Part shown: piece after piece, positions 1 to 64,000 of the stretch
How positions within the stretch are numbered: the first letter of the stretch is position 1
How the letters are laid out: every line of letters starts with the position of its first letter
DNA from: Nitrosophilus alvini
GTDB lineage: Bacteria; Campylobacterota; Campylobacteria; Campylobacterales; Nitratiruptoraceae
NCBI RefSeq assembly: GCF_015100395.1
Contig: NZ_AP022847.1
Coordinates: 994,501 to 1,058,500, forward strand
Direction: 5' to 3'
DNA: 64,000 nucleotides
Made by a program: the position numbers and the translations under genes
Notes under the pieces: generated by a model
What the model saw: only the letters and a program-made list of their open reading frames with translations
Database searches by the model: none
Told to the model about the DNA's origin: nothing

Positions 1-175
1 AGCGGTTGTTTATCAAATACTTGGCCAAAAGCTCCTTCTTCCGAAAAAACTCGAAAAAAATAAAAATTTTATAGAAGAGAATACTCTTAAACTAAAAGAC
101 ACCCTTTTAAATACAAACCTTGTCAACTATCTAAGAACAAAATATCCTATTGAAATATATTACAAAGGACAGTAA
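1..175 (+). CDS. C-terminal end of a PpiD/SurA-like periplasmic peptidyl-prolyl isomerase (partial)
   Basis: The window opens inside a reading frame (codons from base 2) that runs to a TAA at 173-175, leaving about 57 residues. The visible tail is rich in Lys, Leu and Asn and ends in KYPIEIYYKGQ. No catalytic domain is present, so identity rests on position and tail style. In Campylobacterota a PpiD/SurA_N-type folding factor commonly lies immediately before ftsA, and such proteins end in a similar charged helix and strand. The stop codon directly abuts the TTG of ftsA, which suggests translational coupling. It could be another protein; the preceding sequence would decide. Confidence 0.5.
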   Translation, partial: AVVYQILGQKLLLPKKLEKNKNFIEENTLKLKDTLLNTNLVNYLRTKYPIEIYYKGQ

Positions 176-1534
176 TTGCAAAACTCCGTTTTAGCTATTG
201 ATATTGGCTCCACAAAAATTTGTGCCATTATAGCCGAAAAGAAAGAGAACGACGAGCTTGAGATAATAGGTACAGGAATAACAAAATCACAGGGACTAAA
301 AAAAGGCACGATTACAAATATCGACCTTGCATCAAAATCAATAAAAGCAGCTCTTAACGATGCAAAAAGAGTTGCAGGCAAAAATATTCAAAAAGCGGTT
401 GTTTCAATTTCAGGCGCCTACACTAAAAGTATCAATAGCAACGGTATTGTAAATATTCCAAATAAAGAGATAACTATAAAAGAGATAAACAGAGTTATGC
501 AGACAGCTCTGTACAATGCAAATATCCCTCACGAATATGAAGTTCTTCATGTATTGCCATATAACTTTAAAGTAGATGATCAGGAGTTTGTGGAAGATCC
601 TTTGGGTATGAATGCGGGGCGTCTTGAAGTGGACGTTCATATCATAACCACACAAAAATCGAATTTGTACAATCTGAAAAAAGCAGTAAAAAATGCCGGC
701 GTAGAAGTAGGAAACGTTGTTCTAAGCGGATATGCTTCTTCAATAGCCGTTTTAAACAATGACGAAAAGGAACTCGGAGTTGCTGTAATAGACATGGGGG
801 GTTCAACCAGCAATCTTGTTATCCATATAGGAAACTCCATAATATACAACGATTTTTTGGGCGTCGGCTCAAATCATATAACAAATGATCTTTCTATGGC
901 TCTGCATACACCTCTTTCAGTTGCGGAAAAAATAAAAATAGAACAGGGAAGTTTGAAGTCCTCAGAAAGCGGAACGATAGAGATTCCCGTTATAGGTGAT
1001 GAAAACACGACGCACGAAGTCTCTTTGGAAATAGTTTATAATGTTATTTTCGCCAGAGTCGAAGAGACTTTGATGATACTTGCAAAATCAATAGAAAAAA
1101 GCGGTCTAAAGGAACAGATCGGCGCCGGTGTTGTTCTTACAGGCGGAATGACGAATATGGACGGAATGAGAGAGCTAGCTGTAGCTATATTTGACAACAT
1201 ACCTGTAAGGATAGCCAGACCCCGTGAACTTGAAGGCATGTTCGACGAACTGAAAAATCCTGCGTTTTCCACTGCTATAGGTCTTGTTTTGTACGGTGCC
1301 GGCAAATTTACACCTTATGAGATTGATTCAAACAAAAAACTCAGACACAAAAGTGAAAACATATCCAAAGAAGAGATAACTTCTACAAATATTTCAAAAG
1401 ATGAAAGTCAAAAAACAGATGATACATCAGAGATAACCGAACAGTTGACAAATCTTGAAAATATAAAAAACGAAAGCGAAAGCGTTAAAGAAAAAGCTTC
1501 AAAATTTTGGAGATGGATTACACAACTATTTTAA
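176..1534 (+). CDS. ftsA: FtsA, actin-like cell division protein
   Basis: FtsA is the actin-fold ATPase that tethers FtsZ filaments to the inner membrane and recruits later divisome proteins. The 452-residue product has the phosphate-1 motif DIGSTKICAIIAE near residue 9, a phosphate-2 motif VIDMGGSTSNLV in the middle and an adenosine motif VVLTGGMTNMDG near residue 320. A low-complexity charged linker of about 60 residues leads to a terminal amphipathic helix SKFWRWITQLF, the usual membrane-targeting sequence. The start is TTG at 176, chosen because AAAGGA lies at 164-169 and the upstream stop ends at 175. ftsZ follows after 23 bases, so the pair is one operon. Confidence 0.96.
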   Translation: MQNSVLAIDIGSTKICAIIAEKKENDELEIIGTGITKSQGLKKGTITNIDLASKSIKAALNDAKRVAGKNIQKAVVSISGAYTKSINSNGIVNIPNKEITIKEINRVMQTALYNANIPHEYEVLHVLPYNFKVDDQEFVEDPLGMNAGRLEVDVHIITTQKSNLYNLKKAVKNAGVEVGNVVLSGYASSIAVLNNDEKELGVAVIDMGGSTSNLVIHIGNSIIYNDFLGVGSNHITNDLSMALHTPLSVAEKIKIEQGSLKSSESGTIEIPVIGDENTTHEVSLEIVYNVIFARVEETLMILAKSIEKSGLKEQIGAGVVLTGGMTNMDGMRELAVAIFDNIPVRIARPRELEGMFDELKNPAFSTAIGLVLYGAGKFTPYEIDSNKKLRHKSENISKEEITSTNISKDESQKTDDTSEITEQLTNLENIKNESESVKEKASKFWRWITQLF

Positions 1535-1557
1535 ATACTACAGGAAGGAGTTTTTAG

Positions 1558-2685
1558 ATGGAGCAGCCCTACAGCGTAGAAGAGACAAAAAACATTACGG
1601 GTGCCAATATAAAAGCCATTGGCATAGGCGGCGGCGGTGGCAATATGATCGGGCATATGATAAACCAGGGAGTAAAAGGTATTGAGCTCTTAGTTGCAAA
1701 CACCGATGCTCAGGCTCTTGCTTCTTCAGAAGCACATGTAAAAATCCAGCTTGGAGAGAAAACTACAAGAGGACTAGGTGCCGGAATGATTCCAGATAAA
1801 GGAAAAGAAGCGGCACTTGAAAGTTATGATGAGATAAAAGAGAGACTAGTGGGTGCAGATATAGTATTTATAGCTTCAGGTATGGGCGGTGGGACCGGAA
1901 CCGGTGCAGCTCCTATTATAGCTCAGGCTGCAAAGGAGGTAGGCGCTCTTACCATATCCGTTGTTACAAAACCTTTTAAATTTGAAGGAAGAAAGAGAGC
2001 CAGACTGGCCGAAGAAGGATTAAATGAACTTAAAAAAGAGAGTGATTCAATAGTGGTAATACCAAATGACAAACTTCTTGCAATAGTCGAAAAAAATCTA
2101 GGAATAAAAGAGAGTTTCAAAATAGTAGACGATGTCTTGGCACGTGCCGTAAGTGGTATAAGCGGTGTAATTCTATCATACGGTCATAACGATATAAACC
2201 TCGACTTTGCAGATGTGAAAACAGTTATGAGCCATAGAGGACTTGCTCTCATGGGTGTAGGCGAATCTCAAGGCTCAAATTCCGCATACGAAGCTATAAA
2301 ATCTGCCATAGAATCACCTCTTCTTGACAATATGTCAATAAACGGCGCTATGGGTGTTCTAGTACACTTCAATATACATCCTGACTATCCGCTTGTAGAT
2401 ATAAGCGAAGCTATGGATATTGTATATGAGAGTGCTGACGAAGACGCCCATGTTATATTCGGAACTACAACAGATGAAAACATGGAGCCTGACAGAGTAA
2501 AGATAACTATAGTTGCTACAGGCTTTGAACAGGAAGAGGAAAAAGAGACTCCAAAAGATGAGCTTAGACTCATTACTCCGAAACAGGAAGCTTCTCAAAC
2601 AAAAAGAAGAAAAGTCAGCGGAGGCTATGAAACTAACGAAGATATACTTGATATCCCTACATTTTTGAGAAATCAGATGGACTGA
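1558..2685 (+). CDS. ftsZ: FtsZ, tubulin-like cell division GTPase
   Basis: FtsZ polymerises into the cytokinetic Z-ring. The 375-residue product is of normal length. It carries the N-terminal glycine loop GIGGGGGNM (residues 22-30) and the tubulin signature [12 protein letters not shown] (108-119), followed by the T7 region and C-terminal GTPase-activating domain. A charged linker from about residue 325 ends in the conserved tail [12 protein letters not shown], the docking peptide for FtsA and other partners. A strong Shine-Dalgarno AGGAAGGAG at 1542-1550 precedes ATG 1558. It is transcribed with ftsA. No other dcw genes (mur, fts) are nearby, which is normal for Campylobacterota, where the cluster is dispersed. 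Confidence 0.98.
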
Positions 2686-2725
2686 TCGAGTCCTTCTGAC
2701 TCTCTTCTACGCTTGCTGGGGCAAA

Positions 2726-3493
2726 CTACTGTGTAACAGTTAGTTTTATAGGCCCCTGACTCTCTCCTTGAAGGAACTGCTGAACATAGGGGTTTGATGA
2801 GTTTTCAAACTGCTCTTTTGTTCCATACTCTATAATCTTACCATCATACAACATTGCAAAATAGTCGCCGACTTTAAAGCTCTCTTTTATATCGTGGCTT
2901 ATAAGGACAGAAGTAACACCGAGCTCTTTTTGAAGATTTATTATCATTTTGCTGATAAGATCACTTGTAATAGGATCGAGTCCCGACGTAGGCTCATCAT
3001 AAAGAATTATCTCCGGATCAAGCACTATCGTTCTTGCAAGTCCCACTCTCTTTCTCATACCGCCGCTAAGTTCATCAGGGAAAAGGCGTATTACCTCATT
3101 TGGCCTGAGACCTACCATTTCAAGACTTTTTTTTACTTTCTTTTCAATTTCCCTCTTTGACATTCTTGTGTGTTCTATTAGAGGAAAAGAGACATTCTCG
3201 TAAACATTCATGCTGTCAAAAAGAGCTCCGCTTTGAAAAAGAAAACCTATCCTCTTTCTTATCTGAAAGATCGTTTTCTCATCCGCTTTTGCAATATCCA
3301 CACCATCAAGCCATATCTCACCCTCATCAGGCTTCAAAAGTCCCACGATATGTTTGATTATGGTAGACTTTCCGCTTCCTGATAGCCCCAGTATCACGGT
3401 TGTTTTGTTTTTGACAATCTCAAGGTTGACACCTTTTAAAACCTGTTTGGGACCGAAACTTTTTTTCAGATTCTTTATGGAAATGATATTCAC
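2726..3493 (-). CDS. ABC transporter ATPase, MlaF/Ttg2A type
   Basis: This ATPase probably energises retrograde phospholipid transport for outer-membrane asymmetry, together with an MlaE permease and an MlaD MCE protein. The 255-residue chain has Walker A GLSGSGKST (36-44), Q-loop FLFQSGALFD (about 85-94), signature LSGGMRKR (142-149), Walker B IILYDEPTSGLDP (162-174) and a switch His in ISHD. The GALFDS stretch after the Q-loop is typical of the Mla family. It follows the DUF4149 gene with only 2 bases between. An MlaE-like permease lies 32 kb away at 35440-36231 rather than beside it, and no MlaD is in the window. Mla assignment is by family; partner pairing is inference. Confidence 0.85.
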   Translation of the reverse strand: MNIISIKNLKKSFGPKQVLKGVNLEIVKNKTTVILGLSGSGKSTIIKHIVGLLKPDEGEIWLDGVDIAKADEKTIFQIRKRIGFLFQSGALFDSMNVYENVSFPLIEHTRMSKREIEKKVKKSLEMVGLRPNEVIRLFPDELSGGMRKRVGLARTIVLDPEIILYDEPTSGLDPITSDLISKMIINLQKELGVTSVLISHDIKESFKVGDYFAMLYDGKIIEYGTKEQFENSSNPYVQQFLQGESQGPIKLTVTQ

Positions 3494-3495
3494 TT

Positions 3496-3975
3496 TTACC
3501 GCCTGTTTAAGTTTATAATTCTTCTTCCCATTAAAACCGCCAGTGACAGGGCAAGCAGCTTAAAATCAATTTCAGATGCTTTATGCACTTTATCAAACGT
3601 TTCGCTTCCGGTCATCTCTTCACCCGCCATCTGCATAGCAACGATATCTGGAGTATAGTAAAGCGTAAACATAAAAATCGCAAATACCGAAGTTATAGCC
3701 GCAGCGACTGTTATCCTGTCTCTTTCAAACAGTTTGAATGCATATGCCTCCCTTATGATAATCAAAAAGGCCGTAAAATTCAATAAATAGTTCATTTTCA
3801 AAAATATTGCGGTCATCAAAAGACCTTCCTGATAGTGACTCAAAATCTCTTCACCAAGATATTTTGCCGAGTTGAATACAACAGGAGCCACGAAAATACC
3901 GGTAGCAAGCACTGCTCCAAGTGTAATTCCAATTATTATAATATATGCGATATCTATATACTTATTTCTCTTCAT
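3496..3975 (-). CDS. DUF4149 inner-membrane protein
   Basis: This small integral membrane protein of unknown function has 159 residues and about four hydrophobic segments (near residues 8-30, 55-74, 89-108 and 136-150). The spacing and the conserved FVAPVVF element in the first segment match the DUF4149/TMEM205-like family. An acidic loop (MAGEEMTGSETFDKVHKASE) lies before the last segment. It sits between prmC (14 bases upstream) and the Mla-type ATPase (2 bases downstream), so it is part of a four-gene minus-strand operon. No catalytic residues are recognisable, and its function cannot be derived from sequence. Confidence 0.75.
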   Translation of the reverse strand: MKRNKYIDIAYIIIIGITLGAVLATGIFVAPVVFNSAKYLGEEILSHYQEGLLMTAIFLKMNYLLNFTAFLIIIREAYAFKLFERDRITVAAAITSVFAIFMFTLYYTPDIVAMQMAGEEMTGSETFDKVHKASEIDFKLLALSLAVLMGRRIINLNRR

Positions 3976-3989
3976 ATCCCCTCCCTCTA

Positions 3990-4826
3990 TTAACGTATTT
4001 TCAGAACGAATCCCCTGTCAAAGCCCGCAAGATCTTTATAAAAACAGAGCGATAAGTATTTTTTCCCGCAAAGTTTCTTTTCTATCGAACTTTTCTGATC
4101 ATAACCCATTTCACATGCCAGCATTTTGATGTTTCGCTCAAATGCCAGATCTATTATCTTTCCAAGAAGCTCATCCCCTTTTTGTCCGCCAAAAAGTGCA
4201 GTTTCGGGCTCATATCTGAGACTTTTCGGAAGTTTGTAATCCTTTGCTATATACGGCGGATTTGATACTATAACATCGATATTTTCATCGACACTATCAA
4301 GCATACTGCACTCTATCAGTTCAATTCTCTCTTCTACTTTATGCAGTTTTATATTTAGCTCGGCCGTTTGAATCGCCTCTTTTGATATGTCTGTTGCCGT
4401 TATTTTTATATTTTTGAGTTTTTTGGCAAGCATTATAGATATTACACCGCTTCCTACGCCAATTTCCGCTATTCTTGTCTCTTTTTGTGCATCTAAATTT
4501 TTTATAACTTCATCTATCAGCAGCTCAGTTTCGGGCCTCGGTATCAAAACGCCTCTTTGTATGAAAAATGTCTCTTTGTAAAAACTGACCTTTCCTGTTA
4601 TATACTCCACAGGCTCATGAGCGGCTCTTCTTTTGATAAGATTTATATACTCTTGAAACTCATTTTCATCCAAAGTTTTGTCATCATGTATATGCAGCCA
4701 GATCCTCTCTTTTTCAAGCAGGTGCGACAGTAGCAGTTCTGCCTCAAAACGCGGCCTCTGGGCAGCATCTTTTAACATCTTTGAAGCGGTCTTTATCGCT
4801 TCTTTTATACTGATCTTTTTGCACAT
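3990..4826 (-). CDS. prmC: PrmC/HemK, release factor glutamine N5-methyltransferase
   Basis: PrmC uses S-adenosylmethionine to methylate the Gln of the GGQ motif in release factors RF1 and RF2. The 278-residue protein has an N-terminal helical recognition domain, the characteristic IPRPETE motif (95-101), the SAM-binding motif EIGVGSGVIS (121-130) and the catalytic NPPY (189-192) that binds the substrate amide. These three together separate PrmC from other NPPY methyltransferases. It starts 3 bases downstream of the Ste24-like gene stop and is co-transcribed with it. In many bacteria prmC follows prfA; here it does not. Confidence 0.95.
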   Translation of the reverse strand: MCKKISIKEAIKTASKMLKDAAQRPRFEAELLLSHLLEKERIWLHIHDDKTLDENEFQEYINLIKRRAAHEPVEYITGKVSFYKETFFIQRGVLIPRPETELLIDEVIKNLDAQKETRIAEIGVGSGVISIMLAKKLKNIKITATDISKEAIQTAELNIKLHKVEERIELIECSMLDSVDENIDVIVSNPPYIAKDYKLPKSLRYEPETALFGGQKGDELLGKIIDLAFERNIKMLACEMGYDQKSSIEKKLCGKKYLSLCFYKDLAGFDRGFVLKIR

Positions 4827-4828
4827 AT

Positions 4829-6091
4829 CTATTTCGACTCTTCCACCTTGGCAAGACAGCTCTCTTTTGCTGCATCTTCGGATGCACTACTTTGCTCTTC
4901 AAAGCCGAGCGCTTTTAGTCTTTGCAAAATCGGAGGGTGCGAATAGTAGAAAAACACATATAGAGGATGAGAAAGAGGAAAAGAGCTGTTCTCCTCCACA
5001 AGCTTCAAAAGAGCGTTCCTCAAATGTGCCGGAGATGTAACCTGGGCACCGAATCTGTCTGCTGCATACTCGTTTTTTCTGCTGACAAAACTGATAAGCG
5101 GCATAAAGAAAAATGTAAATACCGGGGACAAAAGCAAAAAGAGAGCGATAACTGTATAAGGCTCGTTTTTTACACCGATTTGAGTAAAAAGCGATTGCGG
5201 CAGATGTGAAAATATATAAAACATTGCAAAAAGCATAACGGCCATCATAAAAATATTTTTCAGTATATCTTTATGTCTGAAATGTCCCAGTTCATGCCCC
5301 AAAACAGCCAAAAGTTCGTTTTTATCCAGCTTTTTTATAAGTGTATCGAAAAGAACTACCCTTTTTGTTTTTCCAAGTCCCCCGAAATATGCATTGAGTC
5401 TGCTGTCGCGCTTGCTGGCATCCATAACAAATATTCCGCTGCTTTTGAAATCACACTTCTGCATAAGATTTTCTATACTTTTTCTAAGCTCTTCGTCCTC
5501 GAGAGGAGTAAATTTGTTGAATATCGGCGCTATAAGCGTAGGATAGATTGCATTTATCAATATTATTATAAAAAAAACAAGCGCAAAGCCGTAAATCCAC
5601 CAGTTGTCAAAATAGGCTATTATGTAGCTTATTGCTGCAATTATGGCGGAACCGAAAACTAAAAATAGAACTCCGCCCTTTATCTGGTCTTTTATATAAA
5701 GAGAAAAAGAGGAGGTATTGAATCCGTATTTTTCGTCAATGACAAACTTTGAATAAAGATCGAAAGGCAACATTACAAAATAGTTTATAATAATGAAAAT
5801 ATCCACATAAACAACAGATTTCAAAACGATGTTGTCTATATTTATACTCTTTTCAAGCCATACCAGTCCATTCCCTATCCAGAAGATAAAAAGTGCATAC
5901 TCCGCCAGTGTCTCAAGCATAGCGAGCCGCTCTTTTGATACAGCATAGTTGGCCGACTTGAGATATTTGGAAGGAACCATCAAAACAGGCTCCAGTCTTT
6001 TTGCTTTTATTACAAATCCCGCCTGCATAACGGATATATAAATTTTTGCCAATACATATATAAAATACAAAATACTGATAGCTTCTATCAT
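4829..6091 (-). CDS. M48 family (Ste24/CAAX prenyl protease-like) zinc metalloprotease
   Basis: This is an integral membrane metallopeptidase of 420 residues. It contains the zinc motif HELGH (266-270) and a third ligand in NEYAADRFG (Glu341), with Asp345 following; this is the full M48A set. Multiple hydrophobic segments surround the site (about residues 5-25, 60-80, 92-112, 142-162, 168-188, 278-298 and 315-335), as in eukaryotic Ste24. Bacteria lack prenylated CAAX substrates, so the natural substrate is unknown; membrane-protein quality control is likely. It is the first gene of the minus-strand operon, and its promoter lies in the 124-base divergent spacer shared with the uup-like gene. 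Confidence 0.92.
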   Translation of the reverse strand: MIEAISILYFIYVLAKIYISVMQAGFVIKAKRLEPVLMVPSKYLKSANYAVSKERLAMLETLAEYALFIFWIGNGLVWLEKSINIDNIVLKSVVYVDIFIIINYFVMLPFDLYSKFVIDEKYGFNTSSFSLYIKDQIKGGVLFLVFGSAIIAAISYIIAYFDNWWIYGFALVFFIIILINAIYPTLIAPIFNKFTPLEDEELRKSIENLMQKCDFKSSGIFVMDASKRDSRLNAYFGGLGKTKRVVLFDTLIKKLDKNELLAVLGHELGHFRHKDILKNIFMMAVMLFAMFYIFSHLPQSLFTQIGVKNEPYTVIALFLLLSPVFTFFFMPLISFVSRKNEYAADRFGAQVTSPAHLRNALLKLVEENSSFPLSHPLYVFFYYSHPPILQRLKALGFEEQSSASEDAAKESCLAKVEESK

Positions 6092-6215
6092 CTTTGTTCC
6101 TATACTTTTAAATTGTTTGCTATTGTATCAAAGATAAGTTAAAATTGCATTCAGAATAATTTTAATTTACTATTTTAACCGCAACAGTAAAAGAGGGTTT
6201 GAGGAGTTACAGCGT

Positions 6216-8156
6216 ATGGCGTTAGTGGATCTGAAAGAGATTTCAAAACAGTTTGAAGCACAAAAAATTTTATGTGATGTAGATTTTCATGTGGACGAAT
6301 TTGAAAGAATTGCCATTGTAGGAAAGAACGGCAGCGGAAAATCGACTCTGATGAAAATCATCCAGGGATCTCTGGACCCTGACAGCGGGGAGAGAAGAAC
6401 CAGGCAAAATATCAATATACAGATGCTTTCGCAAGCCCCTAAGTTTGAAGACAATCTCAAAGTCAGAGAAGCCATAGAAAACGAACTGACCCAACTGAAA
6501 GAGGCAAGAAAAAGATATGAAGAGATAAGTGTCAGACTGGCGGAAGATTTTGAAAACAGAACACTTTTGAATGAACTTGACAAACTTGCAAACTTTCTTG
6601 ATTATCACAACGCCTGGAACCTTGATGACAAGATAGAGAGAGTCCTGCAAGAATTCGACCTGAAAAGATATGAAGATAGATTTATAAACCTTCTTTCAGG
6701 GGGTGAGCAAAGAAGAGTCGCTCTTGCAGGGCTGCTTCTGAAAAAACCCGATATTCTCCTTCTTGACGAACCGACGAACCATCTGGATGTATATATGGTC
6801 TCTTTTCTTGAAGAAATGCTTTTAAAAGATAAATTCACCATAGTTTTCATCTCCCATGACAGATATTTTATAGATAGAATCGCCACAAGAACCGTTGAAA
6901 TCGAAGATTGTCGTCTGAGAAGTTTCAAAGGCGGATACAGTGACTATCTGAGCCAAAAAGAAGAACTGCTTAAAAGTATGCAAAAAGAACACGAAAATCT
7001 TCTCAGGCTTTTAAAGCAGGAAGAAGAGTGGCTCAGACGCGGAGTAAGAGCCAGGATAAAAAGAAACGAAGGCAGGAAAAAAAGAGTATTGGAACTAAGA
7101 GAGCAGGCAAAAAAGAACCCGGCACTTATCAAAAAAATAAAACTCGAACTTGAACGGGAAAAAAAACATTTCAACCGCGAAGAGAGCCAAAATAGAAAAA
7201 AGATGCTCTATGAGCTTGAAAATGTAACTAAAAAACTGGGGGACAACCTCCTTATCAAAGATTTTACCACAAGAATTCTGCAAAAAGACCGAATCGCCAT
7301 CGTAGGAAAAAACGGCAGCGGCAAATCGACCCTTCTAAAACTTCTTTTGGGAGAACTAGAACCAGATAGCGGTGTGATAAAAAGAGGAGAGTTTAAGATA
7401 GGCTATTTTGACCAGCACAGGAAGATGCTCGATGACGACAAAAATCTCATAGAGACATTCTGCCCCAACGGTGGAGACCGCGTAGAGGTACAGGGTAGAA
7501 GTATGCATGTATTCGGTTATCTCAAAAACTTCCTGTTTCCAAAAGAGTTCTTAGATAAAAAGATAGGAGTACTGAGCGGTGGAGAGAAAAACAGAGTGGC
7601 TCTTGCCCTGCTCTTTACAAAAAAGGTCGACTGCCTCATACTCGATGAACCTACAAACGATCTGGACATTCCTACCATCAATATTCTTGAAGAATATATC
7701 CAGAATTTTCCCGGCTCCGTCATCTTCGTCAGCCACGACAGATATTTCGTGGACAAAATAGCAAAAAAACTCTTTATCTTCAAAGGAAATGGAGAGATAG
7801 AGGAATCATACCAGACATATACCGAATATCTTGAGATCGAAAAAGAGCTTGAGAATCTGAAAAATTTCGAAAGAGAGCTTGAAAACGAAAAACCAAAAAG
7901 AGTGAGAGTAAAAAAAGAAAAACTCTCTTTCAAAGAGCAAAAACTCCTTGAAGAGCTCCCTTCAAAAATAGAGGCCATCGAAGAGCAGATGAGTCATATC
8001 AATGAATGCCTAGCAGATCCTTCCTGCTATGAAGAAAAAGGTATAAACAGACTTGCCTCAGAACTTGAAGAGTTGGAAAAAGAGCATGAAAAACTGCTTG
8101 AAATTTATATAGAGCTTGAAGAGAAAAGAGAAAAAATAGAAGCAGAGTCCATATGA
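6216..8156 (+). CDS. ABC-F ATPase, Uup-like
   Basis: This soluble twin-ATPase of the ABC-F family acts on ribosomes or on nucleic-acid structures and has no transmembrane domain. The 646-residue product has a first cassette with Walker A GKNGSGKST (36-44), signature LSGGEQRRVAL and Walker B ILLLDEPTNHLD. A charged interdomain linker follows. The second cassette again has GKNGSGKST, LSGGEKNRVALAL and LILDEPTNDLD. A C-terminal coiled-coil rich in Glu and Lys (last about 110 residues) is the Uup hallmark. It is divergent from the Ste24-like operon and overlaps the CorA-like gene by 4 bases (ATGA), so the two are co-translated. Confidence 0.92.
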   Translation: MALVDLKEISKQFEAQKILCDVDFHVDEFERIAIVGKNGSGKSTLMKIIQGSLDPDSGERRTRQNINIQMLSQAPKFEDNLKVREAIENELTQLKEARKRYEEISVRLAEDFENRTLLNELDKLANFLDYHNAWNLDDKIERVLQEFDLKRYEDRFINLLSGGEQRRVALAGLLLKKPDILLLDEPTNHLDVYMVSFLEEMLLKDKFTIVFISHDRYFIDRIATRTVEIEDCRLRSFKGGYSDYLSQKEELLKSMQKEHENLLRLLKQEEEWLRRGVRARIKRNEGRKKRVLELREQAKKNPALIKKIKLELEREKKHFNREESQNRKKMLYELENVTKKLGDNLLIKDFTTRILQKDRIAIVGKNGSGKSTLLKLLLGELEPDSGVIKRGEFKIGYFDQHRKMLDDDKNLIETFCPNGGDRVEVQGRSMHVFGYLKNFLFPKEFLDKKIGVLSGGEKNRVALALLFTKKVDCLILDEPTNDLDIPTINILEEYIQNFPGSVIFVSHDRYFVDKIAKKLFIFKGNGEIEESYQTYTEYLEIEKELENLKNFERELENEKPKRVRVKKEKLSFKEQKLLEELPSKIEAIEEQMSHINECLADPSCYEEKGINRLASELEELEKEHEKLLEIYIELEEKREKIEAESI

Positions 8157-8923
8157 AATTCAAAATAAACAGATATCTCACAGACGATATAGAAAATCGT
8201 GACCACCCAAGTGATTTCGAACGCACAGACGAATACTCCATATTTATTTTAAGACTCCCTTATATCAAAAAAGATACAGTCGACACTGTCTCATATGCCT
8301 TTTTAATCAAAGACAATGAAGTTTACGGATACTCCAGAGATAGAAAAGAGTTTTACAGACTCGGTACTTTTCAAGACCTGCACACATTTTTAGATACCAG
8401 AGTAGACAAGATACTTGCAAAAATATCGAAACTGAATATGCAGATTGCAAAAATGGAAGACAAACTGTACGAAGGAGATATTGATAAAAGTTTTGTAAAT
8501 AGATGGCTCTATTATAAAAAAGAGCTTGCTCTCATAGAAAGGCTCATGGAACACTCGTTGATCGCTTTTGAAAGATTTATCAAATATTATAAAAACAAGC
8601 TGGACGAACTGGCTTTTAAAGACCTTCTGGAACATATGGTCAGAGCCTTCAGACTCTCCAAAAACGCAAATGAAAAACTCGACTATCTATACAGCTTTTA
8701 CAGAGCAAAAATGGACGAAAAAATGAACAATATCATGTTTATTCTTACCATCATTTCCGCCGTTTTCCTTCCGCTAACTCTGGTTACAGGGTTCTTCGGC
8801 ATGAATACCGGCGGTCTGCCCCTGACCGAAGACGCAAACGGCACATTGAAAGTGACTCTTTTGTTCCTGGCTTTCGAAGTACCGTTTGTAGCTCTTATCT
8901 GGAAAATAATGAAGAGAAAATAA
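8153..8923 (+). CDS. CorA-family divalent cation (Mg2+/Zn2+) transporter
   Basis: This is a membrane channel of the CorA/ZntB superfamily. The 256-residue chain has a cytoplasmic helical N-terminal domain and two C-terminal membrane helices. The signature GMN (216-218) ends the first helix and is followed by TGGLPLT in the periplasmic loop. The acidic, ZntB-like loop and the shortened N-terminal domain (CorA is usually near 310-320 residues) leave substrate choice between Mg2+, Ni2+/Co2+ and Zn2+ open. It overlaps the upstream uup-like gene by 4 bases. The convergent nhaA gene ends only 15 bases away. Confidence 0.85.
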   Translation: MKFKINRYLTDDIENRDHPSDFERTDEYSIFILRLPYIKKDTVDTVSYAFLIKDNEVYGYSRDRKEFYRLGTFQDLHTFLDTRVDKILAKISKLNMQIAKMEDKLYEGDIDKSFVNRWLYYKKELALIERLMEHSLIAFERFIKYYKNKLDELAFKDLLEHMVRAFRLSKNANEKLDYLYSFYRAKMDEKMNNIMFILTIISAVFLPLTLVTGFFGMNTGGLPLTEDANGTLKVTLLFLAFEVPFVALIWKIMKRK

Positions 8924-8938
8924 AATTTCTCCTCTATT

Positions 8939-10129
8939 CTAATCATTTTTATTTTTGTATTTTACAGATGGTTTAGCCATCCTCAGAACTAGATACCCTA
9001 CAATTCCCGAAAGAAAAGATCCCAGCAAAATAGCCAGTTTATCGGCATAGTGATAAATTTGCGTATCGTTGAAAGCCAAAGAATCTATAAAAAGACTCAT
9101 GGTAAACCCAATACCCGTAAGTACACTGACACCGTAAAACTGCATCCAGTTGCTGCCTTTTGGCAGTTTTGCCAATCCCATCTTTATTGCTATATATGAA
9201 AATCCAAACACTCCCAGTTGTTTTCCAATAAACAGCCCAAGCATTATACCCATCGGGACACTTCCAAACATTTCATCTATAGAGATTCCCCGCAAATCCA
9301 CTCCCGCATTTACAAAGGCAAAAAGCGGTAAAATGAAGAAAGCTACCCAATAGTGTAAATCATGCTCCATCTCTTTAAGCAAAGAGAACTCTTTACCATC
9401 TTCCTTTTTTGATTTCAATGGTATGAAAAAGGCGAGTGCCACCCCTGCCAAAGTCGCATGTACACCTGATTTTAAAACACTTACCCAAAGAACAACACCC
9501 ACAATTATATAAGCAGCCTTTTTAGAAACTCCCCTTTTGTTCATAATAAACAAAATTATAAGACATATCGAAGCGACGATAATAGATGTTGTTGAAAGGT
9601 CACTCGTGTAAAAAAGAGCTATGATTATAATAGCACCAAGGTCATCCATAATAGCCAAAGCCATCAGAAATATTTTTAAAGAGAGAGGCACTCTTTTCCC
9701 AAGCAGAGATAAAATTCCCAGTGCAAAAGCGATATCGGTAGCTGTAGGTATAGCCCAGCCCTTCATAGCAAAAGATTCACCCTGATTGAATGCGATAAAT
9801 ACCAGTGCAGGTATAACCATACCGCCTAAGGCCGCAACGCCGGGTAATGTTATCTGATTTACAGAGGAGAGATGCCCTTCGGTTATCTCTCGTTTGACTT
9901 CCAAACCTATTAGAAAAAAGAAGATAGCCATCAAACCGTCATTTACCCATAAAAGCAGAGGTTTGGCTATCTGAAAATCTCCAAAACGTATCTCAACGTG
10001 AGTATGCAAAAAAGCGCTGTACATATCGGATAATGCGCTATTTTGTAATATAAGTGCCAAAATGGTAACTATTATTAGCAAAATTCCGGAAGAAGACTCT
10101 TTTTTTATAAACTCCTCTATTATTCTCAC
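8939..10129 (-). CDS. nhaA: NhaA, Na+/H+ antiporter
   Basis: NhaA exports Na+ or Li+ in exchange for protons and maintains internal pH. The 396-residue protein has the usual length and about twelve hydrophobic segments. Diagnostic stretches are visible: FFFLIGLEVKREI in helix 2, the ion-binding pair within IPTATDIAFALG and AIMDDLGAIIIIALFY (the two functional aspartates of helix 5), and the discontinuous-helix region TGIGFTMSLFI near the C terminus. It stands alone, convergent with the CorA-like gene, with a 330-base AT-rich spacer upstream. Na+-dependent energetics would suit a marine organism. Confidence 0.97.
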   Translation of the reverse strand: MRIIEEFIKKESSSGILLIIVTILALILQNSALSDMYSAFLHTHVEIRFGDFQIAKPLLLWVNDGLMAIFFFLIGLEVKREITEGHLSSVNQITLPGVAALGGMVIPALVFIAFNQGESFAMKGWAIPTATDIAFALGILSLLGKRVPLSLKIFLMALAIMDDLGAIIIIALFYTSDLSTTSIIVASICLIILFIMNKRGVSKKAAYIIVGVVLWVSVLKSGVHATLAGVALAFFIPLKSKKEDGKEFSLLKEMEHDLHYWVAFFILPLFAFVNAGVDLRGISIDEMFGSVPMGIMLGLFIGKQLGVFGFSYIAIKMGLAKLPKGSNWMQFYGVSVLTGIGFTMSLFIDSLAFNDTQIYHYADKLAILLGSFLSGIVGYLVLRMAKPSVKYKNKND

Positions 10130-10460
10130 TCCAACCCTCCTAATCCAGTGCAGTAATTTCCCACTGGCAAAACCGATAAAATTTTTGATTTTTTATCAGT
10201 ATATCATCAAAATACCGCAGTCTAACAAATAGAAGCAAATATATAAAGAAAAATTTTACAATGGTAGAAAAGAGTTACAAATTTGTGAGGATTCTTTCCC
10301 AAAACAGCCGTCGCCATCGCACTCTTCTAACGTCAACTCAGATATTTATTGTTTTCTCACAGAAAATACCTACTATCTAAATAAACAAAGATTTGGAAGC
10401 AAGAATTGTTTAAATAAAAAATATTAATTAACTTGATAATATTATATATCAATTCTAGAA
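10130..10460. other. 331-base AT-rich spacer upstream of nhaA
   Basis: This gene-free stretch lies between the nhaA start and the 3' end of the Hcp-like gene, and marks the left edge of the AT-rich island. It should hold the nhaA promoter. An imperfect palindrome (GATAAAA...TTTTATC) lies about 50-70 bases upstream of nhaA. A short, slightly more GC-rich patch around 10300-10340 resembles neither coding sequence nor an RNA I can name. No ORF of note was seen. Confidence 0.5.
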
Positions 10461-11171
10461 TTAAAATCCTTGCTCATTTAATTCTAAATACATCTCGCAT
10501 CCAACCTCTTTGCCACCGTCACAAGCTAGACCAAATAACTCTTTAGCTTTATATTTATTTTGCCTAACGCCTTTACCAGTTAAATATAACTCTCCTAAAT
10601 TAAAACACCCACTCGCTTCATTTCTATTACAAGCTTTTTCAAATAATTGTTTTGCTCTTTTATAATTTTGTTCAACTCCTAAACCATTTTCATACAAAAT
10701 TCCAAGACTAACACATCCTTTTACTTCTGTTTTATTACAAGAAATTTCGAATAACTTTTTAGCTTTTTCGTAATTTTGCTTAACTCCTTCCCCATAAAAA
10801 TATAAAATACCTAAATTAAAGCATGCTTTCTCTTTCCCACCTCCACATGATTTTTTATATAAATTTACAGCTTTGTCATAATTCTTATTTTTATAATATA
10901 TATATCCTAGCTCAAAACATGCATTTAAATCTCCCTCACCACAAGCACGGTCAAATAAATTAATTGCTTTATTAATATTTTTCTCTATACCAATGCCATG
11001 TTCGTATAAAAGCCCTAAATAAAAACATCCTTCTATATTTTTTTCACATTCTTTTTTAAAAATCTTTAATGCTTTAGAGTAATTATTAGCATTTAATGCC
11101 TTTTTTGCCTCATCAATATTTGAGGAATTAGCATATATAATAAATAATAATAAAATAAAAAGATTTTTCAC
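10461..11171 (-). CDS. Secreted cysteine-rich Sel1-repeat protein (Hcp family)
   Basis: A 236-residue protein with an N-terminal signal peptide (hydrophobic FILLLFIIYA) and six Sel1-like alpha/alpha repeats. Each repeat carries a cysteine pair spaced six or seven residues apart (CEKNIEGC, CGEGDLNAC, CGGGKEKAC, CNKTEVKGC, CNRNEASGC, CDGGKEVGC). That pattern defines the Helicobacter cysteine-rich protein (Hcp/TPR-like beta-lactamase-fold) family, whose disulfides stabilise the solenoid in the periplasm. Some Hcp members bind beta-lactams or host factors; the role here is unknown. Base composition is much more AT-rich than flanking housekeeping genes, suggesting acquisition or relaxed selection. 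It is monocistronic. Confidence 0.88.
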   Translation of the reverse strand: MKNLFILLLFIIYANSSNIDEAKKALNANNYSKALKIFKKECEKNIEGCFYLGLLYEHGIGIEKNINKAINLFDRACGEGDLNACFELGYIYYKNKNYDKAVNLYKKSCGGGKEKACFNLGILYFYGEGVKQNYEKAKKLFEISCNKTEVKGCVSLGILYENGLGVEQNYKRAKQLFEKACNRNEASGCFNLGELYLTGKGVRQNKYKAKELFGLACDGGKEVGCEMYLELNEQGF

Positions 11172-11566
11172 AATATTTCCTTTTTTAATAAAATAAATTT
11201 TAACGAATCATACAAAATTTTCCTTTTCCATTTATGCTTTTTTCATTGAACTTTTCTTAAAACTTAAACTGATATTTATCAATATTTTCAATTTTTAATC
11301 ATTATAATATCTTACTTTTATGATATCTTTATATTTACTTTTTTAATCTTAAAGTTCCCAATATATCATTATAATATTAAGAATTTACTCCAACAATCTT
11401 TCACTTAGTACAACAACTCTTGATTAGTAACTTAGAAATAATGAAAAAATATTGTATCAAATGGTATTAAAGTTCCTTGATGAAATCAGACAAAAAGTTA
11501 ATGAAATAACTCAATCAAATATTAAAATAGTGGTTAGGAGTACGCTTTAGAAAATAAATATTACTA
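11172..11566. other. 395-base very AT-rich spacer with a possible gene remnant
   Basis: This is the most AT-rich stretch of the window. It carries two copies of CATTATAATAT about 60 bases apart, which could act as -10 elements. On the plus strand, 11431-11550 encodes an open stretch of about 39 codons without a convincing ribosome-binding site. From an ATG at 11461 it reads MVLKFLDEIRQK and ends IKIVVRSTL. That end faintly resembles the region before the PPGT turn of nucleotide-sugar dehydrogenases. It may be a gene fragment or chance. No other feature was seen. Confidence 0.4.
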
Positions 11567-11974
11567 TTAATTTATATTCTCTAAAATAGAAGTTTGAACT
11601 ATACTTTGAAATTTTGCTAATACACTTTCAATATTTTTTATAATTTCAGTTGGATCTTTTGTTTCTCTTTTATGAGCTATTTCATTCCTCAGTTTTGTAT
11701 ATATTGTTTCTCTTCTTTTATTGTATTGAAAAAATTTTACATCCGGCTGTTTGCTCTTTATATATTTATCCACATATATTTGCCTTTCATCTCCTTTTGC
11801 TGTTATAGAAAGAAGTATTAAATACAAGAGAATAAATTTTGCAACAGGGTCTTTTTGTCTGATAGCTAAACTAAAAAGTTTTATATAAAAAGAACCAGAT
11901 TCAGGAGACATACACAGTTGTTTTATTTCAGCAATTTTTTCCTTATTAACTTCTTCTTTTGTTTTTATGCACAA
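11567..11974 (-). CDS. C-terminal half of a split HEPN-like protein
   Basis: A 135-codon frame with a weak TTG start (11974) and no clear Shine-Dalgarno. Its predicted helices include LRNEIAHKR near residue 95, which matches the R-x4-H motif of HEPN-domain RNases found in toxin-antitoxin, abortive-infection and CRISPR effectors. The reading frame is open upstream through the start. It would join the preceding 107-codon frame if the G7 tract at 12006-12012 had six G residues, giving one protein of about 248 residues. I therefore read it as the distal half of one interrupted gene. HEPN assignment rests on one motif and helical content. Confidence 0.6.
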   Translation of the reverse strand: MCIKTKEEVNKEKIAEIKQLCMSPESGSFYIKLFSLAIRQKDPVAKFILLYLILLSITAKGDERQIYVDKYIKSKQPDVKFFQYNKRRETIYTKLRNEIAHKRETKDPTEIIKNIESVLAKFQSIVQTSILENIN

Positions 11975-11990
11975 CTTTAACTTATGCGTA

Positions 11991-12314
11991 TTACGAATTT
12001 TGCAACCCCCCCTTCTTAGTTTCTATTCTATATTTAAGAAGTTTTGGATTCTCTATATTTTTTTGAGTTATAAAAATAATATTGCATATAATTTCTTCGG
12101 CTTTATTTTCTGTGATCCTTTCTATTTCTTCAATTGATCCAATTTCTTCACTCTCAAACTCTTCTTCAAAAAAATTTATAACCTTTACATGAAATTTATA
12201 TTTTTGAGTTTTTGATTCATCAAACTTTTTTTTCATAATAAATATAATATCCAGTTTTTCTTCATGAGTTTTTGCATAATACTTTATTGTTCCATAACAC
12301 ATTTTTTTTCCCAT
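11991..12314 (-). CDS. N-terminal half of a split HEPN-like protein
   Basis: This 107-codon frame begins with ATG and ends shortly after a run of seven G residues on the minus strand (RIETKKGG then LQNS and stop). The N-terminal region looks like a mixed alpha/beta domain with several Phe/Val/Ile strands and an acidic middle (EEEFESEEIGSIEEIE). I do not recognise a family. Removing one G restores a continuous frame into the HEPN-like ORF (reading KKGGCKIRNTHKLKLCIKTK across the junction). The gene therefore looks like an OFF-phase or frameshifted form of a single protein. It is AT-rich, like the whole island. Confidence 0.6.
   Translation of the reverse strand: MGKKMCYGTIKYYAKTHEEKLDIIFIMKKKFDESKTQKYKFHVKVINFFEEEFESEEIGSIEEIERITENKAEEIICNIIFITQKNIENPKLLKYRIETKKGGLQNS
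12006..12012 (-). repeat. G7 homopolymer inside the split HEPN-like gene
   Basis: Seven consecutive C on the plus strand (G on the coding strand) lie exactly where two reading frames of one apparent gene part company. The six-G form is open across the junction. The seven-G form shown here stops four codons later. The eight-G form also stops soon, after VAKFVIRIS. Homopolymeric G tracts are the classic phase-variation switches of Campylobacterota, though most known variable tracts have eight or more G. A one-base assembly error is the alternative. Confidence 0.75.
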
Positions 12315-12468
12315 ATCAATTCTTTATATAATCTATATCAAACAGAGTCCCATACTTTTACAAATCAAATATAAATATAAAATTTTATTCAATTGCCGAT
12401 TTAAAAAAATATATTACAAAAATCACGTGTAAAATTTATAAAAGCTTCCTTAGATACTATGTTTAAGT

Positions 12469-13941
12469 TTAATAATTGCCTTTCTCTCCAATCAACCCCT
12501 CGGAAAAATCAACTTTCTCTATCCTCTCAAATTCACTGGAGATCTTTTTGGTAGTAGTGTGGATCTCTTTTACGTCTTTGCTGACGGTATCGATATGGCG
12601 GGAGAGTTTTTCCCAGCGCTCTTTGTATCTTCTGAAGTTTACCGAGAGTTTGGAAAGCTCTTCTTGTATCTTTTTGGCCTGTTCCTGGGTTTTTACATCT
12701 CTTACTATCGCCTGAACGGTGGTAAGAAGTGCCATAAGTGTTGTGGGGCTGGCCATCCAGACACTCTTTTGCCTCGCATACTCTATAATATCCTGATGGT
12801 ATGCGTTTATCTCTGCGAAGATCGCCTCTGCAGGCAGAAAGAGTATCGCCATATTGGCCGTTTTACCTTTTACTATATATTTTGAGGATATGTCATTTAT
12901 ATGTTTTTTGAGGTTCTGTTTGAATGAGCTCTCATGCCTTTTTCTTTCAGCCTCTTCTTTTGCCTCGATCATATTCGTATAATTTTCAAGCGGAAATTTG
13001 GAGTCTATCGCTATGAGCCCTACAGGTTCGGGCGCTTTTATGACAGCATCCGCTATCATCTTTTCGCCCTCCTCCACCAGAGGGTATTGCGTATCATATA
13101 GCTCTTTGTTTTCGCCAAATATAGACTTTAGTATCGAATTTAGCTGCACTTCACCGAATATCCCCCTGCTTTTCTTGTCGCTGAGCACATTTTGCAGTGA
13201 AACCACTTCGCCTGAGAGCTGCTCTATCTTTTTCTGCGCTTCCGAAATTTTCGCTATTCCGGTTATGATCTCTTTGAAAGTTTTATCAACATTTTCAAAT
13301 CCCTCTTTGAGTCTTTCTTCCACTTTAGAGTTTATCTGATCGAGTTTGAGAGCTACGATATTTGAAAGCTCGTCGAAATTTTTTTTCAGATGGTGCGCAA
13401 GCTCTTCTTTGAAATTTTTCTGGGCATCTTTGGTCTCGGTAAAGAGTCTGGAGTTTGCCTGCATTATCTCTTTTAGGGTTTTGTCCACATCTTCAAACCC
13501 TTTTTTCAGTGACAGTGAGAGTTTTTCGTTGAGCTGTGAAAAGTCACTGTTTATCTTCTCGCTCTGCTCGAATAGTGCTTTTGAAAAGGAGTTGAAGTGT
13601 TTGCTCAGGTTTTCCGATATCTCTGCTTTGAAAAGATTTGTGGACTCTTCTATCTTTTTGAAAAGCTCTATGTTTTTTTCTATCTGAAGCTGGTTCTCTT
13701 TGGCATTTTGCAGAAGTTTTTCGTTAATGTTTTCAATCTTGTCGTGAAGAAACTCTTTTTGCTCTTCGAATCTTCTTGCACTCTTTTCACTCTGCTCATA
13801 AAGTAGTCTGGTTATCTTATCATCAAAAGAGCGTATAAGCTCTTCACTCCTTCTTCTAATCTCTTTTGTCTCTTTGTAGACAAAGGCAACTGCAGCCAAA
13901 AGCAAAAGAGCTGCAGCCACCGATATATATATTGGTTCCAT
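12469..13941 (-). CDS. rmuC: RmuC family DNA recombination protein
   Basis: RmuC limits inversion of short inverted repeats and is related to nuclease-fold proteins. The 490-residue chain starts with a single membrane-anchoring helix (about residues 4-20), followed by some 240 residues of coiled-coil with repeating Glu, Lys and Leu heptads. A C-terminal RmuC domain follows, with the typical FGEVQLNSIL, AIDSKFPLENY (PD-(D/E)XK-like core) and ANMAILFLPAEAIFAEI elements. ATG 13941 is preferred to the TTG one codon upstream. It begins 10 bases after thrC and is the last gene of a six-gene minus-strand run. Confidence 0.92.
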   Translation of the reverse strand: MEPIYISVAAALLLLAAVAFVYKETKEIRRRSEELIRSFDDKITRLLYEQSEKSARRFEEQKEFLHDKIENINEKLLQNAKENQLQIEKNIELFKKIEESTNLFKAEISENLSKHFNSFSKALFEQSEKINSDFSQLNEKLSLSLKKGFEDVDKTLKEIMQANSRLFTETKDAQKNFKEELAHHLKKNFDELSNIVALKLDQINSKVEERLKEGFENVDKTFKEIITGIAKISEAQKKIEQLSGEVVSLQNVLSDKKSRGIFGEVQLNSILKSIFGENKELYDTQYPLVEEGEKMIADAVIKAPEPVGLIAIDSKFPLENYTNMIEAKEEAERKRHESSFKQNLKKHINDISSKYIVKGKTANMAILFLPAEAIFAEINAYHQDIIEYARQKSVWMASPTTLMALLTTVQAIVRDVKTQEQAKKIQEELSKLSVNFRRYKERWEKLSRHIDTVSKDVKEIHTTTKKISSEFERIEKVDFSEGLIGEKGNY

Positions 13942-13951
13942 CAACAGTCCG

Positions 13952-15424
13952 TTAGATAAATTTGAGTATCTCCTCTTCTATCTGCTCTTTTTCAATAACC
14001 GTATCGTGTACGATAGGTTTATTGAAAAGCTCTTCTATCACGAGAGGAATTCTGACACCGAGTCTTTTCGATATCTCCACCAGGGCTTCAAGGTCTTTGT
14101 ACTTTTTATCGTCATTGTTAAGAGCGTTTAGTACAGTTGGCGCAAATTTTGTCCATTCAGCGGTAGAGTATACCACACACTTTAACTCTTTATTGTCTCT
14201 TTTGTCGAAAAGCTTTATACAGGTAGCTGTATGAGGGTCCATGAGATATCCGTTTTGGGCATACTCTCTAATCGTATTTTTAGCCTCTTCATCCGTTGTA
14301 AAATCGGCCTCAAAATCTTCTCTAAGTCTCTCAAGCTCTTGCGGTGTAAGTTTGTAATATCCTTCATTTGTCAAAGAGTCCATTAGCTCTTTTGTCCTCT
14401 TTGCACCGAATTTGTCAAAAAGTACTCTTTCAACATTCGAAGATTTCAAAATATCCATTGCCGGAGATGCCGTCTTTTTAAGAGTTCTACTTCTAAGATC
14501 GTATTCGCCTTTTTGTATCAGATCGGTCAAAACATTGTTTTCGTTTGAAGCTATCAGTATCTTCTTCACTGGCAGTCCCATCTTTTTTGCATAATAGGCG
14601 CCAAGGGCATTTCCGAAATTTCCACTCGGAACTATGAGATAGATTTTTTCTCCCAAAGATATCTCATTTTGTCTGATAAGCTCCAAATAGCTGTGTAGAT
14701 GATAAATGATCTGAAAAATAATCCGGCCAAAATTTACGGAATTGGCTGCGGAGAGTTTTACTCCGGACTCTTGCAGTTTTCTTTTAAAATTTTCTGAGGC
14801 CAAAAGCTCTTTAAGAGCGTTTTGTGCATCGTCGAAATCTCCAATGATTCCTATAACTTTAAGGTTTTTCCCGTCTTCTGTTACCATCTGCAGTCTCTGA
14901 ACGTCACTCGTTCCTCCGTCCGGATAGAGGCATGCGACTTTTATGTTCGGTCTGTTTTTGAAAGTCTCCAGAGTTGCAGGACCGGTATCGCCGCTTGTAG
15001 CTGCGAGGATAAGATACTTCTCTCCTCTTTGTTTTGCCAGATTGGAGAGAATGTAGCCGAATGGCTGAAGAGCCATATCTTTAAAAGCTCTCGTAGGTCC
15101 GTGGTAAAGCTCACTTACAAACAGACTCTCTTTTACTTTTACAACTGGTACGGGATTATCTGGGTCGTCAAATTTGTCATATAGATCAAGTGCCTCTTTT
15201 ACAACATCGTCATCTATATCTATATCGAAGGTTTTAAGAATATCGAAAGCCAACTCTTTGTACGAGCTTTTCAGATGTTTCTCCAAGAAAGGGATACCGG
15301 GCTCAGGCAAAAATTCAGGCACATAAAGACCGCCGTAACTTGCACCGGGACTCAAAATAGCATCGCTGAAATTCACATATTCGGGCTTTATGCCGTCGTT
15401 TCCTCTTGTTTCGATAAATCTCAT
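13952..15424 (-). CDS. thrC: Threonine synthase
   Basis: ThrC converts O-phosphohomoserine to threonine using PLP. The 490-residue length and N-terminal MRFIETRGND...SFxDAIL-type start place it in the longer ThrC class shared by proteobacteria and yeast. The PLP lysine lies in the conserved HGPTRAFKDMALQPFG (Lys115). The phosphate cup is in ATSGDTGPA and the glycine loop in IVPSGNFGNALG. It lies 46 bases after cutA on the same strand; rmuC follows after 10 bases. No other threonine-pathway genes are adjacent. Confidence 0.97.
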   Translation of the reverse strand: MRFIETRGNDGIKPEYVNFSDAILSPGASYGGLYVPEFLPEPGIPFLEKHLKSSYKELAFDILKTFDIDIDDDVVKEALDLYDKFDDPDNPVPVVKVKESLFVSELYHGPTRAFKDMALQPFGYILSNLAKQRGEKYLILAATSGDTGPATLETFKNRPNIKVACLYPDGGTSDVQRLQMVTEDGKNLKVIGIIGDFDDAQNALKELLASENFKRKLQESGVKLSAANSVNFGRIIFQIIYHLHSYLELIRQNEISLGEKIYLIVPSGNFGNALGAYYAKKMGLPVKKILIASNENNVLTDLIQKGEYDLRSRTLKKTASPAMDILKSSNVERVLFDKFGAKRTKELMDSLTNEGYYKLTPQELERLREDFEADFTTDEEAKNTIREYAQNGYLMDPHTATCIKLFDKRDNKELKCVVYSTAEWTKFAPTVLNALNNDDKKYKDLEALVEISKRLGVRIPLVIEELFNKPIVHDTVIEKEQIEEEILKFI

Positions 15425-15470
15425 TTCAAATCCTGTAAAAATTTTTTGTGATTATATCAAAATATGTCTC

Positions 15471-15788
15471 TTATTCGACACTTTCGTCTATCCAATTCAG
15501 ATACTCTACGCTGCCTCTGAATATCTCGAATGCGATTATTTCTGGCACTTTATAAGGATGGATCGATTTTATCTTTTTTTCCAGTTTCTCATATAGAGAT
15601 TTTTTGGTCTTTATTACCAGAAGGAGTTCGCTGTCGTCCTGTACTTTTCCTTCCCAGAAATATATCGAATCCACACCGTCAATGATATTTACACAAGCCG
15701 CGAGTTTTTCAGACACAAGAGTATAGGAGATATCCTCTGCACTCTTTTTGTCCGGAACCGTACAAAAAAGTGTGATATATCCGCTCAT
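15471..15788 (-). CDS. cutA: CutA, divalent-ion tolerance protein
   Basis: This small trimeric PII-like protein has 105 residues, of normal length. It shows the CutA elements VSEKLAACVNII near residue 26 and SIYFWEGKVQDDSELLLVIKT in the central strands, ending with HPYKVPEIIAFEI and a Trp near the C terminus. CutA has been linked to copper and other divalent ion tolerance, although its molecular function is unsettled. It starts 16 bases after argB. No regulator or metal exporter is immediately adjacent, so co-transcription with argB and lpxK may reflect housekeeping organisation. Confidence 0.94.
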   Translation of the reverse strand: MSGYITLFCTVPDKKSAEDISYTLVSEKLAACVNIIDGVDSIYFWEGKVQDDSELLLVIKTKKSLYEKLEKKIKSIHPYKVPEIIAFEIFRGSVEYLNWIDESVE

Positions 15789-15804
15789 GACTCATCCTTT
15801 CGGT

Positions 15805-16656
15805 CTATTTTACTATCTGTGTTCCTATACCCGCGCTGGTAAACAGTTCTAGCAGAATCGAGTGTTCAACTCTTCCGTCAATGATGTGCGCTTTCTCCAC
15901 ACCGCCGTTTATGGCTTCGAGACAAGCATCAACTTTAGGAACCATTCCGCCTTTTATGACACCCTCTTGTTTGAGTTTTTCCACACTTTCGGCATCGAGA
16001 GTGGAGATGAGATTTTTTTCTTTGTCCAGAACACCGGGAGTATCAGTCAGAAAAATTATCTTTTTCGCTTTTAAAGCTACGGCTATCTTGCTTGCCGCCA
16101 GATCGGCATTTATATTGTATCCGGGATGAGATAGTTCGTCGCTTGCGGCGATAGGAGCTATAACAGGAACAAACTTTTCGTCAATCAGTCTGTTTACCAC
16201 TTCCGGATCTATATTTTCTATCTTTCCGGTATAACCCAGTTTTTCAAAATCTTTCGGTCGTGCAGTGATGAAGTGGGCATCTTTGCCGCTTATGCCTATC
16301 GCTTTTGCACCATGGTTGTTCAACAAAGAGACTATCTCTTTGTTTATATCTCCGCTCAGAACCATCTCCACTATCTCCATAACTTCAGGCGTCGTCACCC
16401 TCTGCCCCTCTATAAAATTTGTAGGAATTTTGAGTCTGTCGAGTATTTCGGTTATTCTCTTGCCTCCGCCGTGTACAATAACCGGCTTGATACCTACCAG
16501 ATACATAAGCAGCACATCTTGAGCAAACTTCTCTTTTAGATTGGCGCTTGTCTGTGCCGAACCGCCGTATTTGATAACAATAGTCTGTTTTCTAAACTCT
16601 TTTATAAACGGCAGTGCGTCAAGAAGGGTCTGAACTGTCTGTATCTTTCTTTGCAT
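15805..16656 (-). CDS. argB: Acetylglutamate kinase
   Basis: ArgB phosphorylates N-acetylglutamate in arginine biosynthesis. The 283-residue protein begins with an N-terminal helix followed by TIVIKYGGSAQ (nucleotide-binding GG loop near residue 31). It contains VHGGGKRIT (substrate loop), GYNINADLAASKIA and FLTDTPGVLD, and ends with GVEKAHIIDGRVEHSILLELFT, all standard for the amino-acid kinase family. The N-terminal helix suggests the hexameric, arginine-inhibited type. Its start lies 38 bases inside the end of lpxK. argD of the same pathway is at 39.7-40.9 kb, so the arginine genes are scattered. Confidence 0.97.
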   Translation of the reverse strand: MQRKIQTVQTLLDALPFIKEFRKQTIVIKYGGSAQTSANLKEKFAQDVLLMYLVGIKPVIVHGGGKRITEILDRLKIPTNFIEGQRVTTPEVMEIVEMVLSGDINKEIVSLLNNHGAKAIGISGKDAHFITARPKDFEKLGYTGKIENIDPEVVNRLIDEKFVPVIAPIAASDELSHPGYNINADLAASKIAVALKAKKIIFLTDTPGVLDKEKNLISTLDAESVEKLKQEGVIKGGMVPKVDACLEAINGGVEKAHIIDGRVEHSILLELFTSAGIGTQIVK

Positions 16657-17578
16657 CTCTCTCCTTTATATACTTATCAACTTTTTCCAATATTTTTTCG
16701 TCAATATCCATCTTAAGCCTCATTACCGAAAGCTTAAAGCCAAATTTTTCCAGTTTCACCTCATCTTTTTGGGTGGTCAATATAGAGTCCACACCGGTTT
16801 TCTTTACAATCTCCCCTATCTCCTCTTTTTCAAAATAGTGATGATCGGCAAAATAGAACTTTTCGATATTCTCAGGCAGATATCTATCCAGTCTCTGAGG
16901 TTTTGCAATAGCAGTTATCAAAACCATATTTTCAGTTTTGTTTTCTATATTGACAATCCGTCTGAAATCTTCTCCCTCACGTGCTACGATATGGGCATAT
17001 TTTTCAAAACTTTTTGGTTCTCTGTAAGGACCTGAGGGAAGGCAGAAGCCATTTTTCGGATCTGTTTCCGGTTTCAGAAGAATATCCAGTTTTTTTATGT
17101 GGCATTTTCCGAATCCGTCATCAAGAAAAACAACCTTTATACCCTTTTCTTTTGCATATCCGATGGCATCTTCTCTTTTTTCGGAAACTATTACGCTTGC
17201 CTGCGGGAGAGACTTTGCGATGAGCATCGCCTCATCACCGCTTGTTTTCACATCCGTTTTTATTTGCCCTCTTTCGCTTACTACGACCATTCCACTGCTT
17301 TTTCGTCCATATCCGCGTAAAATTACGGCACAATCGCCATATCTCTTCGCAAGCTCTATAACAAAAGGCGTCTTGCCGCTGCCGCCTACCAAAAGATTGC
17401 CTACAGATACAACGGCTATACCATAATCTTTGGCTTTGCAAAATCTCCTTCTTATGTAGGCTCCAAGACAGTATAAAAGAGTCAAGGGCAGAAGAAAAAA
17501 CGATAAAATTCTTTGAAAAAGCGAGGGGTTGTAGAAATATCCCTCAACCCACTCGGTTAAATCACTTTTTTTTACCAA
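16619..17578 (-). CDS. lpxK: Tetraacyldisaccharide 4'-kinase
   Basis: LpxK phosphorylates the lipid A precursor DSMP at the 4' position at the inner membrane. The 319-residue protein has an N-terminal membrane-associated helix (about 25-42), the Walker A variant VGNLLVGGSGKTPFVIELA (GGSGKT at 65-70), VILRGYGRKSSG and the DDGF element (VVFLDDGFGK) that carries catalytic acidic residues. The last about 12 codons overlap argB in another frame, giving the unusual polar tail DAKKDTDSSDPS. It overlaps the DegT-family gene by 7 bases upstream. Confidence 0.93.
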   Translation of the reverse strand: MVKKSDLTEWVEGYFYNPSLFQRILSFFLLPLTLLYCLGAYIRRRFCKAKDYGIAVVSVGNLLVGGSGKTPFVIELAKRYGDCAVILRGYGRKSSGMVVVSERGQIKTDVKTSGDEAMLIAKSLPQASVIVSEKREDAIGYAKEKGIKVVFLDDGFGKCHIKKLDILLKPETDPKNGFCLPSGPYREPKSFEKYAHIVAREGEDFRRIVNIENKTENMVLITAIAKPQRLDRYLPENIEKFYFADHHYFEKEEIGEIVKKTGVDSILTTQKDEVKLEKFGFKLSVMRLKMDIDEKILEKVDKYIKERDAKKDTDSSDPS

Positions 17579-18711
17579 CTTCTCTTCTTGGCGATATCTT
17601 TTATCTGTTCGCAGACATAATAAACGTCGTCATCTGTCATTTTTGCATGAATAGGAATAGAGAGTATCTGCTGATAGTTTCTAAGAGCATTCGGAAAATC
17701 GTTGACTCTAAGATTGTATTTTTGTCTGTAATAGCTCAGAAGATGCAGAGGAATATAATGCAAGCCAACATATATGCCTCTTTTTACAAGCTCTCTTGCA
17801 AACCCGTCTCTGTTTTTGTCTATCTTGATAATATAAAGCTGGTAGTTGTGTTCTCTTTTTACGATAGGCAATGATACATGAGGCACATCTTTCAGCTCTT
17901 CATTGTATATATTTGCTATCTCTATTCTTCTTTTAATAAGTTTATCCACTTTGCCAAGCTGTGCAATACAGTATGCCGCATCGAGTTCACTCATGTCATA
18001 TTTGAGTCCTATATCGATTACATCGTATATATATCCCAGATTTCCCTGTCTGTCCCACTTATCGGTTACTATTGCATGGGTTCTGAGAAGTTCGGCTCTT
18101 TGGTTTAACTCTTCATTGTCGGTTACAAGCATACCGCCGTTCGAGATGGAGCTTCTCATATGGGGATTGAAACTGAATGCCGTCATATCTGCACCGGTCG
18201 AGCCTATCTTTTTGCCCTCATATGTGGCGCCCATGGCTTCACTGGCATCTTCGATAATAAGAATATTGTATTTTTCCGCTATATCGTACAACCTGTCAAG
18301 ATCAACCGGCTGCCCACCTACATGATTTATGATCGCACCTTTGAGTTTTTTTGACTTGTTCTTTGCAAGTATATCTTCAAGTGCATCAAGATCTATGTTA
18401 TAGTCATCAGGATCGATATCCGCAAATATCGGCTCTGCGTCAAAATGCCTCACAACTTCCGGAACAGAGGGAAATGCGTTTACAGAGCAGATGATCTTGT
18501 CTCCCCTTTTGAGATCTATAGCCGTCATAGCAAGATGGAGTGCGCCTGTTCCACTTGATGTGGTCAAAGCATATTCACATCCTATATATTTGGCAAAATC
18601 TCTTTCAAGTTTGTCTACTTTTGATTCTTCACAAAGCGCTAGAACCTCTTTTATCTCTTTTAATTCCGTATCATTTATACTCGGAACATAAAAAGGAATT
18701 TTTTTACTCAT
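17572..18711 (-). CDS. DegT/DnrJ/EryC1/StrS-family protein lacking the PLP-binding lysine
   Basis: The 379-residue sequence is clearly of the sugar-aminotransferase fold: TSSGTGALHLAM (51-62) for PLP phosphate, IIEDASEAMG (152-161) with the pyridine-nitrogen Asp, and the GG turn NGGMLVTDNEE. In family members the Schiff-base lysine sits four residues after SF in a SFxxxK...GEGG pattern. Here the same position, with unchanged spacing, is Met185 (SFNPHMRSSISNGG), flanked by His184 and Arg186. It may therefore be a PMP-dependent dehydratase-like enzyme (as ColD, which has His) or a non-catalytic member. Its neighbours lpxK and argB suggest a cell-envelope role. Substrate unknown. Confidence 0.85.
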   Translation of the reverse strand: MSKKIPFYVPSINDTELKEIKEVLALCEESKVDKLERDFAKYIGCEYALTTSSGTGALHLAMTAIDLKRGDKIICSVNAFPSVPEVVRHFDAEPIFADIDPDDYNIDLDALEDILAKNKSKKLKGAIINHVGGQPVDLDRLYDIAEKYNILIIEDASEAMGATYEGKKIGSTGADMTAFSFNPHMRSSISNGGMLVTDNEELNQRAELLRTHAIVTDKWDRQGNLGYIYDVIDIGLKYDMSELDAAYCIAQLGKVDKLIKRRIEIANIYNEELKDVPHVSLPIVKREHNYQLYIIKIDKNRDGFARELVKRGIYVGLHYIPLHLLSYYRQKYNLRVNDFPNALRNYQQILSIPIHAKMTDDDVYYVCEQIKDIAKKRSW

Positions 18712-18755
18712 AATTTTCTCCTGTACTTATATAAAAATCAGTATCATTAGCTATT

Positions 18756-18761
18756 ATTATA
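18756..18761 (-). promoter_or_regulatory. Probable -10 element for the DegT-lpxK-argB run
   Basis: TATAAT lies on the minus strand 45 bases upstream of the DegT-family ATG, inside a small palindrome CTATTATTATAATA that also gives a plus-strand TATAAT at 18758-18763. The 170-base divergent spacer (18712-18881) thus may drive both directions. No convincing -35 is seen, as is common in Campylobacterota. Confidence 0.4.
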
Positions 18762-18881
18762 ATAAAAAAATACTTAAGCAGTTCTTTTAAATGTAACTGA
18801 TTTTCTTAATTTGGGCGATATTGAAGTTTGGTTTTTGGCAAATTTGAGTACAATTTTATAAACTTTTTTATTGGAGGGAAG

Positions 18882-19475
18882 ATGCAGATAAAAAGCAGAC
18901 CTTTCGGCGACTATATGACCAACTGCTATATAGTTGAAATCGAAGAAAAAGAGTTGATAGTAGACCCTGGCATCGGTGCAGCCGAATGGGTATTGGACAA
19001 TGTGAAAAATCCTGTTGCCATTCTGAACACACATGGACATTTCGACCATGTCTGGAGCAACGCAGAGCTCAAAGAGAAACTGGCAATCCCCATCATCATC
19101 CATAAAGAGGACGCTTTTTTTCTTGAAACAGACCAGTACAACATGGGAATGCCAAAAAGTAGAGCCGACATACTGGTAGAAGGTGACAAAGAGATCGTTG
19201 CAGGAGGAATACTTTTCAAATTCATTCACTTTCCAGGACATACTCCTGGATGCTGCGTTATAGAGATAGATAACGCATGGTTCAGCGGCGATTTTATATT
19301 CAAAGGTTCGATCGGCAGAGTTGATTTTCCGTATTCCGATCCCGAGGCTATGAAAAGGAGTCTGGAGAAGTTTAAAAAAATCCCTTTCGACAAACCGGTT
19401 TATCCCGGACACGGCGAACCTACTACTATAAAAAATGAACAAAAGTACGTAGATTACTGGCTGAGGGCTATATAG
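18882..19475 (+). CDS. MBL-fold metallo-hydrolase, glyoxalase II-like
   Basis: A 197-residue single-domain metallo-beta-lactamase-fold hydrolase. It has the metal motif HGHFDH (51-56), a further His in HFPGHTPGCC, the bridging Asp in AWFSGDFIFKGSIGR and the last His in YPGHGEPTTI, i.e. a full dinuclear site of the hydroxyacylglutathione-hydrolase-like type. It lacks the C-terminal helical domain of true glyoxalase II, so the substrate is uncertain (acylthiol or persulfide chemistry is possible). Start ATG 18882 is set by GGAGGG at 18873-18878; the frame is open further upstream from a TTG at 18828 but without a site. A strong terminator overlaps its stop. Confidence 0.9.
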   Translation: MQIKSRPFGDYMTNCYIVEIEEKELIVDPGIGAAEWVLDNVKNPVAILNTHGHFDHVWSNAELKEKLAIPIIIHKEDAFFLETDQYNMGMPKSRADILVEGDKEIVAGGILFKFIHFPGHTPGCCVIEIDNAWFSGDFIFKGSIGRVDFPYSDPEAMKRSLEKFKKIPFDKPVYPGHGEPTTIKNEQKYVDYWLRAI

Positions 19476-19486
19476 CCCTCTTTTTT
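19463..19486 (+). terminator. Rho-independent terminator of the MBL hydrolase gene
   Basis: GAGGGCT-ATAT-AGCCCTC forms a perfect 7-bp stem at 19463-19480, followed by six T residues at 19481-19486. The stem begins inside the last codons and spans the stop, an economical arrangement seen repeatedly in this window. Confidence 0.88.
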
Positions 19487-19662
19487 ACTCTCCATTAATT
19501 CCAACAAAATCGTTTGCAACCCTCAAATTAAATATTACTTTTTTATATATTTTATTTAACAAAGATATCAATAAATCTTATATAAATATTTAAAGTTAGA
19601 TATTAATTTTTTTGATATAAAATGATTGAAGCCGTTCATTTTGTAAATAAAAGGAGTCTAAA

Positions 19663-20241
19663 ATGAAAAGATTGATGACAGGAATACTTACTTTCGGTTT
19701 CATTGCCTCTGCACCTCTTTTTGCAGAAATGAAACCAAAAGAGGCTTTCGAGTATATGAAAGAGATATTAAAAGGAGAGTGGAAATTATCTCCTAAAGAG
19801 AAGCAGATCGGTACTACAGGCGCCCATGAACATCCTGCGGTCAAGAGACTTTTAGGAACAGACAAAACGGGAGTTGCATATAAGATTATCGCCAGAGACT
19901 CCGTTTTGCAAGAGGATCTTTTGCCAAATACAATGAAACAGATGGTTACTATGTATCATTGTGACGATTTCAAGGAGTGTAACGAACTTTTGGCCACTCA
20001 TTACTGTGCCAAAAGAAATCAACCAAGTTTCATTTTCAATACGAAAGAGAGCAGCAAAAAAAGGCTTGTTTTTGAATGCGACACGGAAAGAAGCGAAGTG
20101 TGTGACTCTGACGAAGCGCATGTACATAGAATAATTTTGGAACTCTCAGATAACAACAACCACCTAAAATCTTCATATATAGTCTGGAAAGATTCAGAGC
20201 GCGCAACACAGCACTCTATCTACCATTTTGACAGAAAATAG
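19663..20241 (+). CDS. Secreted protein of unknown function
   Basis: A 192-residue protein with a clear Sec signal peptide (MKRLMTGILTFGFIASAPLFA, cleavage after ALFA-type site near residue 21). The mature part includes FEYMKEILKGEWKLSPKEKQIGTTG, resembling the start of small lipocalin-like beta-barrel domains, and several Cys (in MYHCDDFKECNELLATHYC and ECDTERSEVC) that could form periplasmic disulfides. I do not recognise a named family. It has AAGGAG upstream of ATG 19663 and is monocistronic between two terminators, so it is probably expressed alone. Confidence 0.7.
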   Translation: MKRLMTGILTFGFIASAPLFAEMKPKEAFEYMKEILKGEWKLSPKEKQIGTTGAHEHPAVKRLLGTDKTGVAYKIIARDSVLQEDLLPNTMKQMVTMYHCDDFKECNELLATHYCAKRNQPSFIFNTKESSKKRLVFECDTERSEVCDSDEAHVHRIILELSDNNNHLKSSYIVWKDSERATQHSIYHFDRK

Positions 20242-20248
20242 CAATCAT

Positions 20249-20274
20249 GCCCAGGGCGTTATCGCCCTTTGGGC
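20249..20274. terminator. Hairpin terminator after the secreted-protein gene
   Basis: GCCCA-GGGCG-TTAT-CGCCC-TT-TGGGC forms a strong ten-pair stem with a two-base bulge at 20249-20274. The following U-tract is poor (CCAAAAATAAGG), so it may act weakly, or serve the convergent thioesterase gene reading leftwards, where the downstream side is also not U-rich. Confidence 0.55.
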
Positions 20275-20315
20275 CAAAAATAAGGCTCTGTCAAAAATAT
20301 TTTTTCAGACTTTAT

Positions 20316-20699
20316 TTATCCAAGTACGTGTTTATCAAGTACGTAAGTTTTAAAAATCCCCTTGAATACCTCTTTATCCCCTACTCTTCCGACAACTTCA
20401 ACTTTTGATTTTTTCCCATCATTTTCTATTACGTTTGCCTCAAACATCACTTCATCGCCCACTTTAACGGGAGCGGTAAATTTTACTTCTGCTCCCGTAA
20501 GTACCACATATGGATGATTGACAGCTGCCATTGCGGCAAAATCCGCAGCGCTGAAGGTAAAACCGCCATGTACCAGACCCTCTTCGTCTGCAGCCATTTC
20601 CGGAACTGTTTTAAGCAGAATTTTCGCATATCCCTCTTTAAGTTCAACTACTTTTCCGCTAAATCTTGAGTCTATCTTTTTATGTGTATTCAATTTCAT
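20316..20699 (-). CDS. Hotdog-fold thioesterase (PaaI/4HBT-like)
   Basis: A 127-residue single hotdog domain. The catalytic region reads EEGLVHGGFTFSAADFAAMAAVN, where the HGG turn and following acidic residue in the long helix match PaaI-type acyl-CoA thioesterases. The strands VVLTGAEVKFTAPVKVGDEVMFEANV are the typical second half. The start is set at ATG 20699 (MKLNTHKK), which abuts the ArsC-like stop at 20701; an in-frame upstream start at 20759 would lie wholly inside that gene. The substrate is unknown. It overlaps or abuts its neighbour and is likely co-transcribed. Confidence 0.85.
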   Translation of the reverse strand: MKLNTHKKIDSRFSGKVVELKEGYAKILLKTVPEMAADEEGLVHGGFTFSAADFAAMAAVNHPYVVLTGAEVKFTAPVKVGDEVMFEANVIENDGKKSKVEVVGRVGDKEVFKGIFKTYVLDKHVLG

Positions 20700-20700
20700 T

Positions 20701-21045
20701 TTATATCCCGAAAATTTCTTTGTATTTATCTTCATCAAACCCAATGACAACATCTCCATTGTCCAATTCTACAACGGGCCTCTTTATCAGAAGATTCTCT
20801 TTGCAGAGCCACTCTCTCATGCCATTTTCATCAAGATTGAGCTCTTTTAGTTTAAGGGTTCTGTATTTTGTTCCTCTTTTGTTCATAAGAGTCTCAATAT
20901 CGGCTTTTTTCAGCCATTCATCAACTTTTTCGCATCCTATCGGCTCTTTTTTAAGGTCATGAAACTCATACCTTATATCGTTCTCCTCAAAAAACTTCAG
21001 TGCCTTTTTTACACTTCCGCACGTTTTGATACCGTAAACTTTCAT
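20701..21045 (-). CDS. ArsC/Spx-family thioredoxin-fold protein
   Basis: A 114-residue protein of the arsenate reductase/Spx/YffB family. The N-terminal KVYGIKTCGSVKKALKF carries the single family cysteine at the start of helix 1. KRGTKYRTL and LLIKRPVVELDN are the conserved later elements, with the Arg-Pro of the cis-Pro loop. True arsenate reductase activity needs further residues, so the functional class (YffB-like versus ArsC) is undecided. Start ATG 21045 is chosen because GGGAGGGAG lies immediately upstream; a TTG four codons earlier would sit on that site. It lies 20 bases after cmoB on the same strand. Confidence 0.88.
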   Translation of the reverse strand: MKVYGIKTCGSVKKALKFFEENDIRYEFHDLKKEPIGCEKVDEWLKKADIETLMNKRGTKYRTLKLKELNLDENGMREWLCKENLLIKRPVVELDNGDVVIGFDEDKYKEIFGI

Positions 21046-21065
21046 ACTCCCTCCCAATTGAATAT

Positions 21066-21962
21066 TTAGAGCGAAATTTTAACATAAACTCTCTTCGGAG
21101 CGGGATATCCTTCCACGGTTTTGGTCGGATCATTCGGGTCCAAAAAGTCACTCAGACTCTCTCCTGTTATCCACTCCGTCTTTCTCTGCTCTTCGAAAGT
21201 TGTCGGTTTCTTTTCAAGTACTTCAAACTTTTCAAATCCCGCTTTTACACACCAGTTTTTAAGTGCCGGTATAGTAGGAACAAAATGCACATTCGGTATC
21301 TTTGAGTATGTTTTGGCAGGACAGAGAGCTACAGGCTCATCTCCATCTATATAGAATGTATCCAGAAAAACCTCACCGTTTTTGTTAAGTCCTTTTTTTA
21401 AGCCTTTTAACATATTTACAGGGTCACTTCTGTGATAGATAACCCCCAGACAAAATATTACATCAAACTTTTTTCCGTAATACGGCAGATGCTCCACTCC
21501 CAAAAGTTCGTAAACTATATCACTCTTTATATATCTATTTATCAGATCAAACTGCGTTTTAAAGAGAGGCGAAGGGTCAAATCCCACAATCTCAGCCGGT
21601 TTTTCAGCAAGCATTCTGAACATATAGTATCCGTTGTTGCAGCCTATATCGGCAACTCTTTTATCTTTTAACCTGAAATGGGGTTTGAGTAGATTATACT
21701 TTATAAAGCTTCTCCATTCACTGTCTATAAATGTTCCGAACAGCTCAAAAGGTCCCTTTCTCCATGGTCTCATAGCCCAGGCCGCTTCTTTTACAGCTTC
21801 TCTTTGCTTTTCTGTTACATCAGCATCTATTTTGATTACATCGTCTATCTCAACTTTCACGTCTTTTATATCCGGCAGAGCATCCAGCATCTCTCTGAGA
21901 GGCGCAATATTTTTCCACTTCAGCCAGTTTTCTCTCTCTCTTTTTATCTTTTCTATATCCAA
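21066..21962 (-). CDS. cmoB: CmoB, tRNA U34 carboxymethyltransferase
   Basis: CmoB transfers a carboxymethyl group from carboxy-SAM to 5-hydroxyuridine at tRNA position 34, producing cmo5U and expanding wobble decoding. About 298 residues. The N-terminal part includes [26 protein letters not shown], a CmoB signature. The Rossmann domain has [26 protein letters not shown] and [14 protein letters not shown]. The C terminus [12 protein letters not shown] is also diagnostic. Start TTG 21962 is preferred because GAGGTG lies about five bases before it; an in-frame TTG at 21974 lacks a site. cmoA is not in the window. The preceding gene encodes a 56-residue Cys protein. Confidence 0.92.
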
Positions 21963-21974
21963 AACACACCTCAA

Positions 21975-21999
21975 AATTTAGAGGTTGAACCTCTAAATT
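21975..21999. repeat. Perfect 12-bp inverted repeat before cmoB
   Basis: AATTTAGAGGTT-G-AACCTCTAAATT is a perfect palindrome that begins at the stop codon of the 56-residue gene and ends next to the cmoB ribosome-binding site. As RNA it would form a hairpin of about nine pairs with a seven-base loop and could reduce read-through or tune cmoB translation; as DNA it could be a dimer operator. Confidence 0.7.
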
Positions 22000-22168
22000 A
22001 TTTTCCTTCGTTTTTTGGTATAAATTTTCCGCACCCTTTTTCTTCGTTGCCTCCGAAGCTTTTTACCTCTCTGGCTGTTTTGTTTTTATAAATCTCCTGT
22101 CTTTTACACTCATCTTTTTTTATACATATTTCGTTTTTGCATCCTACATCTTCGGGGACTCTTGCCAT
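21998..22168 (-). CDS. Small 56-residue cysteine-containing protein
   Basis: ATG 22168 with AAGGAG just upstream opens a 56-codon frame (MARVPEDVGCKNEICIKKDE to KFIPKNEGK) closed by TAA at 21998. Three Cys lie in the first 21 residues (Cys10, Cys15, Cys21) and one near the end (Cys46). Together with the high Lys/Glu content, this suggests a small soluble metal-binding or disulfide-containing protein. No signal peptide. I do not recognise the family. It is directly upstream of cmoB on the same strand, separated by a perfect inverted repeat. Confidence 0.72.
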   Translation of the reverse strand: MARVPEDVGCKNEICIKKDECKRQEIYKNKTAREVKSFGGNEEKGCGKFIPKNEGK

Positions 22169-22269
22169 AACAACTCCTTCTTAAATCTATATTCGAATTA
22201 TAGCACTTTAAGCACATTTTTCTATATAAAAGGATATTATAAGCCCTTTTAAACCAAAAAGGAGCGAAT

Positions 22270-22476
22270 ATGCCTAAAGACAGCAACGGTAATATTCTAA
22301 ATGAAGGCGATACTGTTCAGGTTATAAAAGATCTAAAGATAAAAGGAACCTCCGGAACTCTCAAAAGAGGCACGAAGATAAAAAACATCAGACTTACCTC
22401 AAAAGCCAATGAAGTAGAGTGCCGTATCGGGAAAAGCACCATTGTTTTAAAGACTCAGTTTTTGAAAAAGATTTAA
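22270..22476 (+). CDS. PhnA/YjdM C-terminal-domain protein
   Basis: A 68-residue protein (MPKDSNGNILNEGDTVQVIK...) that corresponds to the SH3-like C-terminal domain of PhnA/YjdM, with the characteristic LNEGDTVQVIKDLKIKG and GTKIKNIRL elements. The N-terminal zinc ribbon of full-length PhnA is absent, as in many bacterial short forms. Despite the phosphonate name, PhnA is not established as a C-P lyase component. It has AAAAAGGAG upstream of ATG 22270 and is monocistronic. Confidence 0.85.
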   Translation: MPKDSNGNILNEGDTVQVIKDLKIKGTSGTLKRGTKIKNIRLTSKANEVECRIGKSTIVLKTQFLKKI

Positions 22477-22579
22477 CATAGTCGTATAGTTAATCAAAGT
22501 TTATAATTATTATAATTTTTTGTTTGATTTATTTTAAATAATCTGGTATCATTTTTCAATCAAACAGAAAGGAAATGTA

Positions 22580-22888
22580 ATGAAAAAATTTGCAATTGCT
22601 CTTTTGGGAGTTGGGATTTCCGGTTTTTTGTTTGCGAGTGACGCATATTTTCAGGTAGATATAGGTGGAGAACTCAAACCTGCATATCATGATCAATCTC
22701 TTTGTGAGAAAAATATCGATTCAGGCGATAGTTGTGCAAAATTCAATGCTTGCGGACATGAAGTATATGTGAGCAAAAAAGAGACCTTTAAAAAAATGGC
22801 GGAAAGGCTAAACTCAAAAAAAGAGATAATAGTCAAATACAAAGACAAAAAGGGAAATTACACACCATTTTGTAAATTGGCTCCTTAA
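22580..22888 (+). CDS. Small secreted cysteine-containing protein of unknown function
   Basis: A 102-residue product with a signal peptide (MKKFAIALLGVGISGFLFA, cleavage before SDA). The mature part, about 83 residues, has four Cys: three clustered in LCEKNIDSGDSCAKFNACG and one in the last residues (PFCKLAP), likely disulfide-bonded in the periplasm. No recognised family. RBS AGAAAGGAAATG. It is convergent with the histidine-kinase gene; the stop codons overlap by 4 bases and share a hairpin. Confidence 0.72.
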   Translation: MKKFAIALLGVGISGFLFASDAYFQVDIGGELKPAYHDQSLCEKNIDSGDSCAKFNACGHEVYVSKKETFKKMAERLNSKKEIIVKYKDKKGNYTPFCKLAP

Positions 22889-24117
22889 GCATTAGCGGGC
22901 ATTTGCCCGCGTTCATTATCAAAAAAAACAATTGTAAACCTATTTTTCCCCTCTTGATAATCATACTTCAAAACAAATTTATGCTTTTTGAGCACTTTAT
23001 ATACAATATTTAGTCCCAAACCAAACCCCTCTTCTCTTTTTTCTTCACGAACAAAAGGCTGAATATAATAACTCAAACTTTTATCAAGCCTTTTCCCATC
23101 ATTTAAAACGCTAACTTTTCCACAATCTGCCTCAATAACAATCGGCTTTTTTTCAGAATATTTCAAAGCGTTGTCTATCAGATTTTTTAATGCAATGGAT
23201 AGATAGTGCAAATCTCCCTCAACATCAAAATCTTCTAAAACTTTTACAGTTATATCTTCTTCATTTTCTATATTTGTCTTTGATAGTGCTTCGAGTATAA
23301 GTGTGCTTATTTTAAACTTTTCTTTTTTTAGACTATCTTTATCTTCCATCATCTGTATATACAAAATTTCGGCTGTCAATGACTCCAGCTCTTCAAAAGC
23401 TCTTTTTATTATCTCTTTTCCTTTACTGTCATCTATCATCTCAAGAGCAAATTTTCCTTTTGCTATAGGAGTTCGCAGCTCATGTCCCACATCTCTTATC
23501 AACTCTTCTTTGGAGTTTAGTACCTTTTGTAACTTTGAAGCCATTTCATTGAAGCTTTTTGCCATATCTCCTATCTCATCTGTACTTTTTACATCTACTC
23601 TCGCATTAAAATCGCCTTTTGAAATCTCTCTCATTTTTGATGATATATCATTTATAGGAGACAAAATTTTTATAATTATTGTATATATAAATACTAAAAC
23701 AGCAATATCCAAAAATATAAGAGTATTTGTTATAAGCCTCTCTTTTTGTATCTCTTCTTGGGCCGTATCATAAAGCAATAAATTAACATCTAAGTATCTT
23801 ATAAAAAGATAAAATCTGTTTGATCTTTTTAATATTTTTATTTCACCGAAAGTATGGGGTTTTTTAAAGACTGTTTCATAATCTGTCATACTTTTTTTAT
23901 CTATAATTCTCAACCCTAGTTCATTTAATCTTTTTTCAAGTCTGTTTCTTTTACCTTTGGCAATTAGTGAGATTATCTCTTTTGCCTCTGACATATATCT
24001 GTTTATTTGAATAGTCTCATTTTTTCTTTCTGTTGTCATTTCCGCCCAGAAGGCAATTGACACCATAACTAACAGACTGAAAATAAAAAGAAGAGTAATT
24101 TTTTTTCTAATAGACAT
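22885..24117 (-). CDS. Sensor histidine kinase (HAMP-HisKA-HATPase)
   Basis: A 410-residue inner-membrane kinase. TM1 (about 8-25) and TM2 (about 131-150) bracket a periplasmic sensor region of roughly 105 residues. A HAMP linker (about 151-202) follows, then the H-box DVGHELRTPIAKGK with phospho-acceptor His212, an N-box ALKNLIDNALKYS and a G-box GFGLGLNIVYKVLKKH. The layout and small ATPase domain resemble ArsS/CpxA-like kinases of Campylobacterota. Its response regulator ends 5 bases upstream, and both are the last genes of the SHP-DHC-b561 cytochrome operon. The likely signal is envelope or metal/oxidant stress, by inference from context. Confidence 0.92.
   Translation of the reverse strand: MSIRKKITLLFIFSLLVMVSIAFWAEMTTERKNETIQINRYMSEAKEIISLIAKGKRNRLEKRLNELGLRIIDKKSMTDYETVFKKPHTFGEIKILKRSNRFYLFIRYLDVNLLLYDTAQEEIQKERLITNTLIFLDIAVLVFIYTIIIKILSPINDISSKMREISKGDFNARVDVKSTDEIGDMAKSFNEMASKLQKVLNSKEELIRDVGHELRTPIAKGKFALEMIDDSKGKEIIKRAFEELESLTAEILYIQMMEDKDSLKKEKFKISTLILEALSKTNIENEEDITVKVLEDFDVEGDLHYLSIALKNLIDNALKYSEKKPIVIEADCGKVSVLNDGKRLDKSLSYYIQPFVREEKREEGFGLGLNIVYKVLKKHKFVLKYDYQEGKNRFTIVFFDNERGQMPANA
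22895..22910. terminator. Hairpin shared by convergent gene ends
   Basis: GCGGGC-ATTT-GCCCGC at 22895-22910 is a perfect six-pair GC stem. It lies just after the stop of the small secreted-protein gene and inside the last codons of the histidine-kinase gene. An A-rich run (CAAAAAAAAC) follows about nine bases later. It probably terminates plus-strand transcription weakly and blocks opposing polymerases. Confidence 0.55.
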
Positions 24118-24122
24118 TCGAT

Positions 24123-24788
24123 TTATCCAATAAATTTATATCCTATTCCCCATACCGATTTTATATATTTCGGTTTTTTGGGATCATCTCCTATTTTGTG
24201 CCTGATATTACTAATATGCATATCGACTGTTCTGCTTTTGGTATCGTATGGAAGAGACGTAGCATTTATTATCTGTTCTCTAGAGACCACTTTATTTCTG
24301 TTTTTCAATAGATAAGAAAAGATTTGAAACTCCACTTTTGTCAACTCGATAGGATAATTATCCATATAAAGCTCTTTTCCGGACTCATCAATTTCAAAAT
24401 CGGAAATTTTCACTCTTCCGCTTTTTTGAACTCTTCTTAATACCGCTTCTATTCTGAGTACCAGTTCTCTCGGTTCATAAGGTTTTGCAAGATAATCATC
24501 TGCACCAAGTTCGAATCCATGTATCTTGTTTCCTATATCTCCTCTTGCTGAGGAGATAATAACCGGAATATCGGAAAACTCTTTGATCTTTTTACATACA
24601 TCAAATCCATCCATCTTTGGAAGCATTAGATCCAGAATAACTATATCATACGAGTGTTTCGAAAAATTTTCAAGCGCAGCTTTAGGATCGGAAAAAGATA
24701 CAGTTTCATAACCGTAACCGCTTAGATAATCAGTTATTAACTCTTTCATCTGTTTATCATCCTCAATCAAAAGCACTCTTCTACTCAA
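24123..24788 (-). CDS. OmpR/PhoB-family response regulator
   Basis: A 221-residue two-domain regulator. The receiver domain has acidic residues ED at 9-10, phospho-acceptor Asp53 in VILDLMLPKMDG, the switch Ser/Thr in VIISSARGD and Lys in YLAKPYEPREL. The C-terminal winged helix (about 125-221) has LTKVEFQIFSYLLKN and SRTVDMHISNIRHKIG, the OmpR recognition helix. It overlaps the Spy-like gene by 8 bases and precedes the kinase. It probably binds the tandem 11-bp repeat upstream of the cytochrome operon (27485-27506); that is inference. Confidence 0.94.
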   Translation of the reverse strand: MSRRVLLIEDDKQMKELITDYLSGYGYETVSFSDPKAALENFSKHSYDIVILDLMLPKMDGFDVCKKIKEFSDIPVIISSARGDIGNKIHGFELGADDYLAKPYEPRELVLRIEAVLRRVQKSGRVKISDFEIDESGKELYMDNYPIELTKVEFQIFSYLLKNRNKVVSREQIINATSLPYDTKSRTVDMHISNIRHKIGDDPKKPKYIKSVWGIGYKFIG

Positions 24789-25170
24789 CTTCCCACTCCT
24801 CCATATACTCTATAAAACGCTCTCTTTGTTCAGGTGTCAAAATCTTATGAATTTTTTCAAACATTTCAGCCTCTATTTTAACTGCTCTTTTTTTAAGCTT
24901 TAAAAGCTCATTTTCGAACTTTTCTCTATCAAACTTTTTTTGTAAAAAAATTTTTTTGAGTCTTTTCTCCGTTTTTTCTTCACTTTCATGCAGTTTTTCA
25001 AGACTTTCTGCATTTTTTGATAACACTTCTCTTATAGCCTCTCTCTGTTTTTCATTTAAATTCAAAAAACCCAAATCTCTGGGCATATGTGTCTCATAAT
25101 ATTTATACTCATTATCGTGATCTGCAACAGATACGACCAGCGAGATAAATATAATAAGTAAAAATTTCAT
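24781..25170 (-). CDS. Spy/CpxP-like periplasmic protein
   Basis: A 129-residue protein with a short signal peptide (KFLLIIFISLVVSVA) and an all-helical mature part of alternating Lys and Glu. Two LTxxQ-like motifs are visible (LNEKQREAIREVL near residue 38 and LTPEQRERFIEYM near 111), which mark the CpxP/Spy/CnrX/ZraP family of periplasmic chaperones and metal sensors. It sits between the b561 fusion (1 base) and the response regulator (8-base overlap). By analogy with CpxP/CpxA it may bind the kinase sensor domain and hold it inactive; that is inference. Confidence 0.8.
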   Translation of the reverse strand: MKFLLIIFISLVVSVADHDNEYKYYETHMPRDLGFLNLNEKQREAIREVLSKNAESLEKLHESEEKTEKRLKKIFLQKKFDREKFENELLKLKKRAVKIEAEMFEKIHKILTPEQRERFIEYMEEWEVE

Positions 25171-25171
25171 A

Positions 25172-26278
25172 TCAAGCCTTTGGAATTTCTATATTATGAT
25201 CTTCGATAAAACCTCTTTCAATATTTTTATGACAAGCCTTACAATTTGAAGATTTTTTTACACTTTTTGACCTGAATATACGTTCCGGAATATTTTTATG
25301 TTTCTCTTTCCAGTAAGATGTCTCGGTAATAGATATTATATCCTTTTTGCCCGTTAATGACTCCTTTATATAAAATGCAGCCTCTTTTGTTGATACATCT
25401 GCAGAATTTTCTACTAAAAAAGACTCTATTTTCTCTTTATCCTCTCTATCCAAAGAGGCATCATCGCCGAAATGGTCTTCCAGACCGGCCATTACTTTTT
25501 TCCATGAATTAGAAGGAAGTAAAAATGGTGGATACAGAGTGTGACACGAAGCACACTCTTCCACAAAAAGAGAGTTTTCTTTTTCAAAATCTATCACTGA
25601 AAAACGACTTTTGGTAAAGATCGAGTCTGACCAAAAAATATAAATCGGAAATATTAAAGAAAAAGTTAAAAAAACTGCAGCAAAAAGCTTCTGAAAAGCG
25701 TTCAGTTTAGAATCTTCGGCCCTTATATTTTTATATCCGTTTATCATAGAGCTTACCGTCCCGGTCTCTTTATGTAAAACCCAGTCAACAAAGAGACCTA
25801 CAAGATGCATAGATATCAATATAAAAAGTATATTTACAAAAAATTCATGTATTTCCTCAAACAGATCCATCTCTTTGAAAAAAGAGTTATTAAGAAAAGC
25901 AAAGATCCCTCGTCCCTCCTGCACCCCGTATGCCAATATCCCGCTTGTCACAGATAAAAAAGCCGTTATCAATATTGCTGCCATTACAAAAGAGGCTGCG
26001 GGATTATGTCCCGCAAAAGTATTTTTAGAATGTACTGTTGCTTTTATAAACTCAACTAAATCATTCAAGCCAAGAGGCCAGTCGGAAAACCTGGAGTATT
26101 TTGGGCCTATAAATCCCCAAATAAATCGAAAAAACAAAAGTATACCCACACCATAACCAAAAGCTACATGAATCTTCAATAGATTCTCAATCTCCGAAGA
26201 GAAAAAAGAGAATACAATATATGAAGCAAGCATCCAATGGAAAAGCCTTGTCGGTAATGTCCAGATATACGCTCTCAA
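25172..26278 (-). CDS. Cytochrome b561 domain fused to a diheme cytochrome c (DHC-like)
   Basis: A 368-residue fusion. Residues 1-180 form a four-helix b561-type domain (helices near 12-28, 38-58, 95-117, 143-166) with candidate heme ligands such as His14, His37, His91 and His158. A fifth helix (about 199-217) leads into a periplasmic domain with two CxxCH heme c motifs (Cys242-His246, Cys346-His350). That domain is clearly paralogous to the separate DHC encoded just upstream (shared ECxSCH and LEDHFGxDASL). The protein probably passes electrons from quinol to periplasmic heme proteins. It lies 23 bases after the DHC gene. Confidence 0.88.
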   Translation of the reverse strand: MRAYIWTLPTRLFHWMLASYIVFSFFSSEIENLLKIHVAFGYGVGILLFFRFIWGFIGPKYSRFSDWPLGLNDLVEFIKATVHSKNTFAGHNPAASFVMAAILITAFLSVTSGILAYGVQEGRGIFAFLNNSFFKEMDLFEEIHEFFVNILFILISMHLVGLFVDWVLHKETGTVSSMINGYKNIRAEDSKLNAFQKLFAAVFLTFSLIFPIYIFWSDSIFTKSRFSVIDFEKENSLFVEECASCHTLYPPFLLPSNSWKKVMAGLEDHFGDDASLDREDKEKIESFLVENSADVSTKEAAFYIKESLTGKKDIISITETSYWKEKHKNIPERIFRSKSVKKSSNCKACHKNIERGFIEDHNIEIPKA

Positions 26279-26301
26279 ATCATCTCCTTAAAATAAAAAA
26301 A

Positions 26302-26982
26302 TCAGTCGTCCCATTTTCCGTAATTTGGAATAAAAATATCTCTTTCAGAATAGATGCCATCCTGTGCCCTTTTATGGCATGCACCACAGTTTGCTATACT
26401 TTTTACCTCTTTTTGTGTTACGAGTTCTGCCGGTATTTTTCTATGCTCTTTTTTAAAATAGTATGTTTCGCTGATTCTTAGAGGAGTCTCATATCCAGCG
26501 ATACTTTTTGCAATCTCCTTAAACTCACCTCTAACCCTTTTAGAATCTGCAGCATTTTTCATTAGATACTCATAAACTTTTTTATACTCTTCTCCTTCCA
26601 AAGAAGCGTCCGTTCCAAAGTGATCTTCAAGAGTTTGCATCATCTTTTCCCAGGATCTTTTTAACAAAAATTCCGGTTGATACGCCATATGACACGAACC
26701 GCACTCTTCTTTATAAAGTCTGTATTCCTGACTGGTTTTAGTTACATTTTCATACTTTTTTATTCTCTTTGATTCTTTATAATCATCTTCATCATTTTCA
26801 TCATCTTCATGCTCGTTGTCTTCTGCATACCTTGATTTCAGTCTGTATTCATGTTTTTGTTCATATATAGAACGCTCTTTTTTTATCCTGTCTCTTTTAT
26901 ATTCATCATCATCCGCTATGATTGAAACACCACTGCCCAAAAACACCCCTGCAACTATTACAAATATCAGATACTTTTTCAT
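26302..26982 (-). CDS. Diheme cytochrome c (DHC family)
   Basis: A 226-residue periplasmic cytochrome with a signal peptide (about 1-23). A highly charged, low-complexity segment of about 55 residues (acidic run EDNEHEDDENDEDD) precedes two heme c sites, CGSCH (94-98) and CGACH (199-203). The C-terminal portion, ending in RDIFIPNYG, matches the DHC family found with SHP and b561 in proteobacterial operons. It follows the SHP gene after 15 bases. The charged insertion is odd and could mediate docking or metal binding. Confidence 0.88.
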   Translation of the reverse strand: MKKYLIFVIVAGVFLGSGVSIIADDDEYKRDRIKKERSIYEQKHEYRLKSRYAEDNEHEDDENDEDDYKESKRIKKYENVTKTSQEYRLYKEECGSCHMAYQPEFLLKRSWEKMMQTLEDHFGTDASLEGEEYKKVYEYLMKNAADSKRVRGEFKEIAKSIAGYETPLRISETYYFKKEHRKIPAELVTQKEVKSIANCGACHKRAQDGIYSERDIFIPNYGKWDD

Positions 26983-26997
26983 CTTCTCCTCCTTTTT

Positions 26998-27402
26998 TTA
27001 TTTTGATAGTATAAACATAAGCACATCGCCCTTTTCCTGCGCCGTTCCCTCTCTTTTGTAAACATCTTTAAAATTTCTTTTAAGCCACTTTTTCACCTTT
27101 TTAACACTGCTAAGTCGCTTTGGATTAACCTTTGGAGAAAGAGGCTCTAAATTTTTCCCTGTAAATATATTTTCACCCGGCTTTGTTAAATCATCCGTAT
27201 GACAACTGGCACATGAAATCTCTTTACCTCTTTTTCCAATATGTTTTGAAAAGAAAATCTTTTCACCTCTTTTTGCATCGAAACCTTTAAAATTGTGATT
27301 CTCCTTTTTTGCTATCTCTTCAAGCATTTGCATATAACTCTCAATCGGCGAAGCTACGGCAAATGAAAATAGAGTGACAAAAAGAGTCGCAACTTTCTTC
27401 AT
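26998..27402 (-). CDS. SHP-type monoheme cytochrome c (DUF1924)
   Basis: A 134-residue secreted cytochrome. Signal peptide MKKVATLFVTLFSFAVASP, then FDAKRGEKIFFSKHIGKRGKEISCASCH with one heme site (64-68), then NPKRLSSVKKVKKWLKRNFKDVYKREGT, matching the DUF1924/sphaeroides heme protein family. SHP proteins bind O2 or NO at a heme with a labile ligand and receive electrons from DHC and b561; the physiological role is unsettled. It is the first gene of a six-gene operon. RBS AGGAGG lies just before ATG 27402. Confidence 0.88.
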   Translation of the reverse strand: MKKVATLFVTLFSFAVASPIESYMQMLEEIAKKENHNFKGFDAKRGEKIFFSKHIGKRGKEISCASCHTDDLTKPGENIFTGKNLEPLSPKVNPKRLSSVKKVKKWLKRNFKDVYKREGTAQEKGDVLMFILSK

Positions 27403-27732
27403 CTTTTCCTCCTTATATTTCAGTTCTAAACTTTCTGTCGCTAAATAAAATTATCTCTGAAAAAAATCAAAAATTTATAGATAGTTTCTTGACAATTTCT
27501 TTACACTCTAAAACTAGAAAGCTCTATAAAAGTCTCATAAAAACCTATATATTTCTATAAACTGTTCCCTGATCTAAAGTATTTTCAAAATCGTTTTTTG
27601 ATATGATAAAAAAGCTACTGCAACGAAAAGATATTATGAAAGCATGGAAAAATTGAGCAAAAAAATTTTGACCGTTTTGTCATATAAATATATTTTCTAA
27701 AATCAAAAAACCGTTATATTTAAGGATATATC
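27403..27732. other. 330-base divergent regulatory spacer
   Basis: This gene-free region separates the cytochrome/two-component operon (leftward) from the MTAN-SDR genes (rightward). It contains the tandem 11-bp repeat at 27485-27506 and a minus-strand TATAAA just left of it. The right half (27520-27720) is AT-rich with no ORF or RNA fold that I recognise. Confidence 0.55.
27485..27506. promoter_or_regulatory. Tandem 11-bp direct repeat, candidate response-regulator box
   Basis: TTTCTTGACAA and TTTCTTTACAC stand head to tail at 27485-27495 and 27496-27506 (9 of 11 identical). The one-helical-turn spacing is the classic OmpR-family dimer site. On the minus strand a TATAAA follows five bases beyond the box, so a bound activator would cover the -35 region of the SHP operon, whose own last genes encode an OmpR-type regulator. 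The link is inference. Confidence 0.5.
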
Positions 27733-28290
27733 TTGATCTACATTGTAACTGCTCTTTATGCCGAAGCAGTACCCGTCATTGAGAAGTTTTCCCTAAAACC
27801 TGTTCAAAAAAAGCCCTTTGCACTCTTTGCAACTGAAAATATAGCTCTTGTAGTATCAGGTATAGGCAAGATATCTGCCGCAGCGGCTGTAGCACATATA
27901 TTGACCATTTATCCTTCAGAAAAAGGCAAAATTTTCAACATAGGTATCGCCGCAGGCAGAGAATCTTTCGATATAGGTGAAATAGTTTGTATTGAAAAAT
28001 CGGTAGATAGCTGTTCAAATAAGGTTTTTCATTTAAAGCCAACACCAAAAATAAAAAAAGCATCATGCATAACTGTTTCTACTGAAATGAAAAAGACAAT
28101 AAAATATGATCTGGCGGATATGGAAGCAAGTGCGATTGTTGAAGTTGCCAAAAAATTTAGAATCCAACCTGTTTTATTAAAAGTCATTTCCGACCATTTT
28201 GAACCAGAAAAAATAAAGAAAGAGAGCGTTTCTGATTTGATATTAAAAAATATGAATATTATTGAAAAGCTTTTAAAGGAATACTTATGA
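27733..28290 (+). CDS. Short MTA/SAH-nucleosidase-like (phosphorylase superfamily) protein
   Basis: A 185-residue nucleoside phosphorylase/hydrolase-fold protein. It retains the three functional positions of MTAN enzymes: Glu in ALYAEAVPVIEKF near residue 11, Met-Glu in ADMEASAIVEVAKKF and the catalytic Asp in LKVISDHFE. It is about 40 residues shorter than MTAN (near 230), having lost part of the middle. Futalosine hydrolase or MTA/SAH nucleosidase are candidates, both important in Campylobacterota menaquinone synthesis; the assignment is open. Start TTG 27733 is set by AAGGA at 27721-27725. It overlaps the SDR gene by 4 bases. Confidence 0.75.
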   Translation: MIYIVTALYAEAVPVIEKFSLKPVQKKPFALFATENIALVVSGIGKISAAAAVAHILTIYPSEKGKIFNIGIAAGRESFDIGEIVCIEKSVDSCSNKVFHLKPTPKIKKASCITVSTEMKKTIKYDLADMEASAIVEVAKKFRIQPVLLKVISDHFEPEKIKKESVSDLILKNMNIIEKLLKEYL

Positions 28291-29000
28291 AAACAGCTTT
28301 GGTAACGGGAGCAACTTCCGGTATTGGCGAAGCGATTGCTTTGAAACTGCTTGATATGAATTATAAAGTATATGGTGTTGCAAGAGATTTCGAAAAATTA
28401 ACAATAGAAGATGAAAATTTTATAAAAGTAGAACTCGATCTATCCTGCACAAAAACAGTGAATTCTGTCATATCGGATCTAAACAAACACACCCTTTTCG
28501 ACGTGCTTGTAAACAGCGCAGGGTTCGGACTGTTCGGGCCTTATGAAGATATATCTGTTGAAAGTCTTGAGCAGCTTATAGATACAAATCTCAAAGCCCC
28601 TTTGATCATTACAAAACTTCTTTTAAAAAATCTAAAAAAAACAAAAGGCTTCATTATCAATATATCATCCATAGAAGCAATTAAAAACAGCCGTTTTTCC
28701 GCTGCTTATTCTGCAACTAAAGCGGGACTCAGACACTTTAGCCTTTCTCTGTTTGAAGAGGTCAGAAAAAGCGGCGTAAAAGTTGTCAGCATAAATCCGG
28801 ATATGACAAAAACTCCCTTTTACGACGAACTTCGGTTTTCAACATCAAAAGATCCCCTAAGCTATATTACTCCAAAATGTATAAGTGACACGGTAGAGTA
28901 TATATTAACGGCAAGAGAAGGTACAGTTATTACCGATATAACACTCCGTCCTCAGATTGTAAAAATTGAAAAAAAGTCTTCTAAAGAAAATTTTTGTTAG
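28287..29000 (+). CDS. Short-chain dehydrogenase/reductase (SDR)
   Basis: A 237-residue classical SDR. It has the cofactor loop TGATSGIGEA (7-16), NSAGFG, catalytic Ser in INISSIEA and YSATKAG carrying Tyr and Lys of the active site. The basic residue in GVARDFEK after the second strand hints at NADP. Substrate unknown. It overlaps the MTAN-like gene by 4 bases (ATGA); the CDF gene follows after 33 bases, making a three-gene set. Confidence 0.9.
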   Translation: MKTALVTGATSGIGEAIALKLLDMNYKVYGVARDFEKLTIEDENFIKVELDLSCTKTVNSVISDLNKHTLFDVLVNSAGFGLFGPYEDISVESLEQLIDTNLKAPLIITKLLLKNLKKTKGFIINISSIEAIKNSRFSAAYSATKAGLRHFSLSLFEEVRKSGVKVVSINPDMTKTPFYDELRFSTSKDPLSYITPKCISDTVEYILTAREGTVITDITLRPQIVKIEKKSSKENFC

Positions 29001-29033
29001 AATTGCGGTTTTAAACTCGGCAAAGGGCATTAA

Positions 29034-29927
29034 ATGACACTGCAAAAAGGTGCAACGGTAATAGCAAGTATAGTTGCGGGAATACTTGTAATTATAAAAC
29101 TTGTTATCGGTATTATGAGCGGTTCAGTCGCCGTCTTGGCATCGGCAATTGATTCAATTTTGGATATTTTTGTATCTATGTTCAACTATTTTGCACTTCA
29201 CAATGCTGAAAAACCGCCAAGTGAAAAGTTCAATTACGGCCTTGGAAAGATAGAGGCCCTCGCCGCAGTAATAGAGGGAACAATCATAACCATGTCAGGC
29301 CTCTTTATCTTTTATGAAGCGGTAAAAAATATCATCGAACAAAAAGAGTTGTCATATCTTGGAAGCTCTATTGCGGTAATGGTCATATCGATAATACTCA
29401 CGGGTGGTCTTGTGGCATATCTCACATATGTTTATAAGAAGACTGGAAATATGGTTGTAAAATCCGATGCTCTGCACTATAAGACAGACCTTTTGAGTAA
29501 CTCCGCTGTTTTACTTTCACTTGCAATAGTATATTTTACAGATTTTCATATTATTGATGCAATATTCGGTATTCTTATCGCTATATACATAATCTATTCG
29601 GCATTTGGTCTCATAAAAGAAGGAGTTCTAATGCTTATGGATATATCTTTGGAAGAAGAGGTTGTAGAGAAAATCAGAAAAATCATAGAAGAGGAACCTG
29701 AAATTACAGACTATCACTATTTAAAAACCAGAAAATCAGGACCTTTCAATTTTGTAGACGTTCATCTTGTTTTTACTCCTGAAATTCCTTTGCTTGCTGC
29801 TCACAAAGTTTCTGACAAAATAGAAGAGGAGATAAAAAAGATAGATCCGAATGCAAAATGGCACATAACAATCCATCTTGATCCGTATGATGATTCGATT
29901 ATGCATGCAGATGAGCAGAATCATTGA
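29034..29927 (+). CDS. Cation diffusion facilitator (CDF) metal efflux transporter
   Basis: A 297-residue CDF protein with six membrane helices (about 8-30, 38-56, 81-103, 117-138, 155-172, 177-196) and a C-terminal metallochaperone-like domain of about 90 residues. The metal site residues are visible: Asp in LASAIDSILDIFVSMFNYFAL (helix 2, DxxxD) and HxxxD in ALHYKTDLLSNSAVL (helix 5), the pattern of Zn2+/Fe2+ (FieF-like) exporters. Metal specificity is not decided by sequence alone. It ends at a bidirectional hairpin facing rny. Confidence 0.93.
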   Translation: MTLQKGATVIASIVAGILVIIKLVIGIMSGSVAVLASAIDSILDIFVSMFNYFALHNAEKPPSEKFNYGLGKIEALAAVIEGTIITMSGLFIFYEAVKNIIEQKELSYLGSSIAVMVISIILTGGLVAYLTYVYKKTGNMVVKSDALHYKTDLLSNSAVLLSLAIVYFTDFHIIDAIFGILIAIYIIYSAFGLIKEGVLMLMDISLEEEVVEKIRKIIEEEPEITDYHYLKTRKSGPFNFVDVHLVFTPEIPLLAAHKVSDKIEEEIKKIDPNAKWHITIHLDPYDDSIMHADEQNH

Positions 29928-29947
29928 TAAAAAAGTGGATTAAATTT

Positions 29948-29976
29948 AGTCGCTAGTCTAAAAAAGACTAACGACT
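29948..29976. terminator. Bidirectional hairpin between the CDF gene and rny
   Basis: AGTCG-C-TAGTCT-AAAAA-AGACTA-A-CGACT forms an eleven-pair stem with one symmetric mismatch at 29948-29976, between convergent gene ends. Beyond it leftwards (minus strand) the sequence is AT-rich. It probably terminates both transcripts. Confidence 0.72.
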
Positions 29977-29979
29977 GGA

Positions 29980-31548
29980 TTATCTGGCAAAATCTACCGC
30001 CCTACTCTCTCTTATAACGTTAACTTTTACTTCTCCTGGATATTGAACATTTCCTTCAATATCTTTGGCTATCTCTTTTGCAAGAAGCACGGCCTCGTCA
30101 TCATTGATAAGACTAGCGTTTACTATTACCCTGACTTCCCGTCCGGCGTTTATAGCATATGCCTGTTTTACACCGGGTTTATTCATAGCTATCTCTTCGA
30201 CTTCCTGGACACGTTTTAGGAAGCTTTCAAGAACTTCTCTTCTTGCACCGGGTCTGGCTGCTGAAAGAGTATCAGCCGCACAAACAGCCGCAGCTTCTAC
30301 ACTTTTAGGCTCTTCATGTCCGTGGTGTGCATAGATAGCATTTATTACAACAGGGTCTTCTTTATATCTTTTGCATATCTCTCCGCCAAGATCAACATGG
30401 CTGCCTGCATACTCATGCGTCAAAGCTTTTCCTATATCGTGAAGTAGACCTGCTCTTTTGGCAAGAGTTTCATCTCCTCCCATTTCGGCTGCCATTATAC
30501 CCGCCAAATATGCAACTTCAAGCGAATGACCAAGCGCATTTTGTCCGTAACTTGCTCTGAACTTGAGTCTTCCTATCAACTTTACAAGTTCCGGATGCAC
30601 ATGCCCTATGCCAAGGTCTATGACTATATTTTCACCCTCTTCGATAAGCTGCTCTTCAAACTCTTCTTTTACCTTTTCGTAAATCTCTTCTATACGGGCA
30701 GGCTGAATTCTGCCGTCTTCTACAAGAAGCTGTATTGTTTTTGTGGCAATTGCCCTTCTGTAGAGATTGAAGCTGCTCAATATTATTGCATTCGGCGTAT
30801 CGTCAATGATTATATCAACGCCTAAAAGCATTTCGAGAGTTTTGATGTTTCTACCCTCTTTCCCGATAATTCTTCCTTTAAGCTCGTCACTTGGAAGATT
30901 TACAACATTGATAAGCCTTTCGGCAGCAAACTCGCCGGCATATCTCGTTGTAGCCTGTGCAAGAATATAGTTGGCTCTTCTTTTTGCTTCACTTTTTGCT
31001 TCATTCTCATATTTTCTGACTATATGAGCTATATCCGCTCTAGCCTCTTCTTCCGCCTTTTGAAGAACCAGCTCTTTTGCCTCTTCAATAGTTAATCCTG
31101 CATGCTCTTCGAGAATTTTGATTGTTTCTTGAAGCTTTTGTAAATATTCCTGTTTAAGGTTCTCGACTTCCTGTTTGAGTTTTTCCGCCTCTTCTCTTTC
31201 TGATTTGATATCCTGTCTCTCAAGAGTTATGTGTTTAAGCTCGTCTTTGAACATCTGTTTCAAAGACTCCTCTTTTTTCATAAGTTCGGCAAAACGTTTA
31301 TCATACTCCTCTTTTATCTGAGAAAGTTTGTCTTCGTACTCTTTTTTTGCCTGTAGTTCAGCTTCTTTTACTTTGATCTGGGCATTTTGAAGAATAATTT
31401 CAGCTTCGTGTTCTATCGCCTTTGCTTTTGCTTTTGCCTGTTCGACATAAAGTTCATATTTGCTTCTTTCCGCTCTTTTTGCTATCAAAAAGCCTGCTGC
31501 ACCGCCAATAATGGCTGCAGAGCTTCCCACCAGTATTTCTAACCACAT
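29980..31548 (-). CDS. rny: Ribonuclease Y
   Basis: RNase Y is a membrane-anchored endoribonuclease that begins mRNA decay. The 522-residue protein has an N-terminal anchor helix (about 3-22) and a long Lys/Glu coiled-coil (25-200). A KH domain follows (DELKGRIIGKEGRNIKTLE), then an HD domain with catalytic HD in AGLLHDIGKAL and NAIYAHHGHEEP, and the family C-terminal region. The last residues SRAVDFAR are typical. Its start lies inside the 3' end of the formyl-THF cyclo-ligase gene (95-base overlap), an unusually long overlap. Confidence 0.97.
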   Translation of the reverse strand: MWLEILVGSSAAIIGGAAGFLIAKRAERSKYELYVEQAKAKAKAIEHEAEIILQNAQIKVKEAELQAKKEYEDKLSQIKEEYDKRFAELMKKEESLKQMFKDELKHITLERQDIKSEREEAEKLKQEVENLKQEYLQKLQETIKILEEHAGLTIEEAKELVLQKAEEEARADIAHIVRKYENEAKSEAKRRANYILAQATTRYAGEFAAERLINVVNLPSDELKGRIIGKEGRNIKTLEMLLGVDIIIDDTPNAIILSSFNLYRRAIATKTIQLLVEDGRIQPARIEEIYEKVKEEFEEQLIEEGENIVIDLGIGHVHPELVKLIGRLKFRASYGQNALGHSLEVAYLAGIMAAEMGGDETLAKRAGLLHDIGKALTHEYAGSHVDLGGEICKRYKEDPVVINAIYAHHGHEEPKSVEAAAVCAADTLSAARPGARREVLESFLKRVQEVEEIAMNKPGVKQAYAINAGREVRVIVNASLINDDEAVLLAKEIAKDIEGNVQYPGEVKVNVIRESRAVDFAR

Positions 31549-32110
31549 TACGGTCCCCTATCTTTTTTATTTCAAACGGGGTAATTAAAAAATCTCCTTT
31601 TACATCGTAAATATCTGTGATTTTTTCATCTATAAAACATTTTTTTATCTGGACAAATATAACGACAGGTCTGTAATTTAGTTTTGCAAAAAACCTGTCA
31701 TACATTCCTTTGCCAAATCCCAGCCTTCTAAAATCCCTGTCTACCCCGATGACAGGAACAACGGCCAAATCTATTTTTGCCAACCCGAAAAATGAGTTGG
31801 ACGGCTCTTTTATACCAAATCTTTTCTTATGAAGAGGCAATCGATATTTTACCATTTTAAAACTTTTTCCTTCCATAAACGGAACGAAAATAGTTTTTTT
31901 GCCTCGATATCTTTTAAATATCTCTGTAATATCCGGCTCAAAACTCAAAGGAGTATAAAGAAGCAGCGATTGCGGATTTATTTTATCTATAATACTTGAA
32001 AGTCTTTTATTCAACTCTTTATCAAGTTTACGTTTTTTCACTCCTCTGTTTTTTTTTAGTTTTTCTATACATTTTTGCCTGTAAATCTCTTTTTTTGATT
32101 TTTGATTCAT
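31454..32110 (-). CDS. 5-formyltetrahydrofolate cyclo-ligase
   Basis: This enzyme converts 5-formyl-THF to 5,10-methenyl-THF with ATP. The 218-residue product shows the family pattern: basic N-terminal helices, ATP-loop region VPFMEGKSFKMVKY and the signature VVPVIGVDRDFRRLGFGKGMYDRFF (GxGxGYYDR-like, here GFGKGMYDR). The natural domain ends near KGDFLITPFE; a further 35 basic and polar residues (DRNVVRNTGGKLCSHYW...) are encoded by the overlap with rny and are probably a non-conserved tail. Preceded by a 108-base spacer shared with the divergent TlpA-like gene. Confidence 0.9.
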   Translation of the reverse strand: MNQKSKKEIYRQKCIEKLKKNRGVKKRKLDKELNKRLSSIIDKINPQSLLLYTPLSFEPDITEIFKRYRGKKTIFVPFMEGKSFKMVKYRLPLHKKRFGIKEPSNSFFGLAKIDLAVVPVIGVDRDFRRLGFGKGMYDRFFAKLNYRPVVIFVQIKKCFIDEKITDIYDVKGDFLITPFEIKKIGDRNVVRNTGGKLCSHYWRCSRLFDSKKSGKKQI

Positions 32111-32218
32111 TTTTTAAGCCTTGTTTATTTATAATAATAGTTTAATTTACGTTGGATATTTTCATTGAGTAAATGCTGTTTTACTCTATTTTATCAAAAT
32201 ACATCTCAAAGGAAGAAA

Positions 32219-32818
32219 ATGAAATTTGTAAATTTATTGGCAGCAGTGGCTCTTGTAGCTTTTATAAGCGGGTGCGAAAAGAAGGAAGACGAAAGCAAAC
32301 TAGTCGCAACTCCAAAAACAGAATCAACAACTCAACAGACACAGACCCGAAAAAGTGTCGAAATGAAGTTTGTACTCAAAGATATAAACGGAAAGAGTAT
32401 CGAACTTAAAGCCGGAGATAACGGCATCGAATCGGATCAGCTCAAAGACAAAATAATTTTTCTTGACTTTTTTGCCACTTGGTGTCCCCCATGCAAAGCC
32501 TCCATACCCCATCTGGTAAACCTTCAGAACAAATACAAAGATAAGCTGGTGATTATAGGGGTCCTTCTTGAAGAAAACAAAAATCCGGAAGAGTTGAAAA
32601 GTTTTATTGAACAGTACAAAATCAACTATTTTGTCTCCAACGACTCAAATACAAACCATGCCCTTGCACAGCTTGTATATGCTGCAGTACAGGCCCCGAA
32701 AAATATGCCTATTCCTCTTATGGCTCTTTTCAAAGACGGCAAATATATAACACACTATCTGGGAGCTGTTCCCGAAGAGATGATAGAGAGCGATATCAAA
32801 AAGGCTTTGGGAGAATAG
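32219..32818 (+). CDS. TlpA/ResA-like thioredoxin-fold lipoprotein
   Basis: A 199-residue periplasmic lipoprotein. The signal ends in a lipobox ISGC, so the mature protein would be lipidated. After a charged linker comes the thioredoxin-like domain with FFATWCPPCKASIPHL (redox WCPPC), EENKNPEELKSFIEQYKINY and a cis-Pro in MPIPLMALF. TlpA/ResA-type reductants serve cytochrome c maturation or protein disulfide reduction, apt given the c-type cytochromes nearby. Start ATG 32219 follows AAAGGA at 32208-32213; an upstream in-frame start (32165) would hide the signal peptide. ftsY begins immediately after its stop. Confidence 0.9.
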   Translation: MKFVNLLAAVALVAFISGCEKKEDESKLVATPKTESTTQQTQTRKSVEMKFVLKDINGKSIELKAGDNGIESDQLKDKIIFLDFFATWCPPCKASIPHLVNLQNKYKDKLVIIGVLLEENKNPEELKSFIEQYKINYFVSNDSNTNHALAQLVYAAVQAPKNMPIPLMALFKDGKYITHYLGAVPEEMIESDIKKALGE

Positions 32819-33703
32819 ATGATAGGATTTATCAAAAAGGGGCTGAAAAAAACACTTGAAACCATAAAATCGGTAGCTCCTCAGAAAAAAGAGAAAATCG
32901 ACAAAGAGACTCTTGAAGAGATACTCATAGAAGCGGATATGGAGTATGATCTGATAGAGAAGATTCTCGATTCTCTGCCAAAAGAGATAAAAAGAGAACA
33001 ACTTGAAACTGCACTTCTATCACTCTTCAAAGAGGTTCCCGAAACTAAAATAGATGCAAAACCCTTTGTGGAGCTGATCCTCGGTGTAAACGGTGCCGGA
33101 AAAACAACTACTATAGCGAAGCTTGCCTATAGATATAAAAAGGAAGGGAAAAGTGTAATCTTGGGTGCTGCGGATACATTCAGAGCAGCTGCAATAGAAC
33201 AGCTTGTAAGATGGGCAGAAAAATTGGATATTCCCATTGTTTATACAAAACAGGGACACGATCCTTCCGCAGTGGCATTCGATACAATCGAGGCTGCAAA
33301 AGCCAGAGGTATAGACAGAGTACTTATAGATACTGCAGGAAGACTTCATACCCAGACAAACCTTGCAAATGAACTTAAAAAGATAGTCAGAGTATGCTCA
33401 AAAGCGATGCCGGAAGCTCCTCACAGAAAAATATTGATTCTTGACGGAACACAGGGAAACTCGGCAATAAACCAGGCAAAAGCCTTCAACGAGATGGTAG
33501 GTATCGACGGTATCATCATAACAAAACTTGACGGCACAGCCAAAGGAGGCGCACTTTTTAGCATATCCTACGAACTTGGTCTTCCTATACTTTTTGTCGG
33601 TGTGGGAGAAAAAAAAGAGGATTTGATAGAGTTCAGTCCCAAAGAGTTTGTCAAGACTATCCTTGATGAAATCTACACTCCAGAAGAAAAAGAAGCAAGC
33701 TGA
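32819..33703 (+). CDS. ftsY: FtsY, signal recognition particle receptor
   Basis: FtsY docks SRP-ribosome complexes at the membrane. The 294-residue protein is the short form: an N domain without the long acidic A region, then the G domain with [15 protein letters not shown] (G1), [20 protein letters not shown] (G3), [10 protein letters not shown] (G4) and [12 protein letters not shown] (G5). The first 25 residues are basic and amphipathic, fitting direct lipid contact. Its ATG directly follows the TlpA stop, and radA begins 3 bases after its own stop: three co-transcribed genes. Confidence 0.97.
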
Positions 33704-33706
33704 TAT

Positions 33707-35050
33707 ATGGCAAAGAAAAAAAGCGTTTTCGAATGTCAGGCCTGCGGCTACAAAAGCTCAAAATGGATGGGCAAGTGCGTAAATTGCGGTGCTTGGGACT
33801 CTTTCGAAGAACTCAGTGACGAGCAGATAAAGATAAGCAGGCAGATAGATTCGTCAGGCAAAAAAACAAAAGCCAGTCCTATAACCCAGATAAAAGAGGA
33901 TCTTGTCAGTAGATTTCCCTCCGGTGACAGAGAACTAGATCTTGTTCTGGGTGGGGGTATAGTCCCCGGGAGTCTTGTTCTTATAGGAGGAAGCCCTGGG
34001 GTAGGCAAATCGACTCTTCTTCTTAAAATGTGTGCAAATATTGCAAAAAGCGGGAAAAAAGTGCTCTATGTAAGCGCAGAAGAGTCCGAAGGGCAGATAA
34101 AAATCCGAGCCAACAGAATAGACGCAAATCATCCCAATCTCTATCTTCTTCCTGAAATCAAACTTGAAGATATACTTAGTGAACTTTCAAATCAAAAGTA
34201 TGAGCTTTTAGTCATCGACTCTATTCAAACAATATTTTCCGAAGAGGTTGCCTCCGCTCCCGGGACTGTCTCACAGGTAAGAACTGTAACCTTTGATCTG
34301 ATGAGGATAGCAAAGGCAACAAAAATAGCTGTTTTTATTATAGGACATATCACAAAAGAGGGTTCTATTGCAGGTCCCAGGGTACTCGAACATATGGTAG
34401 ATACGGTTCTTTATTTTGAAGGAGAGAGTTCAAAAGATCTGAGAATCCTCAGAGGTTTTAAAAATCGTTTCGGCTCGATCAGCGAAGTGGGTATTTTTGA
34501 AATGACAAAAGAGGGTCTTGTAAGTGCAAAAGATATATCTTCGAAGTTTTTTTCAAAAAACAGACTTCAGGCAGGTTCAGCTATAACAGTAGTTATGGAG
34601 GGGAGCCGACCTCTGCTTCTTGAAGTTCAGGCACTTGTGAGTGAAAGTAGCTACGGAAATCCAAAACGAAGCGCAACCGGATTTGATACGAACCGCCTGA
34701 CAATGCTGCTGGCACTTCTTGAAAAGAAACTGGATCTGCCTTTTAACCAATATGACGTCTTTATAAATATAGCCGGCGGCATAAAAATAACAGAAACCGC
34801 AGCTGACCTTGCAGTCATAGCAGCGATTTTGAGCAGTTTTAGAAACAGACCGCTGGGAAGCGAGACTATATTTTTGGGAGAAGTTGGACTAACCGGTGAC
34901 ATCAGGGATATTCATATGCTCGACAATCGCCTCAAAGAAGCTGCAATGCAGGGATTTAAAAAAGCAATAGTTCCATCCAAACCGCTTGAATCGGCAGGAA
35001 TAAAATGTTATAAGGTAGAAGAAGTATCAAAAATCATCGATTGGATGTGA
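33707..35050 (+). CDS. radA: RadA, DNA repair/recombination ATPase
   Basis: RadA drives branch migration in homologous recombination. The 447-residue protein has the N-terminal C4 zinc finger (CQACGYKSSKWMGKCVNCGAW split over residues 10-30), a RecA-like core with Walker A GGSPGVGKSTLL, Walker B LLVIDSIQT and the RadA-specific KNRFG loop in GFKNRFGSISEVG. A C-terminal Lon-protease-like domain follows (inactive, ending KIIDWM). It lies 3 bases after ftsY. No terminator is evident downstream. Confidence 0.97.
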   Translation: MAKKKSVFECQACGYKSSKWMGKCVNCGAWDSFEELSDEQIKISRQIDSSGKKTKASPITQIKEDLVSRFPSGDRELDLVLGGGIVPGSLVLIGGSPGVGKSTLLLKMCANIAKSGKKVLYVSAEESEGQIKIRANRIDANHPNLYLLPEIKLEDILSELSNQKYELLVIDSIQTIFSEEVASAPGTVSQVRTVTFDLMRIAKATKIAVFIIGHITKEGSIAGPRVLEHMVDTVLYFEGESSKDLRILRGFKNRFGSISEVGIFEMTKEGLVSAKDISSKFFSKNRLQAGSAITVVMEGSRPLLLEVQALVSESSYGNPKRSATGFDTNRLTMLLALLEKKLDLPFNQYDVFINIAGGIKITETAADLAVIAAILSSFRNRPLGSETIFLGEVGLTGDIRDIHMLDNRLKEAAMQGFKKAIVPSKPLESAGIKCYKVEEVSKIIDWM

Positions 35051-35117
35051 GACGCCAATTCACCGAATAGGAAAAAAAATCAAAAAAATTAGTAAATGAA
35101 AATAAAAAGGAGTCCAT

Positions 35118-35387
35118 ATGCCCAAAGATTGCAAAGCTCATATCCAAATGGAAGAGAGATACTCAAGGCTTGAGCTAGATTACGAAAATATAGATGAGAA
35201 AAAAGCAATATGCAATATTGTCAATGACCTGATTCCAAAACATAAAGTTTCTCCGCAGATAACAGTATGTCCCAGGGATATGGAGCATGGAGAATATATC
35301 ATAGAGTTTCACGACGACTATGATAAAAAAGCAGGCAGTTTTTTCGAAGATCTGCTCAAAAAACTTGGAATTGAGAAGTGTGATTGA
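35118..35387 (+). CDS. Conserved-looking small acidic protein of unknown function
   Basis: An 89-residue soluble protein, MPKDCKAHIQMEERYSRLE..., rich in Asp, Glu and Lys with Cys at positions 5, 31, 51 and 88. The predicted pattern is helix-strand-strand-helix (AICNIVNDLIP, QITVCP, EYIIEFHDD, SFFEDLLKKLGI). There is no signal peptide or named motif. RBS AAAAGGAG precedes ATG 35118. It lies 67 bases after radA and could be its last operon partner or separate. I do not recognise the family. Confidence 0.65.
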   Translation: MPKDCKAHIQMEERYSRLELDYENIDEKKAICNIVNDLIPKHKVSPQITVCPRDMEHGEYIIEFHDDYDKKAGSFFEDLLKKLGIEKCD

Positions 35388-35439
35388 ACTTTTTGAAAAA
35401 ATTTAAAAAAAGTGTACTGTTTTAGTTTGCTGCTTCTTT

Positions 35440-36231
35440 CTACCAATCAAGATACAAGAAAACTGCAGAGAGGAAATAGTTGGCAGCAAATATAGTCATA
35501 GCTGAAAACACAACCGCTCTTGTAGTGGAAAGTCCCACCCCTCTGGCTCCTCCTCTCGTAAAATATCCGATATAAGAGCCTATTGTACTGATGAGATATC
35601 CGAAAACGAAAGCCTTGATGATACCTGTACCTATATCGCTGAAATCCAGATACATAGTAACAGTATTTTTATACGCCGTAGGGTTTACGCCCAAAGCGTA
35701 TGTGGCTATTATGTATGCACTTAGATTTGCCACAAAAACAAAGACGATAACAAGTATCGGTAAAGAGATTGTTGTCGCAATAATACGTGGAATCAAAAGA
35801 AATTTTTTCGAATCGATTGCAAGAGTATCTATCGCATCTATCTGTTCTGTCACTCTCATAGTTCCAAGCTCTGCAGCCATAGCGCTTATAGCACGGCTTG
35901 TCAGCATCAATGCGCCAAAAACCGGACCCAACTCTTTTGAAATTGATACAAATATAGTATAACCCATGAAATTTTCGGCATTAAATCTGTGAAATCCCTG
36001 ATAAAGCTGTATCGCTTCAACTAGGCCGGTAAAAAGCGCTGTAAGAAATATAACAAAAAAGGAGCCTATACCTATAATCTCTATCTGTTTGAATGTCTCT
36101 TTTATCCTATAGGGCGGAGTAAGAAAAAGTGGCAAAAGTTTTATCTGAAAAAGTAAAAATGCACCAAATTTTTCAAGACTTCTGTAGAACAGAACAAAAG
36201 GATGACCTAAAACGGCCAAAAAACTTTCCAT
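35440..36231 (-). CDS. MlaE-type ABC transporter permease
   Basis: This is the inner-membrane permease of the MCE/Mla phospholipid transport system. The 263-residue protein shows the MlaE family pattern: an N-terminal amphipathic helix, FLTALFTGLVEAIQLYQG, the conserved ELGPVFGALMLTSRAISAMAAELGTMRVTEQIDAI region split across the coupling helix, and five or six hydrophobic segments. No ATPase or MCE gene adjoins it; an MlaF-type ATPase is encoded at 2726-3493. It is monocistronic, divergent from acpS over an 88-base spacer. Confidence 0.92.
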   Translation of the reverse strand: MESFLAVLGHPFVLFYRSLEKFGAFLLFQIKLLPLFLTPPYRIKETFKQIEIIGIGSFFVIFLTALFTGLVEAIQLYQGFHRFNAENFMGYTIFVSISKELGPVFGALMLTSRAISAMAAELGTMRVTEQIDAIDTLAIDSKKFLLIPRIIATTISLPILVIVFVFVANLSAYIIATYALGVNPTAYKNTVTMYLDFSDIGTGIIKAFVFGYLISTIGSYIGYFTRGGARGVGLSTTRAVVFSAMTIFAANYFLSAVFLYLDW

Positions 36232-36260
36232 TTACCGCCTTTACCGTTTTTATCTGTTGA

Positions 36261-36282
36261 TTTTATCAAAAAAATGATAAAA
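36261..36282. promoter_or_regulatory. Inverted repeat in the mlaE-acpS divergent spacer
   Basis: TTTTATCA-AAAAAA-TGATAAAA is a perfect 8-bp inverted repeat with a six-base centre, midway between the divergent starts. It could be an operator for a small dimeric regulator or just an AT-rich promoter coincidence. Confidence 0.35.
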
Positions 36283-36319
36283 TTAAACATATCTTATGAG
36301 ATAAAATGAAGGTTTTGCT

Positions 36320-36682
36320 GTGATTGGAATAGATCTTGTAAAAGTATCGAGAATAGAAAAGTTTATTGAAAAGTACGGTGATAAAGCACTAAAAAAATTT
36401 TTAAGAGATGAAGAGATAAAACTTGTCAAAAAACCTGTAACTGCAGCAGGCTTCTGGGCAGCAAAAGAAGCGATCGCAAAAGCGCTTAAAACAGGTATAG
36501 GAAGTGAGCTCTCTTTTCACGATATAACTATTTACAAAGAAAAAAGCGGAGCTCCAAATTTTATGTTATCTTCAAAAATTACCGAAAAACATCAGATAAC
36601 TGACACGTCACTCTCCATCTCACATGATGGAGAGTATGCTGTGGCAGTAGCTGTTATAGAAAAAATCAATTATACTTTGTAA
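36320..36682 (+). CDS. acpS: Holo-acyl-carrier-protein synthase
   Basis: AcpS transfers 4'-phosphopantetheine from CoA to apo-ACP. The 120-residue protein has the Mg2+-binding IGIDLVKVSRIEKF start (Asp5) and FWAAKEAIAKALKTGIG with catalytic Glu, and ends SLSISHDGEYAVAVAV. Start codon is GTG 36320, preceded by GAAGG at 36308-36312; the next ATG lies too far inside. It stands alone, divergent from mlaE. Confidence 0.95.
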   Translation: MIGIDLVKVSRIEKFIEKYGDKALKKFLRDEEIKLVKKPVTAAGFWAAKEAIAKALKTGIGSELSFHDITIYKEKSGAPNFMLSSKITEKHQITDTSLSISHDGEYAVAVAVIEKINYTL

Positions 36683-36706
36683 CCCTCTGTATCAGATAAT
36701 TACAAC

Positions 36707-36907
36707 TTATCCTCCTGCTACAAAATTCAGCATCTCTATCCTGTCTCCCTCTTTGGGAACAAACTCGTTCCATTTCTCTTTTTTGACTATCTCCATATTT
36801 ACGGCTATAGCCATAACCTTATCTGCCACTTTAAGCTCTTCTATAATAGACTGTAATGTTTTTTCATCATTAAAATTTTTTGTTTCGCCGTTTATTACAA
36901 CTTTCAT
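36707..36907 (-). CDS. thiS: ThiS, thiazole sulfur carrier protein
   Basis: A 66-residue ubiquitin-like carrier (MKVVINGETKNFNDEKTLQS...) ending in the diagnostic Gly-Gly (NFVAGG), which is adenylated and thiocarboxylated for thiamin thiazole synthesis. Start ATG 36907 overlaps the ankyrin-gene stop in ATGA, so translation is coupled. The frame is open further upstream within the ankyrin gene, but those codons are shadow. No thiF, thiG or thiH is nearby; a role in another sulfur-carrier pathway (MoaD-like) is less likely given the length. Confidence 0.88.
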   Translation of the reverse strand: MKVVINGETKNFNDEKTLQSIIEELKVADKVMAIAVNMEIVKKEKWNEFVPKEGDRIEMLNFVAGG

Positions 36908-37452
36908 TCGCATTCTCCCTCGGTTATAGGTTTCAGTATACTCACCACTCCCCATCTTCTTTTTGCATATGCAAGCTGGCAAGGATTGTTTCCGCTTGAG
37001 TTCAAAGTGTTGGGGTCTGCACCTCTGTCTATCAGAAATTCTATGATATCTATATCTCCGCTGTAAGCTGCCTGGTGCAGAGGAGTTATACCGTAAATAT
37101 TCTTTATATTTATATCTGCATCGTGATTTACAAGGTATTTGACAATTTTCAGCCTTTTTTGTCCAACCGCATAATGCAGTGGAGTAAGTCCGTTATTATC
37201 CTGTATATCTATGTCTGCATCGTGTTCTACAAGCCACTTTACTAGGTCTGGTTTTCTCAGCTTCACTGCAATATGCAGTACCGAAATCCCCGCTTTGCTT
37301 TTTGCATCAATGTCCGCACCTTTGTCAAGCAGAGACTGAGCCTTTTCAAGATTGCCTGCAAAAATAGCATCATGCAACGGTGTCCAGCCGTTTTTGACAT
37401 CCGCGATCATACATACAGCAGAAATCAAAAATATTATAATACTTTTTTTCAT
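36904..37452 (-). CDS. Secreted ankyrin-repeat protein
   Basis: A 182-residue protein with a signal peptide (MKKSIIIFLISAVCMIA) followed by five ankyrin repeats (GWTPLHDAIFAG, GISVLHIAVKLR, GLTPLHYAVGQK, GITPLHQAAYSG and a degenerate last GNNPCQLAYAKR). It is probably periplasmic, where such proteins in proteobacteria (e.g. AnkB next to catalase) protect against oxidants or bind partners. Its stop overlaps the thiS start. The function is not known. Confidence 0.88.
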   Translation of the reverse strand: MKKSIIIFLISAVCMIADVKNGWTPLHDAIFAGNLEKAQSLLDKGADIDAKSKAGISVLHIAVKLRKPDLVKWLVEHDADIDIQDNNGLTPLHYAVGQKRLKIVKYLVNHDADINIKNIYGITPLHQAAYSGDIDIIEFLIDRGADPNTLNSSGNNPCQLAYAKRRWGVVSILKPITEGECE

Positions 37453-37529
37453 TTACATTTTCCGCTTTTTCTTTAGATACTGTTTTTAATATATTACATA
37501 GTCTCTTATCATATAATAAAAATTTTCTC

Positions 37530-38519
37530 CTACTTTGTAACCGACAGCATTTTGAACCTCTCACCCATCATTGCCGGATGTATCAGAGTTTTTACCTTGT
37601 TTGCCTCTCGAATATAGACATTTTCAGGCACTCTGTTTTTAAGCATATCCAAAAGCTCTGTCAAACCAAAGTCCACCAGTGCCAGAAGTTGTGTTTTATA
37701 GGCTTTTTTACTGAAACCTGCCCCTATAAAAGCATCTATCAGATGAGAAAAGTTTACATCGTAGGTAATATCAGCTCTTTTATACACCTCTTTGATATCA
37801 AGTTTTTCATCAAAAAGCGGATAGACTTCATGTTTTTTATAAACTCTGATAGAAAAATCGTTTCTTGCTTCAAGATCACCGTAGTCAAATGTCACAAACT
37901 CGACTTTTTCAAATGCATTGTATAGCTCTTTTGCAAACTCTTCATATCCTAGAGCGATTTCGCCTTTTATGATGCCGTATTTTTCGGCAATCCTTTTTAT
38001 ATCTGTATCTATCTTTTCAAACCTGATCGTAAAATCCTTAACATAGCCCATCTGCCCTTTATATACAAGTTCGCAGGCAAACGCATCGAATATCTCGTTT
38101 GCAACAACAAAACCGCTTTTTTCACTCATGCTCCCAAGGCTTTCAAAATGTTCAAGAGCTATTGTCTCACCGAAAGAGTTTTCAAAATACTCTTTTTGCA
38201 CCTTCCTTAAGTTTTCAAACGGCTCTACTATACCGAATCTCAAAGTCTCAAGCAAAGAGGGCCTCAAAGTATATATAAACTGCACGATATCAGCCAAAAG
38301 GTACCCTTTATGTGCCCCTATCTCGCACACAAGTGTATCTTCTGGCACCGTCCCTTCATCTATAAGGGTTATAAGATAGTTTGCTATGCTTCCTCCGAAA
38401 AAACGGCTGGAACTGACCGCAGTATAAAAATCCCCTTCTTTACCTATCGCCTTGTATTTTTGGTAGTATCCATCAGCCCCATAGAGCCAATCTTTCATAA
38501 ATTCGCCAAATTTAGTCAT
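37530..38519 (-). CDS. MidA/NDUFAF7-like SAM-dependent methyltransferase (DUF185)
   Basis: A 329-residue class I methyltransferase. It contains YTAVSSSRFFGGSIANYL (family N-terminal motif), VCEIGAHKGYLLADI (SAM motif I), FGIVEPFENLRKVQKEY and FVVANEIFDAFACELV. In mitochondria NDUFAF7 methylates an arginine of complex I subunit NDUFS2; a comparable role on respiratory complex I is plausible but unproven in bacteria. It overlaps the TolC-like gene by 4 bases and is the last of that minus-strand set. Confidence 0.85.
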   Translation of the reverse strand: MTKFGEFMKDWLYGADGYYQKYKAIGKEGDFYTAVSSSRFFGGSIANYLITLIDEGTVPEDTLVCEIGAHKGYLLADIVQFIYTLRPSLLETLRFGIVEPFENLRKVQKEYFENSFGETIALEHFESLGSMSEKSGFVVANEIFDAFACELVYKGQMGYVKDFTIRFEKIDTDIKRIAEKYGIIKGEIALGYEEFAKELYNAFEKVEFVTFDYGDLEARNDFSIRVYKKHEVYPLFDEKLDIKEVYKRADITYDVNFSHLIDAFIGAGFSKKAYKTQLLALVDFGLTELLDMLKNRVPENVYIREANKVKTLIHPAMMGERFKMLSVTK

Positions 38520-39706
38520 TTTTCCATCTTTTCATAAAGGTTTAGAAGCTCAATCTGCTTTTCAAGCAGATATATCTTTTTGTCGATCTCTTTTATATCT
38601 CTTGAATTTTTTATCGTCATTACGTCATATTCTGTCTTTTCACCTGCATTAAACTGTTCGCGGGTCTCTTTTAACAGCCTGTCGTAAAGACGGAAATCTT
38701 CATCACTCAACTCTATTTTTCTATCTATTAGTTTCAGTTTTTTTACTGTTGCAAAGTAGAGATTTTTTTCCGCCCTAGCAGAATCTTTAAGGGAGATTTT
38801 TGCTTTGAGATAATCAAGCTTGGTCGACTCAATATTCCTGAAACTGTTAATATCAAACAGCGGCATAGTGATTTTAAATCCATACTCTTTATAACTCTCT
38901 TTCCCGGGCGGAAGAAAAAATGAACCTTTGGTTTTCTGCTCCACATAGCTTCCTGTCAGAGAAAATGAGGGCAGATATCTTGCAACAGTCATTTTTTTAA
39001 AATAATTTTTTTGTTTGATATCTTCATCCAGTTTTGAAAGAGTGATATTTTTCGATAAAAAACTCTCCTCTTCAATCAGGCTGAATTTAGGGATTTTCAG
39101 CTTATACGGATCAGCATCGCTTATATTTTTAAAACTTTTCAGCAATTCCTCTTTTTGACTTAAAAGTCCAATAAGAGCAATTTCTTGTGCATTTTTGTTG
39201 ATAATAGCCTGATCAAGAAAACCGCTGTCAAGAAAACCGCTCAGATACTGCTCTTTTTTTCTTATCACATCTAACTTTGCGTTTTTTATCAAAAGCTTCT
39301 GCTTCTCTATCTGTAGGTCAGCTTTCTTGATATTAATTAATATATTTATAGCCTCTTTTATCAGCCTCCTCTCCTGCTCTTTTACGGACAGATGGCTGAA
39401 TTGTCGTGCCGCCTCGGCATACTTGATGGCAAAATAGATACCGCCGCTTTTAAAAATCGGCTGATCTACTGAAATTCTGAATGTATCGTTTTCCTGATTA
39501 AGTCCATACTGGTCGCTTTTTGATTTTATGTAACTCATATTGATCGGATTTATCCAGCTGTCCCTGAGCTTCTTAGATTCTACCTCGCTCTTCTCATACT
39601 CCAGCTTGAAACCCTCTTTTTTCAAATCGGAAAGTATATTCTCCCCTGTTGCATACAAAGAGACAAAAATAGAAAAAAACAGAGCATTAAATCTCGTCAA
39701 GCGCAC
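38516..39706 (-). CDS. TolC-family outer-membrane efflux protein
   Basis: A 396-residue outer-membrane factor with an N-terminal signal (RFNALFFSIFVSLYATG). It has long amphipathic helices and the paired repeats of the family (AARQFSHLSVKEQERRLIKEAIN and AEKNLYFATVKKLKLIDRK), plus beta strands such as PSFSLTGSYVEQ. It is slightly short for TolC (near 450), typical of the simplified members in Campylobacterota. It starts 20 bases within the end of argD. An HlyD-like adaptor lies 3 kb upstream on the same strand (42656-43447), and no inner-membrane pump gene is visible between them. Confidence 0.87.
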   Translation of the reverse strand: MRLTRFNALFFSIFVSLYATGENILSDLKKEGFKLEYEKSEVESKKLRDSWINPINMSYIKSKSDQYGLNQENDTFRISVDQPIFKSGGIYFAIKYAEAARQFSHLSVKEQERRLIKEAINILINIKKADLQIEKQKLLIKNAKLDVIRKKEQYLSGFLDSGFLDQAIINKNAQEIALIGLLSQKEELLKSFKNISDADPYKLKIPKFSLIEEESFLSKNITLSKLDEDIKQKNYFKKMTVARYLPSFSLTGSYVEQKTKGSFFLPPGKESYKEYGFKITMPLFDINSFRNIESTKLDYLKAKISLKDSARAEKNLYFATVKKLKLIDRKIELSDEDFRLYDRLLKETREQFNAGEKTEYDVMTIKNSRDIKEIDKKIYLLEKQIELLNLYEKMEK

Positions 39707-40874
39707 TTCTGAACCTTTTTATGCCTTCAGCCATCTCCTCTTTGAAAATAGTAAGAGGAGGCAGAAATCTGACCGTATTTCTTCCTGCTTTGAGTACCAA
39801 AACTCTTTTTTCAAAAGATTTCTTGACAACAGCAGACAAAATATCACTGCTTCTTGCCCGAAGCCCTCTCATCAGTCCGAGCCCTACGCTTTTCTCAAAC
39901 AGATGTGGATAGTCTCTTTCTATCTCTTTGAGTCTCTCCTCAAAATATATTATTCTTTCATCAAGTGTCCCGTCCGATTTCTCCTCTTCCAGGATATCTA
40001 TAACCTCGTTTGCCGCTGCACAGGATAGATAGTTTCCTCCAAATGTGCTTCCATGGTCGCCCGGTTTGAAGATATCTTTCAGATTTGTCATTATTGCCCC
40101 TATCGGAACACCGCCGCCAAGCCCTTTTGCGAGGGTTATGATATCCGGTTCGATTTCGTAAAGATTTGATGCAAGAAGCTCACCTGTTCTGTATATACCT
40201 GTTTGAACCTCATCAACTATAAGCAAAACATCTTTTTCTTTAAGCATCTTAGACAAAGCCTGGACTTTCTCTTTATCCTGTGGCTCTACTCCGCCTTCTC
40301 CCTGAACAAGCTCTATCATTACCGCTACCGTATGGTCGTCTATCAGAGACTCTATCTCTTCTATCGACTCTGCATAAACAAAACCGTCAGGAAAAGGGCC
40401 GAAATAGGTATGCATCGCCTCCTGCCCGGTTGCTTTGAGCGCCGTTATTGTCCTTCCGTGAAATGAGTATTTGAGGGTGATTATCTTATATCTTTTTACC
40501 TCACCGTCAACTTCACCATATTTTCTGGCTATCTTTATAGCCCCTTCGTTCGCTTCGGCTCCGCTGTTGGCAAAAAAGAGTCTCATATCATAGCCTGAAA
40601 GCTCGACAAGTTTCCGAGCCAAAAGTGCCTGTGGTTCTATAAGATATAGATTTGAAATATGAATAATGTTTTTTGCCTGTTCGCATATGGTATCTGCAAG
40701 TCTTCTGTTTCCATGTCCCACACTTACAACACCAATACCACTCGTAAAATCGATATAATCGTCTCCTTTTTCGTCAAAAAGAGTAGCGTTTGTCCCTCTT
40801 TTGAAATTTACATAGTTTCTTGCATATGTATGGAGCAGATACTTTTTGTCAACTTGCTCTAAATTCATTTTCAC
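39687..40874 (-). CDS. argD: Acetylornithine aminotransferase
   Basis: ArgD transaminates N-acetylglutamate semialdehyde in arginine synthesis (and may act in lysine synthesis). The 395-residue class III aminotransferase has FTSGIGVVSVGHGN, FFANSGAEANEGAIKIARKYG, KYSFHGRTITALKATGQ, the Asp of LLIVDEVQTGIYRTGEL and the PLP Lys in TLAKGLGGGVPIGA, followed by GDHGSTFGGNYLSCAAA. The start at 40874 gives MKMNLEQVDKKYLLHTYARNYVNF, the typical ArgD beginning. It lies 23 bases after the molybdopterin enzyme gene. Confidence 0.96.
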   Translation of the reverse strand: MKMNLEQVDKKYLLHTYARNYVNFKRGTNATLFDEKGDDYIDFTSGIGVVSVGHGNRRLADTICEQAKNIIHISNLYLIEPQALLARKLVELSGYDMRLFFANSGAEANEGAIKIARKYGEVDGEVKRYKIITLKYSFHGRTITALKATGQEAMHTYFGPFPDGFVYAESIEEIESLIDDHTVAVMIELVQGEGGVEPQDKEKVQALSKMLKEKDVLLIVDEVQTGIYRTGELLASNLYEIEPDIITLAKGLGGGVPIGAIMTNLKDIFKPGDHGSTFGGNYLSCAAANEVIDILEEEKSDGTLDERIIYFEERLKEIERDYPHLFEKSVGLGLMRGLRARSSDILSAVVKKSFEKRVLVLKAGRNTVRFLPPLTIFKEEMAEGIKRFRSALDEI

Positions 40875-40897
40875 CCCTTTGATAGTTTATCGTTATT

Positions 40898-42643
40898 TTA
40901 TACTCTCTCGATTTTGAGTTTGACTTCCTGAAAAACCGCACCGTTTCCATACTCATCCGTTTTTCTGGGGGTAATAAAATTCACTCCCGCAGTTCCGCTG
41001 TATATCAGTACAGTGTTTTCTTTCAAAGAGTCATCAATTTTTGTCTCAAATATATATTCTCCATATTCAGAGGATATTTTGACTTTCTCGCCCTCTTTTA
41101 TTCCGAGTGAAGGGTGAAGATAGGCATATTTTTCTCTTTCAAACTGACTGTTCAGGGATTTTTTCGATTTTGGAGTAATAAGCCACAGCCCCTCTTTTTC
41201 ATGAAGCGAACCCTCTTCGCTCTCCTCTATGAAAAGAAATTTCTCTTCATCAGTATAAAAACCCTCTTTATAAGGAATTTTTTCATAAACGGGTATCTTG
41301 TAAAGTCCTTCCTCTTCGATAAGCTGCGATTTGAAAATATTCAGATACTCCTCTTCGCTTTTAAGCCCCTCGAATCCAAAAATGTCAAAAAGCTTTTTTG
41401 TCAGTTCATATTCGCTTAAAGCATTCTCATTCTCTTCGATTTTTGGCAAAAAAGAGACATACTCATGCCCGTAACTGAACCTCATATCACTTTTTTGCAA
41501 AAAGTTCTTTGCAGGTATTACAAGGTCGGAAAGTTCGCTTGTTTCATTCTCATAGAGACCGAAATATACTGTAAAACTCTTTTCAAGCCCTTCTCTTACA
41601 TCTTTTGAAGCAGGATTCTGGTTTGCCGGATTTGCTCCCTGTATGAAGCAAAGATCGTAATTTCCAAAATCAACTACCGCCTTGTTTACTCTTTTTGCCT
41701 CTACGGCGAAAGGGTTTTCCAGCCCTGCCGATGTGTCTCCAAGAAACGATACTCCGCATCCCTCTTTTCCGAAAAGTCCGAGTGTTGCGGCAAGAGAGTC
41801 GATTGCTCTTATAGTATCTGTACCGTTTGAGTATTTTTGAACACCGTTTCCTACAAGAAAAACGGTTTTAAGATCTTTCATGAGCTCTTGCAGTGTCATT
41901 ATCTCTAAAATATCCACACCTATTTTCTCAACCGTCCTTACAATTCTGAAAGATTTGAGATAATCATAATAATAGTCGAAATCTTCACAAAACTCTTCAA
42001 CAAACTCTTCCGCCTCTTCATTTTGCATTATGGTAAATCTCGCCATCATATTGGCAAGCTCCAGGTCGGTGCCTGGATTTATCTGTAGATGGATATTTGC
42101 CCTTTTTGCAAAATCTGTTTTTATAGGGTCTATAACAGCAATAATCTTATCTTTTAAAAAGGGTAGCATATGAGAATTGGTTACGGGTATATTTCTTCCC
42201 CAGACAACGACAAGCTCACTCTTTTCTATCTGTTCTACGGGAAGGATTATATTTCTTCCGCGCCCGTTTTCAATACCCAATTGTCCTGCTGCATCGCAAA
42301 GTGAACCTTTTGTCAACACAGCGCCGTATTTTGCGAAAAAGAGATCGGTCACCTCCTGCATCTTGCCGAGATTTCCGCTTCCTCTGAAATGAAGGACATT
42401 TTCGGGCTTCACGCTTTTGAGTTTTTCCGCAAGTATACTTACAGCCTTTTCGAGAGATATCTCTTTTCCTCGGAATTTCGGTTTTTCTAAAACTTTGTAT
42501 TTATGATAATTATTGAGATGGGGACAGAGAAAACCACGAGTAACAGGATGGTTTTTGTCACCTTTTAGTTTCCCGTCCATATATATCACTGAACATGCAT
42601 CGTAACAGTCCAATGGACAAGCCGTTTTGATTTTTTCAGCCAA
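40898..42643 (-). CDS. Compact molybdopterin oxidoreductase (DMSO-reductase superfamily)
   Basis: A 581-residue MopB-type enzyme, short for the superfamily (usually 700-900). An N-terminal Cys9-x3-Cys13-x3-Cys17...Cys40 set should bind one 4Fe-4S cluster. GSLCDAAG (Cys116) occupies the position of the molybdenum/tungsten ligand, as in formate dehydrogenases and periplasmic nitrate reductases with Cys. The C-terminal dinucleotide domain is present (HPSLGIKEGEKVKISSEYGE). No twin-arginine signal, so it is cytoplasmic. No small electron-transfer subunit or maturation gene adjoins it. Substrate unknown. Confidence 0.85.
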   Translation of the reverse strand: MAEKIKTACPLDCYDACSVIYMDGKLKGDKNHPVTRGFLCPHLNNYHKYKVLEKPKFRGKEISLEKAVSILAEKLKSVKPENVLHFRGSGNLGKMQEVTDLFFAKYGAVLTKGSLCDAAGQLGIENGRGRNIILPVEQIEKSELVVVWGRNIPVTNSHMLPFLKDKIIAVIDPIKTDFAKRANIHLQINPGTDLELANMMARFTIMQNEEAEEFVEEFCEDFDYYYDYLKSFRIVRTVEKIGVDILEIMTLQELMKDLKTVFLVGNGVQKYSNGTDTIRAIDSLAATLGLFGKEGCGVSFLGDTSAGLENPFAVEAKRVNKAVVDFGNYDLCFIQGANPANQNPASKDVREGLEKSFTVYFGLYENETSELSDLVIPAKNFLQKSDMRFSYGHEYVSFLPKIEENENALSEYELTKKLFDIFGFEGLKSEEEYLNIFKSQLIEEEGLYKIPVYEKIPYKEGFYTDEEKFLFIEESEEGSLHEKEGLWLITPKSKKSLNSQFEREKYAYLHPSLGIKEGEKVKISSEYGEYIFETKIDDSLKENTVLIYSGTAGVNFITPRKTDEYGNGAVFQEVKLKIERV

Positions 42644-42655
42644 AATTCTTCCTTT

Positions 42656-43447
42656 CTATTTGAGTTCTACTTTTGCTAAAACGGAAAAAACTTCTGGAGT
42701 AGCGACTACTATTTCCGCTCTGTATGCAGAAATATGAACATTATCGGCGACTCTCCATATTTTGGAAATTTTGTAGTTTGTCTCTTTTCCGTTTATATAT
42801 ATCTTTTTGTTTTCGATATTTTCAAGCTCCTCTGCAGATAGATAGATGATGATTTTCCCTTTCGAAATATCGGCAGCATCGAAAAGTTTTGCTCCAGGAT
42901 TGACAAAATCATTTTTTTTCACATAGATTTTATATATATAAAGCCCTTCGGCCGTTACATTTTTTTTGGAAATCGAATCTTTTAGCTGCTCTATCTGATA
43001 TAAAACATCATCAATCTGGTTTTTGAGGTTTTCAATTTTCTCTCTTTGTGATAGAAGTTGATTGTCGGCAGCAATATATTCGGCAAGCTTCAGATCTTTT
43101 TCAAATTTAGATTTTGTTTTGAGATCTTTTATTCTCTCAAAATTGCTCTTTTTTATTTTTGCCAATTTTTCCAGATTTTTCTCTATCTCTACGTTTGTTT
43201 TGTAAATTTTTTCAAGATTTTTAAACCTGTTTAGGCTCTTTTTCAGCTGTTCTTTGTCAAGATAGCTATCAATTTTTATGATAGCCTCTTTAGTGGCCAC
43301 ACTGCCCTCTTTATCGATATTAGCAAATACAACTTTTCCGCTGACGGCAGATTTAAAAGAATAGATCTCATAGGGTTCTATCCTGGCAATATGCTCTGCA
43401 GCAATTAGATAAACAGAAACTATAAAAAATATAAAAAGTTTTCTCAT
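42656..43447 (-). CDS. HlyD/RND-type periplasmic adaptor (membrane fusion protein)
   Basis: A 263-residue periplasmic adaptor with signal peptide (RKLFIFFIVSVYLIA). It has a half-lipoyl motif (SFKSAVSGKVVFANIDKEGSVATKEAIIKID), a coiled-coil hairpin of about 100 residues rich in Lys and Leu, the second half-lipoyl (GLYIYKIYVKKNDFVNPGAKLF) and a beta-barrel domain. ATG 43447 is preferred to the TTG one codon before. It opens the minus-strand set ending in the TolC-like gene, and may pair with it and an inner-membrane pump encoded elsewhere. Divergent from the AAA-protease gene. Confidence 0.85.
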   Translation of the reverse strand: MRKLFIFFIVSVYLIAAEHIARIEPYEIYSFKSAVSGKVVFANIDKEGSVATKEAIIKIDSYLDKEQLKKSLNRFKNLEKIYKTNVEIEKNLEKLAKIKKSNFERIKDLKTKSKFEKDLKLAEYIAADNQLLSQREKIENLKNQIDDVLYQIEQLKDSISKKNVTAEGLYIYKIYVKKNDFVNPGAKLFDAADISKGKIIIYLSAEELENIENKKIYINGKETNYKISKIWRVADNVHISAYRAEIVVATPEVFSVLAKVELK

Positions 43448-43555
43448 CAAAAACGCTCCGATGCCAAATATCAGCCATTATTTTACCGTTATTTGCTTTA
43501 TTTACCGCTTTTCAAAAAGATAAACCGACTTTTTAAATTTTTTGCAAAAAATCGT

Positions 43556-43561
43556 TATAAT
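43556..43561 (+). promoter_or_regulatory. -10 element of the double-AAA protease gene
   Basis: TATAAT lies 30 bases before ATG 43592 in the 144-base divergent spacer, after an A/T-rich stretch (TTTTTTGCAAAAAA) characteristic of Campylobacterota sigma-70 promoters that lack a clear -35. RBS AAAGGG lies at about 43578-43583. Confidence 0.55.
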
Positions 43562-43591
43562 GACTAAAAAATTACTTTAAAGGGCATAAAA

Positions 43592-45982
43592 ATGGAGAGA
43601 AATATTTACAATGAAGCCCAAAAACTCAAAAGAGAGCTTAAAAAAAGAATTTTTGGACAAAACGAAGCCATAGACGAAGTTGTAGATACTTTGACCAGAG
43701 TCTCTCTGGTCCCGACATCTGAAAACTTCAAAGCTCTTTTCACATTTTTAGGCCCCCATAACAGCGGTAAAGTGTATCTTGCAAAACTTCTTGCCGAACT
43801 ATCCGATATGTTTGAGGCTGTAAAAGTCTTCGATATGGCCCAGTTTACAGACCCGAGTGATGAAAAAAAACTTATAGGAGCAAACGGTTCATTAACAGCT
43901 TTTGTAAAAAAACATCCACGCTCTGTAATCGTTTTCGATGATATAGAAAAAGCCGAAAACATGATACAGCTCTCAATACTTGATTATATAAAAACTCCCA
44001 AAGAGGAGAGCGGAGTCGATTTCTCTTCATGCGTTATCATTTTTTCAACATCTTTAGGCAGTCAATATATCAAAAAAAGGGATTTTTTAAGTTTCTACAA
44101 AAAAGAAAAATTCAAAGCACAGGCTAAAATCATAGAGGCTATATCTCACGAAAAAAAAGTTATATACGATATCGTAGAAAATGCAATCGATCCAAAACTA
44201 CTCTCGGTTATGGCACAGCATCAGATAGTTCTTTTCAAAACGCTCTCTTTCGATTCCATCGTAAAAATAGCAAGCCGATCTCTCAAAAACGCTATATCGA
44301 TATTTGAAAAGAAGAGCAGTATCAATGTAGAGTTTGAAGATTTCAAAAATTTCATAAAACTGGCAGTACTCTCATTTGCGCCTTATATAAATGCAAGAAG
44401 GATAAACAAGAAACTCCCTGACCTGATAATAGAAACAATAGGCCAAAGCATATCAAAAACTGATTTTATACCTGAAAAAATTGTTTTTAGAGCTGAAAAA
44501 AATGCACTGAATTTTCTCGAACAAATAAAGGATAAAAAAGAGTTTCTAGAAGAGCTCTTTAGAAAAAACGAAACGGTCGAGCTTTCATGGGAAATAAAAA
44601 AAGAGAAAAACTCTATAATAATCAGCATAAAAAATGTTGCAATAAAAAAGCTTCCTTTGTATATCTCGCCCAAAGAAAAACCGGCAGTAAGATATTCTAC
44701 TACATCCTTCAAAGAGATAGCCGGTCAATCCAACGTCAAAAAGACACTCAAACAGATCATTCACGTTCTAAGACATCCGGACTTGGTAAAAAAATTTGAT
44801 ATAGATATGCCTAAAGGTATGCTTTTGTACGGTCCAAAAGGAGTTGGCAAAACACTGCTTGCACAGGGCTTTGCAAAAGAGTCAGGACTACCTTATATAT
44901 ATCTATCCGGAAGTGATCTTTTTGACCAGAATCTTATCAGACTCGCTTACCAGAAGGCCAGAGAGTACGCCCCGAGTATCGTTTTTCTTGATGAAATCGA
45001 TACAAAAGGAATAATAGAAGGCATATATACAACAATGCCTGTAGAAGAGCTTATAAATGAAATCGACTCTATAGCTTCGTCGCCGGAAGAGTTTGTATTT
45101 ACCGTAGCTACAGCAAACTCCAAAGATGAAATCAACAAAAACCTTCTAGCTCCGGGCAGAATCGATATATTTGTAGAAGTGCCCGAACTGGACATGGAAG
45201 CAAGAAGATTTTTTATACGGAAAATTCTCGAAAAGCCCAACGACGGAAAAATAGATATCGAAAAAGTTGTCAGATATATTTCTGGAATGAGCGGATATGA
45301 GCTGCAAAGAATAGGCAAAGAAGCAGCTCTGTACGTTATAAGAAACAATTTGGAATATATCACCGAAGAGATTCTCATCGAACAGATCAACAATATTAAA
45401 TATGGCTACAAATTGGAGAAAAAAAGAATAAGAAATCTTGAGAAGGATCTTAAAAAAACCGCATATCATGAAGCAGGACACGCAGTGCTATCCTATCTGC
45501 TACTTCCGGATATCAAAATAGAACAGGTAACCATAGCTCCTCGTTCGGAATCATTGGGCTTTGTATCATACAGCAATCAGGAATATATCAGCAACATCTC
45601 CAAGGATGAGATTTTGGGAGACATATGCGTTCTACTTGCGGGAAGAATATCAAAGATAAAAAAATTTGGTCCAGAAGGTATTGATACAGGAGCTTCGGCT
45701 GATCTGGAACAGGCTACATGGGAGGTTTACAATGCCATCGCAACACTTGGAATGGATGATGAGATAGGATATGTGCATACAGATACATTAAACCAGAACG
45801 TTAGTAAAAACTTTTTCAGAGAAAAAATAGAAGAACGAATTCAAAGATGGATATCCGAAGCTACCGCAAAAACAAAGATGTTAGTCGACAAATACTGGGA
45901 TAAAATAGAAAGAGTTGCGGAAGAACTTATAAAAAAAGAGATTATAGACGGGGCTGAACTCAAAAAAATAATGGAGGGTTGA
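43592..45982 (+). CDS. Soluble double-AAA+ FtsH-like M41 protease with degenerate Clp-type module
   Basis: A 796-residue protein. Residues 1-250 form a ClpA/B D2-like AAA module: GPHNSGKV (54-61, Walker A with Val for Ser/Thr), VIVFDDIEK (112-120, Walker B), but the NR-D arginine finger is absent (PKLLSVMAQHQIVLF). Residues 370-600 are FtsH-type AAA: GPKGVGKT (414-421), IVFLDEID (463-470), LLAPGRID with the second FtsH arginine missing. Residues 615-796 are an M41 zinc protease: HEAGH (626-630) and GASADLEQAT (third ligand Asp). Compared with relatives, both pore loops are deleted: GYVG after LIGA, and FVG after SGSD. No membrane helix is seen. Function unknown. Confidence 0.85.
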   Translation: MERNIYNEAQKLKRELKKRIFGQNEAIDEVVDTLTRVSLVPTSENFKALFTFLGPHNSGKVYLAKLLAELSDMFEAVKVFDMAQFTDPSDEKKLIGANGSLTAFVKKHPRSVIVFDDIEKAENMIQLSILDYIKTPKEESGVDFSSCVIIFSTSLGSQYIKKRDFLSFYKKEKFKAQAKIIEAISHEKKVIYDIVENAIDPKLLSVMAQHQIVLFKTLSFDSIVKIASRSLKNAISIFEKKSSINVEFEDFKNFIKLAVLSFAPYINARRINKKLPDLIIETIGQSISKTDFIPEKIVFRAEKNALNFLEQIKDKKEFLEELFRKNETVELSWEIKKEKNSIIISIKNVAIKKLPLYISPKEKPAVRYSTTSFKEIAGQSNVKKTLKQIIHVLRHPDLVKKFDIDMPKGMLLYGPKGVGKTLLAQGFAKESGLPYIYLSGSDLFDQNLIRLAYQKAREYAPSIVFLDEIDTKGIIEGIYTTMPVEELINEIDSIASSPEEFVFTVATANSKDEINKNLLAPGRIDIFVEVPELDMEARRFFIRKILEKPNDGKIDIEKVVRYISGMSGYELQRIGKEAALYVIRNNLEYITEEILIEQINNIKYGYKLEKKRIRNLEKDLKKTAYHEAGHAVLSYLLLPDIKIEQVTIAPRSESLGFVSYSNQEYISNISKDEILGDICVLLAGRISKIKKFGPEGIDTGASADLEQATWEVYNAIATLGMDDEIGYVHTDTLNQNVSKNFFREKIEERIQRWISEATAKTKMLVDKYWDKIERVAEELIKKEIIDGAELKKIMEG

Positions 45983-47324
45983 GTATCCCGTGTTTTTTCA
46001 TGAATTCTCTTGTAATATCCTGAAGTTTGGAGCTGATTTTTGGAAGAAATTTCTCGTTTTTTTCTATATCTTTGAGATTTTCCGGAAGTTTTGCAAAATT
46101 TTTAAGAGCTTTTTGTTTAATTTCATTCAAAGACGGCATATCACAAACGATTTTACCCTTTTCCATATATAGTTTTAAAAGAGGCTCCCCTTTGATTTTT
46201 TCGTTATAGAACCCTATTATGTCCTCAGTCAACACTCCGTTTTCATACTTTCTGAAAACCTGCTTTTTCGAAGGTAGAGTGATTTTCCCGGGGCTGAATT
46301 TCATTTTCGGCTTATTGTCATACTCTACCAGTTTATAGGCACAATCTAGATACGGCAGATCAGCCGAAACAGCAAGCTCCGTACCCACACCCCAGGCATT
46401 CACGGGAGCCCCGTTTTTTAGAAGTTCTTTTATTTTATACTCATTCAAACTTCCGCTGACAAATATCATTGCTTCACTAAAACCTGCTTCATCCAATATT
46501 TTTCTCGCTTCAATTGAAAGTTTCAGAATATCTCCACTGTCGAGTCTGATGCCTTTGAAAGTTTCAAGTCCCATCTTTTTGATAGTTTTTACAGCATTTT
46601 CAACTCCTTTTATCGTATCGAAAGTATCTACAAGCAAAATAGCGTTTTTAGGATAGTATTTGGCAAAATTTTCAAAAGCCTTCTCTTCCGTCTCATGAGC
46701 CAAAATAAAAGAGTGCGCCATTGTTCCGAAAATCGGAATGCCGAATTTTTCGCCGGCCAAAACGTTTGAGGTACCTAAAAAACCTCCTATATACGAATTT
46801 CTTGCGGCTTTCATACCTGCATCAGAACCGTGTGAGCGCCTGAGCCCGAACTCAACAAGTGCCGTGCCTTTAGCTTCGTTATAGCATCTTATGGCTTTAG
46901 TAGCTGTAAGCATGGATATCTGCATAGTATTTATTAAAAATGTCTCTATTATCTGTGCTTCAATCAAAGGAGCTTCAACCTGGATAACAGGCTCGTTCGG
47001 GAAAACAAACTCCCCTTCATCAATCGCATACACATTGCCACCAAATCTGAATTCCTTCAGGAAATCTAAAAAATCGTCAGAAAATTTGCCTGTACTTTTC
47101 AAAAAATCGATATCTTTTTGTGTAAATCTCATATTTTCAAGATAATACAGCACTTGTTCAAGTCCGGCATTCAAAAGATACGATCTGTTTTTTATCTCTC
47201 TCGTAAAAAAATCAAAAATTGCTGTTTTGTTCATATTTTCATTGAAATAGACCTGAGCCATAGTTAGCTCGTACATATCTGTAAGAAGACTCATATTTTC
47301 CTTGTTAACAAATCCAAAAGTCAT
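45960..47324 (-). CDS. pncB: Nicotinate phosphoribosyltransferase
   Basis: This enzyme converts nicotinate and PRPP to nicotinate mononucleotide in NAD salvage. The 454-residue protein has the family start LLTDMYELTMAQVYF, a central EFGLRRSHG, MAHSFILAHETEEKAFENF (with the phosphorylated-His region), LLVDTFDTIKGVENA and IRLDSGDILKLS, and the C-terminal VSGSLNEYKI. Its 3' end overlaps the AAA-protease gene by 23 bases, convergent. It is divergent from pncA (72-base spacer), which produces its substrate. Confidence 0.94.
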   Translation of the reverse strand: MTFGFVNKENMSLLTDMYELTMAQVYFNENMNKTAIFDFFTREIKNRSYLLNAGLEQVLYYLENMRFTQKDIDFLKSTGKFSDDFLDFLKEFRFGGNVYAIDEGEFVFPNEPVIQVEAPLIEAQIIETFLINTMQISMLTATKAIRCYNEAKGTALVEFGLRRSHGSDAGMKAARNSYIGGFLGTSNVLAGEKFGIPIFGTMAHSFILAHETEEKAFENFAKYYPKNAILLVDTFDTIKGVENAVKTIKKMGLETFKGIRLDSGDILKLSIEARKILDEAGFSEAMIFVSGSLNEYKIKELLKNGAPVNAWGVGTELAVSADLPYLDCAYKLVEYDNKPKMKFSPGKITLPSKKQVFRKYENGVLTEDIIGFYNEKIKGEPLLKLYMEKGKIVCDMPSLNEIKQKALKNFAKLPENLKDIEKNEKFLPKISSKLQDITREFMKKHGILNPPLFF

Positions 47325-47348
47325 TTTATTCCTTTTTATTAACTGATA

Positions 47349-47376
47349 TTGTTAAATTTTAGTACAATTTTATAAA
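47349..47376 (+). promoter_or_regulatory. Candidate promoter for pncA
   Basis: TTGTTA (47349-47354) and TATAAA (47371-47376) are separated by 16 bases in the pncB-pncA divergent spacer, giving a start about 14 bases before ATG 47397. RBS AAAGGA is at 47385-47390. No separate leftward promoter for pncB was distinguished. Confidence 0.45.
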
Positions 47377-47396
47377 AAGCCCCTAAAGGATAAGAG

Positions 47397-47984
47397 ATGA
47401 AGATAAAAATAACAGACCACGATGCTCTTATAGTTGTCGATATGCAAAAAGATTTTTTACCGGGCGGTGCTCTGCCGGTTAGCGGCGCCGATAAAATCAT
47501 ACCAAATATCAACATGTACATAAAACTTTTCGAAGAAAATTCCAATCCAGTATATTTTACAAGGGACTGGCATCCGAAAGAGCATATCTCTTTCAAAGGG
47601 CAAGGTGGCATCTGGCCGCCACACTGTATTCAGGATAGTGAAGGTGCAATGTTTGATGAAAATCTCTATATTCCGGCTGATAACAAATTTGTCATATCAA
47701 AAGGTGTTTTAAAAGAGTTTGATGCCTATTCCGGCTTTCAGGGAACTGTTTTGAATGAGCTATTAAAAGAGAAGGGAATAAAACGTGTTTTTATATGCGG
47801 AGTTGCAACGGACTACTGTGTCAAAAATACTCTTTTGGGAGCTGTAAATCTGGGATATTTTACAATTTTATTGAAAGATGGCATCAAAGGAGTAGACATA
47901 AATCCGGGCGACACCGAAAATGCAATAGATGCTATGATGCAAAAAGGAGCAGTTTTATGCTCTTTCAGTGATATTGTAAAATAG
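47397..47984 (+). CDS. pncA: Nicotinamidase (PncA-like isochorismatase-fold hydrolase)
   Basis: PncA hydrolyses nicotinamide to nicotinate. The 195-residue protein has catalytic Asp in VVDMQKDFLPGGAL, metal ligands in FTRDWHPKEHISF (Asp and two His), IWPPHCIQDSEGA, a Lys in ISKGVLKEF, and the nucleophilic Cys in GVATDYCVKNTLL. All the active-site elements of nicotinamidases are present, separating it from other isochorismatase-like enzymes. It is divergent from pncB, so the two NAD-salvage steps are paired. Confidence 0.94.
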   Translation: MKIKITDHDALIVVDMQKDFLPGGALPVSGADKIIPNINMYIKLFEENSNPVYFTRDWHPKEHISFKGQGGIWPPHCIQDSEGAMFDENLYIPADNKFVISKGVLKEFDAYSGFQGTVLNELLKEKGIKRVFICGVATDYCVKNTLLGAVNLGYFTILLKDGIKGVDINPGDTENAIDAMMQKGAVLCSFSDIVK

Positions 47985-48051
47985 TTTTGCAAACCCGAAA
48001 AAAAGGATTTGAAGCCTTTTTAATAAAAATTTCCGGTTTTATGGCTCGTGC

Positions 48052-49248
48052 TCAAACAAGAGCTCTGAACCACTCTATCTCGTCAATTTTCTCCCAAGGA
48101 TACTCTTCATATCCTATCTGTCCTTTTGCGGCAATTTCATGATACAAAAAACTATCAGCAGATGGTTTGTCCAGACCGAATTTTTCAGTTATCCATTTGG
48201 GTGTCAAAGAAAATTTTTCGGCAATTTTTATGCTCAGCTCCTCATCACTTATGTTTTCAGAAGACGATCCAAGTGTATTTACCGTAACAGACACAGGTTT
48301 TGGTTCACCTATCACATATGCTATCTCTACAAGAGCTTTCTTTGCAAGTCCAGCAGCTACTATATGTTTGGCTATCCATCTTGCAGCGTACAGTCCGCTT
48401 CTGTCCACTTTTGTATAATCTTTTGAACTTTGGCTCCCTCCGCCTATCGGTGCATATCCTCCGTAAGTATCCACAACCACTTTTCTGCCAGAAAGTCCGG
48501 AGTCTGCAATAGGACCGTGTGTAACGAATCTGCCTGTGCCGTTTATAAGGAACTGCGTATTTTCATCAAGATATTTATCGGCAAAAGAGGCTTTCTGGAA
48601 AATTAGTTCTTTTACTCTTTTTCTGACATCATCGGGTAAAATATCACCTGTATGAGACTGTGCTACTACTATTTTGTCTATTCTTTGCGGTCTGCAATTA
48701 TCAAAATTCTCTTTTGTACCATAATCAAGAGTTACCTGGGTTTTCAAATCTACACCAAATTTATCAGGATTTGATTTTGCATTTTTATAAAGAATATCTC
48801 TTATCTCTCTTGCAAACATCAAAGCAGAAGGCATAAAATCATCTCTCTCTATGGTCGCAAAACCAAACATCATACCCTGATCCCCCGCTCCAATCTCTTT
48901 GTTGTTTCTATCAACACCTATACTTATGTCGGGAGATTGACGACTTATATACACCTCATATATACATTCCTCTGGATTTAAAGTCTCACCTATTTTAAAA
49001 CCGCTTTCAGGATATCCTATCTTTTTCAAAGCTTTTTTTGCTATATCTATATAAAACTCTTTTTCAAGAGTACTGTTGATTTTGACCTCACCTCCGATTA
49101 TCACATGTTTTCCGACTACAAAAACTTCAGTTGCAACCCTTGCATTCGGGTCCAACTCTAGCAAAGAATCGACAATGTAATCTGCTATAATATCGGCACA
49201 TTTATCAGGATGACCGGCAGATACGGACTCGGAAGTGAAAAGATACAT
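48052..49248 (-). CDS. metK: S-adenosylmethionine synthetase
   Basis: MetK makes SAM from methionine and ATP. About 398 residues beginning MYLFTSESVSAGHPDKCAD. It contains GAGDQGMMFGFA, GTGRFVTHGPIADSGLSGRKVVVDTYGG-type substrate loop and the signature GGGSQSSKDYTKVDRSG. The usual GGGAFSGKDPTKVDRS here has Q and S substitutions in the P-loop-like segment, seen in some epsilon members. Start ATG 49248 is set by AAAGGGG just upstream; an in-frame upstream start (49296) would sit in the promoter. It is divergent from the DksA-like gene. Confidence 0.95.
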   Translation of the reverse strand: MYLFTSESVSAGHPDKCADIIADYIVDSLLELDPNARVATEVFVVGKHVIIGGEVKINSTLEKEFYIDIAKKALKKIGYPESGFKIGETLNPEECIYEVYISRQSPDISIGVDRNNKEIGAGDQGMMFGFATIERDDFMPSALMFAREIRDILYKNAKSNPDKFGVDLKTQVTLDYGTKENFDNCRPQRIDKIVVAQSHTGDILPDDVRKRVKELIFQKASFADKYLDENTQFLINGTGRFVTHGPIADSGLSGRKVVVDTYGGYAPIGGGSQSSKDYTKVDRSGLYAARWIAKHIVAAGLAKKALVEIAYVIGEPKPVSVTVNTLGSSSENISDEELSIKIAEKFSLTPKWITEKFGLDKPSADSFLYHEIAAKGQIGYEEYPWEKIDEIEWFRALV

Positions 49249-49285
49249 AAATACCCCTTTTTGCCATTCGTTTTTTTTTGATTTT

Positions 49286-49291
49286 ATTATA
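49286..49291 (-). promoter_or_regulatory. -10 element for metK
   Basis: TATAAT on the minus strand 38 bases before ATG 49248, followed by a T/A-rich leader. No SAM-responsive riboswitch fold was seen in the short leader. Confidence 0.5.
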
Positions 49292-49319
49292 TCCAAACAG
49301 AAATATGTTCAAAATAAGT

Positions 49320-49325
49320 TATAAT
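49320..49325 (+). promoter_or_regulatory. -10 element for the dksA-like gene
   Basis: TATAAT at 49320-49325 on the plus strand, 32 bases before ATG 49357; RBS AAGGAGA is at 49347-49353. It is one half of the metK divergent promoter. Confidence 0.55.
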
Positions 49326-49356
49326 TACCGTATAAACAATATTGCAAGGAGATAAT

Positions 49357-49671
49357 ATGACAAAAGAGCAGTTAAACGAATTTAAAGAGATTTTGGAAAA
49401 AAGGAAAGCTCAGGTTGAAAAAGAGATAGAAAATCTTAGAAATGAACTTGAAAGTTTTATTGCCGAAGATGCAATTGATGATATGGAAGATATGGCACAG
49501 CTAGAAAATCTTGATATGGACGACGTTGCTCTTCTAAAAAGACTCGAAGAGGAACTCGTACAGATAAAAAAAGCCCTTGTCAGGATAGAAAACGGAACCT
49601 TCGGAAAATGTAAAGACGGAACAGAACTCCCCATAGAAAAACTCAAAGCCAATCCTCTTGCCGAATGCTGA
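49357..49671 (+). CDS. DksA/TraR-family protein with degenerate zinc finger
   Basis: A 104-residue coiled-coil protein. The acidic tip motif D-x-x-D-x-A of DksA is present (Asp42, Asp45, Ala47), suggesting it can reach into the RNA polymerase secondary channel. The C-terminal region that should be a C4 zinc finger is eroded to GKCKDGTELP...LAEC, with one internal Cys and one as the last residue. It is shorter than E. coli DksA (151). Start ATG 49357. A Fur-family gene follows within 14 bases and is probably co-transcribed. Confidence 0.8.
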   Translation: MTKEQLNEFKEILEKRKAQVEKEIENLRNELESFIAEDAIDDMEDMAQLENLDMDDVALLKRLEEELVQIKKALVRIENGTFGKCKDGTELPIEKLKANPLAEC

Positions 49672-49685
49672 AAAAGAGAATTACA

Positions 49686-50156
49686 ATGTCCAAAAACATT
49701 CAGGATTTCAGAAATTTTGAATATTATAAAAACGAGCTGCATTCACTTGTCAAAAAGAGAGGACTGAAATACTCTCTGCAAAGAGAAGAGATACTTAAAA
49801 TCTTATATAAAGCCAAAGAGCATCTCTCTCCTGAAGAGATACTCTATAAAGTTAAAAAATCACAAAAGAATATAGGACTTGCGACAGTATACAGGGCATT
49901 GTCATTTTTGGAAAAAGAGGGGCTTATAAACTCTATATCCTTTGGAGTGGAAGGAAAAAAATATGAACTCAACAGAGGATCCCATCATGACCATATGATA
50001 TGTCTTGAATGCGGAAAAATAATAGAATTCTTTGATGAAGAGCTTGAACTACTTCAGGAAAAAATCGCCAAAAAATTTGGATTCAAAATTGTTTCGCATG
50101 ACATGAATTTATATGGTATCTGCAAAGAGTGCTCAAAAGAGAAAAAAGAGAGCTAA
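49686..50156 (+). CDS. Fur-family metalloregulator
   Basis: A 156-residue (from ATG 49686; ATG 49665 is alternative, overlapping the upstream stop) transcription regulator. It has a winged helix (LQREEILKILYKAKEHLSPEEILYKV, LATVYRALSFLEKEGLI) and metal sites HHDHMICLECGKIIEF and CKEC, forming the Cys4 structural zinc site plus His-rich regulatory site. Whether it is Fur (iron), PerR (peroxide) or Zur is not fixed by these motifs. In Campylobacterota Fur controls iron uptake and often acts in apo form. Confidence 0.92.
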   Translation: MSKNIQDFRNFEYYKNELHSLVKKRGLKYSLQREEILKILYKAKEHLSPEEILYKVKKSQKNIGLATVYRALSFLEKEGLINSISFGVEGKKYELNRGSHHDHMICLECGKIIEFFDEELELLQEKIAKKFGFKIVSHDMNLYGICKECSKEKKES

Positions 50157-51067
50157 TCCCTCTCTTTTTGCTTCACAATCCAGTGAAAATACATATTTAT
50201 AGCAAAAAACGGCGCCAAAATATTAACTACCGGAAGAAAATTTAGAAGCGAGGCGAAAAGAGCTATCATCCATATAGAAAATTTATGACTTTTTATCTTT
50301 TTATATTCAACTTTTGTACAAAACTTAGCACATACACTAAGAAAATAAGACTCTTTGTAGAGCCATGTCCAAAGAAAAAGCTGAAGTGCTATATTCAAAA
50401 AAGGTATAAACAAAAAAGGAAGAAAAATCAATATAAAAAGTGCAAAAAGAGCTGCATCCCTTACGGCAGTTCCCAAAACTGCTATGTGACTGCTTTCGGG
50501 TACCGATTTCAAATCTGGATAATGTTTCTCTCTCATCGCATCTAAAAAAGGATCTATATAGACAAGAACAAGCAGGAAAAAAGAGAGAATGTAAAAGTTG
50601 TATACAAGAAATATCGCCAATAGCCAGGATATAGCTTCATCTACGGTCTGAAACGGAAACCAGGTGAGAATTTTCTCTATTCCCACAAAAAGAGTGTGCC
50701 AGTTCAAAACAATCACTATTGCCCAAAAAACGGCAAGTCCGGCAATAATACTTATAATAAGATATTCATACCGTCTTTTGCTCACATATCTGTATATTGG
50801 AACATTGAAAAAAGCCATTATAAGAGCGAAAGAGACGGTTACTGCCTGAAACCATATAAAAAACAAGGTTATAAAAGCTCCATTTGCCTTCACAATCGAA
50901 AAGGGAATCCATGATATGCTTTTGTATGCAAAAGAGACCATCACAGGCCAAAAAATATAACCGAGAAATATCCATAAAATTGCAAGCGGTATACCGATCA
51001 TCAAAGAGAATTTCACAATTTCCCAACTCAGAACGTCTTTGATGCTTCTTATTACAATACTTTTCAT
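50153..51067 (-). CDS. EI24-domain (CysZ-like) membrane protein
   Basis: A 304-residue integral membrane protein with about six hydrophobic segments (near 15-40, 60-85, 105-125, 150-172, 205-235, 268-290). The EI24/CysZ family pattern is visible in the central hydrophilic DPFLDAMREKHYPD and the FLPFLFIPFLNIALQLFLWTWLY stretch. CysZ imports sulfate, but family members outside the cys regulon have uncertain function. Its 3' end overlaps the fur-like gene by 4 bases, convergent. Confidence 0.78.
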   Translation of the reverse strand: MKSIVIRSIKDVLSWEIVKFSLMIGIPLAILWIFLGYIFWPVMVSFAYKSISWIPFSIVKANGAFITLFFIWFQAVTVSFALIMAFFNVPIYRYVSKRRYEYLIISIIAGLAVFWAIVIVLNWHTLFVGIEKILTWFPFQTVDEAISWLLAIFLVYNFYILSFFLLVLVYIDPFLDAMREKHYPDLKSVPESSHIAVLGTAVRDAALFALFILIFLPFLFIPFLNIALQLFLWTWLYKESYFLSVCAKFCTKVEYKKIKSHKFSIWMIALFASLLNFLPVVNILAPFFAINMYFHWIVKQKERD

Positions 51068-51243
51068 ATCGATACCTTCCGTTTATAAATCTGAATATCT
51101 CATTTACAAATGATATAATAAAAATCATGAATTTTTTGTTCGTTTCTCTTTTTGTTCCGGTCTCTTCACAGCGCAGATATAAATACAACTCTGATAAAAG
51201 ATAAAAATTGGCTTCGATTTATAAATCTCTGCTGAGAAAAACC

Positions 51244-51831
51244 TCATCCCTCCTCTTTTATAGCCCTTCTGAGTTTTTCCAGTTTTTCTCTATACTCTTT
51301 TGCATCGCCGTATGAGATAAACATAGTATAGTATCGATGAATATAAGGCACTTTTTTGGCATGTTTTATCGGACACCAGAAAAGTTCGGTTCTTGCAGAT
51401 ACTTCCGTTGCATAAGCCATAAGACCGTTAAAATATGAGCAGTACATACAATTGAGTTTTTCTATGGGATTTAGATACTCCAGATACTGCCTGTCAAAAA
51501 TTATGTAATCGCTTCTTTTAACTCTTTTTATACCGTAAACTCTGAAATTTATCATCTGATACAAAAACAGATAAAGATCCAAAAAAATTGCCGGAAAAAT
51601 TGCACCGTATATGACAGGAGCAGTAAGAATATAAAGAAAGGGCGCATCCAAAATATATCTGAAAAGATTTTTAGCATATTTTCTGTGACTTTTTCGTATC
51701 TCTTTGTTGAAGACAATCCCTTCAGTTTCAACTTTGAAACCAAATTTTTTCTCCTCCTTTTCTATCTCATCCAAAAGTTCTTTTTCAAGGAGTTTCATTT
51801 TATCTATTATTGACTCTATCTTTTTGTTCAC
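51244..51831 (-). CDS. Conserved membrane-associated protein of unknown function with CxxC
   Basis: A 195-residue protein. An N-terminal charged coiled-coil (about 1-40) is followed by one or two hydrophobic segments (about 62-95) and a C-terminal domain with NPIEKLNCMYCSYFNGLMAYATEV and ELFWCPIKHAKK: a CxxC plus a later Cys in a CPIKHA motif, which could bind a metal or cofactor. The Cys/His pattern looks strongly conserved, but I cannot name the family. It is monocistronic, 54 bases after the ppsA start region. Confidence 0.7.
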   Translation of the reverse strand: MNKKIESIIDKMKLLEKELLDEIEKEEKKFGFKVETEGIVFNKEIRKSHRKYAKNLFRYILDAPFLYILTAPVIYGAIFPAIFLDLYLFLYQMINFRVYGIKRVKRSDYIIFDRQYLEYLNPIEKLNCMYCSYFNGLMAYATEVSARTELFWCPIKHAKKVPYIHRYYTMFISYGDAKEYREKLEKLRRAIKEEG

Positions 51832-51885
51832 AAAAATCCTTTTTTTAAAGTAGAAGCCTGCAAAATACGAGTTAAAAAAACGGCT

Positions 51886-54291
51886 TTAAAGTTTTTTTTC
51901 AAGCTCAACTATAAACTGTAATACTCTTAAAACACTGTCTGGATTCAGACTGATCGAATCTATACCTATTTTGACAAGAAACTCTGCAATTTCAGGATAG
52001 TCAGAGGGTGCCTGACCACATATTCCGCTATGACGTCCATTTCTTTTTGCACCTTCAACTGCAGCCTTTATCATCTCCAGCACTCCCTCATCCTTTTCAT
52101 CATAGTCAAAGGCAACTATCCTGCTGTCTCTATCTACACCCAGAGTCAGCTGTGTCAGATCATTTGAACCTATACTGAAACCGTCAAAAATTTCGGCAAA
52201 TCTATCTACAAGAACCACATTATTCGGTATTTCACACATAACATATATTTTTAGGCCTTTTTCACCTTTTTTAAGACCATATTTTTCCATTGTTTTTATA
52301 ACTTTTTTCCCTTCGTCAACCCGTCTGCAAAAAGGAATCATCAATATTACATTTTCAAGCCCCATAACCTCTCTAACTCTTTTCATCGCGGCACATTCGA
52401 GTCCAAAACCCTCTTCATAAAGAGGGTGAGAATATCTTGCAGCCCCTCTAAATCCAATCATAGGATTATCTTCTTTAGGTTCGAAAAATTTCCCTCCCAG
52501 AAGTGAAGCGTATTCATTGGATTTGAAGTCACTCATCCTTACAACCACCGGTTTTGGATAAAAAGCGGCAGCAATGGTCCCGACTCCTTCACTAAGTGTC
52601 TTTATAAAAAAATCTTCATAATTTTTATATGCATATGATAGTTCATCAAGCTTTTTTCGTGTATAATCGTCTGTTTTCTCCGGATGTTTTATCGCCATTG
52701 GATGAGCTTTTATATATTCGTTTATGATAAACTCCATTCTTGCAAGACCTATACCGTCGACCGGCAGATGTGAGAGTGAAAAAGCCATATCAGGATTGCC
52801 CAGATTCATCATGATTTTCGTTTTAGGTCTGGGTAGAGAACTCAAATCTATCTTTTTTACCTCATATCTCAAAATGCCTTCATATACTTTTCCTATTTCA
52901 CCTTCAGCGCAGCTTACAGTTACTTCTTCTCCATCCTTAAGTATTTCGGTTGCTTTGTCGGCACCTACAATGGCAGGGATTCCAAGTTCTCTGGAAACAA
53001 TGGCCGCATGGCATGTTCTGCCGCCCCTTGCTGTAACGATAGCTGCAGATGTTTTCATGACCGGTTCCCAATCTGGCGTTGTTGTCTCAGCTACAAGTAC
53101 ATTACCCGGTCTAAAAGATGGAAGCTCCTCTACTGAATTTATTACCTGCACTTTTCCGGCCCCTATTTTCATACCAACTGCCTGTCCCTCTACAAGAACC
53201 CTGCTCTTTTCAAGAAGATGATATATCTCAAGGATAGCTCCTCTTTTACGGCTTTCTACCGTCTCGGGTCTTGCCTGTACCATATATATCTGGTTGTCTA
53301 TACCGTCTTTTGCCCATTCCATATCCATCGGTTTGAAATACCCTGCAAGTTTAGAATAGTGATCTTCCACCTTTATCGCATAATCGGCCAAAACCATAAC
53401 ATCATCGTCACTAATACAAAATCTTTTTCTGTCATCTTCTGATACCGGTACATTTTTTGTATATTCCTGGGCAAGATTAGCAACTGAAATCTCTTCGGAA
53501 AATACCATTTTCAACTCTTTGCTTCCGAGTCTTCTTTTCAAAACAGCACGAAACCCTTTTTTAAAGGTCGGTTTATGCACATAAAAACTATCAGGATCAA
53601 TAGTCCCTTGTACAACATTTTCTCCAAGTCCGTATGCAGCATTTATAAAAACCGCCTCTTTAAACCCGGTTTCTGTATCTATACTGAACATTACACCGCT
53701 TGAGCCTATATCGCTTCTAACCATTTTCATAACGACAACACACAAGTAGACTTTAAAATAGTCAAATCCGTTGTCGTATTTGTAGTGAAGGCTTCGATCT
53801 GTAAAGTTTGAGGCAAGACATCTTTTATAAGCATCTAAAAGCGCCTCTTCACCTTTTATATTGAGATATGTTTCATTTTGTCCGGCAAAAGAGGCTTCCG
53901 GCGAATCTTCCGAAGTGGCAGAACTTCTGACAGCCAGACTAAGATCTTTTCCGTACTCTTTTTTCAAACTTTCATAGCCTTCTAAAATCTCTTTTTTAAG
54001 ATCATCAGGTATTTTACAGTTGTAGACTACTTCTCTTGCAGCTTTTCCCCTTTTTTGAAGATCTTCCACGTCCTCCGGATTGAGAGGATCTAGTATCTTA
54101 TGAAGTTTTTCCCAAGCATTGTTATAGCTCAGTACATATCTATAGGCATCGGCATTTACGGCAAAACCATTCGGTATTTTAACGCCGAGCGGTGCTAAAT
54201 GTCTGTACATTTCACCTAAATTTGCATTTTTTCCGCCAACACTTGACACATCTTTCGCGCTTATCTCTTTGAACCATTTTATATATTTCAT
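51886..54291 (-). CDS. ppsA: Phosphoenolpyruvate synthase
   Basis: PpsA makes PEP from pyruvate with ATP to AMP and phosphate, the gluconeogenic entry for autotrophs running the reductive TCA cycle. The 801-residue protein begins KWFKEISAKDVSSVGGKNANLGEM (ATP-grasp domain). The phospho-His is in GGRTCHAAIVSRELGIPAIVG, and the C-terminal PEP-binding TIM-barrel has VVRMSDFKSNEYA, IMIPF and FSIGSNDLTQLTLGVDRDS. The C-terminal catalytic Cys is in SGICGQAPSD. It lies 20 bases after the Lpd-like gene on the same strand. Confidence 0.97.
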   Translation of the reverse strand: MKYIKWFKEISAKDVSSVGGKNANLGEMYRHLAPLGVKIPNGFAVNADAYRYVLSYNNAWEKLHKILDPLNPEDVEDLQKRGKAAREVVYNCKIPDDLKKEILEGYESLKKEYGKDLSLAVRSSATSEDSPEASFAGQNETYLNIKGEEALLDAYKRCLASNFTDRSLHYKYDNGFDYFKVYLCVVVMKMVRSDIGSSGVMFSIDTETGFKEAVFINAAYGLGENVVQGTIDPDSFYVHKPTFKKGFRAVLKRRLGSKELKMVFSEEISVANLAQEYTKNVPVSEDDRKRFCISDDDVMVLADYAIKVEDHYSKLAGYFKPMDMEWAKDGIDNQIYMVQARPETVESRKRGAILEIYHLLEKSRVLVEGQAVGMKIGAGKVQVINSVEELPSFRPGNVLVAETTTPDWEPVMKTSAAIVTARGGRTCHAAIVSRELGIPAIVGADKATEILKDGEEVTVSCAEGEIGKVYEGILRYEVKKIDLSSLPRPKTKIMMNLGNPDMAFSLSHLPVDGIGLARMEFIINEYIKAHPMAIKHPEKTDDYTRKKLDELSYAYKNYEDFFIKTLSEGVGTIAAAFYPKPVVVRMSDFKSNEYASLLGGKFFEPKEDNPMIGFRGAARYSHPLYEEGFGLECAAMKRVREVMGLENVILMIPFCRRVDEGKKVIKTMEKYGLKKGEKGLKIYVMCEIPNNVVLVDRFAEIFDGFSIGSNDLTQLTLGVDRDSRIVAFDYDEKDEGVLEMIKAAVEGAKRNGRHSGICGQAPSDYPEIAEFLVKIGIDSISLNPDSVLRVLQFIVELEKKL

Positions 54292-54311
54292 TGCTGTTAT
54301 CCTCTCTTCCC

Positions 54312-55634
54312 TTACAGTCTTCTCGCAGCTCTCTCAAAAGCTTCTGAAAATGTAGGATGTGCAAAAACGATATCCAAAAAACTCTCCTTGTCCAATCCTG
54401 CTGTAACGGCAGTTGTAGCTACTGATATAAGCTCTTCCGCATTGGGAGCAAGTATTTCAGCACCTTTGATTGACTCTTTCTCGTCTGCATATAGTATAAC
54501 CATTCCGTCTGCTGCATTATGGCTGTAGGAGTGTGAAAATGCGCTTAATGAAAAAACTGTCTCTTTATATACGATACCCTGAGTCTCCAGATAACTTTTT
54601 GTCAAACCTACAGAAGCATATCCTAGAGGCAAAGAGTAGATGAATTTTGGTATATTTATCAAACTGAGCTTTTTTGATTTTTTTTCCGTAATCCTGTCTA
54701 TCACATTTAAAACCTGTGCCCTTGCAGAGTGTGCAATCATCTGTTTGGCATTACAATCTCCGATGGCAAAATGTTTTTTTAGTGTAGTTTCAAAAAAATC
54801 ATCCGTAACAATAGCATTTGATACCTCTATTTTGTCTGTTTTTATCACTTCAGTATTGGGTTTTCTACCTGTAGCTACAAGCAGTTTGTCAAATTCATAT
54901 ATCCCTTTGTCGGTAGTAACTCTGGCTTTTCTTTCAAAATCTTTTGCCTCGTAAATCCTTGTGGAAGGCATGAGTTTCACACCTATTTTGGTAAGTCCAT
55001 TCTCTATATTTTTATTTATAAAAGGATGCATTTTATTTGAAATATTTTCTTCAATATAAAAAAGAGTTACATCTATACCGTTTGCGGCAAAAAAACCGGC
55101 AAACTCAAGCCCTACAGCGCCTGAACCGTATATTGCAATAGATTCCGGAAAGTTTTTTAGTTTCAGTATTTCATCACTTGTTACGATACTCTCACCGTTA
55201 TACTCTATCCCCTCCGGTATAAAAGGAGACGAACCTGTACCTATAACGATATGTTCAGCTTCAAGTATTTCACTGTTAAATTTTATCTTTCCCTCGTCAA
55301 CAACGTACCCATCACCTTCAATCAGCTCTACTCCTGCATTTTCGCATTGCAAAATTATGGACTTTGTCGCCTTTGACAAAAGGTTGTCAAGCTGCTTTTG
55401 GACAATATCCAGTTTAATTTTGTCTTTTTTTATTCTAAAAGCTTCGTTTCTTAGTTCAAGATTTATTTTTGATAGATGAAGAAAGTGTTTTGAAGGAATA
55501 CATCCGTTATGCAGACACACCCCTCCCAAATGATTTATATTTTTTTCTATGAGTGCAACATTAAAGCCTCTTTTTGCCGCAACTATCGCACCTGCATAAT
55601 TAAGCCCGCCACCTATAAATATAATATCTTTCAT
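54312..55634 (-). CDS. Pyridine nucleotide-disulfide oxidoreductase (Lpd/MerA-like)
   Basis: A 440-residue flavoprotein. FAD motif FIGGGLNYAGAIVAAKRG, redox pair Cys40-Cys45 in GGVCLHNGCIPSKHF, NAD motif IAIYGSGAVGLEFAGFFAANG, FAIGDCN and C-terminal catalytic AHPTFSEAFERA (His-Glu dyad). This is a complete dihydrolipoamide-dehydrogenase-type core. No 2-oxoacid dehydrogenase E1/E2 or glycine-cleavage gene is near, and organisms with Oor-type enzymes often lack such complexes, so the substrate is open. It is upstream of ppsA and downstream of rnpB. Confidence 0.88.
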   Translation of the reverse strand: MKDIIFIGGGLNYAGAIVAAKRGFNVALIEKNINHLGGVCLHNGCIPSKHFLHLSKINLELRNEAFRIKKDKIKLDIVQKQLDNLLSKATKSIILQCENAGVELIEGDGYVVDEGKIKFNSEILEAEHIVIGTGSSPFIPEGIEYNGESIVTSDEILKLKNFPESIAIYGSGAVGLEFAGFFAANGIDVTLFYIEENISNKMHPFINKNIENGLTKIGVKLMPSTRIYEAKDFERKARVTTDKGIYEFDKLLVATGRKPNTEVIKTDKIEVSNAIVTDDFFETTLKKHFAIGDCNAKQMIAHSARAQVLNVIDRITEKKSKKLSLINIPKFIYSLPLGYASVGLTKSYLETQGIVYKETVFSLSAFSHSYSHNAADGMVILYADEKESIKGAEILAPNAEELISVATTAVTAGLDKESFLDIVFAHPTFSEAFERAARRL

Positions 55635-55771
55635 TGTACCCCTCTTACATGACGTTTTATAAGCGCAATTTGCGGCAATTGCAAGGGCTTACAAACTTTT
55701 TAATAATACATTTTAGTATATCTTTTTGATACTTATCTGATGATTAACCGCATAGAAGAAAGTAGTAGAAG

Positions 55772-56110
55772 TCAGGTGCAGCTGTAAGCCGAGTTCTGTA
55801 TTTGGCGGATATTTATCTAGGCTCTGTCTCGCGACAAAGCTCAAGCGAAGAACTCGTAATATGAGGCGCCAACCAGGTTCTTCTTGCTGCGGGTTGGGTT
55901 TACATAGCCGCTGTGATTGCTCACTGCGCTGGTGGTCTCTTACACCACCGTTTCACCCTTGCCTGATCCGGCAATTGCCGGCCATCGGCGGTCTGCTCTC
56001 TGTTGCACTTTCCCTCGGCTTTCGCCGGCCGCCCGTTAGGCGGAACCCTGCCTCATTGCAGCTCGGACTTTCCTCTTGATACTCTCTCAAGCATCCGCCT
56101 GCTGCACCTG
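55772..56110 (-). ncRNA. rnpB: RNase P RNA (rnpB)
   Basis: On the minus strand the sequence contains the RNase P RNA core: GAGGAAAGTCCGAG (P4 region), the AGGGTGAAACGGTGG and TAAGAGACCACCAGCG segments, and a distal ACAGAACTCGGCTTACA that pairs back to P4. The ends CAGGTGCAG and CTGCACCTG form the closing P1 helix. The stretch is far more GC-rich than its surroundings. Length about 339 bases; ends are approximate to a few bases. It is type A in layout. It has its own promoter (56115-56143). Confidence 0.95.
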
Positions 56111-56114
56111 CGTA

Positions 56115-56143
56115 ATTATATCTTAAATTTTACTGAAAGTAAA
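56115..56143 (-). promoter_or_regulatory. rnpB promoter
   Basis: On the minus strand TTTACT (56143-56138) and TATAAT (56120-56115) are 17 bases apart, placing the start about seven bases later at the P1 helix of rnpB. This is the best -35/-10 pair seen in the window. Confidence 0.7.
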
Positions 56144-56165
56144 GTAGAGAAAAGAAAGATGTTAA

Positions 56166-56194
56166 AGGTGTATTGGGAAAAAACCAATACACCT
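56166..56194 (-). terminator. Terminator of the mdh-oorC operon
   Basis: AGGTGTATTGG and CCAATACACCT form a perfect 11-bp stem at 56166-56194 with a short A/T loop. It lies 14 bases beyond the oorC stop on the minus strand, just before the rnpB promoter. The downstream U-tract is short (TTTAAC), but the stem is strong. Confidence 0.75.
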
Positions 56195-56207
56195 GATAAC
56201 AAGAATA

Positions 56208-56774
56208 TTAGCTTATTGGACCTTGTTGCAAAGCTTCATTTGCATATTTTTCGCCCAGTTCAAATGCTGTTTTGTTAAGTTCTACAAATTTAGGAGGAAC
56301 TTTCGAAATCATAGTATCATATACAAGATCTCTGTCAACACATTTTGTCATAGTAACTGTTACGGCAAGTGCTACAACAGACTGTGTAACAACGTTACCG
56401 ACCTCTTCTTTTGCTATTGTAATAATAGGAATTGAATACATTTTCCATCTTTTTTTATCTTCTTCAGAAGGAGTAACTAGATTTGGTTCAAATACTATTA
56501 TACCGCCATCTTTTACTCCGCCCTTGAACTGGTCATAGCTCACCTGTGCAGTAGAAAGCATAAATTCTATCTCGCCCTCATTTGCATATGGAAAAAGTAT
56601 CTCTTCATCGTCAAGAATTATGTCAACTTTTGTAGGACCACCTCTGACCTGTGAAGTATATGTTGCAGCTTTAACACCGTATCCGCCCTCTTTTATTTTC
56701 GCAGCCGCAAGAATCTCTCCCGCAAGCAAAACACCTTGTCCGCCAACGCCTGTAAATCTCAATTGATGTCTCAT
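56208..56774 (-). CDS. oorC: 2-oxoglutarate:ferredoxin oxidoreductase, gamma subunit
   Basis: OorC is the small catalytic-domain-III subunit of the heterotetrameric enzyme that interconverts 2-oxoglutarate and succinyl-CoA with ferredoxin. The 188-residue protein has the family start RFTGVGGQGVLLAGEILA, followed by TYTSQVRGGPTKVDIIL. It is the last gene of the operon, 125 bases after oorB, a gap with a hairpin (56847-56874); the other oor junctions are only 9-12 bases. In reductive TCA use it carboxylates succinyl-CoA. Confidence 0.95.
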   Translation of the reverse strand: MRHQLRFTGVGGQGVLLAGEILAAAKIKEGGYGVKAATYTSQVRGGPTKVDIILDDEEILFPYANEGEIEFMLSTAQVSYDQFKGGVKDGGIIVFEPNLVTPSEEDKKRWKMYSIPIITIAKEEVGNVVTQSVVALAVTVTMTKCVDRDLVYDTMISKVPPKFVELNKTAFELGEKYANEALQQGPIS

Positions 56775-56846
56775 AGTCTACTTCCTTTGAGTATGTTGTG
56801 TTATTTCTTTGAATAACAACTATGAGTCTAGTGAAAATTAAGAGAG

Positions 56847-56874
56847 AAGCAAAAAGCAGAAAACCTGCCTTTGC
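56847..56874 (-). repeat. Intercistronic hairpin between oorB and oorC
   Basis: AGCAAA-GGCAG-GTTTT-CTGC-TTTTTGCT (minus strand) makes a ten-pair imperfect stem in the 125-base gap. The plus and minus flanks are rich in purines and T. It may be an RNA-processing or partial-termination site lowering oorC relative to oorB. Confidence 0.5.
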
Positions 56875-56899
56875 TTTTCATCTTCTATTTTTCACTTTA

Positions 56900-57733
56900 C
56901 TATAGTTGCACTCTGGTTTTATTTTGTGCCGCTTCTATGACTTTGTCGTAAGCTTCACAATACTCTATTTTTGATGTGTCCTCTTTAAGGATGCCAGTCG
57001 GGAATTTACCAACTCTCTCTTCTTCTGGAAGAGCTTCCCATTTTTTCTTGGAAACCGTAATAGAGTCTATCCATTCCTGAGTCTGAACAGCTTCACCCAT
57101 TTTGTTCTTTCTACCGAGGTTAATATGACAGTTACTGAAGACGTCAAAGAAACTGAAACCTTTATGTTGGAAACCTTTAACAAACATTTTTTCAAGTTTT
57201 CTAGGATCAATTACTGTCTCTCTCGCTATAAATGTTGCACCGCTTCCTTCTGCAAGTTTGCAAGCATCAAAAGTCGGATCTACATTTCCGTACTGCGCAG
57301 TTACTGTCCACATTCCCTCAGGAGTAGTAGGAGATGTCTGAGAGTTTGTAAGACCATAAATAAAGTTGTTGATGAGAATGAAGTTAAGATCTATATTTCT
57401 TCTACATCCGTGAATAGTATGATTACCACCTATTGCAAGACCGTCACCGTCGCCCGCTACAACAATAACATGTTTATCCGGATTTGCAAGTTTGATACCT
57501 GTAGCATACGCAACAGTTCTTCCGTGCGTAGTATGAACAGTGTTACAGTTAAGATAAGAAGAGAATCTTCCTGAACATCCTATTCCGGACACTACGCACA
57601 CATCATTCATATCCCAGCCAAGTTTATCGATAGCTCTGATAACAGATTTCAAGATTATGCCGTCACCGCATCCCCAGCACCATAGTGTGGGCATCTTATC
57701 AGTTCTTAAATATTTATCATAATTAAATGCCAT
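56900..57733 (-). CDS. oorB: 2-oxoglutarate:ferredoxin oxidoreductase, beta subunit
   Basis: This is the thiamin-diphosphate-binding subunit. The 277-residue protein has PTLWCWGCGDGIILKSV (a cluster/TPP region Cys pair), VVSGIGCSGRFSSYLN, the TPP motif VVAGDGDGLAIGGNHTIHG followed by LINNFIYGLTNSQTSPTT, and SFFDVFSNCHINLG. The proximal 4Fe-4S cysteines and TPP GDG are intact. It lies 12 bases after oorA. Substrate choice for 2-oxoglutarate rather than pyruvate is taken from the OorDABC organisation and linkage to sucCD. Confidence 0.95.
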   Translation of the reverse strand: MAFNYDKYLRTDKMPTLWCWGCGDGIILKSVIRAIDKLGWDMNDVCVVSGIGCSGRFSSYLNCNTVHTTHGRTVAYATGIKLANPDKHVIVVAGDGDGLAIGGNHTIHGCRRNIDLNFILINNFIYGLTNSQTSPTTPEGMWTVTAQYGNVDPTFDACKLAEGSGATFIARETVIDPRKLEKMFVKGFQHKGFSFFDVFSNCHINLGRKNKMGEAVQTQEWIDSITVSKKKWEALPEEERVGKFPTGILKEDTSKIEYCEAYDKVIEAAQNKTRVQL

Positions 57734-57745
57734 TGTTTTCTCCTT

Positions 57746-58888
57746 TTATATGCCCATAGACTTGAGTTTTTCTATAATTTCTGCAGGACTAATAGGTCTT
57801 CCGTTGGCTTTGTTAAGACTTTCAGGTCTTTTGCCCATCAATCTCTCTACTTCAAGAATATATTGCCCCATATTAAGTTCCGGCATAAGAATCTTTTCAG
57901 CAGGGAATCTTTCGCCAAGTTCTTTTATCTTCTCTTCCGGACTAGGCCATAGAGTGATAGGTCTGAACATTCCTATTTTTTTACCTTCCGCTCTCAATCT
58001 GTTTATAGCCTCCCTGGCAGCTCTAGAAACAGAGCCGTATGCAATTATAAGATAATCTGCATCATCAAGAAGATATTCTTCGTTGCTTTCTAAAAGGTCT
58101 TTTCTTCTAACTTCTATCTTTCTATGTAATCTCTCTATAAGTCTTTGACACACTTCTGCATCTTCTGTTGGAAAACCGGTAGGACCGTGGTGTAAACCTG
58201 TTAGATGGTATTTATAACCTTGGAAAAATGGATTTAGTACAGCAGGTTTGTCTTCAGGAACATCGAAAGGTTTATAATCTTTCGGATCTCCATCAAATCT
58301 GGCTCTGTTTACAATAGACTTTTCAATCTCTTCTTTGTCTGGCAAAACAGCTTTTCCGTGCATGTGTCCAAGAGTTTCATCAAGAAGAACGATAACAGTT
58401 GTCATAAGCTCTTCAGCAACATTAAATGCTCTAACAGTTTCAGTATAACACTCTTCAAGACTTCCCGGACAAAAAGCTATAGATTTATAATCACCATGGG
58501 TCGGGTTTCTTGCCTGAAGAATATCACCTTGCTGAACTCTTGTTGGAAGACCGGTTGAAGGGCCGCCTCTCATAACGTTTGTTATGACCATCGGTGTTTC
58601 GGTCATAAATCCAAGACCAATCTGCTCAGCCTTCAACGACATACCAGGTCCAGAGGTATTTGTCATCGACTTAACGCCGCTCATTGAAGCACCAAGAGCA
58701 ACAGCAATACCTCCTATTTCATCTTCCATCTGTATAAATTTGCCGCCAACTTTCGGAAGAAGTACGCTTAATTCATGTGCAACTTCACTTGATGGTGTAA
58801 TTGGATATCCTCCAAAAAATCTACATCCGGCATCGATAGCAGCCATTGCCGCCAATTCATTACCGCTTGATATTACTTCTCTTGCCAT
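57746..58888 (-). CDS. oorA: 2-oxoglutarate:ferredoxin oxidoreductase, alpha subunit
   Basis: OorA contains domains I and II binding TPP pyrimidine and CoA. The 380-residue protein includes AMAAIDAGCRFFGGYPITPSSEV, MEDEIGGIAVALGASMSGVKSMTNTSGPGMSLKAE (conserved catalytic Glu and SGPG), METPMVITNVMRGGPSTGLPT-like region and the C-terminal HHGPTGF. It lies 9 bases after oorD. Family length and order D-A-B-C match Campylobacter and Helicobacter Oor. Confidence 0.96.
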   Translation of the reverse strand: MAREVISSGNELAAMAAIDAGCRFFGGYPITPSSEVAHELSVLLPKVGGKFIQMEDEIGGIAVALGASMSGVKSMTNTSGPGMSLKAEQIGLGFMTETPMVITNVMRGGPSTGLPTRVQQGDILQARNPTHGDYKSIAFCPGSLEECYTETVRAFNVAEELMTTVIVLLDETLGHMHGKAVLPDKEEIEKSIVNRARFDGDPKDYKPFDVPEDKPAVLNPFFQGYKYHLTGLHHGPTGFPTEDAEVCQRLIERLHRKIEVRRKDLLESNEEYLLDDADYLIIAYGSVSRAAREAINRLRAEGKKIGMFRPITLWPSPEEKIKELGERFPAEKILMPELNMGQYILEVERLMGKRPESLNKANGRPISPAEIIEKLKSMGI

Positions 58889-58897
58889 TTTTTCTCC

Positions 58898-59200
58898 TTA
58901 AGCACTTAAAGCTCTAAAATGATTTTTCTTGATTGCTTCCGCTCTTTGTTTAGCCTCTTCTGTCAATTTTGCAAATTTATACTCTTTTTTGTCAGCAACA
59001 TAAATTGCAAAATCAGGACACTCAAGTTCGCAATCATTACAACCTATACAGCTCTCAGGATAGAGAACTTTTACCATTGAACCCAAAACCCTGTGAGGGT
59101 CTGGAACCATTGCCAAAACGCCTGCAGGACAAACCGAAACACATAAATCACATGCCTTACAATTATCTTCAATTACCCATACGGGTGCATTTGCCGCCAT
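58898..59200 (-). CDS. oorD: 2-oxoglutarate:ferredoxin oxidoreductase, ferredoxin-like delta subunit
   Basis: A 100-residue ferredoxin-type subunit with two 4Fe-4S motifs: CKACDLCVSVCPAGVL near residue 14 and CIGCNDCELECPDFAI near residue 51. It transfers electrons between OorAB and ferredoxin. It begins 2 bases after the HMA-like gene stop. Confidence 0.96.
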   Translation of the reverse strand: MAANAPVWVIEDNCKACDLCVSVCPAGVLAMVPDPHRVLGSMVKVLYPESCIGCNDCELECPDFAIYVADKKEYKFAKLTEEAKQRAEAIKKNHFRALSA

Positions 59201-59202
59201 GT

Positions 59203-59514
59203 CTACTCCTTTGTTTGATTAGGAACTTTTTTCTCCAAAGTTATTTTGCCAACAGCACATGAAACAAGGCTTTTTGCAAACATTCCAGTACTGCTAAGCA
59301 AATCTTTTTTATCATCTTTTAGAGGATAACCAAGAGTTCTTAACGTTTCCTTTAAAAACTCTTCATCCTCTTCGCTTTTAATATCAACTGTTACTATTCT
59401 GGGCTCACATCCAAGATCAATCTTAATATCCGGAAATTTATCCCTGAGTTTTTTATCAATGGTGTTTGCACATCCTTCGCATCTAATATTTAAAACTTCA
59501 AAACTTTTCTTCAT
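59203..59514 (-). CDS. HMA-domain-like protein inside the TCA operon
   Basis: A 103-residue protein. Residues 3-70 resemble a heavy-metal-associated (ferredoxin-like beta-alpha-beta) domain with [16 protein letters not shown] (Cys12-x2-Cys15) and [29 protein letters not shown]-terminal extension of about 30 residues carries one Cys ([11 protein letters not shown]). It may bind Cu, Zn or an iron-sulfur precursor. It overlaps the sucD stop by 4 bases and precedes oorD by 2, so it is embedded in the operon. A cluster-related role for Oor is inference. Confidence 0.82.
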
Positions 59515-60383
59515 TTTTTCAGTGCTTCAGCAACTGTTTTACCGATATCAGCCGGTGAAACAACCACATGAACGCCTGCAGCCGCCAATGCATCCATCTT
59601 CTCTTTTGCCGTACCCTGTCCTCCAGAGATTATAGCACCGGCATGACCCATTCTTTTACCCTTAGGCGCAGTCTGACCGGCAATAAATGCTATAACAGGT
59701 TTTGTAATATTCTCTTTTATATATTCAGCAGCTTCAATCTCCAGAGTTCCGCCTATCTCTCCTATCATAACGATCGCTTCCGTTTCAGGATCGTTTTCAA
59801 ACATAGGCAGAAGCTGCTTATAACTTAGTCCAATGATAGGGTCACCGCCTATACCGACTGCAGTGGTGATTCCAAGTCCCTGTTTTACAACTTGATTCGA
59901 AGCCTCATATGTAAGTGTACCTGACTTGCTTATCAGGCCTACATTTCCTTTTTTGAATATAAATCCAGGCATGATACCTATCTTACACTCTTCCGCAGTG
60001 ATAATACCCGGACAGTTGGGACCAATTGTCATCATACCTTTTTTAGTTGCATAAGCTTTTGCATACATCATATCTTTGACAGGCGCGCCTTCCGTTATAA
60101 TGACGGCAAGCTCAATACCCGCATCTGCAGCCTCCATCACTGCATCACTGGTAAATGCAGGAGGAACAAAAATAAGACTTACTGTCGCACCGGTCTCTTT
60201 TACCGCTTCTTCTACGGTGTTAAAAACGGGTCTGTCAAGATGCGTCTGACCACCTTTTCCGGGAGTTACACCGCCTACTATCTTAGTACCGTATTCTATA
60301 CACTGTTCAGCATGAAAACTTCCCTCTTTTCCTGTAAAGCCTTGTACTATTACTTTTGTATCTTTATTTACCAAAATACTCAT
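59511..60383 (-). CDS. sucD: Succinyl-CoA synthetase, alpha subunit
   Basis: SucD binds CoA and is transiently phosphorylated on histidine. The 290-residue protein starts [20 protein letters not shown] and has [11 protein letters not shown], the CoA-binding region and the active-site His in [21 protein letters not shown]. It overlaps the sucC stop by 1 base and the HMA-like gene by 4. With SucC it forms succinyl-CoA from succinate, feeding Oor in the reductive direction. Confidence 0.97.
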
Positions 60384-61555
60384 TATAGCTCTCCTTTTGC
60401 TGCCGCAACCGCTTTTTTGGCACCGTCTTCAAGGTCTGTAGCAGAAATGATATTTTTGATACCTGCATTTTTCAAAATATCAGCCGCTATATCTGCGTTT
60501 GTTCCGTCAAGTCTGACTACAACAGGAACATTAACTTCAGTTATTTTTGTAGCTTCAAGTATACCGTTTGCTACTCTGTCACATCTGACAATCCCGCCAA
60601 ATATATTGACAAAAATAGATTTTACGTTTTTATCCTGAAGTATAAGTTCAAATCCTTTGGCAACAGTTTCCGGACTCGCTCCACCTCCCACATCAAGGAA
60701 GTTTGCCGGTTCACCGCCCTCATGTTTGATTATATCCATTGTAGCCATCGCAAGACCTGCACCGTTAACCATACAACCTACATTGCCGTCAAGATTAACA
60801 TAACTCAAACCGTATTTTGCCGCCTCTACCTCTACAGGATCTTCTTCGCTTAGGTCTCTCATCTCCTGAATATCGGGATGTCTGTAAAGAGCGTTATCAT
60901 CAAATCCCATTTTTGCATCAAGAGCTATAAATTCTCCACTTCCTGTTTTAATAAGAGGATTTATCTCTATCATATTGGCATCTTTATCCATGTATACATC
61001 ATAAAGAGCTTTTGCAAACTTTATAAAAGTTCCTATCTCTTCTTTCGGCAATCCAAGTCCAAAGGCCAGTTTTCTTCCGTGGAAACCCTGAAATCCAATA
61101 GCAGGATCAATGGCTACTTTAATTATCTTTTCGGGAGTTTTAGCCGCTACCTCCTCAATCTCCATACCACCTTCCGTAGAAGCCATCATAACTGGCATCT
61201 CAGATGCTCTGTCAAGAACCATACCTAGATAATACTCTTTTTGTATATCTGCGCCCTCTTCCACATATACTTTTTCAACTTTTTTGCCTTCCGGTCCTGT
61301 CTGATGCGTAACAAGGGTCATTCCCAAAAGTTGCAAAGCGATCTCTCTGACTTCATCCAAAGACCTTGCAAGCTTCACACCGCCGGCTTTTCCTCTGCCG
61401 CCCGCATGTATCTGCGCTTTGACAACCCATAGGTTACCACCAAGTTCTTCTGCCGCTTTTACAGCTTCATCAGGCGTAAATGCCACATATCCTCTCGGAA
61501 CAGGTACACCGTAGCTTCTAAATATCTCTTTAGCTTGATATTCATGTATATTCAT
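60383..61555 (-). CDS. sucC: Succinyl-CoA synthetase, beta subunit
   Basis: SucC carries the ATP-grasp nucleotide site. The 390-residue protein begins [22 protein letters not shown] and has [49 protein letters not shown], the succinate-binding DLGGGASP-like [17 protein letters not shown] and [17 protein letters not shown]. It lies 27 bases after fumarase beta. Confidence 0.97.
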
Positions 61556-61582
61556 AGCTATCCTTTCTTGATTTTAAATTTC

Positions 61583-62143
61583 TCACTCTTTGACTTCGTA
61601 TTTTTTTCTTCCCTCTTCGTAAAGATCGTTACCGTAAGTATCGTTTATAACAGTTACGGGGAAATTTTCTACTTTAAGCATCCTTATAGCTTCAGGACCA
61701 AGCTCCTCATAAGCAATGATTACCGATTCAGTAATCGTCTTGCTAAGAAGCGCCCCCGCTCCACCGGTAGCACCAAAATAGACCGCTTTATATTTTTTGC
61801 AGGCTTCTTTTACTTCCTCATTTCTTTTTCCTTTTCCTATCATACCTTTGAGCCCATGTTTGATAAGAGTAGGAGAGTATTTGTCCATTCTATAGCTTGT
61901 AGTGGGTCCTGCACTCCCTATTGGCTCTCCAGGCTTCGGAGGAGTAGGTCCTACAAAATAAATTACTGCTCCTTCGAGAGGAAAAGGCAACTCCTCTTTT
62001 CTCTCTATAAGATCAACGAGCCTCTTATGAGCAGCGTCTCTTGCTGTATAAATTGTTCCGGTAAGATAGACAATATCACCGGCCTTCAGTTTTGTTACAT
62101 CATCTTCACTTAACGGTGTTTTCATATAATATACGTTACTCAT
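61583..62143 (-). CDS. Class I fumarase, beta subunit (C-terminal domain)
   Basis: This is the second half of the oxygen-sensitive 4Fe-4S fumarate hydratase, encoded separately as in many anaerobes and Campylobacterota. The 186-residue protein has KLKAGDIVYLTGTIYTARDAAHKRL, GPIGSAGPTTSYRMD-type core (EPIGSAGPTTSYRMDKYSP) and KAVYFGATGGAGALLSKTI. Start ATG 62143 is set by AGGTTGG upstream; the frame is open further into the alpha-subunit end but that is shadow. It begins 10 bases after the alpha stop. Confidence 0.93.
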   Translation of the reverse strand: MSNVYYMKTPLSEDDVTKLKAGDIVYLTGTIYTARDAAHKRLVDLIERKEELPFPLEGAVIYFVGPTPPKPGEPIGSAGPTTSYRMDKYSPTLIKHGLKGMIGKGKRNEEVKEACKKYKAVYFGATGGAGALLSKTITESVIIAYEELGPEAIRMLKVENFPVTVINDTYGNDLYEEGRKKYEVKE

Positions 62144-62153
62144 ACAACCAACC

Positions 62154-63005
62154 TTAAATAACAATATGTGTATGCCTGCTGCTATGGCACTGAACATTGA
62201 CACTTACAGGCAGACTGGCAATATGACATGGGTTTTTTTCTATGTGAACCGCTAAAACAGTCTGGGTACCGCCCATACCCATAGCCCCAATTCCTAGTTT
62301 GTTAAGTTCATAAAGAATCTCTTTTTCAAATTCTCTCATATCCGGATCGGGGTTTTCCGTGCCAACTTCCCTGAAAAGTGCATGTTTGCTCGATATAGCG
62401 GCTTTTTCAAAAGTTCCTCCTATACCTATACCTACAATTATAGGAGGGCATGGATTTGGACCTGCATCAGATATGACTTTTTTAACAAAGTCGATTACTC
62501 CCTCTTTACCCTGGGCAGGTGCCAATACTGTCGCACGACTTACATTTTCGCTGCCACCACCTTTTGCAGCATACTCTATCTCTATTTTATCGCCTTCAAC
62601 AAGATCAAAATGTATAACTGCAGGAAGATTGTAACCGATTTTATCTTTTAGATTTTCTCTTGTAAAACAGTCGCAAGTCGAAGCTCTCAAATACCCCTCT
62701 TTGTACCCTTTCTGCGTACCTTCATTTATAGCATCTTTAAGAGTTCCGCCAACAACTTTTACATCTTCTCCGACTTTAACGAAAAATACTGCTAAACCGG
62801 TATCCTGGCAAAGAGGTTTCTCTTCTGTTTTAGCAATCTCAGCATTTAGTAGTATCTGCTCAAGAACTTTTTTCGCCACAGGACTTTTTTCTTCTTCTTT
62901 TGCCTTTTTCAAAGCTTTTAACGCATCTTCGGGAAGATTTGTAGCAGTATGTATAATCATGTTTTTTATAGCATTCACTACATCTTCATATAAAACTTCT
63001 CTCAT
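62154..63005 (-). CDS. Class I fumarase, alpha subunit (N-terminal domain)
   Basis: The 283-residue subunit carries the three cluster cysteines: in KPLCQDTGLAVFFVKVG, FTRENLKDKIGYN-preceding STCDCF, and GPNPCPPIIVGIGIGGTFEKAA. It ends SVNVQCHSSRHTHIVI, where QCHSSRH contains conserved catalytic residues. It overlaps mdh by 4 bases (ATGA). Together with the beta subunit it interconverts malate and fumarate in the reductive TCA direction. Confidence 0.94.
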   Translation of the reverse strand: MREVLYEDVVNAIKNMIIHTATNLPEDALKALKKAKEEEKSPVAKKVLEQILLNAEIAKTEEKPLCQDTGLAVFFVKVGEDVKVVGGTLKDAINEGTQKGYKEGYLRASTCDCFTRENLKDKIGYNLPAVIHFDLVEGDKIEIEYAAKGGGSENVSRATVLAPAQGKEGVIDFVKKVISDAGPNPCPPIIVGIGIGGTFEKAAISSKHALFREVGTENPDPDMREFEKEILYELNKLGIGAMGMGGTQTVLAVHIEKNPCHIASLPVSVNVQCHSSRHTHIVI

Positions 63006-63961
63006 TTCGTATCCTCGAAAAAGTTATTCTTCTTTAGTGTCTCTATCAATCTCGCAACAGAGTCAATACTTTTTGCAAACATCTCTTTCTCTTTTTCGTT
63101 GAGAGTCACCTCGATAATCTTCTCAACACCCTCTTTTCCAAGCATTACGGGAACTCCGTTTACAATATCTCTATAGCCGTATTCTCCGTCAAGATAGACT
63201 GCACAAGGATATATCTGTTTTGTATCCTTTAAAATTGCCTCCACCATTATTGCTGTAGATTTTCCAGGTGCGTAAAATGCAGAGCCTGTTTTTAGATATC
63301 CAACTATTTCCGCTCCTCCGTGTCTGGTTCTTTCCACAACATCATCGATATCTTTTTCTGAAAGAAGGTCTGTCAGAGGTATTCCAGCTACTGTGGAGTA
63401 TCTGGGAAGAGGAACCATATCGTCTCCATGTCCACCTATGACACTTGCTCTGATCTGTCCTGCACCAAATCCCAGTTTTTCATGAATAAAGTGTGCCATT
63501 CTGGCGCTATCGAGTATTCCCGCCATTCCAACAACCTGTTTTGTAGAAAAACCGGCTGTTTTCAATGCAACATAAGTCATAGCATCAAGGGGATTTGATA
63601 CCATAACCAATATTGCATCAGGAGCAACTTTTTTTACCTCTGTTGCTACTTCCTTGGTTATTTCCGCATTAATCATCAGCAGATCATCTCTGCTCATTCC
63701 AGGTTTTCTAGGACTCCCTGCTGTTATCACAACAACTCTGGAATCTCTGATATCTTCATATGAGTCCGCCGATTTTACAACCGTATGACTTCTGATTGCG
63801 GCTGCAGCCTGACTCATGTCAAGAGCTTTCCCTTTTGCTCTCTCTTTGTCTCTGTCTAGCAATACTATTTCATGGCATACACCTTGCACCGCTAATGAAT
63901 ATGCAACGGTACTTCCCACATTGCCGGCTCCGATAATCGCAACTTTACTTTGCTCTATCAT
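63002..63961 (-). CDS. mdh: Malate dehydrogenase (LDH-like type)
   Basis: Mdh reduces oxaloacetate to malate with NAD(P)H. The 319-residue protein has the Rossmann VAIIGAGNVGSTVAYSLAVQG, SPRKPGMSRDDLLMINAEI (Arg of the substrate loop), VSNPLDAMTY, the catalytic His in SVIGGHGDDMVPLPR and a C-terminal helix. ATG 63961 (after AAAGGAG) is preferred to the overlapping GTG. It is the first gene visible of the operon; the next upstream gene, off the window, may be icd by analogy with relatives. Confidence 0.96.
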   Translation of the reverse strand: MIEQSKVAIIGAGNVGSTVAYSLAVQGVCHEIVLLDRDKERAKGKALDMSQAAAAIRSHTVVKSADSYEDIRDSRVVVITAGSPRKPGMSRDDLLMINAEITKEVATEVKKVAPDAILVMVSNPLDAMTYVALKTAGFSTKQVVGMAGILDSARMAHFIHEKLGFGAGQIRASVIGGHGDDMVPLPRYSTVAGIPLTDLLSEKDIDDVVERTRHGGAEIVGYLKTGSAFYAPGKSTAIMVEAILKDTKQIYPCAVYLDGEYGYRDIVNGVPVMLGKEGVEKIIEVTLNEKEKEMFAKSIDSVARLIETLKKNNFFEDTK

Positions 63962-64000
63962 CACACTCCTTTCTTTAATATTTTATAGAGGAGGAGAAGA

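Follow-up and report, generated by a model that had tools for sequence, protein, structure and literature searches.

The window, a 64,000 nucleotide stretch of Nitrosophilus alvini DNA, contains a gene for a predicted hybrid of Clp and FtsH proteins. The gene and its domains are as follows.

43592..45982, +, gene for the window protein, a predicted 796-residue Clp-FtsH hybrid zinc protease (open reading frame and Pfam domains; 53 homologues)
43592..44656, +, module 1, ClpB/ClpC-D2-like AAA ring with small domain, residues 1-355 (AAA_2 match; structure match to ClpB/ClpC D2, Z 23)
44687..45421, +, module 2, FtsH-type AAA ring, residues ~366-610 (Pfam AAA, NCBIfam FtsH model and structure match)
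45434..45979, +, M41 zinc peptidase domain (117.4 bits, cut-off 29.9)

An earlier interpretation, made from the DNA letters and their translations (the sequence-only reading), described a soluble double AAA protein ending in an M41 peptidase. The Pfam matches agree. A ClpB-D2-like AAA_2 domain (residues 49-178, 59.7 bits, cut-off 27) is followed by an FtsH-like AAA domain (residues 410-531, 95.6 bits) and Peptidase_M41 (residues 618-793). Among NCBIfam models, those for ClpB and ClpA match the N-terminal third of the protein. The FtsH model TIGR01241 aligns to residues 369-790 with 245.3 bits, below its cut-off of 600. Peak 19-residue hydropathy was 1.15, compared with at least 2.04 in FtsH paralogues. 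Hence, the window protein has no transmembrane helix and, unlike FtsH, is soluble as had been read. The individual motif readings all held in the protein sequence.

AlphaFold2 models, made from eight sequences, covered the full protein and module 2 with M41. The AAA parts were confident; confidence was low for much of M41 and the region preceding it. The module 1 model matched ClpB/ClpC D2 over 289 residues. The model of module 2 with M41, much of the latter being low-confidence, matched FtsH, Yme1 and AFG3L2 (Z 22-23, 383-409 residues, rmsd 5.7-6.7).

Relatives came from whole-genome searches and from scanning genome contigs with a peptide pattern. For phyla outside Campylobacterota and Desulfobacterota the scope was one peptide-pattern scan, sensitive to close relatives. 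The sequence-only reading had suggested searching Campylobacterota for the same module order. Homologues were found there (39/397 sampled genomes), in Desulfobacterota (7/395 sampled genomes) and at MAG loci. The alignment combined 21 FtsH proteins with 53 non-redundant members of the family, of which 45 have both AAA modules and 8 are solo proteins. The solo proteins have ~450 residues and no module 1; one has a longer open frame. No members were found on viral contigs, where two distant M41 proteins (25 % identity) were the only matches. The one inspected (L120 7419-9443) is an AAA-M41 protein with HEAGH, and was ruled out as a member by its TFVG loop and hydrophobic N terminus. Plasmid matches were to ClpK and FtsH, separately, and were also rejected.

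A maximum-likelihood tree was built from module 2 and M41, with the pore columns left out. The family separated from FtsH (100/100), and 45 rows, including the window protein, formed a derived clade (100/100). The basal lineages are those that keep motor motifs; the branching order among them is poorly supported. Because the root lies on the long FtsH outgroup branch, motor loss rather than gain is the likely direction of change, not a proven one.

The FtsH-type ring and the zinc peptidase

In the usual view, AAA+ proteases work by threading, and aromatic pore loops are indispensable to them. The relevant features of module 2 and M41 are listed here.

44831..44854, +, Walker A of module 2 (GPKGVGKT), intact (K420 in 53/53 homologues)
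44918..44926, +, conserved stump L443-F444-D445 (F/Y at 444 in 43/45 derived members, L in 8/8 basal members)
44927..44932, +, site of the missing FtsH pore loop 1 (FVGVGA), between Q446 and N447
44990..44995, +, Walker B of module 2 (D467-E468), intact in the window protein, although only 19/53 homologues have E468
45002..45055, +, pore-loop-2 region of module 2, shorter than in FtsH (13-19 residues across the family against 25-26)
45158..45169, +, arginine-finger pair, with R523 retained and I526 in place of the second
45467..45481, +, HEAGH zinc motif, residues 626-630 (His/Glu/His complete in 51/53)
45701..45703, +, third zinc ligand Asp704 (D in 52/52 rows reaching the position)

The six FVGVGA columns were empty in 53/53 family members and filled in 21/21 FtsH proteins from the same search. 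At this site, the AlphaFold2 model has a short helix (440-444) followed by a helix (446-458), and no loop. The sequence-only reading had noted the missing loop, and had conceded that local degeneration would undermine its interpretation. The absence is family-wide and thus not local, so a non-threading reading survives for module 2; for module 1, where basal members keep their loops, the argument fails in part. The second FtsH arginine finger, also described as lost, was Arg in 0/53 homologues and 21/21 FtsH proteins. A further change had gone unremarked: the pore-loop-2 region is 6-13 residues shorter than that of FtsH in 53/53 members.

The ATPase residues of module 2 are unevenly kept. The catalytic Walker B Glu was retained in 19/53 members and the sensor-1 Asn in 9/53. 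The window protein itself retains Walker A, Walker B, the sensor-1 Asn and one arginine finger. Hence, this protein may still perform ATP-driven work. The derived clade has also gained an aromatic residue at the stump of the deleted loop, and Phe444 could act as a short substitute pore aromatic. We consider it unlikely that ATP hydrolysis in module 2 still drives substrate unfolding by the window protein, with Phe444 or other channel residues providing the grip. The stump aromatic and the intact ATPase residues would suit such a mechanism. However, 34/53 homologues have lost the catalytic Glu, among them most of the subclades in which Phe444 is shared, and pore loop 2 is shortened too.

The M41 site, which had been read as complete, is intact in the window protein. 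Across the alignment the first zinc His, the Glu and the second His were conserved in 51, 53 and 53 of 53 members. The first His is missing in two basal members, L007 and L056; thus, proteolysis is not universal in the family. For close derived pairs, dN/dS was ~0.02-0.13 over the whole protein, mostly 2-3 times looser in module 1 than in module 2 and M41, and 0.01-0.06 for M41 in most pairs. This is purifying selection, which argues against a pseudogene, and we dismissed that possibility.

These data bear on whether the protein is a pseudo-enzyme, acting as a scaffold or regulator in which protease activity has no importance, as for plant FtsHi proteins. Decay of the motor motifs, loss of the zinc His in L007 and L056, and patchy occurrence (7/22 genomes of the window's taxonomic family) fit such a role. 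Even so, it appears rather improbable, given a complete set of zinc residues in 51/53 members and the low dN/dS of M41. The sequence-only reading had offered either a non-threading protease or a regulator or scaffold. The former stands for module 2; the latter is weakened because the zinc site is kept and ATPase residues erode. Judged from the alignment, ring-motor parts have eroded stepwise across the family with the cutting site retained.

The Clp-type ring in basal and derived members

Four sites in module 1 distinguish the window protein.

43751..43774, +, Walker A of module 1, GPHNSGKV, with Val in place of Thr (alignment)
43871..43891, +, module 1 shortened pore-loop site LIGANGS (2 residues here, 10 in 8/8 basal homologues)
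43931..43942, +, Walker B of module 1, VFDD, in which Glu is replaced (alignment)
44207..44209, +, module 1 arginine-finger position, Val206 (R in 7/8 basal members, 0/37 derived rows with module 1)

The motifs read GPHNSGKV, FDDIEKA, LIGA-N-GSLTAF and LLSVMAQ, the last facing FLNRLDD in D2 of ClpB from the same genome. The GYVG loop, the Walker A Ser/Thr and the arginine finger are gone from the window protein, as had been claimed; the replacement of Walker B by DD is an additional point. The claim of loop loss did not extend to the basal homologues. There, the loop between LIG and GxLT is full-length in all eight. Conversely, 27 derived members have 2 or 4 residues, and this short loop (2-4 residues) spans three subclades within the derived clade. 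In the 10 Desulfobacterota members the loop has 9-11 residues. Basal loops read GYKN, KYSK, GYSD, VYKG, GWSG, GWKG or PYSG, with an aromatic residue in 8/8. One derived subclade, the 8 solo proteins, is missing module 1 altogether. By eye, basal members seemed to start with a Clp_N domain; Pfam gave no support even at an E-value of 5, and the idea was rejected.

Since all eight basal homologues have a full-length loop, and seven the Clp finger, they may still thread substrates via the Clp module. The finger is lost throughout the derived clade, and the loop is shortened in three of its subclades. Hence, on comparison of these sequences, a Clp-type motor probably served the protease first and later decayed.

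Genomic neighbourhood and DUF4062 genes

In the window's taxonomic family, the protease gene is flanked by genes for a 264-residue protein (no Pfam match; adaptor-like by eye) and nicotinate phosphoribosyltransferase. Genomes G006 and G012 have empty sites, with these two neighbours directly side by side. The protease gene is thus a dispensable, yet stably placed, chromosomal gene. Disrupted copies also occur. The hybrid protease gene of G178 (L076 2880-5307) lies in two overlapping frames, owing to a frameshift. In G140 (L126 11636-12070) the Clp-FtsH frame, preceded by the same upstream gene, is only 144 residues long and looks as though an insertion had cut it short. Empty sites and the broken and truncated copies would be expected of a gene decaying toward loss, in which the missing loops have no functional meaning. 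That explanation is highly improbable and largely refuted already: reading frames have stayed open in almost every copy despite wide divergence, dN/dS is far below 1, and the exact six-residue deletion is common to 53 sequences of two phyla.

Basal members sit elsewhere. The copies in L114, L115, L116 and L118, which represent three basal lineages, directly adjoin or overlap genes that combine DUF4062 with a STAND-like NTPase region (pairs at L114 9074-16788, L116 8961-14901 and L118 9246-19501). DUF4062 was found in 23/394 Campylobacterota genomes, compared with 4/6 sampled genomes having a basal copy, and there it was always adjacent or overlapping. Adjacency by chance in three bacterial families is unlikely, and we infer a functional link between the protease and DUF4062. 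A 2026 report describes DUF4062 as a TIR-like NADase in an antiphage system (PMC13174449) and mentions no protease. A basal Clp-FtsH protease may thus control, or be controlled by, its neighbouring DUF4062 STAND protein, the window's clade being a domesticated offshoot. This account is partly independent of the others, and we hold it tentatively. Besides the silence of that report on any protease, it has to contend with the absence of DUF4062 from the window's genome and from those of basal L049, L056, L007 and L018.

Other genes accompany these loci. The L114 locus has, in addition, another DUF4062 gene and one encoding a TIR domain. The cassettes repeatedly encode a protein of 600-800 residues whose N terminus is hydrophobic (L125 6048-16598; L114 6741-9077, with a TrkA_N domain; L126 9354-11639). 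In G360 (L125) the order is DUF4062, membrane protein, DUF4062, with no protease; hence, the protease seems optional. In two deltaproteobacterial MAGs (L001 127-6188 and L006 2277-8424) the gene follows, on the same strand, genes for a LonC-like protease and an S30EA ribosome-hibernation-type protein. The basal Sulfurovum copy lacking the zinc His (L007 1481-8514) follows a PP2C-kinase fusion gene, near two trigger-factor-like genes.

Proposed mode of action and comparison with known systems

Our best explanation, to which we assign about an even chance, is that the window protein is a non-threading zinc protease, with its rings acting as assembly platform and gate. It draws on the family-wide absence of FVGVGA, and on zinc residues kept while module 2 motor residues erode. 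Decay of the module 1 finger and loop in the derived clade, the tree, dN/dS and the structural matches also point this way. In this scheme, a Clp-type ring would have replaced the FtsH membrane anchor, and the FtsH ring would have lost its own gripping loops. The ancestral Clp ring may have threaded substrates through an FtsH ring that was open and delivered them to the M41 chamber. It would later have turned into a passive platform for hexamerisation and docking in the window's clade. Module 2, with Walker motifs intact in the window protein, may be an ATP-controlled gate or conformational switch. Chains that are flexible, unfolded or delivered by an adaptor would then enter without being pulled and be cut by the M41 domain.

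Hexamer formation is assumed from homology. When FtsH homologues were cut from their membrane part, an artificial hexameric coil kept assembly and activity (PMC7226402). By analogy, module 1 could take the hexamerising role of that coil. The 8 solo proteins indicate that such a platform is not essential for all members. A fuller history, in which the lineage swapped motors and then abandoned threading under a selected, active and possibly switch-gated zinc site, starting from a defence cassette, is possible although we would not favour it.

None of the closest systems, namely FtsH, Clp D2 modules and FtsH ternary conflict systems, shares this layout. Like FtsH (TIGR01241; bacterial and organellar M41 AAA+ proteases), the window protein has AAA then M41, HEXXH with Asp, the first arginine finger and the overall fold. 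Unlike FtsH, it is without the transmembrane helix, the FVGVGA loop, part of pore loop 2 and the second arginine finger, and scores 245 bits against 600. The fold and small domain of module 1 resemble D2 of ClpA, ClpB and ClpC (Z 23), with Walker A, Walker B and the arginine finger retained in basal members. However, there is no D1 ring, the window protein is without the GYVG loop and finger and has altered Walker A and B, and module 1 is fused to a peptidase rather than paired with ClpP. Tandem AAA modules, the first degenerate and the second FtsH-type, also occur in the FtsH ternary conflict systems of Kaur et al. (2020, PMC7159879). In those systems both modules belong to the FtsH type and work together with MoxR and vWA genes, whereas here module 1 is Clp-D2-type and M41 is fused. 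Our Pfam scan of ten neighbouring genes found no MoxR or vWA gene.

Two more distant parallels can be drawn. Cdc48/p97 is a double-ring AAA+ protein in which one ring (Cdc48 D1) is without aromatic loops (PMC7226402). Its D2 keeps them and it has no peptidase; the window protein has loops in neither ring. Plant FtsHi pseudo-proteases are a divergent FtsH branch with altered function (PMC8197885). In contrast to the window protein, which kept its zinc site and lost motor parts, they are membrane proteins that lost the zinc site. Literature searches, which covered few subscription papers, returned no description matching this architecture.

The family is a natural experiment on whether threading is dispensable for an AAA+ protease. 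Its loops were cleanly removed under selection and intermediates are alive in other species, so that ring roles besides pulling (assembly, gating, allosteric activation) become testable. The link of the basal form to DUF4062 STAND genes suggests a protease-regulated defence module, undescribed in the literature searched. The window's own genome also encodes a second membrane FtsH-like paralogue (L097 1047-2720; C1 ~868547-870220), which keeps a YVG pore loop and has no HEXXH. This degeneration is the reverse of that seen in the window protein; most related genomes give matches to similar proteins.
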